A stretch of DNA of 47,711 bases from Bacillota bacterium (lineage in GTDB: Bacteria > Bacillota > Bacilli > Bu12): the NCBI GenBank assembly GCA_014896485.1, contig JADBKH010000011.1, positions 1 to 47,711 of the forward strand, written 5' to 3'. Each line of letters starts with the position of its first letter. The stretch's first letter is position 1. Made by a program: the position numbers and the translations under genes. Below, one piece after another: positions 1 through 47,711 of this stretch. The notes beneath the pieces were generated by a model. It ran no database searches, was not told the origin of the DNA, and worked only from the letters and a program-made list of their open reading frames with translations.

Positions 1-1374
1 GGAGCGCTTCCCATTCGACCACCAATTCCTGGCATCGAGGCGTCCAATCTCTGGTTTCTGCGTACGGTTGATGATGCTGTGACGCTGCGGGCATTTTTAG
101 AAAGCCGCCATCCACAATACGCTGTCGTCATCGGAGCCGGGTTTATCGGGTTGGAAGTGGTCGAAGCGCTGCTGCGTCAGCATTTGTCTGTCACTTTGGT
201 CGAGATGGCACCGCAAGTCTTGCCTCCACTGGATGGCGAGATGGCTGCAGTGGTCGCCACCGCCTTGCGTAAGGAAGGTGTCGAGCTCGTGCTGGGTGAC
301 GGTATAGCTGCGTTTGAAGGCGAGCAAGAGGCGAACGGTGTGGTCTTGCAATCCGGTCGACGTATTCGCGGAGATCTGTTTGTCGCTGGATTAGGGGTAC
401 GCTCCAATGTGGCTCTGGCAAAAGAGGCCGGGTTGCGCCTGGGTTCCAAAGGCGGTATCTGGGTGGATGCGCAGATGCGCACAAGCGATCCTGAGATCTT
501 TGCTGCAGGAGATGCGGTGGAAGGGTTGGAACGAGTGACAGCGGAACCAGCACTTTTTGCCTTGGCTGGGCCGGCAAACAAGCAAGGTCGCATTGCAGGG
601 GAGAATGCAGCCGGGGGCAACTTGAACTATCATGGCGCACTCGGCACAGCGATCGTGCGCAGTGGATCGGTGGTCGCTGCAATAACTGGAATTTCGCAAC
701 GACGGGCGGAAACGATGGGCATCCCTTACCAGGTCAATTACATCGTCACTCCTCACCATGCCGCTTATTATCCAGGCGGCAAAGAAATACTGATCAAATT
801 GCTCTGGTCACCGAACGATGGGCGCGTGCTCGGTGCGCAGATAGTGGGTGGCAGCGGTGTGGATAAGCGCATCGATGTGCTTGCCACAGCCATTTGGAAT
901 GGCATGACCATCGATGGACTGGCCGATTTAGATCTGGCTTACGCGCCTCCGTTTTCGTCGGCAAAAGACCCGGTGATATTGGCAGGAATGGCTGCAAGCA
1001 ACCGTCAAAGGGGGTTTGTCGACGGCATCATTCCTGAAGAACTGGATACGTTGCTGACGGTAGCACATCGTCTGCAACTGGTCGACGTGCGTGATCCACA
1101 GGAGTTTCAGTCGGGCATCATTGCCGGCGCCATCAACCTCCCCTTAGATCAACTGCGCGAACAGCTGGAGCAGCTTGATCCCAACGCCGATACCGTCGTC
1201 TTTTGTCGAAGCGGCCAGCGGAGTTACCAGGCAGAACGCATTTTGGTGCAACACGGTTTTCGGCACGTTCGAAACTTGTCCGGGGGCTATCTGGCCTGGT
1301 CAGCTTACATTACCAGCAAATCCGATCGCGCGCCGCTGGCAAAGGCTTATTTGCAGGAGGAGTTCTTGCGTTAA
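1..1374 (+). CDS. CoA-disulfide reductase-like flavoprotein fused to rhodanese (5' partial)
   Basis: This is a pyridine nucleotide-disulfide oxidoreductase with a C-terminal rhodanese domain, the CoADR-Rhd architecture that reduces CoA or low-molecular-weight per/polysulfides and handles sulfane sulfur in the cytosol. The frame is open to the left edge: codons before the GTG at 79 read ALPIRPPIPGI, family-typical sequence, so the FAD-binding N-terminus and redox Cys lie outside the window. The visible part has the NAD-binding GAGFIG motif (about nt 136-153), the FAD motif AAGDA (about nt 502-516) and a dimerisation domain. It ends with a rhodanese domain whose active loop CRSGQRS has its Cys at nt 1204-1206. 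The neighbouring DUF302 and redox genes with CsoR/CstR-like operators fit a sulfur-stress role. Substrate specificity cannot be read without the N-terminus. Confidence 0.9.
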   Translation, partial: GALPIRPPIPGIEASNLWFLRTVDDAVTLRAFLESRHPQYAVVIGAGFIGLEVVEALLRQHLSVTLVEMAPQVLPPLDGEMAAVVATALRKEGVELVLGDGIAAFEGEQEANGVVLQSGRRIRGDLFVAGLGVRSNVALAKEAGLRLGSKGGIWVDAQMRTSDPEIFAAGDAVEGLERVTAEPALFALAGPANKQGRIAGENAAGGNLNYHGALGTAIVRSGSVVAAITGISQRRAETMGIPYQVNYIVTPHHAAYYPGGKEILIKLLWSPNDGRVLGAQIVGGSGVDKRIDVLATAIWNGMTIDGLADLDLAYAPPFSSAKDPVILAGMAASNRQRGFVDGIIPEELDTLLTVAHRLQLVDVRDPQEFQSGIIAGAINLPLDQLREQLEQLDPNADTVVFCRSGQRSYQAERILVQHGFRHVRNLSGGYLAWSAYITSKSDRAPLAKAYLQEEFLR

Positions 1375-1494
1375 ACAATCGCTCCTCCGCTGTGCAAAAA
1401 GAGACACTGGACCTGTTTAAAAGAACCAGTGCCCCCGTTGTTCGCGCAGAAACAACGCCCCGCAATCGGGTTCAGATGCCGCTATGCAAGTGGT

Positions 1495-1890
1495 CTACTT
1501 GGCTGCGTCTACGATCGCTTGGATGCGCTTTTCAACTTCTTGTGCCGTTTCATGAATGGAAGGCGCCTCAAAATGCGTGGCAATAACGGTCGGAAGCATG
1601 GCCGACAGAAATGTTTTCCCCTCTTCTTCATAGACCGCGATGGGGCAAGGCAGAAAGGTTCCGATCTCGGGATCGGCTGCCAGGACTTCACTTGCAAAGC
1701 GTGGGTTGCACACCTCTAGAAGGGTGTACGGCGAACGATCAAAGCCTTTGTTGGCTAAAATTTGCTGAATATCCAATTTGTTCAGTACACCGAAGCCTTG
1801 CGCTTTCGCGGCCTCTTCGATGGCTAGGACAGCCTCTTGAACGGGTTTTTCTGTCGAAACTTTGTAGTTGACGGAGGTTGTCGCAGACAA
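1495..1890 (-). CDS. DUF302 family protein
   Basis: This 131-aa cytosolic protein has no signal peptide and is a DUF302 protein by its overall pattern: N-terminal YKVSTEKPVQEA, then LEVCNPRFA and TFLPCPIAVYEE. Two Cys, about C61 and C82, sit in the two most conserved blocks and suggest thiol or sulfur chemistry, but the family's biochemistry is not established. I chose the TTG at 1890 because an AAGGAG site lies 8 nt upstream. The GTG at 1899 overlaps that site, so it is a poorer start. The gene runs opposite to the groES operon and its promoter carries one of two matching inverted repeats. DUF302 genes often sit beside rhodanese and sulfur-oxidation genes, and the gene next door here is a rhodanese fusion. 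Confidence 0.85.
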   Translation of the reverse strand: MSATTSVNYKVSTEKPVQEAVLAIEEAAKAQGFGVLNKLDIQQILANKGFDRSPYTLLEVCNPRFASEVLAADPEIGTFLPCPIAVYEEEGKTFLSAMLPTVIATHFEAPSIHETAQEVEKRIQAIVDAAK

Positions 1891-1927
1891 AGCGCTCACT
1901 CCTTCTGATGTTCTTCATGACATCCGC

Positions 1928-1955
1928 ATTATACCAGATGGGGTATTATGTACAA
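1928..1955 (-). promoter_or_regulatory. Promoter of the DUF302 gene
   Basis: On the minus strand a perfect -10 TATAAT (1933-1928) follows a weak -35 TTGTAC (1955-1950) with a 16-bp spacer. The inverted repeat at 1931-1946 fills most of the spacer and overlaps the -10, a position where a repressor would block polymerase. Confidence 0.65.
1931..1946. promoter_or_regulatory. CsoR/CstR-like operator 1
   Basis: ATACCAGATGGGGTAT is a 16-bp inverted repeat, ATACC-N6-GGTAT. It has the same length and ends as the repeat at 2022-2037. Operators of CsoR-family repressors (copper-sensing CsoR, persulfide-sensing CstR) have this TACC(C)...(G)GGTA form. The sulfur and thiol nature of the flanking genes favours the CstR type, but that assignment is inference. 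Confidence 0.6.
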
Positions 1956-1994
1956 TGGGGATGCGTGGGTAGCTCAATGCAGAGAGAAGGGTGC

Positions 1995-2023
1995 TTGCTC
2001 ACAGGAATCGAGGATGCTATAAT
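1995..2023 (+). promoter_or_regulatory. Promoter of the groES-grx-ccdA operon
   Basis: The -35-like TTGCTC (1995-2000) and a perfect TATAAT (2018-2023) are separated by 17 bp. Transcription would start near 2030, inside the second inverted repeat, leaving a leader of about 40 nt before the ATG at 2070. No HrcA CIRCE element is visible, unlike the usual groESL promoter. Confidence 0.65.
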
Positions 2024-2037
2024 ACCCACATGGGTAT
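2022..2037. promoter_or_regulatory. CsoR/CstR-like operator 2
   Basis: ATACCCACATGGGTAT is a near-perfect palindrome (ATACCC-ACAT-GGGTAT) overlapping the -10 and the likely start of transcription of the groES operon. It matches operator 1 in length and outer bases, so one repressor probably controls both divergent units. No repressor gene is in the window. It could lie upstream of position 1. Confidence 0.65.
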
Positions 2038-2069
2038 ATAGGGATGGATTTAGGAGGCTTGCCAAAGGC

Positions 2070-2345
2070 ATGCAAATCGAACCTTTGGACGATCGGGTGC
2101 TCGTTTTGCCGCAACAGCAAGAGGAAGTGCGCTCTCCTGGAGGGATTGTTGTCCCTCAGACAGCGCAGGAAGCACCACAGCGTGGCAAGATCGTAGCTGT
2201 GGGGAATGATGCGTCCTTACGTGAGCTGCTTCACGAGGGAGACGAGGTCCTCTATGCCAAGTTTGCCGGGCAAGAGGTGAAAATTGAGGGAGAAACCTAT
2301 CTGATCCTCAACCGTGGGGACGTATTGGCCATCATCAGAGCGTAA
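2070..2345 (+). CDS. groS: GroES-type co-chaperonin (10 kDa), without groEL
   Basis: The 91-aa product has the GroES fold signature: N-terminal IEPLDDRVLV, a mobile loop (about residues 17-32) containing SPGGIVVP, GKIVAVG, and C-terminal ILNRGDVLAII. The GGIV core of the mobile loop, which docks on GroEL, is intact. The frame is open upstream through the promoter, but the ATG at 2070 has a GGAGG site (2053-2057) and starts the homologous region. The next gene is a glutaredoxin, not groEL. A GroES alone in a thiol-redox operon is unusual. It may serve a GroEL encoded elsewhere or have a specialised, stress-linked role. Confidence 0.9.
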   Translation: MQIEPLDDRVLVLPQQQEEVRSPGGIVVPQTAQEAPQRGKIVAVGNDASLRELLHEGDEVLYAKFAGQEVKIEGETYLILNRGDVLAIIRA

Positions 2346-2360
2346 GGAGGAGGATCGACC

Positions 2361-2594
2361 ATGGTAGTTGTCTATACGACGCAGAGTTGTCCTTACTGCC
2401 GCATGACGAAGCGTTACCTGCAGGAGCATCGGATTCCTTTTCGTGAGGTCGATGTTGGGCGGGACCCGCAAGCTGCTGCTATGCTGGTTCGCAAGACTGG
2501 GCAAATGGGGGTGCCCGTGACAGAAGTAAACGGGCGTTATATTATCGGGTTTGATCGGGAGAAGCTCAACCGAGCCCTGGGGGTCGCAAGCTGA
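2361..2594 (+). CDS. Glutaredoxin / NrdH-like redoxin
   Basis: This 77-aa single-domain thioredoxin-fold protein has the dithiol motif CPYC (C10, C13), a cis-Pro block GVPV (P52) and a C-terminal GFDREKLNRAL helix. Such proteins reduce disulfides or persulfides in the cytosol. The ATG is preceded by GGAGGAGGA with good spacing and lies 15 nt after the groES stop, so the two are co-transcribed. Position in an operon with CcdA and a presumed sulfur-sensing operator suggests it works on protein or low-molecular-weight thiol persulfides, but that is inference. The short length fits the NrdH/Grx3-like class found in Gram-positive bacteria. Confidence 0.9.
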   Translation: MVVVYTTQSCPYCRMTKRYLQEHRIPFREVDVGRDPQAAAMLVRKTGQMGVPVTEVNGRYIIGFDREKLNRALGVAS

Positions 2595-2613
2595 TTCCGA
2601 TCGCAGGCAGAGT

Positions 2614-2642
2614 GTCCAGGCCCGTATGGACCTGGACCTTTT
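2614..2642 (+). terminator. Possible weak terminator or attenuator after grx
   Basis: GTCCAGG (2614-2620) pairs with CCTGGAC (2631-2637), with two extra C-G pairs inside and a GTAT tip. It is followed by CTTTT and a mixed tract. The T-tract is short, so it may only reduce transcription into ccdA. Confidence 0.4.
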
Positions 2643-2775
2643 CATCTTAAGCGAGATGTCCTTGCCATATGAGACACACCAGCGCTATGGTAATCGCTTG
2701 GTGGTGTTGGAAATCGACGCGGCCTCGACAGAACGCACCCTGGCCGCTGCACTCCACGATTTTGTCTGCCGATAG
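2626..2775 (+). CDS. Possible small ORF between grx and ccdA
   Basis: A 49-codon frame starts at an ATG inside the hairpin at 2614-2637 and ends at a TAG at 2773. An inner ATG at 2656 would give 39 codons. Neither start has a convincing ribosome binding site. The translation contains RLVVLEIDAASTERTLAAAL, which looks protein-like, but I recognise no family. It fills the gap between grx and ccdA and could be a small partner protein or nothing. Confidence 0.25.
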   Translation: MDLDLFILSEMSLPYETHQRYGNRLVVLEIDAASTERTLAAALHDFVCR

Positions 2776-2821
2776 AGAGAAAGCCATGATCTGGTCCTGA
2801 TCGTGCAGTAGGAGGTCCCGG

Positions 2822-3529
2822 ATGCCGAGCGTTTCTGTACTTGCAGCATTTCTTGCGGGCCTGGTCTCCTTCATCTCTCCCTGTGTATTACCCCTTGTTC
2901 CAACTTACATCACCTACCTGGGTGGCGGCTCTGCGGAGATCGTTGCGACAGAAGGGACTGCTTCGGCGCGCAAGACGCTCTATCTCAACAGTGTGCTGTT
3001 CATCGTCGGATTCTCCGTCATCTTTATTCTTCTTGGCCTTGCGGCAAGTGGCGTCGGTCAGTTGCTGCGCACCTATCATGGCGTGCTGGTTCGTGTTGCT
3101 GGAATCCTCATCATCGGTTTTGGCGTGTTGCAGCTTGCCTCGCTTCGTTATGCTTTTCTCAACCGTGAGTTTCGTTTACAGGTGCGGGAGCAGTCTGTCT
3201 CCTGGGTCACTTCCTTGCTGATCGGGATGGCCTTTGCGATTGGGTGGACTCCATGTATCGGACCCATCTTGGGTAGTATCTGGTTGTTGGCCAGTACCCA
3301 AGAGACCCTCTGGCAAGGTGCCGGTCTGTTGACGATCTATTCGGCAGGACTGGCTCTTCCCTTTTTGGCGGTCACTGTACTGCTTGGACGGTTTATGGGG
3401 TGGTTTCGCCGTTTTTCCCGTTACTTGCCCTGGATCACTGTCGCTTCCGGCATCTTGATGATTGTGCTGGGTATCATGGTGTTGAGTGGTACTTTCGCAC
3501 GCCTGGCCTCTTTGGTACCGGGGTTATGA
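2822..3529 (+). CDS. ccdA: CcdA-type thiol-disulfide transporter
   Basis: This 235-aa integral membrane protein has about six transmembrane helices and belongs to the CcdA/DsbD-beta family, which carries reducing equivalents from cytosolic thioredoxin to extracytoplasmic thiol proteins. The two essential Cys lie in SPCVLPLVP (C21) and GWTPCIGP (C145), in helices 1 and 4. The start is ATG 2822 behind a TAGGAGGT site. Length matches B. subtilis CcdA. The window shows no cytochrome c biogenesis genes (resB, resC). With glutaredoxin upstream it more likely supports envelope thiol or persulfide reduction in this regulon, which is inference. Confidence 0.92.
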   Translation: MPSVSVLAAFLAGLVSFISPCVLPLVPTYITYLGGGSAEIVATEGTASARKTLYLNSVLFIVGFSVIFILLGLAASGVGQLLRTYHGVLVRVAGILIIGFGVLQLASLRYAFLNREFRLQVREQSVSWVTSLLIGMAFAIGWTPCIGPILGSIWLLASTQETLWQGAGLLTIYSAGLALPFLAVTVLLGRFMGWFRRFSRYLPWITVASGILMIVLGIMVLSGTFARLASLVPGL

Positions 3530-3622
3530 GAACATATTTGTCATCTTCGGATGGCACCTTCCACCACCATCGGGTTTTGAGCAGTATGGTAAGTGGGGGA
3601 GTGAAACGAGGGGGAGCAGACG

Positions 3623-3874
3623 GTGGCGGTTTATCCAGGAGGTGGCGCACCCGGTTTGTGGATGATGGGTTGGTGCTCCATGTGGTTTGGATGGCTGCTG
3701 GTTACCATTGGGGTGATTGTCGGGATCATCTATTTTATCCGGTATTTGATCAGACATTTCCATACCGATCCGGCAGAGGAGCTGCTGCGCAAGCGCTATG
3801 CGCAAGGCGAGATCTCCGACGAGGAGTTTTCGCAGCGCTTGCAACGCCTAAAAGAAGCCAAGCAACGCAAATAG
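3623..3874 (+). CDS. Small membrane protein with SHOCT domain
   Basis: This 83-aa protein starts at a GTG behind GAGGGGGAG. It has one hydrophobic segment (about residues 13-42, Trp/Met-rich with LLVTIGVIVGIIYFI), then a cytosolic C-terminal SHOCT motif: DPAEELLRKRYAQGEIS followed by DEEFSQRLQRLKE. SHOCT segments are short C-terminal helical pairs found on many small membrane proteins, and no activity is known. It ends the operon and is followed by a strong terminator. Single-helix SHOCT proteins are common near copper or redox genes, consistent with the operators upstream. Confidence 0.8.
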   Translation: MAVYPGGGAPGLWMMGWCSMWFGWLLVTIGVIVGIIYFIRYLIRHFHTDPAEELLRKRYAQGEISDEEFSQRLQRLKEAKQRK

Positions 3875-3880
3875 TAGACA

Positions 3881-3906
3881 AAAACGCCCGGCGTAACGGG
3901 CGTTTT
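3881..3906. terminator. Bidirectional terminator
   Basis: AAAACGCCCG (3881-3890), loop GCGTAA, CGGGCGTTTT (3897-3906) form a 10-bp stem with A- and T-tracts on both sides. It can end the ccdA-SHOCT unit on the plus strand and the diiron-protein gene on the minus strand. Confidence 0.9.
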
Positions 3907-3923
3907 TGTGGATAGGCGTTTTC

Positions 3924-4682
3924 TTAGGCAGCTTTAACAATGCCGATGCGCTTGTTTTTCCGCTCCAGATCGTCTTCGATGGTACCGAAGAAAGCATCCG
4001 GATCGATGCCGAGCGTTTCGACGTCGTCTTTCATCCGCACATACATCTTCTTCATCATGTCTAGCAGATCATCACGCATGGCAAGCATACGTGGCGTCAG
4101 CTCGTCACCTTTCTTTTCGATCGCCTTGCCAAGTGTGTGGACAGAAAAGGCTTGATGACGTCCCTCATCGACCAGGATATGGGCCGCCAGATCCCCAGCC
4201 GGATGGCCGTCCAACGATTTCGCAATCCAGCCATAGAACTGTTTGGCCAAAATATCACAGATGAGAATCCCGTACAGCCACTCGCTTTTGTCTTGCACTT
4301 CGAGCAGACGATGGTGGAACTGGAACATCTCCGGAAAACGGTGCATGGGAATGGGATCGACCTTCATGGTGCGATAAAGGCGGTTGAGCGCTTCAAAATG
4401 CCTCGCTTCGTCTAAGCCCATCGTGGAAAGGTAAAGCTCTTCGGGTGCTTCCCCTTCCTGCAGGTACTGTGGGAGTACGGTCGCTACGCCTGACATTGCG
4501 ACTTGCTCACCCAAATAAACCGGCGTGATCAGGCGTCCCAACGCACGGGCCTCGATGCCGTCCAATCCCGACGGAGCATTCCAATCGATGACCGTCGCAG
4601 GCTGCCATTGCCCTGCGATGCCCTTGTTGTACAATTGCATCGTCTGCGGATCTGTGTTGAGATCCGGGTGCAATTTCATCAT
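3924..4682 (-). CDS. Ferritin-like diiron carboxylate oxidase/oxygenase (R2-like)
   Basis: This 252-aa soluble four-helix-bundle protein shows the complete diiron ligand set: E59 (in YLGEQ), E92 and H95 (DEARH), E134 (KSEWL), E173 and H176 (DEGRH), that is E, ExxH, E, ExxH. The QWQPATVIDW block near the N-terminus is typical of the ribonucleotide-reductase-R2-like oxidase group that also includes many hypothetical ferritin-like oxygenases. The substrate is unknown. The ATG at 4682 was chosen because GGGAGGGCG precedes it, and an upstream in-frame ATG at 4724 has no ribosome binding site. It has its own promoter and stands alone between a terminator and the alcohol dehydrogenase operon. Confidence 0.8.
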   Translation of the reverse strand: MMKLHPDLNTDPQTMQLYNKGIAGQWQPATVIDWNAPSGLDGIEARALGRLITPVYLGEQVAMSGVATVLPQYLQEGEAPEELYLSTMGLDEARHFEALNRLYRTMKVDPIPMHRFPEMFQFHHRLLEVQDKSEWLYGILICDILAKQFYGWIAKSLDGHPAGDLAAHILVDEGRHQAFSVHTLGKAIEKKGDELTPRMLAMRDDLLDMMKKMYVRMKDDVETLGIDPDAFFGTIEDDLERKNKRIGIVKAA

Positions 4683-4792
4683 GGTTTCGCCCTCCCACAT
4701 TCTTAAAACCTGGTACCAAATCATGCTTCTAGAATCTGCTATTTAAAAGAGACCATCACAATCCGTCCTTTGCCTTCCCGCATCCTTTTGGC

Positions 4793-4822
4793 ATTATACG
4801 GGATACTACCGAGAAGATTCAA
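4793..4822 (-). promoter_or_regulatory. Promoter of the diiron protein gene
   Basis: Minus strand: -35 TTGAAT (4822-4817), 18-bp spacer, perfect -10 TATAAT (4798-4793). The leader to the ATG at 4682 is about 105 nt. I see no clear riboswitch fold in it. Confidence 0.6.
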
Positions 4823-4836
4823 TGGCTCCGAACATT

Positions 4837-6033
4837 TTATGCAGGCGTTAGAACGACTTTGATCGCGCCGGAAGCACTGCGCTCCTGCATGGCTCGCAAA
4901 GCATGTGGATATTGGGGAAGTGCGTAACGGTGCGTGATGAGGGTACGCAGCTGTTCGATCATGGCCGTATTGTGAGAAAGCCGGTCTAGCACGATTTCGT
5001 GGGTGTGTGAGGCAAATCCTGGTTCCGGCCCATAGCCAACGCTGCCGGAAATGGTGATCTCTCGAGACCAGACACGGGTCATGTCACTATTGGTAAGCAT
5101 ACCGAGGGTACCGACCAGAATCAGCCTGCCCCCCTCTCGCGTAGCCTCAAGCGCTTCTTGAAAAGAAGATTCAGAACCGACACAATCAAAGACGGTATCG
5201 AATCCACCCACAGAGAAATGACTGTGTAGTAGACCCGTATAGGTCCGTGCTCCCCCTGCTTCCCGGGCAGCCTGTTGGGCGGTTTCATAGAGATGAACAG
5301 CTCCCAGCCGATCGGCTGCCTGGGCCTGAAACGGGTAGCGTGCGACCACACTGATTTCGCCTTGGGTTTTGGCCAGCTGCAGGGCGGCCAAGGTGAGCAG
5401 GCCGACAGAACCGGCTCCGATCACCAGGACCCGTTCACCGGGCATGGGTTGGTGACGCAATACAGCATGCATGCTGATGGACAGCGGCTCGGTGAACACC
5501 GCTTCTTCGCCCAGCACCTCTGGTACCACAAAGAGCTGGCTTTCATGAGCAACGATTTCCTCGGCAAAACCCCCCGGAAGATCGCGACAGAAACCGAGTA
5601 ACATAGCGGGGGAGAAAGCCCCTTCCGCCCAGTTTTGGCAAAGCCAGGGTTCGCCGCGTTGACAAGCGGGACAGGGCGGAAGATCGCGCACCAAGCAAGG
5701 CAAAAAGGGATCCACCACGACGCGGTCGCCGGGATGGATGCGCGCGACCCCTGCGCCCGTCTCGATCACTTCCCCCAAGATTTCATGGCCCATCACCGCT
5801 GGAAACGAGTTAAAGGGTGCCAAACTGGGGCTACTGGTCCCCTTCAATGCGCCCAGATCGGTACCACAGATGCCACAAGCCACGACGCGCAATCGCACCC
5901 AACCGTCGTTGGGCAACTTGGGTGTAGGGATCTCCTCCAGCTTAAGCTGTCGGGAGACCATTCGTTGCGAACCTCGGGTCGCGCGGACCAGTGCCATCTT
6001 GGGAAGAGAGAGATCGAAGACGAGGCCCTGCAT
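4837..6033 (-). CDS. Zinc-dependent medium-chain alcohol dehydrogenase
   Basis: This 398-aa NAD(P)-dependent zinc alcohol or polyol dehydrogenase of the MDR superfamily has catalytic-zinc residues C53 (in CGICGTD), H83-E84 (GHE) and E182 (TEP). Structural-zinc Cys are C113, C121, C124 and C132. The Rossmann motif is VIGAGSVG at about 204-211. The start ATG has AGGGGG 7 nt upstream. It is the last gene of a minus-strand operon, 21 nt after the CPBP gene, and is separate from the diiron gene downstream. The structural-zinc loop is longer than usual. The substrate is not predictable. The sorbitol/threonine dehydrogenase-like branch is the closest look. Confidence 0.85.
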   Translation of the reverse strand: MQGLVFDLSLPKMALVRATRGSQRMVSRQLKLEEIPTPKLPNDGWVRLRVVACGICGTDLGALKGTSSPSLAPFNSFPAVMGHEILGEVIETGAGVARIHPGDRVVVDPFLPCLVRDLPPCPACQRGEPWLCQNWAEGAFSPAMLLGFCRDLPGGFAEEIVAHESQLFVVPEVLGEEAVFTEPLSISMHAVLRHQPMPGERVLVIGAGSVGLLTLAALQLAKTQGEISVVARYPFQAQAADRLGAVHLYETAQQAAREAGGARTYTGLLHSHFSVGGFDTVFDCVGSESSFQEALEATREGGRLILVGTLGMLTNSDMTRVWSREITISGSVGYGPEPGFASHTHEIVLDRLSHNTAMIEQLRTLITHRYALPQYPHALRAMQERSASGAIKVVLTPA

Positions 6034-6054
6034 TGGCCAACCCCCTAGGTGGTA

Positions 6055-6711
6055 TCAGATAGGGAAAAGCGCCATGACAAACATGTCCCAAAGCGCGTGA
6101 GAGAAGAGGTTGGGCCACAGGCGTCCCAACCATCGATACATGAAGCCCCAGAAAAAGCCAGCGACCAGTGCTGCCAAGACCAGCATGATATTGCCAGAGA
6201 TGAGGTGAATCAGTCCGTAGACTGCATTGGTCACCACAAAACCGGTGTTTTTGCCCCACCGTGCTGACAGCGTAGTCTGCACCAATCCACGCCAGAAGAT
6301 CTCCTCTGAAGGTCCAATTACCAGCAGCAGCAAGGGGGCCAGTACAACGGGAGAAAGGTGGCTTTTTAGTCCGTAGATGTTGCCGACTTGTCCGTGTGCG
6401 TTTGGAATGAGGAAGGGCGCGATCCAGTTGCCAAGTTCAAAGACACCGTAGAGGAGTGCGGCGGAAACGATGCCCAAAGCAATGTCGCCAGGACGGATCG
6501 GCAGGTGCAAAAAGTGACCACGCAGCGCGAAGGCAATCGAGGAGAAACTGAGCTGCGCCAAGCTCATCAACAACCAGAAATTGAGGGGTTGCCAGGCGAA
6601 AATGACAAACCAGCAAAACAACGCCCAAACCAATGCCAACAGGGTCCATGGAACCAGGGCAGAGAGCGTTGAGCGCTGTCTGGGATCAAACATCTCTTTT
6701 GGTTGCAGCAT
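6055..6711 (-). CDS. CPBP-family intramembrane metalloprotease
   Basis: This 218-aa protein with about six to eight membrane helices is a CPBP (Abi, Rce1-like) glutamic intramembrane protease. Motif 1 is EEIFWRG (E136, E137, R141). The other conserved His are in YGLIHL (H169) and FSHALWD (H205). Members cleave prenylated or membrane substrates, or act in bacteriocin immunity and stress signalling. I set the start at ATG 6711, which overlaps the menA stop in a TGATG junction and has GGTGG upstream. A GTG at 6723 is possible. Coupling to a prenyltransferase gene is notable given the eukaryotic role of Rce1 on prenylated proteins, but no such link is shown here. Confidence 0.85.
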   Translation of the reverse strand: MLQPKEMFDPRQRSTLSALVPWTLLALVWALFCWFVIFAWQPLNFWLLMSLAQLSFSSIAFALRGHFLHLPIRPGDIALGIVSAALLYGVFELGNWIAPFLIPNAHGQVGNIYGLKSHLSPVVLAPLLLLVIGPSEEIFWRGLVQTTLSARWGKNTGFVVTNAVYGLIHLISGNIMLVLAALVAGFFWGFMYRWLGRLWPNLFSHALWDMFVMALFPI

Positions 6712-7619
6712 CAGAAAATCCACCCATTGAGTAAGATGCCTACTGCCAGCAAGGAGCCGAAATAGAGATGAAGCTGTGCGCTTTGTGGTTCAAGCATTGG
6801 AATGTCCGGCTGACCCGCCTGATGGTGCTGAGCTGCCACAAAGCGTTGCCAGGCCATCGGAAGCGTCAGATAAGGCAAAAAGAGGAAAGGACCTCCAAAG
6901 GGCAGAAAAGCAAAGATCGCGACGATAAAATAAGGCGCGAAGAGCAGCAGATCATAGAGCCATTTGCTCTTGTGAGTGCCAAGCTGTGTGGCGACGGTGC
7001 GGATCCCACTGGCTTTGTCCCATTCCAAATCACGTAGGTCATTGGCCTGAAGGATGAGGGTGACATGGAATCCGATGGGCAGGCCATAGAGCACCGGTAC
7101 CCAGGAGAATCGACCGGTCTGGGCGAAGTAGCTGGCCAGCGTCTCTAGGGGGCCCATCAGCAGAAAGACCAGTGGGACACCGAGGGCCACGTATTTGTAC
7201 GCGAAGGAACCACCGGTGTAGAGGTAACCTGCGGCAATGGCCACAATCCCGATGATCAACAACCCCCAGCCGACCTGTGCGACCAAGTAAAACCCAATCA
7301 GCGCGGCAGCGGCAAACATGCCGACACCGCCCCACCAAGCGGTTCGCGACGTCATGCGCCCTTCGAGCAAGACCCGACTGCCCCCTTGTGTCTGGGGGTT
7401 GTCCACGCCGTTTTGAACATCGTAGACCTCATTGATGACGTTGGTACCTGCTTGGATCAAAATGGCGCCTACAATGGTGGGAAGAAAGAGGTACCAGTGG
7501 AAAACCCCTTGCACCAAAGCCAAAAATGCGCCGGTCAAGACAGGGACCAACGTCGCCGGCCATGCGAAGGGGCGAACGATTTCCATCCAGTTTTTCATCT
7601 GAAAAGCTGTCGCAGTCAC
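6711..7619 (-). CDS. menA: UbiA-family prenyltransferase, MenA-like
   Basis: This 302-aa polytopic membrane protein (about nine helices) belongs to the UbiA superfamily and is most like 1,4-dihydroxy-2-naphthoate polyprenyltransferase, the MenA step of menaquinone synthesis. The first Mg/prenyl-diphosphate motif is NEVYDVQNGVD (N63 to D73) and the second is NDLRDLEWD near residue 200. The N-terminal WMEIVRPFAWPATLVPVL block is MenA-like. The start is GTG 7619 behind GGGAGGAG. It leads the minus-strand operon. No other men genes are in the window, so a different aromatic acceptor cannot be excluded. Confidence 0.82.
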   Translation of the reverse strand: MTATAFQMKNWMEIVRPFAWPATLVPVLTGAFLALVQGVFHWYLFLPTIVGAILIQAGTNVINEVYDVQNGVDNPQTQGGSRVLLEGRMTSRTAWWGGVGMFAAAALIGFYLVAQVGWGLLIIGIVAIAAGYLYTGGSFAYKYVALGVPLVFLLMGPLETLASYFAQTGRFSWVPVLYGLPIGFHVTLILQANDLRDLEWDKASGIRTVATQLGTHKSKWLYDLLLFAPYFIVAIFAFLPFGGPFLFLPYLTLPMAWQRFVAAQHHQAGQPDIPMLEPQSAQLHLYFGSLLAVGILLNGWIF

Positions 7620-7637
7620 GATACTCCTCCCGCCGTC

Positions 7638-7666
7638 ATTTTGGCCGATTCTTTAAGGGAGTGCAA
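7638..7666 (-). promoter_or_regulatory. Putative promoter of the menA operon
   Basis: Minus strand: TTGCAC (7666-7661), 17 bp, CAAAAT (7643-7638). The predicted start of transcription falls at the edge of the ribosome binding site, so the leader would be very short. The match is moderate. It is back to back with the argC promoter. Confidence 0.35.
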
Positions 7667-7692
7667 CTGGACGCAGTGGATTGAAAAGGCAC

Positions 7693-7720
7693 TTGACACG
7701 ATTGCATGTATTCGTATAAT
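7693..7720 (+). promoter_or_regulatory. Promoter of the arginine operon
   Basis: Consensus TTGACA (7693-7698) and consensus TATAAT (7715-7720) are separated by 16 bp. Seven nucleotides later comes the argC ATG, so the message probably starts at or next to the start codon. Confidence 0.9.
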
Positions 7721-7726
7721 TATTCA
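7713..7726. promoter_or_regulatory. Putative ARG box (ArgR/AhrC operator)
   Basis: CGTATAATTATTCA fits the TGAAT-N4-ATTCA form of Bacillota ARG boxes, with one perfect half (ATTCA), an all-AT spacer and 3 of 5 bases in the other half. It overlaps the -10 and the start of transcription, where arginine-bound ArgR would repress. An outer GCATGT/ACATGC repeat (7704-7709, 7726-7731) frames it. Confidence 0.5.
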
Positions 7727-7727
7727 C

Positions 7728-8807
7728 ATGCGTACATGGCAATTGCAGCATTCGGGCGATCTGCGGGTCGCTGTCCTGGGAGCAACGGGATACTCTGGGA
7801 TGGAAGTACTACGCTACCTCTATCATCATCCGCACGTGACGGTTAACTACGTGGGGGCAGGCACTTCAGCGGGACAGCCGATTGGCAGCGCCCTTCCTGC
7901 CTTTTTTGGAATCTATTCAGAGGATATCGAGCCGATCGATCTGCAGCGTATTGCCGAAAAGGCCGATGTCGCCATTCTCTGTCTGCCTTCGGGCAAATCG
8001 GCAGCGGTTGCCCAAGCGCTGTTGCAGCTTGGCGTACGCGTGATCGATGTAGGCGGGGATTTGCGACTGGGCGCCTACGACGCCTACCTGCACTACTACG
8101 GCAAGGAAGCACCGCTCACGCAGGAAGCCTATGAAGCGCTGATCGGGGCGCGCACCTTCGGCCTTTCTGAATATGCGAAAGAGGCGTTGCGCACGGCGGA
8201 GCTAGTCGCCGATCCCGGTTGTTATCCTACGGCCGCACTTTTGGCTCTGCTGCCCTTGGTAGAGGCAGGGCTGGTGCAACCGGGAGGCGTGATCATCGAT
8301 GCAGCGTCGGGTGTGACCGGTTCAGGGGCCAAGCCGACACCTGCTACCCATTATGTCACGGTCGATGAGAATTATGCGCCTTATAAAGTTGGGCAACATC
8401 AGCACCAGCCCGAAATCGAAGAGCAATTGCAGCGCTATGGTGACGTGGGCAAGGTGACCTTTGTCACCCATCTGCTGCCGGCCCAGCGTGGCATTTTGGA
8501 GACGATCCACGTGGCGCTGCGCATGCCGGTTTCGGCGCGGGAACTGCGGTCGCTTTATGACCGCGCGTATGCCGATGCGCCTTTTGTTCGCCTATTGCCG
8601 GAAGACGTTTGGCCCAATCTGCGGGCCGTGGCAGGAACCAACCTATGCGATCTGAATTTTACTGTCGATGCGCAGCTGCAACGTGCTACCCTCTTTGTGT
8701 CTATCGACAATTTGGGCAAAGGTGCCGCCGGACAGGCGGTGCAAAATTTGAATTTAATGTACGGGTTTGACGAGGCGTGCGGACTGACTTTCTTACCGAG
8801 TGTGTAG
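7728..8807 (+). CDS. argC: N-acetyl-gamma-glutamyl-phosphate reductase
   Basis: This 359-aa cytosolic enzyme reduces N-acetylglutamyl phosphate to the semialdehyde with NADPH, the third step of arginine synthesis. The NADP fold begins VAVLGATGYSGME, and the catalytic Cys is in DPGCYPTAALLAL. HYVTVDEN and QHQHQPEI fit ArgC. The frame is open far upstream, but a perfect promoter ends 7 nt before the ATG at 7728 and no ribosome binding site precedes that ATG or any later candidate. A leaderless start is therefore the simplest reading. It adds about 12 residues before the usual ArgC N-terminus. This is the first gene of a seven-gene operon. Confidence 0.95.
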   Translation: MRTWQLQHSGDLRVAVLGATGYSGMEVLRYLYHHPHVTVNYVGAGTSAGQPIGSALPAFFGIYSEDIEPIDLQRIAEKADVAILCLPSGKSAAVAQALLQLGVRVIDVGGDLRLGAYDAYLHYYGKEAPLTQEAYEALIGARTFGLSEYAKEALRTAELVADPGCYPTAALLALLPLVEAGLVQPGGVIIDAASGVTGSGAKPTPATHYVTVDENYAPYKVGQHQHQPEIEEQLQRYGDVGKVTFVTHLLPAQRGILETIHVALRMPVSARELRSLYDRAYADAPFVRLLPEDVWPNLRAVAGTNLCDLNFTVDAQLQRATLFVSIDNLGKGAAGQAVQNLNLMYGFDEACGLTFLPSV

Positions 8808-8830
8808 CGTGTAGGCAGGGAGTGGAAGCG

Positions 8831-10030
8831 TTGGAGTGGGTAGACGGGGGCGTAACCGCACCGAAGGGATTTCGAGCCGCTGCAGCCCATGCCGGCGTGA
8901 AATATAAGCGGGACGATTTGGCCCTTTTGGTCAGTGATCAGGTCGCGCATGTGGCGGGTGTCTTTACGACCAATCGCGTCCAGGCAGCGCCAGTACAGCT
9001 CTGCCGGCAAGTGGTCGCTGGCGGTGTGGCCCGGGCAGTATTGGTCAACAGTGGCAATGCGAATGCACTGACCGGTGAGCAGGGATGGGCAGATGCCTTG
9101 GCGCTGCAGCAGGAAGCGGCAAGGGTGCTGAGCCTGCAGGCACAGCAGGTGGCGGTCTGCTCGACGGGCGTTATCGGTGTTCCCTTGCCGATGGAGCGCC
9201 TTCTTCCTGCCATTGCGCCCTTGGCTGCTGCGTTGACTTCCGACGGCGGGACACGTTTTGCGAGGGCCATCTGGACGACCGACACGCAACTCAAGCAAGC
9301 CGCCCTTGTTTTTGAAGTCGATGGAAAACGCTACACCGTAGGCGGTGCCGCCAAAGGGTCGGGCATGATTCACCCAAATCTGGCGACCATGCTCGCCTTC
9401 TTGACGACGGATGCTGCGCTGGCTCCTCAGGCTTTAGATGCACTCCTGCGCCGTGCTGTGAAACAGAGTTTTCACCGGATCTCAGTCGATGGTGACACGT
9501 CGACCAACGATACGGTGCTCCTTTTGGCCAACGGGGCTGCGGGTGGACCGGTTGCACAGGAAGGCAGTACCCTCTACAGGGCACTGGAAGAGGCACTGAC
9601 CGCACTCTGTATCACCTTGGCCAAAGCGATTGCGCAGGATGGCGAGGGGGCTACCAAACGTATCGACGCGACTGTGCGAGGAGCTTCTTCTGAAGAAGAG
9701 GCAGAGCGTGCTGCCCGTGCAGTGATCGCTTCTACGTTGGTCAAAGCAGCGGTCTGGGGCGCCGATCCGAACTGGGGGCGTGTGCTCAGCGCCATGGGGG
9801 CCAGTGGCGTCGGTTTCGATCTGGCGCGGTTACGCCTTTTCATGGCTGGGGAATGCGTCTTTGCCGAAGGAAAGCCGACCGCTTACGATGAGCGCCAACT
9901 CTCCGCTGCCATGCAAGGACTGGTCGTGCCTATCGTGGTGGATTTGGGATTGGGTAGCAGTGAAGCCACCTGTTGGGGTTGTGACTTGACGCCGGAGTAT
10001 GTACACATCAATGGGAGCTACCGTACCTGA
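8831..10030 (+). CDS. argJ: Glutamate N-acetyltransferase / amino-acid acetyltransferase
   Basis: ArgJ moves the acetyl group from N-acetylornithine to glutamate, closing the acetyl cycle. Bifunctional forms also make N-acetylglutamate from acetyl-CoA. The 399-aa precursor self-cleaves at the conserved LATMLAF site before Thr about 186 to give alpha and beta chains. The preceding KGSGMIHPN and the C-terminal NGSYRT are diagnostic. The TTG at 8831 fits GGCAGGGAG 8 nt upstream and the usual start just before GGVTAPKGFRAA. A GTG at 8822 overlaps that site, and one at 8777 lies inside argC. No argA is nearby, in keeping with an ArgJ-based cycle. Confidence 0.93.
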   Translation: MEWVDGGVTAPKGFRAAAAHAGVKYKRDDLALLVSDQVAHVAGVFTTNRVQAAPVQLCRQVVAGGVARAVLVNSGNANALTGEQGWADALALQQEAARVLSLQAQQVAVCSTGVIGVPLPMERLLPAIAPLAAALTSDGGTRFARAIWTTDTQLKQAALVFEVDGKRYTVGGAAKGSGMIHPNLATMLAFLTTDAALAPQALDALLRRAVKQSFHRISVDGDTSTNDTVLLLANGAAGGPVAQEGSTLYRALEEALTALCITLAKAIAQDGEGATKRIDATVRGASSEEEAERAARAVIASTLVKAAVWGADPNWGRVLSAMGASGVGFDLARLRLFMAGECVFAEGKPTAYDERQLSAAMQGLVVPIVVDLGLGSSEATCWGCDLTPEYVHINGSYRT

Positions 10031-10087
10031 GGCGACGCCGAGCCGAAATCTGCGTGCAGCCTACGATACAACAAGGAGGCGGATTCA

Positions 10088-10999
10088 GTGGCAGCAGATC
10101 ACGTCCTCTCCTACGACGATAAAGCGTTGATCGGCAAAGCTGAGGTACTGGTCGAGGCATTGCCGTACATCCAACGGTTTGCCGGAAAGACAGTGGTGAT
10201 CAAGGTCGGAGGGTCGACGCTCGGTTACGATCTGAATGGCATTGTCCGCGACATCGTGCTGCTCAAAGCCATTGGCCTGAAGATCGTGGTCGTGCACGGA
10301 GGAGGCAAAGAGATCGATCAACTTTTGGAGCGCCTGGGATTGACCAGCCGCTTCGTCGATGGGTTGCGCTATACCGATCCGCCTGTAATGGAAGCCGTCG
10401 AGATGGTGCTCATCGGGAGGCTGAACCCGCAGTTGGTCGGACTGCTCCAGCAAAACGGTGACAGTGCGATTGGCCTCAGCGGCGTTGATGGTGGGCTCTT
10501 GCGTGTGGCTGCGGCACGTGGCGGCGCGCTGGGATTGGTGGGGACAGTCATCGGCGTAAACAGTGAGCCGCTGCATGTTGCGTTGGCAGGTGGGTTTACA
10601 CCGGTGGTTGCTACCGTTGGATTGGGACCAGATGTCCAACACTTCAACGTCAACGCAGATGAAGCCGCTGGTGCATTGGCAGCGGCGCTGCATGCCGAAA
10701 AGCTGATCTTGCTGACCGATGTCCCCGGGCTGATGGATGCTTCCGGACAAGTGCTCTCTGCGGTAGGGCGGCATCAAGTTGCCGATATGATCGCCAGCGG
10801 GGACATTTCGGGGGGGATGCTTCCCAAGGTAGCTGCTTGCCTTCATGCGGTCGAGGGAGGCGCACGTCGCGCACACATGATCGACGGGCGTATTCCCCAT
10901 GCGCTGCTGTTGGAAATTTTCACGACCCGCGGCATCGGGACCATGATGGCCGATGAGGCGGAGATCACACCAGAAGAATGGGCGGAGACGATGGTATGA
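10088..10999 (+). CDS. argB: Acetylglutamate kinase, likely arginine-sensitive form
   Basis: This 303-aa amino-acid kinase phosphorylates N-acetylglutamate. It shows VVIKVGGS (K39 region), VVHGGGKEID, and FNVNADEAAGALA with LLTDVPGL. About 30 residues precede the first beta strand (KALIGKAEVLVEALPYIQRF). This N-terminal helix is present in hexameric, arginine-inhibited kinases and absent from the arginine-insensitive E. coli enzyme, so feedback inhibition by arginine is likely. That matches an ArgJ acetyl-cycle pathway, where the kinase is the usual control point. The GTG start has AAGGAGG upstream. The stop overlaps argD by four bases. Confidence 0.95.
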   Translation: MAADHVLSYDDKALIGKAEVLVEALPYIQRFAGKTVVIKVGGSTLGYDLNGIVRDIVLLKAIGLKIVVVHGGGKEIDQLLERLGLTSRFVDGLRYTDPPVMEAVEMVLIGRLNPQLVGLLQQNGDSAIGLSGVDGGLLRVAAARGGALGLVGTVIGVNSEPLHVALAGGFTPVVATVGLGPDVQHFNVNADEAAGALAAALHAEKLILLTDVPGLMDASGQVLSAVGRHQVADMIASGDISGGMLPKVAACLHAVEGGARRAHMIDGRIPHALLLEIFTTRGIGTMMADEAEITPEEWAETMV

Positions 11000-12291
11000 G
11001 CGTTCCCATTCCATTTGGCATCGCGGTCACACCTTTTCCAAAACGCGCACCGGATCAAGAGGTGGCACAGAATGTAGATGCCGTCCTTGCGGCGGAACCA
11101 CAAGGGTGGCGTGCTTCGCAGCAGCGCTACCTGATGCCCAATTACCAACGTCACCCCCAGGCTTTTGTGCGCGGCGAAGGCCCCTTTCTGTTCGATACAG
11201 CTGGGCGGCGCTACCTCGACTTTACCAGTGGGATTGGCGTTACCGCATTGGGCCATGCCCATCCTGCGGTAACAGCGGCGATTGCTGCTCAGGCCCAGCG
11301 GGTTTTGCATACTTCCAACCATTATGAGATTCCCCTGCAGGCAGAGGCTGCCCGCCTGCTTTCGACCACGGCAACGGGCGGGCAGGTGCTCTTCGTCAAT
11401 TCAGGGACAGAGGCAAACGAAGCGGCGATCAAACTGGCACGCCGTTATCACTATACTCAGGGATATCCCCAACGCACAGAGATACTCTCGTTTTACAATG
11501 GGTTTCATGGACGTACCCTCGGATCTTTGGCGGCGACGGCGCAGCCCAAGCTGCAGGAAGGATTTGGCCCCATGCCGGCCGATTTTCGCTATGCCGACTA
11601 CAACGATACGACCTCTTTTGACCAAGCCTGCAGTGCGCGCACGGCCGCCGTCTTGATCGAGCTGATCCAAGGGGAGGGTGGCGTCGTCGTCGCACAGCGC
11701 GAATTTGTGCAGCATGTTGCCCAGCGCTGTCGCCAAAACGGTTGGTTGCTCATCGTCGACGAAGTGCAGACCGGTGTAGGCCGTACCGGCAGCTGGTGGG
11801 CCTATCAACAGTATGGGATTGAACCGGATGTGATCACTTGTGCCAAGGCAATGGGCAACGGGGTGCCGGTTGGAGCTGTCATCGCGCGTCCGGAGGTAGC
11901 TGCAGCTTTTGTACCAGGAACCCACGGCTCGACCTTTGGGGGCAATCCATTGGCGATGGCGGCGGTCATCGCGACCTTGCAGACGATTCAAAGAGAAAAT
12001 CTTGTGGCCCATGTGCTACAGGCGGGAGAACAGCTTGGGAGCGCTCTGCAGCGCATCGCCCAAGCCCATTCCACTGTCACGGAAGTACGGGGACGCGGGC
12101 TGATGTGGGGAATGGCTTTTCAACGGCCTGTGGCGTCGCTGATCGAAGCGTTGGCCCAGCAGGGCTTGCTCGCACTGGCAGCCGGGCAGGGAGATGTGTT
12201 GCGCTTCTTGCCTCCCTTGATCATCGATGAAGAAGCGATCACTGCTGCGACAAAGGCGCTGGATGCGGCGTTGACGGCCTTGCAGTGGTAA
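10996..12291 (+). CDS. argD: Acetylornithine aminotransferase
   Basis: This 431-aa class III PLP aminotransferase converts N-acetylglutamate semialdehyde to N-acetylornithine. The PLP lysine is K284 in TCAKAMGNGVPVGA. FVNSGTEANEAAIKLAR, FYNGFHGRTLGSL and VDEVQTGVGRTG are family motifs. The ATG at 10996 overlaps the argB TGA (ATGA), which means tight translational coupling. About 35 residues precede the usual ArgD start (YLMPNYQRHP), so an internal start cannot be excluded, but no better ribosome binding site is seen. Confidence 0.94.
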   Translation: MSVPIPFGIAVTPFPKRAPDQEVAQNVDAVLAAEPQGWRASQQRYLMPNYQRHPQAFVRGEGPFLFDTAGRRYLDFTSGIGVTALGHAHPAVTAAIAAQAQRVLHTSNHYEIPLQAEAARLLSTTATGGQVLFVNSGTEANEAAIKLARRYHYTQGYPQRTEILSFYNGFHGRTLGSLAATAQPKLQEGFGPMPADFRYADYNDTTSFDQACSARTAAVLIELIQGEGGVVVAQREFVQHVAQRCRQNGWLLIVDEVQTGVGRTGSWWAYQQYGIEPDVITCAKAMGNGVPVGAVIARPEVAAAFVPGTHGSTFGGNPLAMAAVIATLQTIQRENLVAHVLQAGEQLGSALQRIAQAHSTVTEVRGRGLMWGMAFQRPVASLIEALAQQGLLALAAGQGDVLRFLPPLIIDEEAITAATKALDAALTALQW

Positions 12292-12315
12292 GTCGAAAAA
12301 ACAGAGGAGCGTAGG

Positions 12316-13326
12316 ATGGTCGAGCGTAAAGTAGACGCAAGTGTGATGCCCAAGGCAATTTGGGGGTTGGCAGGAAAAGATCTGCTCTCTTTTTCAGAAA
12401 TGACTGCAGATGCCCTGATCGGGTTGGTAGAATGGGCACGGGTGATCAAGCGCTGGCAGCGCGTCGGACGTCCCTATCGACCTTTAGACGGCCGCAGCGT
12501 TGCTCTCATCTTTGAGAAACCTTCCATGCGCACCCGCCTTTCTTTCGATGTCGGTGTCTCTCGGTTGGGTGGACATCCGGTCTATGTGAGTGGCGAAGAG
12601 ATTGGGCTGGGTAAGCGGGAGGAGATCAGGGATGTTGCTCGTGTCCTCTCACGTTATGTCGATGCCGTGGTGCTGCGCACTTTCGGGCAAGAACGCCTGG
12701 AAGAGTTGGCAGCCTTCGCCAATGTCCCGGTGATCAACGCGCTTTCTGATCGTTTCCATCCCACACAGTTGGTTGCCGATTTGCTGACCATCCTGGAGAA
12801 GAAAAACAAGCTCTGTGGTGTGACGGTGGCCTGGGTCGGGGACGGCAACAATGTCCTCAACAGTTGGTTGCAAGCTGCCGCCCTGTGTGGCATGCACCTA
12901 CGCATCGCAACCCCTTCCGGTTTTGAGCCGGACGATGCGGTGGTAACTGCAGCGGCGCAGCAAGCTGCGGTACAGGGCGGCTCGATCACGCTGTTCCATG
13001 ATCCTGTTGAGGCTGTCCGCGAAGCAGAGATTCTCTACACCGATGTGTGGACATCGATGGGGCAGGAAGAAGAGGAAGAAAAGCGGTCTGTAGCGTTTGC
13101 GGGCTTCCAGGTCGATGCGTCGCTGGTGTCCCATGCAGCACCGGACGCACTGGTGATGCATTGTCTTCCGGCACACCGCGGTCAAGAGATCAGCGAAGAG
13201 GTGTTGGAAGGCAGTCACAGTATCGTCTTTGATGAGGCAGAAAACCGGCTTTATGCACATGAAGCGATACTCGATGCATTGATGCGTATACCAGGCAAAG
13301 AAATGTCAAAGGGAGATGCTCAGTGA
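12316..13326 (+). CDS. argF: Ornithine carbamoyltransferase
   Basis: This 336-aa transcarbamylase makes citrulline from ornithine and carbamoyl phosphate. The carbamoyl-phosphate motif is SMRTR (S70-R74), with HPTQ in [10 protein letters not shown]. The ornithine motif is HCLPAHRG (from H282). It has a strong GAGGAG site before ATG 12316. An acidic run [10 protein letters not shown] at about 250 is an unusual insertion-like loop near the ornithine-binding region. The stop overlaps argG by four bases. Its place in the biosynthetic operon, without arcA or arcC, marks it as anabolic. Confidence 0.95.
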
Positions 13327-14570
13327 GCGATAAGATCGTCTTGGCCTACTCAGGGGGGCTGGATACCTCGGTAGCCATTGCATGGTTGAAAGAATCGTAT
13401 GGGTATGAGGTCATTGCGTTGACTGCCGACGTCGGCGAGGGGAAGGATTTGCAGGCCATTCGCAACAAGGCCCTTGCGGTAGGTGCGCAGAAAGCGTATG
13501 TCGTCGACGCGAAAGAGCGCTTTGCCAATGAGTTCGTTTTGCCTGCCCTGTATGCCAACGCCCTCTATGAAGGGGCCTACCCGCTCTCGTCGGCGCTTTC
13601 GCGGCCGTTGATTGCACGGCTGTTAACCGAAGTGGCCGTACGCGAGCAGGCGCAGGCCGTGGCCCACGGCTGTACGGGGAAGGGCAACGATCAGGTGCGC
13701 TTCGATGTCTCTGTCGGTGCGCTTCGGCCCGAACTCAAAATTGTGGCACCCGTACGGGAGTGGGCCATGTCACGCGAAGAAGAAATCGGTTATGCAGAGA
13801 TACATGGGATCCCTGTGCCGGTGACCAAAGCCGATCCGTTTTCGGTCGATGTCAATCTATGGGGCCGCTCTTGTGAGGCAGGGGTGCTCGAGGATCCCTG
13901 GCTCGAACCCCCTCCGCAGGCCTATGCCTGGACTGCAGATTTGGCAGAGACTCCGGATCAGCCGACCTACGTGACGATCACCTTCGAAGCAGGACGCCCG
14001 GTTGCCCTCGATGGAGAATCGCTCCCCCTCTGGCAACTGATTCAGAAACTCAATGCGCTGGCTGGGACGCATGGTATCGGACGGATCGACCATATCGAGA
14101 ATCGGCTGGTGGGTATCAAGTCGCGAGAAGTCTACGAGGCACCTGCAGCTGTCACGTTGATCGCGGCGCACCAGGCACTGGAGGCAATGACGTTGCCGCG
14201 GGAGCTGGCCCATGCCAAGCCCGCCATTGAGTACCAGTTTGCCAACGCGGCGTATGAGGGGCTGTGGTACTCTCCCCTGATGGAGGCGATTATGGCGTAT
14301 CTGCAGGCGACGCAACGCAGTGTCTGGGGAGAGGTACGCATGAAACTGTTCAAGGGCCAAGCTGTTGTGGTTGGGCGGCGTTCCCAGCGATCGCTCTACG
14401 ATTATCATCTGGCCACGTACTCTCCAGAAAGCGCGTTTGATCAGTCGGCGGCAGAAGGGTTTATCCAACTCTGGGGCATGCCCACCCGGGTCTATGCCCG
14501 ACAAAACAGCGACCAGTCCTCAGAAGGGGTGTGTGTCGCCGTCACCACGGGAGCGGCAGAGGAGTCTTGA
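13323..14570 (+). CDS. argG: Argininosuccinate synthase
   Basis: This 415-aa ATP-dependent ligase joins citrulline and aspartate. The N-type ATP pyrophosphatase P-loop is [11 protein letters not shown] near the N-terminus, followed by the family blocks [25 protein letters not shown] and [23 protein letters not shown] 13323 overlaps the argF stop (GTGA) with GGGAG upstream, so the two are translationally coupled. Length is normal for bacterial ArgG. Confidence 0.96.
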
Positions 14571-14573
14571 CGA

Positions 14574-16004
14574 GTGAGTGACAAACTGTGGGGAGGGCGT
14601 TTTCAAGGTGAGCTGGCAGCCGATGCCGCGAGGCTCAATGCCTCTCTCCCCTTTGATCAACGCCTGGCCGTCTACGACATTTTGGGCAGCTTGGCGCATG
14701 CACAAATGCTGGCCAAGCAGCACATCCTTCAAGATCGTGATGCACAGGCCATCCTTTCGGGATTACAAGTGCTGCTGGAGGAGGCGCGGGCAGGTACCCT
14801 TTCCCTACGTGAGGAAGATGAAGACATCCATATGAACGTGGAGCGTCTGCTTACCCAGCGCATTGGCGAGGTGGGCGGACGGTTGCATACCGGGCGCAGC
14901 CGCAACGACCAGGTGGCTCTCGATATGCACCTTTACGTGCGGGACCAACTGCTTGCCGTGGCAGGCTGGGTGCTCGACGTGGCGGAAGGCCTGGCGATGA
15001 AAGGCGATGTCTATCCGGATGCGATTGTGCCGGGATACACGCACCTGCAGCATGCGCAACCTGTATTGTGGCGTCACCATCTGCTGGCGTATAGCTGGAT
15101 GCTCTTGCGCGATGCCCAACGTCTTTTGGAAGCATTTGCTCGCAGCAATGTCAGCCCGCTGGGGGCCGGTGCGCTGGCGGGCAGTACATTTCCCCTCGAT
15201 CGCCGGTTTGTGGCCGATGCCCTTGGCATGGACGGGATTTACCCCAACAGTCTCGATGCGGTCTCTGATCGGGACTTTGTCGTCGAAGCGATCTTTGCCA
15301 ACACCTTGTGCCTGGTGCACCTCTCCCGCTTTTGCGAAGAGGTGGTGCTTTGGTCGTCGAGCGAATTCGGCTTTCTGGAGTTAGACGATGCCTATGCCAC
15401 CGGATCATCGATGATGCCCCAGAAGAAAAACCCCGATCTTGCCGAGCTGATCCGCGGTAAGGTTGGCCGACTCTGTGGTGATTTGGTAGCATTGTTGACC
15501 ACCTTAAAAGGGCTACCCCTTGCATACAACAAGGATTTGCAGGAAGACAAGGAACCGCTCTTTGACGCCTTTGATACCCTATTGGCTGTCTTACCCGTCT
15601 TGGTGGGGATGGTAGGCTCCCTGCAGTTGAATGTGGAGCGTGCTGCAACGGCTGTGGCCAACGATTTCAGCAATGCGACCGATCTGGCAGATTTTTTGAC
15701 GCAACGGGGAATGCCCTTCCGACAAGCGCATGCCATCGTGGGTCAGCTCGTCCAACGCGCGCTCCACGAAGGCAAACGGCTGCGCGATCTCCCTCTTTCT
15801 GCCTTTCAAGCAGCTTCCCCTCTTTTTGATGACACCTTGTACGAGTGGCTGGATCCGGTCCATGTCGTGGCCCAGCGGCAGACGGAGGGAGGTACAGCAC
15901 CGCAGCAAGTTGAGCGGCAGCGTGTCCAGTTTCAGGAGCAGGTGGCCTTGCTACGCCAGCAACTTACAGATGCCCGCCAACGGGCTACTGTTAAAATTTC
16001 GTAA
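14574..16004 (+). CDS. argH: Argininosuccinate lyase
   Basis: This 476-aa homotetrameric lyase splits argininosuccinate to arginine and fumarate. The fumarase/aspartase signature GSSMMPQKKNP lies at about 277-287. KLWGGRF at the start, TGRSRNDQVALD, and TGYTHLQ-type PGYTHLQHAQP are clear. GTG 14574 sits 3 nt after the argG stop with GAGGAG upstream. It is the last gene of the operon and is followed by a strong terminator at 16103. Together with the six genes before it, the pathway from glutamate to arginine is complete. Confidence 0.96.
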   Translation: MSDKLWGGRFQGELAADAARLNASLPFDQRLAVYDILGSLAHAQMLAKQHILQDRDAQAILSGLQVLLEEARAGTLSLREEDEDIHMNVERLLTQRIGEVGGRLHTGRSRNDQVALDMHLYVRDQLLAVAGWVLDVAEGLAMKGDVYPDAIVPGYTHLQHAQPVLWRHHLLAYSWMLLRDAQRLLEAFARSNVSPLGAGALAGSTFPLDRRFVADALGMDGIYPNSLDAVSDRDFVVEAIFANTLCLVHLSRFCEEVVLWSSSEFGFLELDDAYATGSSMMPQKKNPDLAELIRGKVGRLCGDLVALLTTLKGLPLAYNKDLQEDKEPLFDAFDTLLAVLPVLVGMVGSLQLNVERAATAVANDFSNATDLADFLTQRGMPFRQAHAIVGQLVQRALHEGKRLRDLPLSAFQAASPLFDDTLYEWLDPVHVVAQRQTEGGTAPQQVERQRVQFQEQVALLRQQLTDARQRATVKIS

Positions 16005-16102
16005 AAGGCGTGCCGCTGCACACAGGGTGCGGTAGGCTATCAGTGGAGTGGCCAAGTTAACGAAACGTTGCTTTGCACTCTCCCCCTTTTCCGCTTGTCT
16101 TC

Positions 16103-16127
16103 GCTGCACCCCAGGTGCAGCTTTTTT
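16103..16127 (+). terminator. Terminator of the arginine operon
   Basis: GCTGCACC (16103-16110), loop CCA, GGTGCAGC (16114-16121), then six T. This is a classic Rho-independent terminator about 100 nt after argH. Confidence 0.93.
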
Positions 16128-16149
16128 GATCGCCAGCTGGATGGTAAAC

Positions 16150-16177
16150 AAAAAAGACGCCACGCAACAAGCGTGGC
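16150..16177 (-). terminator. Minus-strand terminator-like hairpin without an obvious gene
   Basis: GCCACGC (16159-16165), loop AACAA, GCGTGGC (16171-16177). On the minus strand the stem is followed by GTC and six T (16155-16150). It would end a transcript coming from the right, where no minus-strand gene is recognised. Confidence 0.6.
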
Positions 16178-16348
16178 GCACACCAGAAGTGACTTGGAGG
16201 AGAAGGGTACTTACAGGAAAAGTTTACGCTGTTCGATGGGCGAGACCATCCGCTTTCTTTCGTATTTTTCTGCGTCGCATTGCCTATGTGCAATGACCGA
16301 GATCGAAAGGACCATCAAGATTAGTCGAACAAACCCTGATTTGGGTGC

Positions 16349-16377
16349 TTGAGCCAGCGATGAGATTCCTGTATGCT
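16349..16377 (+). promoter_or_regulatory. Promoter of the Asp23-family gene
   Basis: TTGAGC (16349-16354), 17 bp, TATGCT (16372-16377), with the start codon 34 nt further on and a good GAGGGAGG ribosome binding site at 16396-16403. Confidence 0.55.
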
Positions 16378-16411
16378 TGTTATGTCAATGATTTTGAGGG
16401 AGGAATGCTTC

Positions 16412-16831
16412 ATGGCAGATGAAAATACAACTTCTGTCCTTTCTGTCGAAGAGGGCGGTACTACTCGCATTGCGGATGATGTCATCGCTCAGATAGCCGC
16501 CTTGGCGGTTCGGGATGTCGAGGGTGTTTCCAGCATGAACGCTTCGTTTGTGGAAGGCATCGTCAATCGGTTGGGTCGTCAAAATGCGGCACAAGGCGTG
16601 CGTGTCAATCATGACGGCGAGTCTATCTCCATCGCACTTTCTGTTGTTGCCCGCTATCCGGTACCGATTCCAAAGACTGTTGCAGAGATGCGCAACCGCG
16701 TCTATAAGGATCTCGAAGCATTGGCTGGATTACACCCCACTGCAGTCGACATCTACGTGGAGGGTCTCCAATTGCCCGAAGATGCGACGGCAGCTGCACC
16801 CGATGTGACGGCTCAGCCAGCAGAATCCTAA
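16412..16831 (+). CDS. Asp23/Gls24 family envelope stress protein
   Basis: The 139-aa protein has the Asp23 core: TRIADDVIAQIAALAVRDVEGV, then RYPVPIPKTVAEMRNRVYKDLEALAGLHPTAVDIYVEGL split across residues 75-118. The family (YloU, YqhY, AmaP partners) forms membrane-associated assemblies linked to envelope homeostasis and, for YqhY, to acetyl-CoA carboxylase control. The C-terminal tail is Ala/Pro-rich. The start is ATG 16412 with GAGGGAGG 8 nt upstream, and an earlier in-frame ATG at 16373 overlaps the -10. It stands as a single gene with its own promoter and terminator. Which paralogue it is cannot be told from context. Confidence 0.88.
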   Translation: MADENTTSVLSVEEGGTTRIADDVIAQIAALAVRDVEGVSSMNASFVEGIVNRLGRQNAAQGVRVNHDGESISIALSVVARYPVPIPKTVAEMRNRVYKDLEALAGLHPTAVDIYVEGLQLPEDATAAAPDVTAQPAES

Positions 16832-16848
16832 GCCGATCTATCCCCAAG

Positions 16849-16874
16849 ACGGCGGCAGACCAGCCGCCGTTTTT
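16849..16874 (+). terminator. Terminator of the Asp23-family gene
   Basis: ACGGCGGC (16849-16856), loop AGACCA, GCCGCCGT (16863-16870), TTTT. Strong GC stem and T-run. Confidence 0.9.
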
Positions 16875-16941
16875 CTGTCTCGCATGGCTGGCCCTGTGGT
16901 CGGTCAGACTGAGGAAGAGTCGTGCAGGTTGGAGGAGGCAG

Positions 16942-18444
16942 ATGGCCCTTTTTGTTTTGTTTGGCAGTACCGGTGATTTGGCACAGCGAAAGCTCTATCC
17001 AGCCCTTTGGTCGATGTGGCAGAAGGGACAGCTCGACGATACATTTGCGATGTTGGGGGTAGCGCGAAAGGCGCAAGAGGATGCTGCATTTCGGCATCAG
17101 GTCGCCCAAGCAATCGGAATGGAAGACAACGCCGACCCGTCGTGGGCATCTTTCTCCCAGCGGTTTTTTTATCTTTCAGCAGATCTGACCCAGCAGGCGT
17201 CTATCCAAGCGCTACGAGACCGCATCCTTACCTTGGAAGAATCTTTCCATACGCAGGGGAGGCGGATTTTTTATTTAGCCATCGCGCCTGCTCTCTTTGC
17301 CCCCGTCGTTCAACAGATTCGCACGACCGGATTGCATCAAGCGCCTTCGGACGGATTTTGTCGGGTCGTCATCGAAAAACCGTTTGGATACGATCTTGCA
17401 TCGGCCACCGACCTCAATCAGACGTTGCGGGAGGTCTTCGACGAACCGCAGATCTATCGCATCGATCACTATCTGGGCAAAGAGATGGTCCAGAACACGA
17501 CGGCGATTCGATTCGCCAATGGCCTGTTCGAGCCGTTGTGGAACCGCCACTATGTCGATAACGTTCAAATCACCGTTGCGGAAAGCGTCGGCGTGGAAGA
17601 TCGTGCTTCGTACTATGAAAAAGCAGGTGCCCTGCGTGACATGGTCCAAAACCACCTGCTGCAGATGCTCACACTGATTGCCATGGAACCGCCAGCACAC
17701 CTGCAAACCGAAGAGATACGTGACGAAAAGGTAAAGGTATTGCGTGCACTGCGCTCTTTTGATCGGGGACGTGTCACTCGGGAAGTCGTGCGTGGACAGT
17801 ATGGCCCGGGGCGGATCGGCGATAAAGAGGTTGTCGGTTATCGCCAGGAGCAGGGGGTCGATCCTGCGTCGATGACAGAAACTTTTGTGGCGCTAACGTT
17901 TTACGTCGACAACGAGCGCTGGGCAGGGGTGCCGTTCTATGCGCGGACGGGCAAACGCCTCAAAGAGCAGGGTGCCCAGATCGTGGTTACTTTCCGGCCT
18001 TTGGCCCATCCTCTTTACAAACCAAGGGACGCGAACCTTGCGGAGAACAGACTGGTCATCCGGATTCAGCCCATCGAGGGAATTTACCTGGAAATCAACA
18101 GCAAGCAGCCTGGCCAAGAAGAACGGATTGTCCCTGTTGCTCTCGACTACTGTCAAAACTGTGATCCGTTGGTGAATACCCCGCAAGCGTATGAGACGCT
18201 CATCCTCGATGTACTGCAAGGCGATCCGACCCGCTTTACGCGGTGGGACGAAGCTGCCCTCTCCTGGTCGCTCATCGATACCATCGAGGAAGCATGGCAA
18301 GCGCAAACCCCCTTTTACCCCAACTATGCGGCGGGCAGTTTGGGACCTGCTGAAGCAGATCTTTTGCTCGAAAGTGGAGGACGGCGCTGGTGGCCACTGA
18401 ATACGCGGGCGGACGTCGACCTGTTCGTCAGGAGTGCGAGCTGA
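16942..18444 (+). CDS. zwf: Glucose-6-phosphate 1-dehydrogenase
   Basis: This 500-aa enzyme oxidises glucose-6-phosphate to 6-phosphogluconolactone with NADP (first step of the oxidative pentose phosphate pathway). The N-terminal dinucleotide motif is FGSTGDLAQRKLYP. The active-site signature RIDHYLGKE starts at R173 and the substrate-binding EKPFGYDL lies at about 145. The ATG at 16942 follows GGAGGAGG. No gnd or pgl is adjacent. It overlaps the next gene by one base (TGATG), so the two are coupled. Confidence 0.96.
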   Translation: MALFVLFGSTGDLAQRKLYPALWSMWQKGQLDDTFAMLGVARKAQEDAAFRHQVAQAIGMEDNADPSWASFSQRFFYLSADLTQQASIQALRDRILTLEESFHTQGRRIFYLAIAPALFAPVVQQIRTTGLHQAPSDGFCRVVIEKPFGYDLASATDLNQTLREVFDEPQIYRIDHYLGKEMVQNTTAIRFANGLFEPLWNRHYVDNVQITVAESVGVEDRASYYEKAGALRDMVQNHLLQMLTLIAMEPPAHLQTEEIRDEKVKVLRALRSFDRGRVTREVVRGQYGPGRIGDKEVVGYRQEQGVDPASMTETFVALTFYVDNERWAGVPFYARTGKRLKEQGAQIVVTFRPLAHPLYKPRDANLAENRLVIRIQPIEGIYLEINSKQPGQEERIVPVALDYCQNCDPLVNTPQAYETLILDVLQGDPTRFTRWDEAALSWSLIDTIEEAWQAQTPFYPNYAAGSLGPAEADLLLESGGRRWWPLNTRADVDLFVRSAS

Positions 18445-19073
18445 TGCGCCTCTATGATCTCTCGCGACCCATCTACGAAGGCATGCCGGTCTGGCGTGAA
18501 AAGCCGGAGAAAGCACCCGTTTTTACGGTGACCAGCGATTTTGTCGATGGGCAGGGGATGCATGAGACGAGAGTTGCATTGGACGTCCATACCGGTACCC
18601 ATGTCGATGCGCCTTTGCATGCTTTGCCGGGCGGTAAAGGAGCTGAAGCCTATCCGCTTGAGCAGTTGATCGGTGAGGCAGAAGTGCTCGATCTAAAAGA
18701 CGTTTCCGGTGCCATCACTGCAACGCGCCTCAAACAGGAAACGATCGCAGCAGGACAGATCGTCCTGCTCAAGACCCGCAACAGCAGCGATGAGGCGTGG
18801 CACGACGATTTCGTCTATCTGGCGGAAGACGGGGCGCGCTATCTGGCAGAGAAAGAGATTGCAGGCGTTGGAATCGACGCGCTGGGCATCGAACGGGACC
18901 AACCGGGGCACCCGACCCACAAGATCTTGTTGGGCAAAGGAATCGTGATCATCGAGGGATTGCTCTTTGGAGACGTTTCCGCCGGGACGTATGGGATCGT
19001 CGTTGCTCCATTGCGTTTGATCGGTTGTGATGCCGCGCCGGCACGGGTATTGCTCGTGCAAAAAAATCCGTGA
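18444..19073 (+). CDS. Cyclase-family metal hydrolase (kynurenine formamidase-like)
   Basis: This 209-aa protein belongs to the cyclase family (PF04199), which includes arylformamidase KynB, isatin hydrolase and polyketide cyclases. The metal-binding motif HTGTHVDAPLH lies at 49-59 and the N-terminus reads RLYDLSRPIYEGMPVW, a family hallmark. The ATG at 18444 has AGGAG 9 nt upstream and overlaps the zwf stop. The substrate is not known. No other kynurenine genes are present, and a role linked to zwf (for example lactone or amide hydrolysis) is speculation. Confidence 0.85.
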   Translation: MRLYDLSRPIYEGMPVWREKPEKAPVFTVTSDFVDGQGMHETRVALDVHTGTHVDAPLHALPGGKGAEAYPLEQLIGEAEVLDLKDVSGAITATRLKQETIAAGQIVLLKTRNSSDEAWHDDFVYLAEDGARYLAEKEIAGVGIDALGIERDQPGHPTHKILLGKGIVIIEGLLFGDVSAGTYGIVVAPLRLIGCDAAPARVLLVQKNP

Positions 19074-19135
19074 CAAGCTCTTTAGCCTCAGGCATAATCA
19101 CGTTGTCCTGACAGAGAGCAAAAAGGGGGAGTCAT

Positions 19136-20224
19136 GTGAGAGGAATGCGCTATTGGGCGGCATTTGGCCTGGCAGCAGGCCTTGCGGTCGGCTTGGTCGG
19201 TTGCGGTGGGAGTTCTGGCGCAAACAACACCAATACCCCCACGGGAGGCAACACGGCCCAACAGGCATCCGGCGCAACGCAGACGGCACCATCAGGAAAA
19301 GCCATCAAGGTAGGACTGGTCTCCGACGTGGCTGGGATCGATGACAAGAGCTTTAACCAATCGGCTGCAGAAGGCGTCCGTCGTGCGGCAAAAGAGCTTG
19401 GGGTGCAGCAGCAGATCGTGGTCAGCCAACGGCCCGAAGATTATGTGAACAACCTGAGCAACTTGGCGCAGGCTGGATATGACCTGGTCATTGCGGTCGG
19501 CTTTAATATGGAAGACGCAGCCAAGCAAGTAGCACAACAATACCCCAAGACAGACTTTTTGATCATCGATTCTTCCGTCGGCGACATCTCCAACCTCGCA
19601 GCGGCCACCTTTAAGGCAGAACAAGCCGGATATCTGGTGGGTGCACTGGCCGGTCTTGTCGAGAAGGACAAGGCGTTGCCGAATATGAACGACCAAAACG
19701 TGGTGGGCGTAGTCGGTGGACAAGAGATTCCACCGGTCGATGATTATATCGCGGGCTTTCAGCAGGGCATCCAAAAGACCGACCCAGGTGCGAAAGTCTT
19801 GGTCCGGTATGCTGGCAAGTTCGACGATCCAACGACAGGCAATCAGCTCGGTGAGCTGGAAATCTCCCAGGGCGCTGATATCCTCTTTCCTGTTGCCGGC
19901 AACACCGGCAATGGTGCCATTCAGGCCGCCCAAAGCCACAGGCTCTATGCAATCGGGGTTGACTCCGACCAGAGTTACGTGGCACCCGGGACTGTGATCA
20001 CCAGTGCCCTCAAGCGTGTGGACGTTGCCGTCTACGACACGGTCAAAGCCGTGCAGCAGGGCAACTTCAAAGGCGGGGTGCAGACTTTCGATTTGACCAA
20101 CGACGGTGTCGGCATGGCCCCGGTAATGCAAGGGATTCCGCAGAAAGATGTGGATCAGGTCAATCAGCTCAAGCAACAGATTATCAGCGGGCAGATCCAC
20201 ATTTCGACGACTGTCCAAGAATGA
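19136..20224 (+). CDS. BMP-family (PnrA-like) nucleoside-binding lipoprotein
   Basis: This 362-aa exported lipoprotein has a signal peptide with lipobox LVGC (C23), a Ser/Thr/Asn/Gly-rich linker to about residue 58, then a BMP domain (KVGLVSDVAGIDDKSFNQSA ... LVIAVGFNMEDAAKQVA ... KAEQAGYLVGALAG). Family members bind purine nucleosides for ABC uptake. The GTG at 19136 follows GGGGGAG closely, and an ATG at 19145 is an alternative. No ATPase or permease gene is adjacent and a terminator follows directly, so its transporter must be elsewhere, or it acts as a sensor-type receptor. Confidence 0.9.
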   Translation: MRGMRYWAAFGLAAGLAVGLVGCGGSSGANNTNTPTGGNTAQQASGATQTAPSGKAIKVGLVSDVAGIDDKSFNQSAAEGVRRAAKELGVQQQIVVSQRPEDYVNNLSNLAQAGYDLVIAVGFNMEDAAKQVAQQYPKTDFLIIDSSVGDISNLAAATFKAEQAGYLVGALAGLVEKDKALPNMNDQNVVGVVGGQEIPPVDDYIAGFQQGIQKTDPGAKVLVRYAGKFDDPTTGNQLGELEISQGADILFPVAGNTGNGAIQAAQSHRLYAIGVDSDQSYVAPGTVITSALKRVDVAVYDTVKAVQQGNFKGGVQTFDLTNDGVGMAPVMQGIPQKDVDQVNQLKQQIISGQIHISTTVQE

Positions 20225-20245
20225 GTTTTGGCCGTACCTACATGG

Positions 20246-20289
20246 ACCATAGAGGACCGTTGGGACATTCTGCGGCTTCTATGGTTTTT
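20246..20289 (+). terminator. Terminator after the BMP lipoprotein gene
   Basis: ACCATAGA (20246-20253) pairs with TCTATGGT (20278-20285), extended inside by further G-C pairs around small bulges, and followed by TTTT (20286-20289). Confidence 0.75.
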
Positions 20290-20344
20290 GTGTGGACTAA
20301 ACCCCTGGTATGTTAAAATGAAGGCGAAATGGAGGGGGCAACAG

Positions 20345-22234
20345 ATGCAGGGTGTGATGGGAAAAATCCTGTGGGTTGATCTGAGCTCAGCAAAGATCTG
20401 GGAAGAGCGACCCGACGCGACTCTCTACCGCGATTATGTGGGCGGATATGGTCTGGGCGTACGTTACCTGTTTGATCGCATGAAACCCGGTGTTGACCCG
20501 TTGGGGCCGGAAAATATTCTGGGGCTGACCACGGGTCCGCTGACTGGCACGATGGCCATCACGGGCAACCGCTGGATGGCCGTGGGCAAGTCCCCCAAAA
20601 CCGGTGGATGGGGGGATGCCAACTGCGGGGGCACCTTTGGTCCAGCACTGAAGGCTTGTGGTTACGATGCCGTCTTTTTCATGGGTCGTTCTCCAAAACC
20701 GGTCTATCTTTACCTCACTGAGGATCATGCCGAACTGCGGGATGCGACACGTTTTTGGGGCACCGGCCTGGCGGTCGAAGAGACGCTCAAAAAGGAGCTG
20801 GGACATAAGGTCGAAGTCGCCTGGATCGGTGAAGCGGGAGAGCGTTGCCAACTGACAGCCGGGATCATGAATGACGAAGGCCGATCGGCAGCTCGCAGTG
20901 GTTTGGGGGCTGTGATGGGCTCCAAGCGTCTCAAGGCAGTTGCTGCCCTGGGCAACAAGAAGATTCCTGTTGCCGATGAAGACAGCCTGCGCAAGTACAC
21001 CACTGGCTTGATGCGACAGGCCAAAGAGGCCAACAGCCCCATGTATCAGGCTTTTACCAACTATGGAACGACTTCAACGACTGCGGCCAGCGCCATGAGT
21101 GGCGATTCTCCCGTCAAGTACTGGCAGGGTGCAGGTGTTGTCGATTTTCCGCAAGCTTCAAAGATTTCAGATGTCGCCAATGATGCCTACAAGATCAAAC
21201 GAACGGGGTGCTGGCATTGCCAGATCTCCTGCAGCTCGTTTCAACGGGTTCCTTCCGGAAAATATGCCACCGAGGGGGAGCATACCCATCGTCCGGAGTA
21301 CGAGACCGCCGCTGCATTTGGTACCATGACCCTCACCGATAACCTGGAGGCCCTTCACAAGGTCAACGAGCTTTGCAACCGCTATGGTGCAGATACCATT
21401 GCAACAGGGTCTACCGTTGCCTTCGCTTTTGCCTGCTTTGACAAGGGGATTCTGACGCCCGAGATGACGGATGGGCTGGTGTTGACCTGGGGCAATGACG
21501 AAGCGCTGGTCGCCCTGACAGAGAAGGTGCTCAAGCGGGAAGGGAAAATTGGAGAGCTGCTGGGGGATGGCGTGGCCAAAGCTGCAGAGAAGTTGGGGCC
21601 TGCTGCGCAGGAGATCGCGGTCCATGTCCATGGCGAAGAGGTACCCATGCATGATTCGCGTTTTTCACCCGGTTTGGCATTGACCTACCAGATCGATGCG
21701 ACCCCTGCCCGGCACACGCAAGGCGGAACAGGGGGCGTGGAGATGTTGGGCGTCGATCCCCTGCCGGCTCCGTTCAATGTGAGCAAATGGGATTTCGACA
21801 AGAAAGGTCCTGCCCATCGTTTCATGGTCAACCATGGGCACTTGGTCAACATTGCTGGCGTCTGTCAGTTTGCCGATTTCCTTTTTCCGCAAGAAGCGCT
21901 ATTGGTCGAATTGGGCTATGTAACCGGGGAAACATGGGACGTCCAGCGGATGCAGACGGTCGGCGAGCGTGTCGCCACCCTGCGCCATGCGTTCAATCTG
22001 CGTGAGGGATTAAACCCCGCGACCTTCAAGCTTCCGAAGGCCCTTGTCGATGGACGGGATCTGCCCGGAGGGCCGAATAAAGACGTGGTCGTCGATGTCG
22101 ATGCGGAGCGAAACAGCTACTATGCTGCGGTCGGCTGGGATCCGGTCACGTCCAAGCCCAGCGTGGAGAGCCTTAAGGCACTCGGCTTGGAGGACGTGAT
22201 CGACGACCTGTACGGCGTCGGTGCAGCCGGCTGA
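20345..22234 (+). CDS. Aldehyde:ferredoxin oxidoreductase family (tungsten/molybdenum) enzyme
   Basis: The 629-aa protein matches the AOR family: N-terminal GKILWVDLSSAKIW, the bis-pterin-binding GGYGLGVRYLFD and GNRWMAVGKSPKTGGWGD regions, and a [4Fe-4S] set C289, C292, C296 (CWHCQISC) with C507 (GVCQFADF). Such enzymes oxidise aldehydes to acids in the cytosol with ferredoxin, or form electron-transfer complexes. The ATG at 20345 has GGAGGGGG upstream. The frame is open further 5', but that part overlaps the terminator and promoter region. The MoaD-like gene directly downstream points to dedicated cofactor supply. Metal and substrate are not predictable here. Confidence 0.92.
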   Translation: MQGVMGKILWVDLSSAKIWEERPDATLYRDYVGGYGLGVRYLFDRMKPGVDPLGPENILGLTTGPLTGTMAITGNRWMAVGKSPKTGGWGDANCGGTFGPALKACGYDAVFFMGRSPKPVYLYLTEDHAELRDATRFWGTGLAVEETLKKELGHKVEVAWIGEAGERCQLTAGIMNDEGRSAARSGLGAVMGSKRLKAVAALGNKKIPVADEDSLRKYTTGLMRQAKEANSPMYQAFTNYGTTSTTAASAMSGDSPVKYWQGAGVVDFPQASKISDVANDAYKIKRTGCWHCQISCSSFQRVPSGKYATEGEHTHRPEYETAAAFGTMTLTDNLEALHKVNELCNRYGADTIATGSTVAFAFACFDKGILTPEMTDGLVLTWGNDEALVALTEKVLKREGKIGELLGDGVAKAAEKLGPAAQEIAVHVHGEEVPMHDSRFSPGLALTYQIDATPARHTQGGTGGVEMLGVDPLPAPFNVSKWDFDKKGPAHRFMVNHGHLVNIAGVCQFADFLFPQEALLVELGYVTGETWDVQRMQTVGERVATLRHAFNLREGLNPATFKLPKALVDGRDLPGGPNKDVVVDVDAERNSYYAAVGWDPVTSKPSVESLKALGLEDVIDDLYGVGAAG

Positions 22235-22238
22235 GCCG

Positions 22239-22535
22239 ATGAATGTTTCTGTGAGATTGTTCGGATTGTTGGGCATGCAGCTGGAGGTGCCGCCTGGAGA
22301 GCAAATTGCCTTTACGCTGCCCGAGGGGGCCACTGTGCAAACACTGCTGGAGGCCATCGGGCACCGTTTTGGGGAGCAATTTCCACCCAATGTCTGGTTC
22401 AAAGAGACGAATCGCTTTGGGCCAGGGGTACAGCTTCTGCTCAATGGCAGACGGGTGACCGATGCTTTGGAGACGCCGCTGGCGGATGGAGATGAACTGA
22501 GCGCTGTCTTGCCCATTGCAGGAGGTATCCGATAG
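22239..22535 (+). CDS. MoaD/ThiS-family sulfur carrier protein with C-terminal extension
   Basis: This 98-aa beta-grasp protein has VSVRLFGLLGMQLEVPPG, LPEGATVQTLLEAI, and the C-terminal block DGDELSAVLPIAGGIR. MoaD proteins deliver sulfur to molybdopterin through a thiocarboxylate on a terminal Gly-Gly. Here two more residues, Ile-Arg, follow the GG before the TAG stop. The ATG at 22239 begins 5 nt after the AOR stop. A GTG at 22221 is also possible, and ribosome binding sites are weak, which suggests coupling to AOR. Pairing with an AOR gene is common for the tungstopterin MoaD subtype. Confidence 0.88.
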   Translation: MNVSVRLFGLLGMQLEVPPGEQIAFTLPEGATVQTLLEAIGHRFGEQFPPNVWFKETNRFGPGVQLLLNGRRVTDALETPLADGDELSAVLPIAGGIR

Positions 22536-22567
22536 CTTTTTTACCATTGCGTCGACGGTTCCTATTC

Positions 22568-22603
22568 AAAAGGCTTCCCCTTTGTTAATGGGGAAGCCTT
22601 TTT
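22568..22603. terminator. Bidirectional terminator
   Basis: AAAAGGCTTCCCC (22568-22580), loop TTTGTTAAT, GGGGAAGCCTTTTT (22590-22603). It serves the moaD-like gene on the plus strand and the MFS gene on the minus strand. Confidence 0.92.
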
Positions 22604-22634
22604 GTATGACAGTGATGGTTGAGAGGGTGGTTCA

Positions 22635-23822
22635 TTAGATCGGCTGCGGAGAGAGATTTTGAGCTTGTTGCTTGGTTGCCGCACTGCGGTCAATCCGCTG
22701 CCCCATCAGCAAAAGCACGATACCACAGATGAGTACCATGATCGCTGCAACCACGTATGGCGCGATCGGTGCGAGCGCTGTGCTAAAGATGCCCGAAAGG
22801 ACCGGGGCACAGGCGGAACCGATCCAGCGTAAGAAGTTGTACGCACCGGTGGAGATCGATCGCGAAAACGGCGAGACGTCGACAGAGAGGGCCGTATACA
22901 AGGCATTGCAGATACCCGATGGCAGGCCGACGAAGATGATCAAGCCAATTCGTACCGGGGTACTGGGAACAAAAATGATCGCTAAAAACGAGAGAAGCAA
23001 GATGGTCAGCGAGGCGATCAACAGATGGGTCGGTTTCAGCGTGACCAGCAGTCGATTGACCAGCCAGACCGAGCCAATGGCGACCATGACGCCCCAGCCG
23101 AAGAAGATCAGGCCGAGGACCAACGCGGAGAGATGCAGGAAAAGCGGCGAGTACGTCAGTACGGTGAAATAGGCGTAGTAGTAAAACATCCCAGTCAGCG
23201 CAACGAGAAGAAACGTGAGATTTCCGAATGGTTTGAAAACCGTTGACAAGGATTGGGGACGCTCACGAGCTTCTGGCTCTTTGACGAGGAGAAAGGTGGC
23301 GATCAAACCGATCAGCATCAGCGCCGCAGTGCCGAAAAACGGCAGGTGGTAAGAGATGCTGCCGAGAAAACCGCCCAGCAAGGGGCCGCAAGCGATGCCG
23401 AGTCCCAATCCCGCCTCAAAGAAGGTGACGGCACGATTGGTGTTGCTCGACAGACCGATGATCAACGCCAGGACGGTTGGCGTAAAGAAGGCATTGCCCA
23501 ACCCCCATCCGGCACGAACGGCCGCCAACGGCCAGATTTGGGTCATCAAACCGCAGACGGCCGAGAAAACGATGACACCTACCAAAGCGAAGAGCAGGGT
23601 CCGGCGACTGCCCAAACGGGTAGAGATGGGAGCGACAAAGAGCATGCAGATGGCCATAAGGCCCAAGTAAGAGGTAAAGAGCATCTCGGTCTGCCAGGGT
23701 TGTGCGCCCATCTCACTGGCAATGGTCGGCAGAATGGGGTCGACAACGCCGATCCCCATAAACGCAAAAAAGACGGCGATAACCGCCGCAAAGATCGCAC
23801 GAGCATTTGGTTCATTACCCAT
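22635..23822 (-). CDS. MFS drug-efflux-type transporter (12 TM)
   Basis: This 395-aa major facilitator protein has about 12 transmembrane segments. It has the family motif-A-like loop APISTRLGSRRTLLF after helix 2 and the antiporter motif-C-like GLGLGIACGPLLGGFLG in helix 5, which indicate a proton-coupled drug or metabolite exporter. The start ATG 23822 has GGAGG with long spacing and an AGGA close by. It follows the universal stress protein gene on the same strand (76 nt apart), so they may be co-transcribed. The substrate is unknown. Confidence 0.85.
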   Translation of the reverse strand: MGNEPNARAIFAAVIAVFFAFMGIGVVDPILPTIASEMGAQPWQTEMLFTSYLGLMAICMLFVAPISTRLGSRRTLLFALVGVIVFSAVCGLMTQIWPLAAVRAGWGLGNAFFTPTVLALIIGLSSNTNRAVTFFEAGLGLGIACGPLLGGFLGSISYHLPFFGTAALMLIGLIATFLLVKEPEARERPQSLSTVFKPFGNLTFLLVALTGMFYYYAYFTVLTYSPLFLHLSALVLGLIFFGWGVMVAIGSVWLVNRLLVTLKPTHLLIASLTILLLSFLAIIFVPSTPVRIGLIIFVGLPSGICNALYTALSVDVSPFSRSISTGAYNFLRWIGSACAPVLSGIFSTALAPIAPYVVAAIMVLICGIVLLLMGQRIDRSAATKQQAQNLSPQPI

Positions 23823-23898
23823 TTCCTATAGTCGCCTCCGCGTGTGAACAACCTTCCTGTTCTGCTTCTATGATTTTTCTGTCTTTAGATACGCATTT

Positions 23899-24336
23899 TT
23901 ACGATTCGGCCGAGGCAGCTGGGACGATCAAGACGGGTACAGGACTGCGAGAAAGGACAGCATGGCTGACACTGCCCAAAAAGAAACCGCGCAGATCGCT
24001 CAAGCCCCGAGAACCCATGATGATGGCATCGGCTTGCCGCTGCCGGGCGATCTCTACGATCGTCTGTGCCAGCCCTTGCTGAGGGGCGACACTGACCAGC
24101 TTCTCCACTTGGGCACCGTGCTGCTCGAGCAGTGCGGCTGCTTCGTCAACCATCTTCTGGCCTGCATCTTGGAGGGAAGTCACCACCTCTTGGGGAGAGA
24201 CGCCCTCCATGTACGCCCTGGCCATCATCTGGATGTTGACAACGACGAATGAATCGAAAGGGGGGATGAGGCGTGCCGCGAAGCGGACTGCTTCCTGGGC
24301 ACTTTTGGAACCGTCTGTAGCGATGACTGCTTTCAT
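23899..24336 (-). CDS. Universal stress protein (UspA family)
   Basis: The 145-aa protein is a single UspA domain with the ATP-binding motif G-x2-G-x9-G-S at 108-122 (GSRG ... GS), so it is of the nucleotide-binding type. The N-terminal KAVIATDGSKSAQEAV is typical. It is cytosolic and likely dimeric. The start ATG has GAAGGGAG upstream. It has its own promoter, back to back with the P1 peptidase gene. Confidence 0.93.
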   Translation of the reverse strand: MKAVIATDGSKSAQEAVRFAARLIPPFDSFVVVNIQMMARAYMEGVSPQEVVTSLQDAGQKMVDEAAALLEQHGAQVEKLVSVAPQQGLAQTIVEIARQRQADAIIMGSRGLSDLRGFFLGSVSHAVLSRSPVPVLIVPAASAES

Positions 24337-24362
24337 AGGTTAAAGACACTCCCTTCTCACCT

Positions 24363-24391
24363 ATTGTGGCGCATTTGCTCGCCTATGCCAA
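24363..24391 (-). promoter_or_regulatory. Promoter of the universal stress protein gene
   Basis: Minus strand: TTGGCA (24391-24386), 17 bp, CACAAT (24368-24363). It does not overlap the plus-strand -10 at 24410. Confidence 0.5.
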
Positions 24392-24406
24392 ACTTACCTG
24401 GCGAAA

Positions 24407-24415
24407 TGCTACAAT
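24407..24415 (+). promoter_or_regulatory. Extended -10 promoter of the P1 peptidase gene
   Basis: TGCTACAAT is an extended -10 (TGn plus TACAAT at 24410-24415) with no good -35. The ATG follows after exactly 7 nt, so the message would be leaderless. Confidence 0.55.
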
Positions 24416-24422
24416 CATAGCC

Positions 24423-25379
24423 ATGACGAACCTTCCATTTGAAACGTTTCTTGTCGGGCATGCGCAGGATGAGAAAGCCGGTACCGGCTGTACGGTGGTG
24501 CTTTGTCCATCGGGGGCTGTGGGCGCTGTTGAAGTGCGGGGAGCGGCGCCAGGGACGCGCGAAACCGATCTGCTCGATCCATTGGCCAGTGCGCAGGAGG
24601 TGCATGCGGTCCTGCTGACCGGTGGCTCTGCCTTCGGATTGTCTGCAGCGACGGGCGTGATGGAGGCATTGGCTGAACGTGGGATTGGTTTTGCAGCCGG
24701 AGCCCACAAGGTGCCAATCGTGTCGGCTGCTGTCTTGTTTGATCTGGATGTCGGTCAGCCCTCTGCACCCAATGCGGCCATGGGCAGGCGCGCCGTGGAG
24801 GCAGCGGGGCGCGAAGTGGCCGAAGGCTGTGTGGGGGCAGGGTGTGGTGCGACTGTGGCCAAATCACTGGGAATGAAGGGCGCAGTCAAAAGTGGCTTGG
24901 GATGTGCGGTGCGCCAGACGGCCGATGGTCTACAGGTAGCCGCGGTGGTCGCCGTCAACGCGTTGGGGGATGTGCTCGATCCTGTCGACGGGCATGTCCT
25001 CGCGGCGCCTCATCTGCCTGAAGGCGGTCTTCTGCCGACGGTGCAACTGTGGGAGCGAGCACGCCACCTGCCCCAACCCCAGCAAGAGGGAACAAACACG
25101 ACCATAGGGGTCGTGATGACCAACGCGGCGCTCGACAAGACAGCCTTGGCCCGCATCGCCCGTTTTGGTCAGGACGCGTTGGCCCGCTGTATTGTTCCCG
25201 TCCATACGCCCTTTGATGGTGACGCCCTCTTTGCACTGGCAACACCTCAAGTGGATGCCGATCTGGCCGTTGTCGGCGTGCTGGCGCAACAGGCGGTGAT
25301 CGAAGCCATCTTGCGTGCCGTGCGATTGGCCACGCCGGCATACGGTTTGCCATCTGTTCAACAGCTGGGGAGCTCATAA
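24423..25379 (+). CDS. P1 (S58, DmpA-like) family peptidase
   Basis: This 318-aa protein is an Ntn-type self-processing aminopeptidase/amidase of the DmpA-EndoPIV-like group: GAVGAVEVRGAAPGTRETDLLDP, LTGGSAFGLSAATGVMEALAERG and the region before the processing site EGTNTTIGVVMTNA, where a Thr/Ser becomes the N-terminal nucleophile. Members cleave D- or beta-aminopeptides. I chose ATG 24423 over an upstream frame start at 24366 because the -10 box lies between them. No ribosome binding site precedes 24423. Its 3' end overlaps the convergent glycosyltransferase gene by 6 nt. Confidence 0.88.
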   Translation: MTNLPFETFLVGHAQDEKAGTGCTVVLCPSGAVGAVEVRGAAPGTRETDLLDPLASAQEVHAVLLTGGSAFGLSAATGVMEALAERGIGFAAGAHKVPIVSAAVLFDLDVGQPSAPNAAMGRRAVEAAGREVAEGCVGAGCGATVAKSLGMKGAVKSGLGCAVRQTADGLQVAAVVAVNALGDVLDPVDGHVLAAPHLPEGGLLPTVQLWERARHLPQPQQEGTNTTIGVVMTNAALDKTALARIARFGQDALARCIVPVHTPFDGDALFALATPQVDADLAVVGVLAQQAVIEAILRAVRLATPAYGLPSVQQLGSS

Positions 25380-27047
25380 GAAAGCCGGCCATTCTCCTGC
25401 TACAAGCAGCGGTTCTTTTTCCCGTTGTCCAGCAGGGGTGACCCACTCAAAAGTGAGCGTGAGGCGAGGGTGAAAGCGAGTGGCATAACTGGGAAAACGG
25501 TAAAAATCGTTGCCTTTCCAGCGCGTGCCGATGAAATTCACTGTCGAAGTCGACCCGGGATCTGCGTTCACCAGAGACAGTCCGTAGTTGGGTTTGCCGC
25601 TTAGCCACGCTTGAACGAGCGTCGTGATCGTAATACTGCACTGGTTTTCCGACCAAGGATAGAGTGGCTCAAACGCTTTTGGCACCCAAAAATCTGCTAC
25701 GTTTTGGTCTGTACATGCTGGAAGCCTGTGGGCGTTCAGAGATGCTTCGTCCCATTTTTCTTTGGGTAGAAGCAGGGCAATCTGTTCGGCTTGCCTCGGT
25801 GGCTCTGCAACAAACAGAGAGAGATGGGCTTCACGCAGGCGGATGGGGGACTGCTTTTCCTTCAGGAATCTCACGATCGCTTCTGTGGGGAAGTACAGGA
25901 AACCGCAACGTTGTACCACGATGCCGGTTGTCGTGCATACGTTGCCAACGGTGAGGTAGCGCCCCAACACCCCTTCTTTTTCGGAACGCCAAGTGAAGTC
26001 GTGGGTAGCCCTTACCTCCGTCTGCAGTGTGTCAGGTAGGCTGGGCAGGAAAAAAGGCTTTGCTTTTCGTCGTGCCTGCAAAACCTTTTCCGTTTCTTCG
26101 GCCATCACTGCCACACGATGGGCGTAGGTATGGTGCGCATAGACTTCCTGTTGCCCCTGTTGGGCGATTGCATTGCGTTCAGCGGGGTGGTTGAGATAGA
26201 AAGCGATCTGCGCTGCAGTCTGCTCGGGGGATTCGGTCACAGCGAGATGTTGACCAGGCACAAAGTGGCGACGCACTGCCGGTGTGTCGATGGTGAGCAG
26301 AAAGGCACCGCTGCCCAGCACTTCAAAAGTACGCTGTGTCAGCAGATCGGGCGCGTTCTGCAGACCCAAGACGATACCAGCACGGTTGTAGATTTCTGGA
26401 ACAGAAGTGTACGCGATAGGCCCTTTCAATATTTCGGCCGGCACCGGAAAAGGAAGGACTTCATGGTACTCTTGCCAGCCTTTTCCCCAAATGCCGACGC
26501 GTAAGCCGCTTTGTAGTGCGGGTTGCAGCAGCCATTGGAGTGCATGCATGCGCCACCAGTCACTTCGGTAATGCTCTTTTAGGGTCGCAACCAAGGCGAT
26601 GTCTACCCGATCTTCCGGGCAGGGTGTCCGTTTCCTGTGGAGGGTAGGATCACAGGCAAAGGGCAGGTAATTCGCCGTTTTGCCCATGCTGCGATAGAGT
26701 GCAACACTTTCAAAGGCGTGCGTAAAGATCAGATCAGGTTGCACCCGCTCAACGATATATTTGCTCCATGTTTGCGTATGCAATGGGTCTTCAAACGACC
26801 AGAACACTTTGAGCGCTTGCGTCTCCTCGCAGTATCGGTCCATGACCCGAAAATAGGGTTCGACCTGTAAGGAGGTCCATCCTGTCAGCAGCAGGACGTC
26901 AGGTCTTTCGCCGGCAAGCTGTTGCGCAAAGCGTTGAGGGGTCATCTGGGGTGGGGGGGTGACCAAAGGGAGGTGCAATGTTGAAAAGCCAAAGGGAAGC
27001 GTCATACGGTAATGGGTTGCGATTTCTAGTAGATACCATTTGCTCAC
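25374..27047 (-). CDS. CgeB-type glycosyltransferase fused to a DNRLRE-like domain
   Basis: This protein of about 557 aa has two parts. Residues about 1-330 resemble CgeB/YkvP spore-coat glycosyltransferases (VFWSFEDPLHTQTWSKY, NYLPFACDP, VGIWGKGWQEY, TQRTFEVLGSGAFLLT). Residues about 350-557 match the DNRLRE (CBM96-like) beta-sandwich pattern: an RYLTVG start, a CGFLYFPTEAI strand, AHLSLFV, ITITTLVQAWLSGKPNYGLSLV and a final PRLTLTFEW strand. Such domains bind polysaccharide or mediate surface attachment. The GTG at 27047 has AGAGG upstream. An earlier TTG/ATG frame to 27095 is possible. The fusion suggests an enzyme held on the glycan or spore-surface layer. It is the last gene of the minus-strand island. 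Confidence 0.8.
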   Translation of the reverse strand: MSKWYLLEIATHYRMTLPFGFSTLHLPLVTPPPQMTPQRFAQQLAGERPDVLLLTGWTSLQVEPYFRVMDRYCEETQALKVFWSFEDPLHTQTWSKYIVERVQPDLIFTHAFESVALYRSMGKTANYLPFACDPTLHRKRTPCPEDRVDIALVATLKEHYRSDWWRMHALQWLLQPALQSGLRVGIWGKGWQEYHEVLPFPVPAEILKGPIAYTSVPEIYNRAGIVLGLQNAPDLLTQRTFEVLGSGAFLLTIDTPAVRRHFVPGQHLAVTESPEQTAAQIAFYLNHPAERNAIAQQGQQEVYAHHTYAHRVAVMAEETEKVLQARRKAKPFFLPSLPDTLQTEVRATHDFTWRSEKEGVLGRYLTVGNVCTTTGIVVQRCGFLYFPTEAIVRFLKEKQSPIRLREAHLSLFVAEPPRQAEQIALLLPKEKWDEASLNAHRLPACTDQNVADFWVPKAFEPLYPWSENQCSITITTLVQAWLSGKPNYGLSLVNADPGSTSTVNFIGTRWKGNDFYRFPSYATRFHPRLTLTFEWVTPAGQREKEPLLVAGEWPAFL

Positions 27048-27143
27048 CGCGCTGCCTCTTTCCAAATGAAGTGGTCCTGGCTGTTGCAGCAACAAGTTCT
27101 CCGATAGCTGCAGCTAAGGGAGATCGAAGAAGAACCTCAGCGC

Positions 27144-27326
27144 TCATGGGGTGATCCGGACATATTGGATCTTGCGGGTCATGACCAGCGTCGGCTGTGT
27201 CGCTCCTGTCTCCCGCACAAAGATGCTGGCTCCGTCGACGACCTCGGTGACGATACCGGTAAGCACGGCCTGTGACATTCCCAGAGAGACCGTCTCACCA
27301 TCCAGACTGGCTAACAAACGTTCCAT
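27144..27326 (-). CDS. Sm-like (DUF2642-like) small protein 1
   Basis: This 60-aa protein is a small beta-barrel: ETVSLGMSQAVLTGIVTEV followed by DGASIFVRE and KIQYVRI. It aligns with the next two products in the same layout (GE/D-V-x-G...TGI..V ... IxYVR), so the three are tandem paralogues. This pattern resembles DUF2642-type Sm/SH3-like proteins common in spore formers. AAGGAGGA lies 7 nt before the ATG. A TGA stop overlaps an ATG reading into another frame (26899-27147), which I do not count as a gene. The function is unknown. Context suggests the spore surface. Confidence 0.75.
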   Translation of the reverse strand: MERLLASLDGETVSLGMSQAVLTGIVTEVVDGASIFVRETGATQPTLVMTRKIQYVRITP

Positions 27327-27394
27327 CGGACGTTCCTCCTTCCTATGGACCGACTGGGGTTAGAGAGGGATCGGGAGATCTTTTTGGGACTTTC

Positions 27395-27592
27395 TTAGGT
27401 AGTAGGTGCCATGACACGGATAAACTCGATCTGCTCCATCGGGATGTACGTTGTGGCGCCGCTGGTCTCAACGATCTGAATGAACTCTCGGCGTACCTGT
27501 ACCAAAATCCCTGTCAGCAGATAGGTCTGGGTGCTCACTTGGATGGTGTCACCAATGTGGATTTCATAGCTGAGGATGCTTACTTTGCCCAT
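27395..27592 (-). CDS. Sm-like (DUF2642-like) small protein 2
   Basis: The 65-aa product (YEIHIGDTIQVSTQTYLLTGILVQV ... IQIVETSG ... MEQIEFIRV) is the second of three paralogous small beta-barrel proteins. I use the ATG at 27592, which has GAGGTGG upstream, instead of the GTG at 27601. The core Gly-Ile-Leu turn and the C-terminal I-E-F-I-R match the neighbours, while the tips differ, which hints at different partners. No transmembrane segment or signal peptide. Confidence 0.72.
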   Translation of the reverse strand: MGKVSILSYEIHIGDTIQVSTQTYLLTGILVQVRREFIQIVETSGATTYIPMEQIEFIRVMAPTT

Positions 27593-27638
27593 GGGGTCCA
27601 CCTCATTTCTAGAAGATTTGACCTACTTTTGCTTTTTG

Positions 27639-27845
27639 TCAGGAGACGTTCTGGCGGACGTATTGAATTTCGTCGATAGAAAGCTCCAATGCCTCGGGCA
27701 CCGGCGGTGCATACGCCGCCGGTGGCGCCTCTACGAGCAGCAGCGAGGATCCGGCGACGTCGGAAAGTATTCCAGAAAACGTCCCTTGGTGTGTGCCGAT
27801 CTGTACGCTTTCACCGATCAGTCGTTCCAAAAGTCGTCTAAACAA
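27639..27845 (-). CDS. Sm-like (DUF2642-like) small protein 3
   Basis: The 68-aa product (LIGESVQIGTHQGTFSGILSDV, then GSSLLLVEAP, and IDEIQYVRQ) is the most typical DUF2642-like member of the trio. It has an extra Pro/Ala-rich insert (APPAAYAPPVPE) between strands. The start is TTG 27845 with AAAGGGGGCG upstream. It lies 50 nt after the epimerase gene and 46 nt before paralogue 2, so all are in one transcript with the glycosylation genes. Confidence 0.75.
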   Translation of the reverse strand: MFRRLLERLIGESVQIGTHQGTFSGILSDVAGSSLLLVEAPPAAYAPPVPEALELSIDEIQYVRQNVS

Positions 27846-27894
27846 TGTGTTCGCCCCCTTTCCGATTGGATCGCCTTTACTGGTGTATGAACCG

Positions 27895-28881
27895 TCAGTC
27901 TGTCGGGCGTGAGACGTAAGACCTGAGAAATCGTAATGTCGTGCAAATGCCCTGCTGCAGGGGGGTTGGGGACCAGTGCCCTAACCATTCGGTGACTTTT
28001 TGGGTGGAGATCTGTAATCCCTCGTCCGTGGCTTCCACGCGAGCGGGAAGGTATTCGATACGGGACGGAGATACCCCGGGTTGACCGACGGCCCGAAGAC
28101 ACCATTGGGCAAGCTCACCAATCGGAGCTGTTGCCCCGGGGAGATTGATGACGGCCCATTGGGGCGGACCCTGTAGTGCGCGTTCCATCAATCCGACATA
28201 GGCCGCCAGAAGATCTTCGATAAAGAGGAATGAGCGTACCTGACGTCCATCCCCATAGATCTGCAGCGGTTCGTGGGCCAGTGCACGTTGTAGGAAGCGA
28301 TGCAGGACACCCTGGTTGTGAAGGGCAGGAGAGGGTCCATAGACGTTGGCCTGTCGGACAATCAACGTCGCAAAAGGATGACGCTCATAAAAAAGACGGG
28401 CCGCTTCTTCTGCCCATACCTTGCTCAGTCCATAGATGTTTTGGGGATGGGGGCGGGTGTACTCATCGATGATCGGCACCGACACCTCCCCATAGACCGA
28501 TGTGATGGAAGAGGCGAGCAAGTAGCCTGCGACGTTGGAGGCTGTCACTTCGCGCAACAAGGCAACGCGGGCTACAGCGTTATTCTGAAGGCAAGCAGCG
28601 GGATCGGCCTCACAGCGGGCCACTTCTGGGATCGCTGCCAGATCGAAGACGAAGTCGAGGCCATCGGTAAAAGCACGCAAACTCGGACCGAAGCGGGTCA
28701 AATCCTGATCGACAATCTCGACCTCTTTTTCCCAGCTGGGGATAGGGATGTGGCCGCGGGTAAAGCAATCGAGTGCACGGACACGGTATCCACGCTGTAA
28801 GAGGTAGTCGACGAGAGCGGCGCCGATGTAGCCACCTGCGCCGGTGACACCGATTAGCCTTGTGGAAGAAGATCGATCCAT
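27895..28881 (-). CDS. NAD-dependent nucleotide-sugar epimerase/dehydratase
   Basis: This 328-aa extended SDR has the NAD motif GVTGAGGYIG, the active-site Tyr-Lys in NIYGLSK, and an upstream Ser/Thr block SSITSVYGE. FDLAAIPEVARCE and RQANVYGP are typical of UDP-glucose 4-epimerase/dTDP-glucose dehydratase relatives. It should interconvert or modify a nucleotide sugar for the neighbouring glycosyltransferases. The ATG at 28881 has GAGGTG 6 nt upstream. The GTG at 28890 overlaps that site. Specificity is not predictable. Lies 18 nt after the Gfo/Idh gene. Confidence 0.87.
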   Translation of the reverse strand: MDRSSSTRLIGVTGAGGYIGAALVDYLLQRGYRVRALDCFTRGHIPIPSWEKEVEIVDQDLTRFGPSLRAFTDGLDFVFDLAAIPEVARCEADPAACLQNNAVARVALLREVTASNVAGYLLASSITSVYGEVSVPIIDEYTRPHPQNIYGLSKVWAEEAARLFYERHPFATLIVRQANVYGPSPALHNQGVLHRFLQRALAHEPLQIYGDGRQVRSFLFIEDLLAAYVGLMERALQGPPQWAVINLPGATAPIGELAQWCLRAVGQPGVSPSRIEYLPARVEATDEGLQISTQKVTEWLGHWSPTPLQQGICTTLRFLRSYVSRPTD

Positions 28882-28899
28882 GGTGGTCACCTCGTTGTC

Positions 28900-29883
28900 T
28901 CAGCGTTTGATGAGTTGCAACCAGGGGGCAATGGGGGCAACCGGTTGCAGCGCTTTTGGTTCCTGACCGCGCCGCACTCCTTCTACAAATTGCTCCAATT
29001 CCAGTTGGAGGAGATCGACGGCGGGATGATCGACACGATAGCGCCTCGATCTCCCGTCTGGATGCAACTGTGTCATCAAGGCCGGCCATTCTGGTTGCAC
29101 GGATCCCCACAATCCTCCGGTTTTTCCCTGAATTTCGATGGACTGGACGAAAGCTTGCGAACTCATGTCGCCGATGAGCACGGCATGGACGCCACAAGCA
29201 TAATCGACAGAAAAAACGATTTCATCGGGTACGTGTAGGGCCCGGAATGCTCCTTCAACGTTGCGCATCGGGAGCAAAAGGTGGGTTTCCAGCACCTTTG
29301 CCTCTGTGATGGGTCCGAACCATCCTAAGGAAAGATCGAGCAGATGGCAGAGCAGTTCGGTGGCCACGCCCCCTTCTTGCCCGTGCTTCCACCAGGCGCG
29401 GCCCCCTCTGGCATTCAGGCGCAGTATGGCCCAATAAGGATTGCCAATGCTGTGGGCATCGAGCTGTTCGCCAATCCATTTCATGGCCGGGTGTAAGCGG
29501 TAAGGATAACCGACCGCCAGCCATCCGGTCGAACGTTGGTTGGCTTGTAGAAGGACTTCTTCCTCTTGCGGGTCGGAAGTCAGTGGCTTTTCGCAAAAAA
29601 CGGGCAGCTGCTGCTTTAATGCCTGTAAGACGAACGTTGCATGGTGTTGCGGTGGCGTGCAGACATCAACTGCGTCCGGATGGTGACGTATAAAAACTTC
29701 GTCCAAAGCGACCGAGGTAGCGGAGCAATGGGGCCCTTCAATACGCCGAGCGAGTGCTTCGGCCCGTTGCGGTAGGGTATCACTCACAAGGAGGTGGAGC
29801 GATTCTGTCGCTTCTGCCAATGCCTGATAGGTCAAGGCATGGCGTTGACCCATATATCCACACCCGATCAAAGCCAATTTCAT
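28900..29883 (-). CDS. Gfo/Idh/MocA-family sugar oxidoreductase
   Basis: This 327-aa NAD(P)-dependent oxidoreductase has the Rossmann start KLALIGCGYMGQRHA and the catalytic-lysine motif CEKPLTSD, typical of enzymes that oxidise or reduce nucleotide-sugar rings (for example UDP-sugar 3-dehydrogenases). The frame is open upstream, but ATG 29883 has AAGGAGGGG and overlaps the preceding glycosyltransferase stop in an ATGA junction. Its coupling to a CgeB glycosyltransferase and epimerase supports synthesis of a modified sugar. Confidence 0.88.
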   Translation of the reverse strand: MKLALIGCGYMGQRHALTYQALAEATESLHLLVSDTLPQRAEALARRIEGPHCSATSVALDEVFIRHHPDAVDVCTPPQHHATFVLQALKQQLPVFCEKPLTSDPQEEEVLLQANQRSTGWLAVGYPYRLHPAMKWIGEQLDAHSIGNPYWAILRLNARGGRAWWKHGQEGGVATELLCHLLDLSLGWFGPITEAKVLETHLLLPMRNVEGAFRALHVPDEIVFSVDYACGVHAVLIGDMSSQAFVQSIEIQGKTGGLWGSVQPEWPALMTQLHPDGRSRRYRVDHPAVDLLQLELEQFVEGVRRGQEPKALQPVAPIAPWLQLIKR

Positions 29884-31340
29884 CCGTTCTTCCCCTCCTT
29901 GCGCTGCCACCGCACCACCCAATGTGGCCAAAAATGTTGCAAATAGGCTCGAATCATGCGATCGTTGGCAATCCACCCGGGCTGTCCCCAGATCACCTGC
30001 AAGCCTTCCGAAGGGATCAGTTGAAAGGACCTGCCTTCCTTTGCCACATCGGCTGAAAGAGGAAACGAACACCATCCTGCTGTGGCTGGGTAGGGAAGCG
30101 GGCCATGCGCGGTCAACTTCTGCCTGGCCAACGGCCGCCTGTTTTGGGAGTCGATAACGAGCGCAGTACCGGATGTTTCCACCGTGTCGGCAAAACAGCG
30201 TAGGGTAAGTTCCTGCAGACGATATCCTGGCGGCGGCTCGAGCACGGGCGCCGGTAAGGTCAACGTGTCGCGTGGCAGCAAAAAGCGGGCCGTTTCTTCC
30301 CGGAAGGTTCCGAAAACCGGCAGCTCTTGTTGGAAAAGAGGCGGCGTGATCGCAACGGTTGTGCGCATACGCTTTTGCGCCAAGAGGGGCAAGGCGAACG
30401 CTTCGAGGGTTGCAGCACGGTGATCGAAGGTATCTGCGAGCAATGTCTGCGCACGCCCGTTTGTACCGAGCAGCTGGCGTCGACGATCGTCCTCCAGGAG
30501 GGTCGCGATTTGTCGGCGTGTCTCTTCTGTCGAAGCGCTGCAGAGCAAGTGTTCGCCCTCTACAAAGTGCTCTTGCACGGCCGGTGTACGCGGTGCCAAT
30601 ACTGCTGCGCCACATCCCAACGCTTCAAATGTCCGCCGGGTAAGCGTATTTGGCGTGTTTTGGGGACAGAGCACGATCGTAGCGCTGCGATAGACTTGCG
30701 CGACATCTCGGTGGGACAGCGGTCCGCGTAGCCAAGTGGAAGGGATCTCAAAGCCCAGTTGCTGCGCGGCCAGCTCCTCCCAATGACGCCCCCAAATGCC
30801 GACGCGTACGGGAAGATCGCGCAGTGGTGCTAAAAGCCATTCCAAGGACGTTTTGCGAAACGTTCCGGCAGTTGCGAAGGAGAAATTGGCTACTAAGGCG
30901 ATGTCTGTGCACTGCGCAGCCACTGCCGGTCCGGGCCGGTGGGCATTTCGGTCCATTGCGAAGGGCAGGTAAGCGGTCGGGTAGCCATGCGTGTGATAAT
31001 ACGCGACATGTTCAGGAGAAATCGTCAAGAGCGCGTCAGGTTGCGCCAACTTGAGGTAATGGGCGACGAAGGTCTCCGTGTGGATCGGGTCTTCCACCGA
31101 CCAGTACAGATGCAGCGCTGGGTGTTGGTGGGTATAGGCACGAATGGGAAGCACCCACGCTGGCGTTGTATGCGTCGTCCAGCCCATCGAGAGGATCAAA
31201 TCAGGCTGATAATCGGCCAGTTGCTGCTCGAATAGGTGCGGATCCCCGGTCGAAAAACGCACTTCGTGTCCGCGGCGTTTCAGTGCTTGGGGCAAGCCCT
31301 CCGTCCAGTTTTCATGATCTTCGTTGTACAGGATGCGCAT
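29880..31340 (-). CDS. CgeB-type glycosyltransferase with C-terminal beta domain
   Basis: This 486-aa protein opens with MRILYNEDHENWTEGLPQA, typical of CgeB/YkvP spore-coat glycosyltransferases, and shows LYWSVEDPIHTETF, AYLPFAMDRN, VGIWGRHWEEL and TRRTFEALGCGAAVL. It is a clear paralogue of the glycosyltransferase at 25374-27047, but its C-terminal ~140 residues differ: they are beta-rich and match no family I know. The start at ATG 31340 is chosen by homology, since ribosome binding sites here are weak, and an ATG at 31376 is possible. CgeB acts in glycosylation of the outermost spore layer in B. subtilis. Confidence 0.82.
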   Translation of the reverse strand: MRILYNEDHENWTEGLPQALKRRGHEVRFSTGDPHLFEQQLADYQPDLILSMGWTTHTTPAWVLPIRAYTHQHPALHLYWSVEDPIHTETFVAHYLKLAQPDALLTISPEHVAYYHTHGYPTAYLPFAMDRNAHRPGPAVAAQCTDIALVANFSFATAGTFRKTSLEWLLAPLRDLPVRVGIWGRHWEELAAQQLGFEIPSTWLRGPLSHRDVAQVYRSATIVLCPQNTPNTLTRRTFEALGCGAAVLAPRTPAVQEHFVEGEHLLCSASTEETRRQIATLLEDDRRRQLLGTNGRAQTLLADTFDHRAATLEAFALPLLAQKRMRTTVAITPPLFQQELPVFGTFREETARFLLPRDTLTLPAPVLEPPPGYRLQELTLRCFADTVETSGTALVIDSQNRRPLARQKLTAHGPLPYPATAGWCSFPLSADVAKEGRSFQLIPSEGLQVIWGQPGWIANDRMIRAYLQHFWPHWVVRWQRKEGKNG

Positions 31341-31394
31341 GGCGGAAAAAGCACACCGTCCTCTTTGAAATCGCATGATGGATGGCCAAAAGCT

Positions 31395-32573
31395 TTACGG
31401 TGTCGTTGTCGAACTGCGTTCATTCAGGGGCAGCAAGCTCTGTTGCAAGGTGGCCACATGCTTCCGCTGCTGCGCGAAAGCGCGGAGCGCCTCAGAGAGG
31501 GCTTCTGTAACCGATTGCTGACTTTGAGGAAGAAGGTGCTGGACAAAAGCGCCGTTGGACATGGCCAAGCGATGTTCTTCCCGCTCGACCCGTGGATTGG
31601 CGGTATGTTGCAGGCGGACATCGATTCCCAGCTTTTTTGCAGTATCCTGAACTTTCTCTGCCAGTGCGTTGATCGTCACCGCTTCTTCGTACTGGTTGAA
31701 AATGCGCAATTGACCGTCGACGGGTAGGGCAGCTGCGGCAGCCAACGAGGTGACGGTGTCTTCCAGGCTGATGAAAGGTTTTTCCTGTTTGCCGGCGCCA
31801 AAGATGGTGAGGGGTTCGCCTAAGACGGCTTGTGCTGCAAAGCGATGGGCCACGACCCCGAAGTAAAAGTCGGCATCACAACGGGTGTTTAAGGTCGGTT
31901 CCATGGCAGTCTCTGTTGTTTGTGGACCGACAACGATAGCGGTGCGTACCTCGGTGATGGAGAGCCTCCATTGGAAGTGGGCCAGCCAGAGGTTAAGCGC
32001 GTCCTGTCCGCGGCTCATGTGGTACCAAGAGGTCGCCATCGGTGGCCATGGCAGTTTTGTCTTTTTTCCGGCGGGGGTATCGACTTCAAGCCATCCCTCT
32101 GGAATGGGTAGGTCCGGCGCGCCATAGATCCCTGTCGTTGTGGTGATGACCAAGTGCGTCTGCGGCTGCAGCTCATGTATCGCCCACAGCAGGTTGCGGG
32201 TGATGTCGGTGTTGTTTTGCTGTGTGTACGCCGCGTGATCGGCAGAAAGCTGCGAATACGGGGCAGAAGGCTGCGCAGCCAAATGAAAGACCACCCGTGG
32301 GGCGAAATCGCGCATCAGATCGTAAACTTCAGCACGCGAGGTGAGATCGCGGTGCAAAAGTTGCAAATTGGAAAAGCCCAGTGCGTGTGCCGCTTCGATG
32401 CGCGCTTCCATCGAGGCGATGGGGAGAAACGAATCGCTGCCAACCTCGCTGATCCACGTCCGCCTTCCGCCGTGATCGACGCCGATCACGTCTTCGTGCG
32501 GGAACTGTCTTGCCAGTCGTAACAGCAAGGGCCAGCCGATATATCCATCAGCGCCGGTTACCAACAACGCCAT
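31395..32573 (-). CDS. SQD1-like (UDP-sulfoquinovose synthase-like) extended SDR
   Basis: The 392-aa protein follows plant/bacterial SQD1 along its length: FLPIASMEARI, QPSAPYSQLSADHAAYTQQNN, TSWYHMSR, GPQTTETAMEPTLNTRCD, RFAAQAVLGEPLTIFG, IFNQYEEAVTINALA and NPRVEREEH. The NAD motif is GADGYIG (7-13) and a Thr-rich block ITTTTGIYG holds the active-site Thr. The SDR YxxxK motif is Y184-x3-R188 here, so the catalytic Lys is replaced by Arg. SQD1 itself makes UDP-sulfoquinovose from UDP-glucose and sulfite. This one may make that or a related sugar. ATG 32573 has a perfect GGGAGGTGAT. It is the first gene of the minus-strand operon. Confidence 0.85.
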   Translation of the reverse strand: MALLVTGADGYIGWPLLLRLARQFPHEDVIGVDHGGRRTWISEVGSDSFLPIASMEARIEAAHALGFSNLQLLHRDLTSRAEVYDLMRDFAPRVVFHLAAQPSAPYSQLSADHAAYTQQNNTDITRNLLWAIHELQPQTHLVITTTTGIYGAPDLPIPEGWLEVDTPAGKKTKLPWPPMATSWYHMSRGQDALNLWLAHFQWRLSITEVRTAIVVGPQTTETAMEPTLNTRCDADFYFGVVAHRFAAQAVLGEPLTIFGAGKQEKPFISLEDTVTSLAAAAALPVDGQLRIFNQYEEAVTINALAEKVQDTAKKLGIDVRLQHTANPRVEREEHRLAMSNGAFVQHLLPQSQQSVTEALSEALRAFAQQRKHVATLQQSLLPLNERSSTTTP

Positions 32574-32726
32574 GCGCCGATCACCTCCCTTTTGCAGCAG
32601 CTGTTTGTTGCCTATGCGGGTGATGGTCGTACGGGAAGGGGCAACTGTCTGGAGAGGGACGATCGCTGTACAACGCGTCACCCTGAACACAATGGCGAAT
32701 AGGCTGAAGCAGCGGGAGGGAGAAGT

Positions 32727-33344
32727 ATGGTCGATGAAGGCGGTGTGGTTCGGCCAGGCAAAGTAGAAGAAAGTCGGCTGCCGCCGACAGAAGAGGTCGC
32801 CTGTATCCAGGTGAATCGGGTTTACGATGAGTGTGTCCAGACGCTCGATTTGACCGCTAACCTGACGAATACGGGGCTTTCCGGACCATTGACCTGTAGG
32901 GTCGGTACACCGACCTGCACGGTTCCCAACGGTGCAGTCCAGCCGACCCATCGGCGCGATTACCGACGTGTGCTTTTTTTCATCGCCGTGCCGATTACGG
33001 TGCAAGATGCCACCGGTACTTCTTTGGCACAGACGGTAACAGGAACAACCTCAGCCGTTTTGTATCATCCTTTGGGAACCGAGACCACGTGTACCCCGAC
33101 AACGATCAGCTGTGCCTCGGTCGTCATGCCGGATGGTACCCTGACCTCTTCGGTCCATATCCAACTTCTGCTTGTTACAACGGCTGTGGTGCAGCTGCTG
33201 GTGCCGACCTACGGTTTCTATCAGCCGCAGCCCTGCCATGACGAATGGGACTCTGGGGATCCAGCCGATCTCTTTCCGCCACCGGTTGCCGATGCACCAC
33301 AAGCTTTTGAACGGTCATCAGAGGATGAAGAGGAAACAGAATGA
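32727..33344 (+). CDS. Cys-rich putative spore-surface protein
   Basis: This 205-aa protein has no signal peptide. It has about nine Cys, an N-terminal CIQVNRVYDECVQ block, TCRVGTPTC, a central FFIAVPITVQDATG, a Cys pair in TTCTPTTISC, and a hydrophobic stretch HIQLLLVTTAVVQLLVP near residue 150. It ends in a Pro- and acid-rich tail. The CI.V.RVYD..V start and Cys-spaced beta pattern are reminiscent of spore-coat proteins of Bacillota, but I cannot name a family. ATG 32727 has GGGAGGGAG. It is the first gene of the plus-strand unit, divergent from the glycosylation operon, and ends in an ATGA overlap with the next ORF. Confidence 0.75.
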   Translation: MVDEGGVVRPGKVEESRLPPTEEVACIQVNRVYDECVQTLDLTANLTNTGLSGPLTCRVGTPTCTVPNGAVQPTHRRDYRRVLFFIAVPITVQDATGTSLAQTVTGTTSAVLYHPLGTETTCTPTTISCASVVMPDGTLTSSVHIQLLLVTTAVVQLLVPTYGFYQPQPCHDEWDSGDPADLFPPPVADAPQAFERSSEDEEETE

Positions 33345-33625
33345 ACGCATATTCCAGAAAGAAGCCGGACTGCTTGGACCTGGGTCCATCGTTTCAACGT
33401 GGCGCGAACGGTTTGTTTCTCCCAGTATCGACAGAAGATGAGGAAGGGGTCCGCTCGAATCGATCGTCTCTTGGAAATACGAGAAAGGTGTCCAAAACAC
33501 CCCAAGCAGCTTTTGACGTACGCCGTTTTCCGCTGACCGTCGCGGAAAGCCAGCCTTCCTTCCCCTTCCCTCTCCCAGAATCAGCAAATGAGCGTGCACG
33601 AAGCGGGTGTGGCGATGGCCTTTAG
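33341..33625 (+). CDS. Hypothetical hydrophilic protein
   Basis: This 94-codon frame starts in an ATGA overlap with the previous gene, with AGAGGA 6 nt upstream, and overlaps the next start by 11 nt. The product is hydrophilic, Ser/Arg/Pro-rich and without domains I recognise (RRFPLTVAESQPSFPFPLPE near the C-terminus). Tight overlaps on both sides support a real gene, while low complexity and lack of homology weaken it. Confidence 0.5.
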   Translation: MNAYSRKKPDCLDLGPSFQRGANGLFLPVSTEDEEGVRSNRSSLGNTRKVSKTPQAAFDVRRFPLTVAESQPSFPFPLPESANERARSGCGDGL

Positions 33626-34166
33626 CGACATGAAGGAAAATCGCGGCAATGTCATACAAGTCGGTCTACCCGGACCCCCGGTTATCTGTGGCGCTCGCTG
33701 TCGACTGCTTCCCGACCATGAAGGCCATGTATGGACATGCTCAGCGCACTGGGATCCTCTCCAACCTTGCGACCACGATGCCTTCCTTCGTGTGCGCGTG
33801 ACGCTAAATGCACGTCTGCAACTGACGTTGGAGACTCAGCAAGGCGATCAGATCAAGGTCCTTCCCCTTCGACTTTATGGCACCTGCTTGCTGCCGAACC
33901 TCTCCCCCTCCCTTTCGCCAGACAGCGGAGCTTATGCCGTCTGTCAAAAGGTAAGTGGCACTTGCGCCATAGAAGGGGTGACGGCCGAAACAGTTGCACT
34001 CTCGATTGGCGTACGGGCGCTGCTTTCAGTCGTTGAACAACGAACGATCTTATTGCCGCATGGAGAGCGTTGGGATGCCAAACAGGTTGCTTGTCTTTCG
34101 GTACCTGTGGTTTTCGCTTCTGGTTGGTGGAAGCGCACTTTCCCCCTTACGGTGCTGATAACATAA
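33615..34166 (+). CDS. Hypothetical protein with N-terminal MAFSD motif
   Basis: The 183-aa product begins MAFSDMKENRGNVIQ, matching the start of the protein at 34278 (MAFSDEMTNIGNTLQ). This shared start is why I prefer ATG 33615 over the in-frame ATG 33588, though its ribosome binding site (GGGTG) is weak. The body is beta-rich with six or seven Cys (VICGARCRLLPDH, WTCSAHWDPLQPCDHD, YGTCLLPN, AVCQKVSGTCAI). It lacks a signal peptide. Its composition resembles the Cys-rich protein at 32727, and both may be spore-layer building blocks. No family recognised. Confidence 0.68.
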   Translation: MAFSDMKENRGNVIQVGLPGPPVICGARCRLLPDHEGHVWTCSAHWDPLQPCDHDAFLRVRVTLNARLQLTLETQQGDQIKVLPLRLYGTCLLPNLSPSLSPDSGAYAVCQKVSGTCAIEGVTAETVALSIGVRALLSVVEQRTILLPHGERWDAKQVACLSVPVVFASGWWKRTFPLTVLIT

Positions 34167-34277
34167 ATCCGGGAAGGGCGGCCCAAGGGCCGAATGTCTC
34201 TGACCAGATGGTGCTCATTTACATTGTATCTAATGGCAAGCGTCAAAAACGATCCTTGCAGAGAGAGGATGAGAAGC

Positions 34278-34730
34278 ATGGCATTTAGTGATGAAATGAC
34301 GAACATTGGGAACACCCTGCAAACAGCTTCCCCTATTCTTTCCATATCTCCCTCGACTGCGGTCATTACCCTCACCAACGCGGTGCCCGGCGTATCGGCG
34401 GTTGGGACCATCACCGTTTCCAATGTGGGTACCGTAGGGGTGAGCTATTACGTAACCGCAGATTGGATTCCAAGCCCTGGGACCACACAGCCTGCAGCCC
34501 GAAGGTTGGCCCAGAGCGTGAGCGCAGCGGTCACGGCCGCTTCACCGGCCGTAACGCTTTTTACGGGTCCGTTGGTCAGTTTGATCGATCAGCCGACTGT
34601 CGGTCGACCCCTGGCTTCAGCGGGCGCAGAACCTGTCGCCATTACGCTATCCTTGCCCACGACGATGGGATACGTCTATCAGGGGCTGGCGCTTTCGATT
34701 AGCTTTGACTTTGTCGCCATTGCCGGCTGA
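34278..34730 (+). CDS. TasA/camelysin-like beta-sandwich protein without signal peptide
   Basis: This 150-aa protein has, after the MAFSD start (about 25 residues), the repeated pattern ITLTNAVPGVSAVGTITVSNVGTVGVSYYVTA, LFTGPLVSLIDQP and ITLSLPTTMGYVYQGLALSISFDFVA, which follows the layout of TasA/CalY fibre-type domains: a strand pair around 'PGD/PG', an N.G core, then E/P-V-x-I-T-L-x-L-P-x-T and YQG. TasA proteins are secreted and polymerise, but this one has no signal peptide, so it would stay in the mother-cell cytosol, where spore-layer proteins are assembled. ATG 34278 has GAGG 9 nt upstream. It is 110 nt after the previous gene. Confidence 0.7.
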   Translation: MAFSDEMTNIGNTLQTASPILSISPSTAVITLTNAVPGVSAVGTITVSNVGTVGVSYYVTADWIPSPGTTQPAARRLAQSVSAAVTAASPAVTLFTGPLVSLIDQPTVGRPLASAGAEPVAITLSLPTTMGYVYQGLALSISFDFVAIAG

Positions 34731-34746
34731 TGAAAGGATCTCTTTA

Positions 34747-35901
34747 ATGGCGCAAAAGAAAGTGGGAATTCTGACCTCGGGGCACTTTGACGCAGCGGGT
34801 TCAGACCGTTTGGTCTTTGGGGGCGCAGAGCGGTATGGATTTCAGCTGACGACGTTTCTGCGTGAGGAAGGCTTTGACGTCGAATGGTGGCAGCCAGGCG
34901 ACGGGTGGACGCGGGAGTACCTGCCGGGTGTCCCCATCCATGGGCTCCCTGTCAACCAGGTGCCTTATCAGACCCTTCCTGCGTTAAATCAAGCCTTTGA
35001 AGAAAACGCGATGAATGTCGATTATGCCATCTATTTTGTATCTTTTCTTGCCTATCCCCAGGCCTTGGAGAAGTCGATCTCGATCTCGCATGGGATCTAC
35101 TGGGATCTTCCCCAATACGACGATCTGCTCGGCAATCGGGAGGCACGCGAAGAATGGCGTCGGAGGATGTATATCGCCTTCTCCAATGTGCGCAAGGTGG
35201 TCTCTGTCGATACCAACACCATTCACTGGGCCAATGCCACGTTTCCTGGCTTGCGCTATAAATTCACTTACCTTCCCAACTTTGCCGATCTTGCCCTGTT
35301 TCATCCAGACGACACCCGGCGCGCGTCCTTTGCATCTGAAGCTGGGGCGCTGCCGAAAGAAGATCCCGTTCGTATCCTTTTTCCAAGACGGCTAACTTCG
35401 GTTCGCGGCGTCAATGAAGCGGCATGGACAGCAGTACAGTTGACACGGCGTTATCCCAACGTCGAGGTGGACTTTGTCGGGCGCGCCCATGACGATCGCA
35501 TCGAAGCAGCTTTAGATAGCTGGGCCGGAGGGCATGAGCGCATCCACTACACGTGGTTTCCGCCCCAGCAGATGCCTGGTGCTTACCAGCATGCCGACAT
35601 CGTGGTGATCCCGACCAAGGCGGCCGAAGGTACTTCACTCTCATGCATTGAAGCAATGGCGAGCGGTTGTGCAGTTGTGGCCACCTGGGTCGGAGGGTTG
35701 AGCGATCTGATCATCGACGGTTTCAATGGGCGTCAGATCGCCCCTTCGCGGGAGGCACTCTTTACGGCCCTCTGTGAGCTGGTGGAAGATCCAATGCAAC
35801 GTCGCCTCTTGGGACAGCGGGCCGAGCAGACCGCGCAGGCTTTCTCGCTGGAGCGTTGGAAGGATCGCTGGAGAAGGGTCATTCGCGAGGTTTTTACGTA
35901 A
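34747..35901 (+). CDS. GT4-family glycosyltransferase
   Basis: This 384-aa GT-B fold glycosyltransferase (Glycos_transf_1) has the N-terminal acceptor domain GILTSGHFDAAGSDRLVFGGAERYG, then the donor domain with FPRRLTSVRGVNEA, VDFVGRAHDD, HADIVVIPTKAAEGTSLSCIEAMASGCAVVAT and GGLSDLI. The acidic EGTSLSCIE stretch is the retaining E-x7-E-type donor site. It transfers a sugar from an activated donor. ATG 34747 has AAAGGAT upstream, and it lies 16 nt after the TasA-like gene, so it probably glycosylates that product or another surface protein. Confidence 0.9.
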   Translation: MAQKKVGILTSGHFDAAGSDRLVFGGAERYGFQLTTFLREEGFDVEWWQPGDGWTREYLPGVPIHGLPVNQVPYQTLPALNQAFEENAMNVDYAIYFVSFLAYPQALEKSISISHGIYWDLPQYDDLLGNREAREEWRRRMYIAFSNVRKVVSVDTNTIHWANATFPGLRYKFTYLPNFADLALFHPDDTRRASFASEAGALPKEDPVRILFPRRLTSVRGVNEAAWTAVQLTRRYPNVEVDFVGRAHDDRIEAALDSWAGGHERIHYTWFPPQQMPGAYQHADIVVIPTKAAEGTSLSCIEAMASGCAVVATWVGGLSDLIIDGFNGRQIAPSREALFTALCELVEDPMQRRLLGQRAEQTAQAFSLERWKDRWRRVIREVFT

Positions 35902-35921
35902 CCCGACAGTGACACTTGGTC

Positions 35922-35952
35922 AAGGGGTATCGAGGTTTCGATACCCCTTTTT
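35922..35952 (+). terminator. Terminator after the GT4 gene
   Basis: AAGGGGTATCGA (35922-35933), loop GGTT, TCGATACCCCTT (35938-35949), TTT. A 12-bp perfect stem, 20 nt after the GT4 stop. The T-run is short but follows the stem T's. Confidence 0.9.
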
Positions 35953-35966
35953 GGGAGGGAAATAGG

Positions 35967-36689
35967 ATGCGACCGTCTGTGACAGCCATGCTCCTCGTTT
36001 ACAATGAGGCCGATCGTTACCTGACCCGTGTCTTGGACAGCTTGACCAGTTGGGTCTCTCATTTTGTCATTCTCGATGACGGTTCGACCGATCAGACGCC
36101 CTATCTGTGCGAGCAGTATCCGCAGACGATTGCGTTGGTTCACAATGAGAGACGACTTTTTCCAACCGATGAGTCCAAGGCCAGGGCACAACTGTGGGAG
36201 ATGACCGTCGCGACAGATCCAGAGTGGATTCTGGCCATCGATGCGGACGAGTTGTTCGAGCCCTGTATGGCGGAGCAAGCCCCTGCGTTGCTCGATCAGT
36301 CCCTGTTTGATGCTATCGATTTCCGGCTTTTCGATTGTTGGGATGATGAAGGGCAATATCGTTGCGACGGTGTATGGGATCCGTGGAACCGTACGGTGCG
36401 CATGCTGGTGCGCTACCGTGCGGATCGTCCTTATACTTGGCCCAGTGTGCCTGCGCATGGTGGGGCTTGGCCGCTGGAAGTACGGCAGGGCCTTGCAGCG
36501 TGCACTTCCGATGTGCGGATTCAACACCTGGGCTGGGTTCGCCCTGAAGATCGTCTGCGCAAGTATCGCTTTAAGGCACAGCGCGATCTCGCCTTCACCG
36601 GAGCGATCAGCGAGGCAACGCAAAGCATTCTGGCACTGCCGGAACAAATCTCCTTACGGCCTTTCCACCCCCGTCAAAGCTTGTGGTGA
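35967..36689 (+). CDS. GT2-family glycosyltransferase
   Basis: This 240-aa GT-A fold enzyme has the N-terminal TAMLLVYNEADRYL, the nucleotide-binding ILDDGSTDQT and the DxD metal motif in LAIDADELFEP. It belongs to the short GT2 type found in capsule, LPS and spore-coat loci (SpsA/SunS-like). No membrane segment. ATG 35967 has GGGAGGG 7 nt upstream, just after a terminator, so a separate promoter or partial read-through is expected. Confidence 0.88.
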   Translation: MRPSVTAMLLVYNEADRYLTRVLDSLTSWVSHFVILDDGSTDQTPYLCEQYPQTIALVHNERRLFPTDESKARAQLWEMTVATDPEWILAIDADELFEPCMAEQAPALLDQSLFDAIDFRLFDCWDDEGQYRCDGVWDPWNRTVRMLVRYRADRPYTWPSVPAHGGAWPLEVRQGLAACTSDVRIQHLGWVRPEDRLRKYRFKAQRDLAFTGAISEATQSILALPEQISLRPFHPRQSLW

Positions 36690-36774
36690 GGATAGGTGTC
36701 TTGCCTGATGCCTTCGCCTAAAGCACGCCATAGACTGAATGCCGATGAAACGCTGGGCAAACGGGGGAAGCTAC

Positions 36775-37917
36775 ATGGCGGAAAAGCGGGTGGTTGTGGT
36801 TGTTGGCACACGTCCGGAAGCGGTGAAGATGGCACCCGTGATCACGGCCCTTCGCCGATACGACGATCTGCGCACGTGGCTCGTCGCCTTCGAGCAGCAC
36901 AGCGACTTGCTTCGCCAGGCATTGCACAGCTACGCTCTTGTGCCCGATCTCACCCTTGCGGTCGATCGCCGCAGTAGCGGACTGCCGGAACTGACTGCTG
37001 CGGTGTTGGCGCAGGCCGACACCGTTTTTGCCCAAATACGTCCCGATTGGGTGGTGGTCCAAGGCGATACGACGACGGCAGCCGTAATGGCCTTGGGTGC
37101 CTTCTTGGAACGCATCCCTGTTGCTCACGTGGAAGCCGGTCTGCGCAGTGGCGATCTTGCCGACCCTTTCCCAGAAGAGCTCAACCGTCGCCTCATCACG
37201 CTGGTCAGCAATTTGCACTTTGCCCCTACCTCTACTGCGGCACGGCAGCTGTACCACGAAGGGATCTCCCCGGAGCGTGTCTTTGTGACCGGCAATACCG
37301 CAATCGATGCATTGGTGCAAGAAGAGAAGCAGCACCCGCTTTTGCGCCATGCTCCTCTGCGACGACGTCTGATCGTAGTCACCCTGCACCGCCGTGAGAG
37401 TTGGGGAGCGCCATTGCGTGCTGTCTGCACGGCTGTTCGTCACATAGCGATGCAGTTTCCCGATATTCGCATCCTCTGGCCCGTTCATTCCAATCCAATG
37501 GTATCTAAAACCGTCTATTCCCTGCTTTCTGACGTCCCCAATATTTCTCTGACGGATCCACTTGAACCGAACCGCTTTCATCGCCTCTTGTCCCGCGCTT
37601 ACCTGGTCATGACCGACTCTGGTGGCATCATCGAAGAGGCGCCTTTCTTTCACATACCTGTCCTCATCGTGCGCGAGAAGACCGAGCGTCCGGAGGCGGT
37701 TGCCTGTGGTGCCGCCCGGTTGACGGGGACCCACCCAGATCGCATCTTTGCCGAAGCGACCGCACTGCTGACCACCGCGTCTCTGCATCAAGCGATGACC
37801 ACTGCGACCAATCCCTTTGGAGACGGCCGGGCAGGGGAGCGCATCGCTGCGCATCTTGCCCGTATTGCAAACGGTGGTCTTTCTCAGGCGGGCAACTTGC
37901 CCTTCCTGTCTTTTTGA
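36775..37917 (+). CDS. wecB: UDP-N-acetylglucosamine 2-epimerase (non-hydrolysing)
   Basis: This 380-aa WecB/MnaA-type enzyme interconverts UDP-GlcNAc and UDP-ManNAc. Diagnostic blocks are VVGTRPEAVKMAPV, VQGDTTTAAVMALGAF, VAHVEAGLRSGD, PFPEELNRRL, VTLHRRESWG, MTDSGGIIEEAPFFHIPVL and REKTERPEA. The ATG at 36775 lies behind GGGGGAAG and fits the family start. An ATG at 36739 lacks a ribosome binding site. UDP-ManNAc supplies teichoic-acid linkage units or spore/capsule glycans, so it could serve the island or general wall synthesis. Confidence 0.95.
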   Translation: MAEKRVVVVVGTRPEAVKMAPVITALRRYDDLRTWLVAFEQHSDLLRQALHSYALVPDLTLAVDRRSSGLPELTAAVLAQADTVFAQIRPDWVVVQGDTTTAAVMALGAFLERIPVAHVEAGLRSGDLADPFPEELNRRLITLVSNLHFAPTSTAARQLYHEGISPERVFVTGNTAIDALVQEEKQHPLLRHAPLRRRLIVVTLHRRESWGAPLRAVCTAVRHIAMQFPDIRILWPVHSNPMVSKTVYSLLSDVPNISLTDPLEPNRFHRLLSRAYLVMTDSGGIIEEAPFFHIPVLIVREKTERPEAVACGAARLTGTHPDRIFAEATALLTTASLHQAMTTATNPFGDGRAGERIAAHLARIANGGLSQAGNLPFLSF

Positions 37918-38095
37918 GCTTGCCTAACATTCATGCGCTGTTTCAGCAACGACTCACCCCCATTATTTTGGCAGTACGGCATCACCGATGGCTCGACTTT
38001 GATCGCTTGGCCGAGCACAGTGGAGGAATACTTGTGAAGGTGGTACCCTGGGAACGTTTCATTGGTAGGCAAGCCAAAAGAGGGGCGATGGATAG

Positions 38096-40129
38096 ATGGG
38101 CAAGGCGGCGTTTGTACCGGAAGATTTCTTTCATTTTCGCTTGGTTGGAGAGCCTCAGCTATCTCCTTTTGGTGATGAGGTGGCCTATGTACTTCGTACG
38201 ATCGATGCCGAGGAGAATCGCTATCGCTCAACGATCCAGCTGGTTTCGGTTGCAGGAGGGATGCCCCTGCAGCTGACATCGGGCCATTCGCGTGATCATG
38301 CCCCACGTTGGTCGCCGGACCGCCAGCAGATTGCTTTTCTCTCAGACCGAAGCGGTTCCGAGCAGATTTGGCTTATCCCGCGGCATGGTGGAGAAGCGAT
38401 TCAGCTCACCCATTTGGCCGATGCACCGGAGCTGATCGGCTGGTCCCCGGATGGTACCCAACTGTTTTTTACCGCTGCAGTAAGTCCCAAAGGGCTCGAA
38501 AGTGAGGCAGAGAAGAAGCAACGAGAAGAGCAGCGTTCTCCCCGGGAGAAGTTTACCGCCGATGTGCGCGACATCACGCGGCTGTGGTATCGGCTCGATT
38601 CGGTGGGATATTTTGACGACCGGCGCCGACATCTTTTTCGCCTGGAGATTGCCTCCCAAAAGGTGCATGCATTGACCCAAGGGGAGTATGACGTGCAAGA
38701 CCCGACCCTATCACCCGATGGAAAGTGGATCGCTTTTGCTGCCAACCGCAGCCCACAGGCCGATCGCTTTCCTGAGATCCAGGATATCTGGCTCTTGCCA
38801 GTGGAAGGAGGAGAGCCTCGCCGCTTGACCGAAGGCGCGTGGGGCTGTGCGCTTCCGCGCTTTTCGCCCATAGCAGATCGGATTGCCTTCTTCTACGTGG
38901 ATCCAAAGCGGTTTGGCTATGGCAACACCCGCCTGGGAGTGGTCACGACAGCAGCGCGTCCACAGATCACGCCGCTGACGTCTGGCTGGGACAACTCCTT
39001 TACCGACTTGTCGATGAACGATCTTCATGGCCATGCACCCCAATCGGCCCCTTTTTGGGCGCCAGACGGGAAGATGCTTTACGCTTTGGCCAGCCTTCGT
39101 GGTACTACCCAGCTGTGCGCCATCGATGCGGACAAGGGTGACGTGCAGGTCTTGACCCATGGCAACCACTGTTTTTATGGGATGGATGTCATACCTGGCG
39201 CAGGGCGTTTTGTCGTTGCACGGACGACAGGAGAGATCCCCGGAGACCTATATGTGGCGACGCTCGATCAGCCTGATCCCCTTCAACCGCTGACCTCTGT
39301 CAACACAGATTGGATGAACGAACGCGAAGTTGCGGTACCGCATCGGATCGACTGGCACAATCGAGCTGGCCAGGCGATGGATGGTTGGCTGATCCAACCC
39401 GTGGATACCCATGCAGGTGAGAAGGCGCCGACGGTCATCGAGGTGCATGGTGGCCCGATGATGATGTATGGCGACGCCTTCTTTTTCGAATTCCAATTGC
39501 TTGCCACCGCAGGCTTTGCCGTTGCCTACTGCAATCCGAGGGGCAGCCAAGGGTACGGGGAAAAATTCTGCGCGTGTATTGCCGGGGATTGGGGACATCT
39601 CGATTGGGAGGATATCCAGGACTGGACCGATCGAGTGGGCCAAGAACCGGGGATCGATGCGGATCGTCTTGGGATAGCAGGAGGGAGTTACGGCGGATAT
39701 ATGACCAACTGGGCGATTGGACATACCGATCGCTTCCAGGCGGCGGTGACCATGCGCTCTGTGGTCAATGAGTTTTCGATGTTCGGCACCTCAGACCTGA
39801 CTTACACCGAAGGCGGTGACTTTGGCGAGTTTGGTGGCCCGCCCTGGGAAGTCCCAGAACGCTATCGGCGCGTCTCTCCCCTTACTTTTGCAGGTCAGAT
39901 GCACACGCCGACATTGATCCTCCATTCAGAGCAAGATTATCGTTGCCCCATCTCCGAAGGGGAGCAACTCTACATGGCACTTCGGTTTCGCGGTGTTGAG
40001 ACGGAGTTTGTTCGCTTTCCCAATGAAAGCCACGAGCTTTCTCGCGCTGGGCAACCGTGGCACCGTCTGCTGCGGTTGGAGAAGATCGTCGACTGGTTTG
40101 CGCGCCACTTGCAGCAATCAGAGGAATGA
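38096..40129 (+). CDS. S9 family (acylaminoacyl-type) serine peptidase
   Basis: This 677-aa prolyl-oligopeptidase-family enzyme has an N-terminal beta-propeller (WSPDRQQIAFLSDRSG, LSPDGKWIAFAANR and similar WD-like blades to about residue 420), then an alpha/beta-hydrolase domain with the catalytic triad S531 (GGSYGGY), D614 (SEQDYRCP) and H646 (NESHELSR). EVHGGPMMMYGD is the oxyanion-hole HGG. It is cytosolic and likely degrades peptides or removes N-acyl residues. The start ATG is close to a GGGGCG-type site, and an upstream overlapping frame was rejected. It stands alone. Confidence 0.93.
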   Translation: MGKAAFVPEDFFHFRLVGEPQLSPFGDEVAYVLRTIDAEENRYRSTIQLVSVAGGMPLQLTSGHSRDHAPRWSPDRQQIAFLSDRSGSEQIWLIPRHGGEAIQLTHLADAPELIGWSPDGTQLFFTAAVSPKGLESEAEKKQREEQRSPREKFTADVRDITRLWYRLDSVGYFDDRRRHLFRLEIASQKVHALTQGEYDVQDPTLSPDGKWIAFAANRSPQADRFPEIQDIWLLPVEGGEPRRLTEGAWGCALPRFSPIADRIAFFYVDPKRFGYGNTRLGVVTTAARPQITPLTSGWDNSFTDLSMNDLHGHAPQSAPFWAPDGKMLYALASLRGTTQLCAIDADKGDVQVLTHGNHCFYGMDVIPGAGRFVVARTTGEIPGDLYVATLDQPDPLQPLTSVNTDWMNEREVAVPHRIDWHNRAGQAMDGWLIQPVDTHAGEKAPTVIEVHGGPMMMYGDAFFFEFQLLATAGFAVAYCNPRGSQGYGEKFCACIAGDWGHLDWEDIQDWTDRVGQEPGIDADRLGIAGGSYGGYMTNWAIGHTDRFQAAVTMRSVVNEFSMFGTSDLTYTEGGDFGEFGGPPWEVPERYRRVSPLTFAGQMHTPTLILHSEQDYRCPISEGEQLYMALRFRGVETEFVRFPNESHELSRAGQPWHRLLRLEKIVDWFARHLQQSEE

Positions 40130-40218
40130 GCAGTGGACCTGCCCCTGCACGGAACGCGTGGGAGTCGTGCTCAACAACGGTTTCGAGCTTGCGTCTGCAT
40201 CCCTAAGTCAACATCGCA

Positions 40219-40247
40219 TTGACAGCAGGCCTTTCCAGCTCTACAAT
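40219..40247 (+). promoter_or_regulatory. Promoter of the malic enzyme gene
   Basis: Consensus TTGACA (40219-40224), 17 bp, TACAAT (40242-40247). The leader of about 105 nt contains a GGCCTT/AAGGCC hairpin just before the ribosome binding site, function unknown. Confidence 0.8.
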
Positions 40248-40360
40248 TTCCTCATATTGCGAAACGTTGTTGCATCATATGAAACGATCCTCGGGTATGG
40301 TCTTTGTCAGGCCTTTGAAACTGAACAAGGCCCCATCATGTGTCCTGGAGGTGACTCTTA

Positions 40361-41767
40361 TTGGAATTGCTCGGAGATATTGTGATCCGATTGCAGTTGG
40401 AAAATCGCCCGGGGACGTTGGCGCGCGCCCTGCAATGCATTGCATCGTTCGGCATTGGTATTGAGGCGGTTGACCTGGTCAGCAGTACGACGTCGGTCAA
40501 AGTGCGGGATATCTCCATGACAGTACCCCAACCGCTTTCATCGGAAGAATTGGAGCATGCCCTCAATGCGTTGCCTGGCGTCACAGTGGTCCATGTCTCC
40601 GATCGTGTCTTTCTCGCCCACTTGGGAGGCAAGATCGAAATCAGCCCCAAGCGCCCCATTGTCAATCGTGCTGATCTTTCCCTCATCTACACGCCGGGTG
40701 TAGCCAAAGTCTGCACTGCCATTGCGCAGGATCCCTTTGCAGCATTCAATCTTACCTTGAAAAATGACACGGTTGCCGTGGTAACGGATGGGTCAGCCAT
40801 CCTGGGCCTCGGCAATCTGGGACCTTTGGCTGCGCTTCCGGTTATGGAAGGGAAGGCAGCGCTTTTCAAACGATTCGGCAATGTCAACGCCGTGCCCATC
40901 TGCCTGGATACGCAAGATCCGCAGGCCATTATTGAAACGGTGGAGCGCATCGCGCCTGCGTTCGGCGGCATCAATCTTGAAGATATTGCTGCGCCCAAGT
41001 GTTTCGTCATTGAACAGACGCTGCAAGAGCGCCTGAAGATTCCCGTTTTCCATGACGATCAGCACGGTACGGCGATTGTTGTTCTGGCTGCATTGCGCAA
41101 TGCCCTAAGGATTGTGGGGAAATCGTTGTCTCAAGTGCGGATCGTCATCAGTGGAGCCGGTGCTGCTGGATATGCGATTGCACGTCTGCTGCATGAAAGT
41201 GGGGCAGAGGAGATCATCGTATGTGATCGCACCGGTGCGTTGGCCGCTGGTGTCCCCCAACCTTCCCCACAAAAGCGCTGGATGGCCGAGGAACTCAATC
41301 CAAGGCAGCTGCGCGGATCTCTAAGGGAGGTCTTACACGGAGCCGATGTCTTTATCGGTGTCTCGGCAGGTGGGTTGCTGAACCGAGACGATATTCGCAC
41401 CATGGCGGCAAAGCCGATCGTCTTTGCGCTGGCCAATCCCATCCCAGAGGTAATGCCGCAAGAGATCGCCGATCTAGGTGCTGTCGTAGCCACGGGCCGT
41501 TCCGATTTTCCCAACCAGATCAACAATGTCTTGGCATTTCCGGGTGTTTTTGCCGGAGCTTTGCGCAGCCGCGCAACGACGATCAATGCGGAGATGATGC
41601 GCGCTGCATCGGAGGCGCTGGCCGACGGGGTTGCACCTGAAGAGCTTTCGCCCGAGTTCATCATTCCCTCTGTCTTTGATACCCATGTCCAAGAACAGAT
41701 CGCACAAGCAACCGAAGAGGCGGCACGGCGGACCGGTGTCGCACAACGCGATGGCTCTGTCCAGTAG
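40361..41767 (+). CDS. NAD-type malic enzyme with N-terminal ACT domain
   Basis: This 468-aa protein has an ACT domain (about 5-80: IRLQLENRPGTLARALQCIASFGIGIEAV) followed by a malic enzyme core: ADLSLIYTPGVAKVC (catalytic Tyr), INLEDIAAPKCF (catalytic Lys), FHDDQHGTA (metal) and the Rossmann ISGAGAAGYA. It makes pyruvate from malate. The ACT domain suggests feedback control by an amino acid or similar ligand, as in B. subtilis-type YtsJ/MalS relatives with ACT. TTG 40361 follows GGAGGTGA with ideal spacing. The next genes encode a lactate/pyruvate-type symporter and an LhgO-like oxidase, so all three may act on pyruvate and 2-hydroxyacids. Confidence 0.93.
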   Translation: MELLGDIVIRLQLENRPGTLARALQCIASFGIGIEAVDLVSSTTSVKVRDISMTVPQPLSSEELEHALNALPGVTVVHVSDRVFLAHLGGKIEISPKRPIVNRADLSLIYTPGVAKVCTAIAQDPFAAFNLTLKNDTVAVVTDGSAILGLGNLGPLAALPVMEGKAALFKRFGNVNAVPICLDTQDPQAIIETVERIAPAFGGINLEDIAAPKCFVIEQTLQERLKIPVFHDDQHGTAIVVLAALRNALRIVGKSLSQVRIVISGAGAAGYAIARLLHESGAEEIIVCDRTGALAAGVPQPSPQKRWMAEELNPRQLRGSLREVLHGADVFIGVSAGGLLNRDDIRTMAAKPIVFALANPIPEVMPQEIADLGAVVATGRSDFPNQINNVLAFPGVFAGALRSRATTINAEMMRAASEALADGVAPEELSPEFIIPSVFDTHVQEQIAQATEEAARRTGVAQRDGSVQ

Positions 41768-41828
41768 GTACTGAACCGTTTCTTCGTTTGGGATTCCTTT
41801 TGCTTGGCGGGAGCACCGATCTCCGGCC

Positions 41829-41857
41829 TTGCTTTCTTATGTTAAGATGAATATACA
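41829..41857 (+). promoter_or_regulatory. Promoter of the SHS-type symporter gene
   Basis: TTGCTT (41829-41834), 17 bp, TATACA (41852-41857). Moderate match, 25 nt before the TTG start. Confidence 0.5.
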
Positions 41858-41881
41858 TCTATTGGAAGCGGGGTGTAGCGG

Positions 41882-43195
41882 TTGGGAGAAGCAGAAACAC
41901 CAAAAGGCTTTATCGCATCGTTTCGTGAACTCAACGTCCAGCAGCGCAATGCACTCATTGCCAGCTTTTTGGGTTGGACCTTGGACGGCATGGACTTTTT
42001 CATGGTCAGTTTTGTCGTTGCGCATATTGCACAAGAGTTCCACGCCTCTATCCCGACAGTCGCTTTTGCCATTACCGCTTCTCTGATGATGCGGCCTCTC
42101 GGGGCGCTGATCTTCGGCTTGCTTGGCGATCGTTTTGGGCGTCGCGTTCCGTTGATGATCGACATCGTCTTCTATTCGGTGGTCGAGCTGTTAAGCGGCT
42201 TTGCGCCTAACTTTACGATCTTTCTCATCTTGCGATTTATCTATGGTGTGGCCATGGGCGGTGAATGGGGGTTGGGGATGTCACTCGCTTTAGAAACGCT
42301 GCCCAGCCACTCTCGAGGTCTGTTTTCCGGAATTTTGCAGCAGGGCTACGCGCTGGGGTATCTGCTGGCTGCGGTCGTCTTTGCCCTGGTCTTCCCTGCA
42401 TTTGGTTGGCGCGCGATGTTCTTTGTCGGTGTGGTTCCGGCGCTACTGGTCCTGTTCTTGCGCTACGGTGTCAAAGAGTCTCCTGCCTGGGAACGTCGTG
42501 CCCAACAGCATCAGCAGGGATTTGGGGCGATGTGGCAAGCCGTCAAACATCACTGGCCTGTCTTCATCTTCATGGTCGTCCTGATGACCGGATTCAACTT
42601 CATGTCCCACGGTACGCAAGACCTCTATCCGACCTTCTTGGAAGTACAGCGGGGCTACTCGACGAGTGAGACGGCGCGTACGGCTATCATCTACAATGTC
42701 GGGGCAATCATCGGCGGTACGCTGTTCGGCTTCTTCTCGCAACGCATCGGCCGGCGGCGGGCAATCGTCTTGGCCTGCATTCTCGGGGCAGTGATGATTC
42801 CCTTGTGGGTTTTCTCTCCCAGCGTCGTCCTGCTGACACTCGGCGCTTTCTTGATGCAGTTCATGGTACAGGGTGCGTGGGGGATTGTGCCGGCTCACCT
42901 CAACGAACTTTCTCCCGCCGTGGTCCGGGGTACTCTCCCTGGATTGGCCTATCAACTCGGCAATCTCTTTTCCGCTGGCGCAGCACAGATGGAGGCGGCC
43001 TTTGCCGCGAGTTACTTTGGCACGCCGGGGGGAGGCGCCAACTATGCTCAAGCGTTGGCGGTCTTGGCGATCATTGTCTTCGTGGTGGTCGGACTTCTCG
43101 CCGGCTTTGGGCCGGAAGCGCGGGGCGTCGATCTTTCTGAAGGCGCCCATGCGCTCCAGCAACAGTCGTTCTCCAACACACCACCGCTCTCCTAA
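41882..43195 (+). CDS. Jen1-like (SHS family) monocarboxylate:H+ symporter
   Basis: This 437-aa major facilitator protein has about 12 helices. It carries the full Jen1 signature NXX[ST]HX[ST]QDXXXT as NFMSHGTQDLYPT (N239-T251), which is required for lactate and pyruvate transport in yeast Jen1. The start WTLDGMDFFMVSFVVAHIAQEF and the motif LLGDRFGRRVPLM also match SHS/sialate-lactate transporters. The TTG at 41882 has AGCGGGGTG upstream. Substrate: lactate, pyruvate or similar monocarboxylate, inferred from the signature and from the adjacent malic enzyme and LhgO-like genes. Confidence 0.87.
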   Translation: MGEAETPKGFIASFRELNVQQRNALIASFLGWTLDGMDFFMVSFVVAHIAQEFHASIPTVAFAITASLMMRPLGALIFGLLGDRFGRRVPLMIDIVFYSVVELLSGFAPNFTIFLILRFIYGVAMGGEWGLGMSLALETLPSHSRGLFSGILQQGYALGYLLAAVVFALVFPAFGWRAMFFVGVVPALLVLFLRYGVKESPAWERRAQQHQQGFGAMWQAVKHHWPVFIFMVVLMTGFNFMSHGTQDLYPTFLEVQRGYSTSETARTAIIYNVGAIIGGTLFGFFSQRIGRRRAIVLACILGAVMIPLWVFSPSVVLLTLGAFLMQFMVQGAWGIVPAHLNELSPAVVRGTLPGLAYQLGNLFSAGAAQMEAAFAASYFGTPGGGANYAQALAVLAIIVFVVVGLLAGFGPEARGVDLSEGAHALQQQSFSNTPPLS

Positions 43196-43232
43196 GCGCG
43201 ATGGCGCGATGAAGCACTGGGAGGGGAAAAGC

Positions 43233-44372
43233 ATGTCTGAGGTGGATGTAACGATAATCGGGGCAGGGGTCGTCGGACTGGCCATTGCTGTGCATTTGAC
43301 TGCACCAGGGCGGCGCGTGTTTGTGCTCGAAAAGAACCGTAGGGCAGGTGAAGAGACTTCTTCACGCAACAGTCAGGTCATTCATTCAGGCATCTATTAT
43401 CCTCTGGGAACGCTGAAGTCTCGCTTGTGTATTGCGGGCAATCGCTTGCTCTACGATTGGTGCGAGACGCTGCACGTGCCGCACCGCAGGATCGGAAAAC
43501 TGATCCTTGCCGCAGAAGGTCAAGAATCGGACCTGCTCCGCTTAAAAGCAAATGGTGAGAATGGCGGGGTGGCAGGAATTCAGTGGCTGGATCGCTCCTA
43601 TATCACAGCGTTGGAACCTCAAGTGTGCGCGCAAGCCGCGCTTTTTGTCCCGGCGACCGGTCTGGTGGACGCCGGAACGTTGGTTCACCGTTTGGTCGGA
43701 GCCCTGACTGCTTGCGAAGGCGATTTAATCGTGGGAACGCGGCTCATCGCAGCAGAGCCCCGTTCAGCCGGCTATCGGCTGACCGTTCAGGAGGCGGATG
43801 GGGAACGGTTTTCCTACGATTCACAGGTGGTCATCAATGCGGCTGGACTGTATGCCGATCAGGTGGCAGCGATGACCGGTATCGATATCGATGCAGCCGG
43901 ATACCGCTTGCATTTTGCCAAGGGAAATTATTTCAGTGTACAGCCTGCAAAAGCAACGCTCCTTTCCCGGCCAGTCTATCCCCTACCAGAGAGAGAATTG
44001 GCCGGATTGGGCATCCATGCCACACCCGATCTGGATGGTCGCCTTCGACTGGGACCGGATGTCGAATGGCTCGATGAGAGCTGGCGGAATTACCCGACCT
44101 ATACCGTCGATTCGGCCAAGCACGAGCGCTTTTGGCAATCGGTGCACCGCTGGCTTCCAGCCTTGGATCCGACCGATCTGCAGGCAGAGATGGCTGGTGT
44201 ACGCCCCAAGTTGCAAGGGCCTGGGGAGCCGGTACGGGATTTTGTCGTGCGCCATGAGGTCGATCGCGGTCTGATCGGCTGGGTGAACTTGATCGGCATC
44301 GAATCTCCCGGCCTGACCGCCTCACCGGCTTTGGCTGCATATGTCGCTCAGCTCCTTGTTGATTTGCTATAA
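43233..44372 (+). CDS. LhgO-like FAD-dependent 2-hydroxyacid oxidase
   Basis: This 379-aa flavoprotein of the DAO superfamily has the N-terminal ADP-binding VTIIGAGVVGLAIA. The SSRNSQVIHSGIYYP block and the C-terminal SPGLTASPALAAYV are diagnostic of L-2-hydroxyglutarate dehydrogenase/oxidase (LhgO). It oxidises L-2-hydroxyglutarate or a similar (S)-2-hydroxyacid, passing electrons to quinone or oxygen. The ATG at 43233 has GGGAGGGG 6 nt upstream, 37 nt after the symporter stop, so they share an operon. The 3' end carries the promoter of the next gene. Confidence 0.9.
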   Translation: MSEVDVTIIGAGVVGLAIAVHLTAPGRRVFVLEKNRRAGEETSSRNSQVIHSGIYYPLGTLKSRLCIAGNRLLYDWCETLHVPHRRIGKLILAAEGQESDLLRLKANGENGGVAGIQWLDRSYITALEPQVCAQAALFVPATGLVDAGTLVHRLVGALTACEGDLIVGTRLIAAEPRSAGYRLTVQEADGERFSYDSQVVINAAGLYADQVAAMTGIDIDAAGYRLHFAKGNYFSVQPAKATLLSRPVYPLPERELAGLGIHATPDLDGRLRLGPDVEWLDESWRNYPTYTVDSAKHERFWQSVHRWLPALDPTDLQAEMAGVRPKLQGPGEPVRDFVVRHEVDRGLIGWVNLIGIESPGLTASPALAAYVAQLLVDLL

Positions 44373-44373
44373 T
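44365..44373 (+). promoter_or_regulatory. Extended -10 promoter of the hmoA-like gene
   Basis: TGCTATAAT (TG at 44365-44366, TATAAT at 44368-44373) lies at the very end of the LhgO-like gene. No good -35 is present. The start codon is 34 nt after the -10. Confidence 0.6.
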
Positions 44374-44386
44374 GGCAATCGTTTTA
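44368..44386. promoter_or_regulatory. Putative Fur box
   Basis: The 19 bp from 44368 match the classical Fur consensus at 13 of 19 positions (TATAATGGCAATCG core), overlapping the -10. The gene downstream looks like a haem-degrading monooxygenase, a usual Fur target. Inference only. Confidence 0.4.
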
Positions 44387-44406
44387 CGATGCAAAGGGGG
44401 TGTGCA

Positions 44407-44703
44407 TTGTTTGTTGTGATGAATCGTTTGAGGGTTGAAGATGCCTATCGTCCTCGGCTAGAAGAGGCGTTTCGCCACAGTGGCGAGCGGATGAAGCAAG
44501 TGCCTGGATGTCTGCGTTTCTTGCTGTTGAATGAAAAGGAAAGCAATCTCTACATTGTCTATACGGAATGGCAAGACGAGCAAGCCTATCAGGCATGGAT
44601 AAACAGCCCACATTTTCAGCAAGCACATGCTCAAAGTCAGGGGCCGAGCCAGACGCAGTCTGAGCTGGAGACGTTTGAAGTTCTCTTCGCATCGGTCGTT
44701 TAA
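44407..44703 (+). CDS. HmoA/IsdG-like antibiotic biosynthesis monooxygenase-family protein
   Basis: This 98-aa ABM-fold protein begins MFVVMNRLRVEDAYRPRLE, matching haem monooxygenases HmoA/IsdG (FVVMNRI.V). YTEWQDEQAYQAWINSPHF is the other signature. Such enzymes open the haem ring to release iron. I chose TTG 44407, behind AAAGGGGGTG, because it includes the FVVMNR strand. A later ATG 44419 would cut it. The catalytic His/Asn pair cannot be fixed without alignment, so a different small-molecule role is possible. Likely iron-regulated. Confidence 0.78.
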   Translation: MFVVMNRLRVEDAYRPRLEEAFRHSGERMKQVPGCLRFLLLNEKESNLYIVYTEWQDEQAYQAWINSPHFQQAHAQSQGPSQTQSELETFEVLFASVV

Positions 44704-44747
44704 GCACTTCGCCATTTGGTAGTCCCGTGATTATGCTTGAGCAGTTA

Positions 44748-44756
44748 TGCTATACT
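44748..44756 (+). promoter_or_regulatory. Extended -10 promoter of the superoxide dismutase gene
   Basis: TGCTATACT (TG at 44748-44749, TATACT at 44751-44756). The start codon is 61 nt further on, with GGGAGAAGGGAG as ribosome binding site. Confidence 0.5.
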
Positions 44757-44817
44757 CTCTGCTGGAATGTTCTATTGTACAAGGACATTCTTACATCAGG
44801 GAGAAGGGAGCATCTCA

Positions 44818-45411
44818 ATGGCGGAGCAGCTTTCTCCGAAGCCTTTAAAGTTTGAAGAGTTAGATGGCATTTCCAAGGAGCAGCTCAAGCAGCACCACGA
44901 CGTCCTTTACGTCGGGTACGTCAATAAGACCAACGAGATTCGCAACAAATTGGAGAACGTCGATCGGTCAGCAGCCAACCAGACATACAGCGACCTGCGT
45001 GAGCTGAAATCCGAACTTTCTTTTGCCTTAAACGGTGTCAAGTTGCACGAGTGGTATTTTGACAACCTGGGGGGCAAGAATCAGCCGACGGGCAAAATCG
45101 CCGAGCTGATCAATCGTGATTTTGGCTCCTTCGAGAATTATTTGGCCGATCTGAAAGCAACCGGTATCGCAGCGCGCGGTTGGGTGGTCACAGCTTATGA
45201 CCTCGACAGCGGCAAGCTGTTCAATTATCTCTGTGATGCGCACAACCAAGGCGGCATCTGGAACTGCATTGCGCTGCTGGTACTGGATACTTACGAACAC
45301 GCCTACTTCCTCGATTACGGTACCAAGCGTCCCGATTATATCGATGCTTTCGTTCGCAACATCGATTGGGATGAAGTCAACGCGCGTATCGAAAAGTATC
45401 ATTTGAGCTAA
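44818..45411 (+). CDS. Fe/Mn superoxide dismutase, divergent
   Basis: This 197-aa protein has the Fe/Mn SOD metal ligands by alignment to E. coli SodB/SodA: H26 (KQHHD), H77 (KLHEWYFDNLGG), D157 and H161 (LDTYEHAYFLDY). Tyr34 of the substrate gate is kept (VGYV), but the usual KHH...YV start is changed (DVLYVGYV), so the second-shell His at position 30/31 is replaced by Leu-Tyr. The protein is cytosolic, without a signal peptide. ATG 44818 with a strong ribosome binding site. Activity and metal are likely but not certain. Confidence 0.88.
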   Translation: MAEQLSPKPLKFEELDGISKEQLKQHHDVLYVGYVNKTNEIRNKLENVDRSAANQTYSDLRELKSELSFALNGVKLHEWYFDNLGGKNQPTGKIAELINRDFGSFENYLADLKATGIAARGWVVTAYDLDSGKLFNYLCDAHNQGGIWNCIALLVLDTYEHAYFLDYGTKRPDYIDAFVRNIDWDEVNARIEKYHLS

Positions 45412-45444
45412 AGTGGCAGCGGCATGGCCGTGCGTACGTAGAAG

Positions 45445-45483
45445 CAAGAGAGGTGACCCATATGGGCACCTCTCTTGTTTTTT
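45445..45483 (+). terminator. Terminator of the superoxide dismutase gene
   Basis: CAAGAGAGGTG (45445-45455) pairs with CACCTCTCTTG (45468-45478 region), enclosing CCC-ATAT-GGG, followed by a six-T run (45478-45483). It separates sod from the convergent DUF1805 gene. Confidence 0.93.
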
Positions 45484-45486
45484 CGG

Positions 45487-45792
45487 CTAATCCATCAGCC
45501 GCAAGATGGCTTCTCGCCCACGCATGCCCCGATGGATGCCTAAGGTTTCTGCAGCTTTGGTCACGTCTTGCAGGGGTGCGTCGAGCAAATCGTCGATGCT
45601 CTTGACACCTACCGCTCTTGCAGCGACGATCTGACGGTCGGAGAGGCGTTCGTCTAGCAGGCGTACGTCAAGTGCGCCACACATGAGATAACCTCTCTTT
45701 CCGACAAGAATTTGCAGATGGGTCTTGGGCAGTTCGATTTCGACGGCGATGGGTTGTTTATCAGCGACTTGAACCGGACGCATCGCAACCAT
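45487..45792 (-). CDS. YunC-type DUF1805 protein
   Basis: This 101-aa protein matches B. subtilis YunC: VEIELPKTHLQILVG, GYLMCGALDVRLLDERL, IVAARAVGVKSIDDLLDAPL and a C-terminal GMRGREAILRLM. The family is small and conserved in Bacillota and archaea but has no firm function. The ATG at 45792 has AAGGAGGGGGG. The frame is open further upstream, but that part overlaps the SDR gene region and lacks homology. Single gene on the minus strand. Confidence 0.9.
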   Translation of the reverse strand: MVAMRPVQVADKQPIAVEIELPKTHLQILVGKRGYLMCGALDVRLLDERLSDRQIVAARAVGVKSIDDLLDAPLQDVTKAAETLGIHRGMRGREAILRLMD

Positions 45793-45856
45793 GAGTAGCT
45801 TCCCCCCTCCTTGAGATATGGCGGCTGGCCCAGGAGTGTGAAAGGAGTGCTTCCAC

Positions 45857-46636
45857 TTGGAAATGGAACGAGAACCTCTACCCGTGGCCTTGGTGACAGG
45901 TGGCAACCATGGGATTGCCCGCGTGATCTGTACCCACTTGGCACAGGTGGGCTATCCCGTTGCGGTCAACTATCGCTCCGGTGAAGCGGCTGCCCGGGCA
46001 TTGGTGCGCGAGCTGCAGGAGCAAGGGGTCCCTGCAGAGGCTTTTGCTGCCGATGTTTCGCAGCCGGACGCCGTCCAGCGGATGGCCCTACAGGTTCAGG
46101 CCTCCCTCGGCGCGCCCCTGGTGTTGGTTCATGCCGCAGGGCCTTTTATCGATGAACGCAAGCGCGTAGACACCTACAGTGAGGACCAGTGGCGCGCAAT
46201 GATCGACGGCAATCTCTCCAGCGCCTTTTACCTCGCGCGAGCCGTAGTGCCCGGTATGCGGGCTGCACACTTTGGCCGAATCATCACCTTTGGTTTTCCA
46301 CGCAGCCAAGATGCTTCCGGTTGGCCTTTGCGGGGGGCGTACGCGGCAGCGAAGACAGGACTGGTCTCGTTGACGCGCACAATGGCGCTTGAGTTGGCGC
46401 AAGACGGCATTACAGCAAATATGGTTGTGCCCGGCAATGTGCGCCCCGATTTTAAGGAGAAGGAGATCGCAGAAGCACGAGGGATACACGATCCGCAGAC
46501 GCCCATTGGACGTCCGGCGACCGGTGGAGATCTAGCCAGGGCGGTGCTCTTTTTGGCGACACGAGAGGCAGATGCCATTACGGGTGCTGTCCTTGAAGTG
46601 ACCGGAGGCGTGGATGTTGTGCGGTCGCAACGCTAG
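45857..46636 (+). CDS. SDR-family oxidoreductase (FabG-like)
   Basis: This 259-aa classical short-chain dehydrogenase has the cofactor motif VTGGNHGIAR (TGxxxGxG variant), NAG-region HAAGPFID (Ala for the usual Asn), and active-site YAAAK. The C-terminal GAVLEVTGGV is FabG-like. TTG 45857 has AAAGGAG 9 nt upstream, and an ATG 45863 is the alternative. It sits ahead of accB-accC, so a role in fatty-acid elongation is possible, but the N-A-G change and Ser-Tyr spacing suggest a specialised reductase. Confidence 0.85.
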   Translation: MEMEREPLPVALVTGGNHGIARVICTHLAQVGYPVAVNYRSGEAAARALVRELQEQGVPAEAFAADVSQPDAVQRMALQVQASLGAPLVLVHAAGPFIDERKRVDTYSEDQWRAMIDGNLSSAFYLARAVVPGMRAAHFGRIITFGFPRSQDASGWPLRGAYAAAKTGLVSLTRTMALELAQDGITANMVVPGNVRPDFKEKEIAEARGIHDPQTPIGRPATGGDLARAVLFLATREADAITGAVLEVTGGVDVVRSQR

Positions 46637-46655
46637 CAATGTGCACGCGAAACCT

Positions 46656-46683
46656 TTGGACTCTATAAGAGCGGCGGTATAAT
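46656..46683 (+). promoter_or_regulatory. Promoter of the accB-accC operon
   Basis: TTGGAC (46656-46661), 16 bp, perfect TATAAT (46678-46683). The accB ATG starts 7 nt later, so transcript start and start codon nearly coincide. Confidence 0.75.
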
Positions 46684-46690
46684 GCGAGAG

Positions 46691-47140
46691 ATGGAGGAGT
46701 ATGAGGAAAGGCGGTCCCCTTTGACGATTGATGAGATTCAGGCCTTGATCGCCACGCTGGATGCATCGAGTGTAGGCGAGTTGGAATATGAGAAAGACGG
46801 GGAAAGGCTTGTGCTGCGTAAGCAGGCCTTTTCTCCGCAGTCCGCGGGTTCACCCGCAACGGCAGAGCGCGGATCCGAGCAAGAGGAAGGCGCGGCCGAT
46901 GAGTATGTGATTCGGGCCCCCATGGTGGGCACCTTCTATAGCGCTCCTTCTCCAGAAGCGGAACCGTTTGTCACAGTAGGAAGTCATGTCGAGGAAGATA
47001 CGGTCGTCTGCATCATCGAAGCGATGAAGCTGATGAATGAGATACAGGCAGACTGTCGCGGCGAAATCACCGCCATTTTGGCTGAGAACGGTCAAGTGGT
47101 GGAGTATGGCCAACCATTGTTTCGGGTGCGGTCCACGTAG
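46691..47140 (+). CDS. accB: Biotin carboxyl carrier protein of acetyl-CoA carboxylase
   Basis: This 149-aa protein is BCCP: an N-terminal [23 protein letters not shown]-type helix region, a Ser/Ala/Glu-rich linker (about 50-75), then the biotinyl domain [19 protein letters not shown] with the biotinylated Lys K113 in EAMKLMNE. It carries CO2 between AccC and the carboxyltransferase in fatty-acid synthesis. The ATG at 46691 has no upstream ribosome binding site but lies 7 nt after a perfect -10, so it looks leaderless. An ATG at 46682 is inside the -10. AccC follows 29 nt later. Confidence 0.95.
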
Positions 47141-47169
47141 TTTCACTGATAAAGTAGGGAGGGATGCGG

Positions 47170-47711
47170 TTGTTTCAGAAGGTATTGGTTGCCAACCGAG
47201 GGGAGATTGCGGTACGCATCATTCGTGCTTGCCATCACCTCGGCATCGCCGCGGTAGCGGTCTATTCAGATGCCGACCGGGAGGCGCTGCATGTGCGTCT
47301 GGCCGATGAAGCGTACTGTATCGGTCCGGCACCTGCCAGTCAGAGCTACTTGAGCATTCCTGCGATTCTTTCGGCCGCAACCGTTTCCGGAGCAGACGCC
47401 ATTCATCCGGGATATGGGTTTTTGAGTGAGAACCCGGATTTTCGTGAGATCTGCGACAGCTGTCGGATCGCATTTATCGGGCCCAATGCTGAGGCGATGG
47501 CACAGATGGGCGAAAAGGCGGCGGCACGCCGCGCAGCAGAGGCGGCCGGTGTCCCGATCGTGATGGGCACGGGTATTATCGAGGAAATTTCAGAAGCGAA
47601 GAAAGCCGCGGCCCACATTGGCTATCCGGTGCTTATCAAAGCAGCAGCTGGAGGCGGTGGGAAGGGTATGCGTGTCGTTGAAAAGGAAGAAGAGTTTGAG
47701 AGCACTTTTCG
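47170..47711 (+). CDS. accC: Biotin carboxylase subunit of acetyl-CoA carboxylase (3' partial)
   Basis: The first 180 residues of AccC are present and run off the right edge. [50 protein letters not shown] and the ATP-grasp glycine-rich loop [14 protein letters not shown] are clear. AccC carboxylates the biotin of AccB using ATP and bicarbonate. The start is TTG 47170 ([11 protein letters not shown]), 6 nt after GGGAGGG, which fits the usual AccC N-terminus. An ATG at 47164 is too close to that site. Confidence 0.95.

Follow-up and report, generated by a model that had tools for sequence, protein, structure and literature searches.

Putative CstR-type operators on the divergent promoters of a DUF302 gene and a roofless, glutaredoxin-paired groES in a Bacillota genome

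Which regulator would act on two divergent promoters that lie between a DUF302 gene and a groES gene with no adjacent groEL, and why would a co-chaperonin be found among its targets? We addressed these questions in a 47,711-nt stretch of a Bacillota genome, the window hereafter. A first-pass annotation had reported two inverted repeats, each overlapping the −10 box of one of the divergent promoters, and had taken them for CsoR/CstR-like operators of a persulfide-responsive regulon with unusual members.

Operators, promoters and genes

A pattern scan of the window found two exact ATACC-N6-GGTAT repeats of 16 bp, ATACCAGATGGGGTAT at 1931 to 1946 and ATACCCACATGGGTAT at 2022 to 2037, in agreement with the first-pass annotation in both position and sequence. 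A third match was absent from the whole window even when one mismatch was allowed. Domain searches identified the flanking genes as the previously named CoADR-rhodanese, DUF302 protein, Cpn10/GroES, glutaredoxin (Grx), DsbD_TM/CcdA and SHOCT proteins, and added to that gene list a ResA/TlpA fragment between grx and ccdA. The features are as follows.

1 to 1374, plus strand: CoADR-rhodanese of the CoA-persulfide reductase type (Pyr_redox_2 + Rhodanese), truncated on its 5′ side by the contig end
1495 to 1899, minus strand: DUF302 protein (PF03625, E 1.6e-20)
1928 to 1933, minus strand: leftward promoter, extended −10 box TATAAT preceded by TGG, read from the sequence
1931 to 1946: putative CstR-type operator of the left promoter (DUF302), exact pattern, overlapping the leftward TATAAT
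2018 to 2023, plus strand: rightward promoter, extended −10 box TATAAT with TG at 2015 to 2016, read from the sequence
2022 to 2037: putative CstR-type operator of the right promoter (groES-grx), exact pattern, overlapping the rightward TATAAT
2070 to 2345, plus strand: lone, roofless GroES of 91 aa (PF00166, E 5.9e-24), no adjacent groEL
2361 to 2594, plus strand: glutaredoxin of the YruB family with CPYC (TIGR02196, above cut-off)
2551 to 2775, plus strand: broken ResA/TlpA-like gene fragment without the active-site part (phmmer match to the C27 ResA at E 3e-8)
2822 to 3529, plus strand: CcdA-type membrane thiol transporter (PF02683)
3623 to 3874, plus strand: small membrane protein with a SHOCT domain (PF09851), possibly the last gene
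3878 to 3909: inverted repeat with a T run after the SHOCT gene (terminator scan)

Both −10 boxes are perfect TATAAT hexamers that were read by eye, a consensus promoter scan of the window having listed neither. The left operator terminates within the extended −10 of the leftward promoter, TGG-TATAAT (1936 to 1928 on the minus strand), and the right operator starts within the rightward extended −10, TG-C-TATAAT (2015 to 2023), and spans the likely transcription start. The −35 element is weak at both promoters (TTGCTC at 1995 to 2000 for the rightward one, also read from the sequence), consistent with extended −10 promoters. We infer that ccdA is probably in the same transcript as groES-grx; it begins 227 bp after grx, which makes co-transcription uncertain.

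The start codon of the DUF302 gene is uncertain, the candidates being GTG at 1899 and a TTG slightly further in. Contigs C27 (end of L010, C27:21608) and C3 (window positions 1 to 60) each hold part of the CoADR gene; both contig ends carry the 10-mer ggagcgcttc, in different frames, and comparison with the CoADR of locus L223 suggests that about 125 bp are missing between them. The C27 copy of the ResA/TlpA-like gene (L010:3715-4266) is itself damaged by an in-frame TAG beside the CxxC motif. On the minus strand, window positions 3924 to 4724 have a weak likeness to R2-like ligand-binding oxidases, below curated cut-offs.

A CstR-type repressor and its putative regulon

With one mismatch allowed, shuffled versions of the window held 0.39 matches on average, and 4 of 100 had at least two, so the window by itself is no more than suggestive, and it is the genome and its relatives that carry the case. 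Genome-wide, seven exact sites were found versus none for a reversed-pattern control. Five of them overlap −10 boxes, those of cstR, a PDO-like protein (C36:8272; 218 aa with two thioredoxin-type domains), a Blh-rhodanese (C27:19855; Blh being persulfide-dioxygenase-like), DUF302 and groES. The sites at C42:3625 and C63:101515 were dropped as operators because they lie inside ORFs of unrelated genes. Single-mismatch sites were located before DsrE-TusA-FAD-DUF1641 genes (L009:271, contig C36) and between a single-domain rhodanese gene and the 5′ part of the CoADR gene (L010:4783, contig C27). Operators at the Blh-rhodanese (exact) and CoADR (one mismatch) genes are of the target type expected of CstR. 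By their sequences, the five promoters of persulfide/thiol genes very probably make up a putative CstR regulon in this genome. The DsrE-TusA-FAD oxidoreductase-DUF1641 genes (L009:341-2581), directly upstream of cstR, probably also belong to it.

Relatives of the DUF302 protein at E ≤1e-12 occur in 135 of 399 Bacilli genomes. We sampled 40 loci around the best DUF302 relatives in other Bacilli, 554 kb in all. A CsoR/CstR-like gene was present in 29 of these loci at a median distance of 0.75 kb, mostly together with rhodanese, Blh, TusA and DsrE genes. The exact operator occurred in 25 of the 40, and ResA-CcdA was also near CstR in four. The repeats are thus conserved in related genomes at the same kinds of genes. 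DUF302 and CcdA were considered as odd members and rejected, both being common near CstR in Bacilli. As to the unusual members proposed earlier, the claim for groES stood, no groES having been found in the CstR/DUF302 clusters of the 40 loci, and that for ccdA fell, since with ResA it is a usual companion of CstR. On sequence grounds, the unusual member of the putative regulon is groES, part of a conserved Grx-GroES pair. A literature search, with most subscription papers outside its reach, found no mention of DUF302 together with CstR. A CsoR-family protein adjoining DUF302 in G754 (L234, G754:C36:145893) lacks the second Cys (VACQVAQQ) and is for this reason possibly a non-persulfide sensor.

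That the palindromes arose by chance or are a general promoter feature is hardly credible: the shuffles allow it for the window taken alone, but the genome-wide excess over the control, 44 sites versus no reversed-pattern site in the DUF302 loci and the recurrence of the operator at the same Grx-GroES gene pair in other families all argue against it.

The genome (2.17 Mb, 96% complete) has only one gene of the CsoR family, located on contig C36 (PF02583, E 8.8e-22), and this is a gene of the kind expected for such operators, with two Cys and no copper His. Its product has Cys at both CstR positions and YxxxC in place of the HxxxC of copper sensors, such that Tyr occupies the His position of the copper-sensing Cys-His-Cys site. 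Among PDB entries, 7MQ1-3 match this protein best (E 8e-14); they carry the label csoR, and we take them to be structures of Streptococcus pneumoniae CstR. In a quick tree, the C36 protein groups with CstR-like proteins of rhodanese/DUF302 clusters (NxxxC; SH-aLRT 97) and apart from CsoR (99), a placement that rests on its long branch. The cstR promoter carries the exact operator ATACCCGCAATGGTAT over its own TATAAT, which bears out the assignment of the window repeats to the CsoR/CstR type. By these residues, the sole CsoR-family protein of the genome is of the CstR type and not a copper CsoR. The operators might instead serve a CsoR-family sensor of copper or another metal, with the genes answering metal stress, as PF02583 is common to CstR and copper CsoR, copper CsoR operators are likewise C-run/G-run palindromes, and thiol genes can respond to copper. 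We nevertheless regard a metal sensor as very improbable, given that the only candidate lacks the copper His and is nearest to CstR structures, and that sulfur/thiol genes, and no copper gene, were identified at the five promoter sites.

A glutaredoxin-paired GroES subfamily

The genome contains two further groES genes, one of them with groEL on contig C45, the other at a contig edge (C26). A YruB-like glutaredoxin gene adjoining groES without groEL was found in 10 other genomes. Six are Bacillota, five of them recovered by a search with the lone GroES (G754, G583, G758, G464 and G654) and one by profile search (G189), and four are Neomarinimicrobiota (L176-L179). The pair occurs in both gene orders, and the other Bacillota that have it span five families, or six with our genome included. 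Profile searches found the lone type in 6 of 398 Bacillota genomes and 2 of 399 Bacilli, our genome being counted in both. The Grx-paired lone GroES is rare but widespread. Two further profile matches, the GroES of G414 and G677, were rejected as they proved to be canonical groESL.

The operator recurs ahead of the leading gene of the pair in these Bacillota, with no mismatch in our genome, G464 and G189, one in G754, G758 and G654, and two in G583. Shuffling gave P ≤0.035 for each locus, G583 and G758 belonging to the same family and hence not being independent. The operator directly follows TTGACA/TATAAT in G464; in G189 it lies right at a TTGACA, approximately 300 nt before grx, and the intervening leader (L267:8525-8829) matched no Rfam family above threshold. 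By comparison, 63 upstream regions of canonical groES genes, including those of our genome, G654 and G464, held no exact operator and one with a single mismatch. In G654, grx, groES and a PDO gene form an operon divergent from OsmC-like and CoADR-rhodanese genes (L223:4925-8808), and a CsoR-family gene with its own exact operator lies about 6 kb away; thiol genes that are dispersed in our genome stand together there. The repressors of G583, G758, G654 and G464 keep HxxxC, which makes the effector in those genomes less certain.

The four Neomarinimicrobiota genomes yielded no CsoR-family gene, so the pair also exists apart from CstR. There the pair lies immediately downstream of two genes, one ECF-sigma-like and the other small, Cys-rich and anti-sigma-like (L176:4887-6270, L177, L178, L179; named by eye), which suggests another redox control of the Grx-GroES module.

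The lone GroES has both a Cpn10 domain and the GroEL-binding mobile loop, with its hydrophobic motif and GGIV, and lacks both the roof β-hairpin and the adjacent groEL of canonical groESL. All Grx-paired GroES proteins lack 6 to 8 residues of the roof hairpin, and nearly all lone GroES proteins have an Arg before the C-terminal [GSQ]D. A structure model (pLDDT 85.5) places a short helix where the roof would be. The best fold matches are the Cpn10 structures 1P3H and 1WNR, with phage T4 Gp31 (1G31) further down the list at E 1.9e-3; Gp31 also lacks the roof hairpin. In a tree built on 94 columns, with several long branches and with canonical GroES sampled only outside Neomarinimicrobiota, the Grx-paired proteins of both phyla form one side of a branch with support 100/98. 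A literature search of the same reach found nothing on a roofless, Grx-paired GroES subfamily.

The control by CstR could be real and groES a mere passenger, the regulated function being that of glutaredoxin, with or without CcdA, and GroES being redundant or degenerating. The two other groES genes of the genome and the absence of GroES from the 40 sampled CstR/DUF302 loci fit this explanation. However, the pair persists across two phyla in both gene orders, and its GroES proteins form one branch with a common loss of the roof and a retained mobile loop. Together these observations suggest a selected function, and we consider the passenger explanation unlikely.

Proposed mechanism and comparison with known systems

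The reading that best joins these data, and that we hold to be likely, is that both repeats are operators of the single CstR-type repressor and that persulfide releases the module. Reduced CstR would sit on the −10 elements and block both promoters. Sulfane sulfur (persulfide or polysulfide) would link its two Cys residues as di- or trisulfides, upon which CstR would leave the DNA; we infer this response of the regulon from knowledge of the CstR family. Release would permit expression of DUF302 leftward and, rightward, of groES-grx, which ccdA and the SHOCT gene would probably accompany. CstR would also regulate itself and control the Blh-rhodanese and the PDO-like protein through the three further exact promoter sites.

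As judged from its retained features, the lone GroES most likely caps normal GroEL, probably under thiol or persulfide stress, with Grx reducing client thiols. One idea is that the roofless lid lets Grx or small thiols into the GroEL cage. A broader proposal, which we see as possible rather than likely, is that the roofless, Grx-paired GroES is a dedicated co-chaperonin of thiol/persulfide stress that replaces the normal GroEL lid under sulfane-sulfur stress, its open dome giving Grx or small thiols access to persulfidated or disulfide-bonded clients. It would be driven by CstR-type repressors in Bacillota and by ECF-sigma/anti-sigma pairs in Neomarinimicrobiota. If true, such a specialised, redox-linked stress lid for GroEL would be new. 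The CstR response would be extended from sulfur-transfer chemistry to protein folding, a suggested link not described before, and the DUF302 family, whose function is unknown, would gain a role in Bacilli persulfide defence that can be tested.

The CstR/cst system of Staphylococcus aureus also comprises a two-Cys CsoR-family repressor without the copper His and sulfur-transfer targets, but S. aureus CstR likely directly regulates a single operon (PMC5480029), whereas here at least five promoters at three loci, including groES-grx, are concerned. CstR leaves DNA once sulfane sulfur links its cysteines (PMC5480029, PMC9405070), as does Bacillus licheniformis YrkD (PMC9918477), in keeping with the release proposed here. 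The targets in the YrkD cluster (PMC9918477) and of Enterococcus faecalis CstR-CoAPR (PMC9405070) are likewise rhodanese, DsrE/TusA, persulfide dioxygenase and CoADR-rhodanese; in contrast, they include no GroES and occupy one or two clusters. Thermus thermophilus TTHA1953 is likewise a thiol-sensitive CsoR-family repressor with sulfur genes dispersed in the genome, but it differs in its consensus, TACNNTACN4GTANNGTA, with another spacing, and its targets are sox genes (PMC10318464). Finally, the lone GroES shares the Cpn10 fold with GroES/Cpn10 co-chaperonins and T4 Gp31 and keeps their mobile loop, and it differs from ordinary Cpn10 by its shorter roof, its Grx partner in place of an adjacent groEL and the nearly constant Arg before [GSQ]D.
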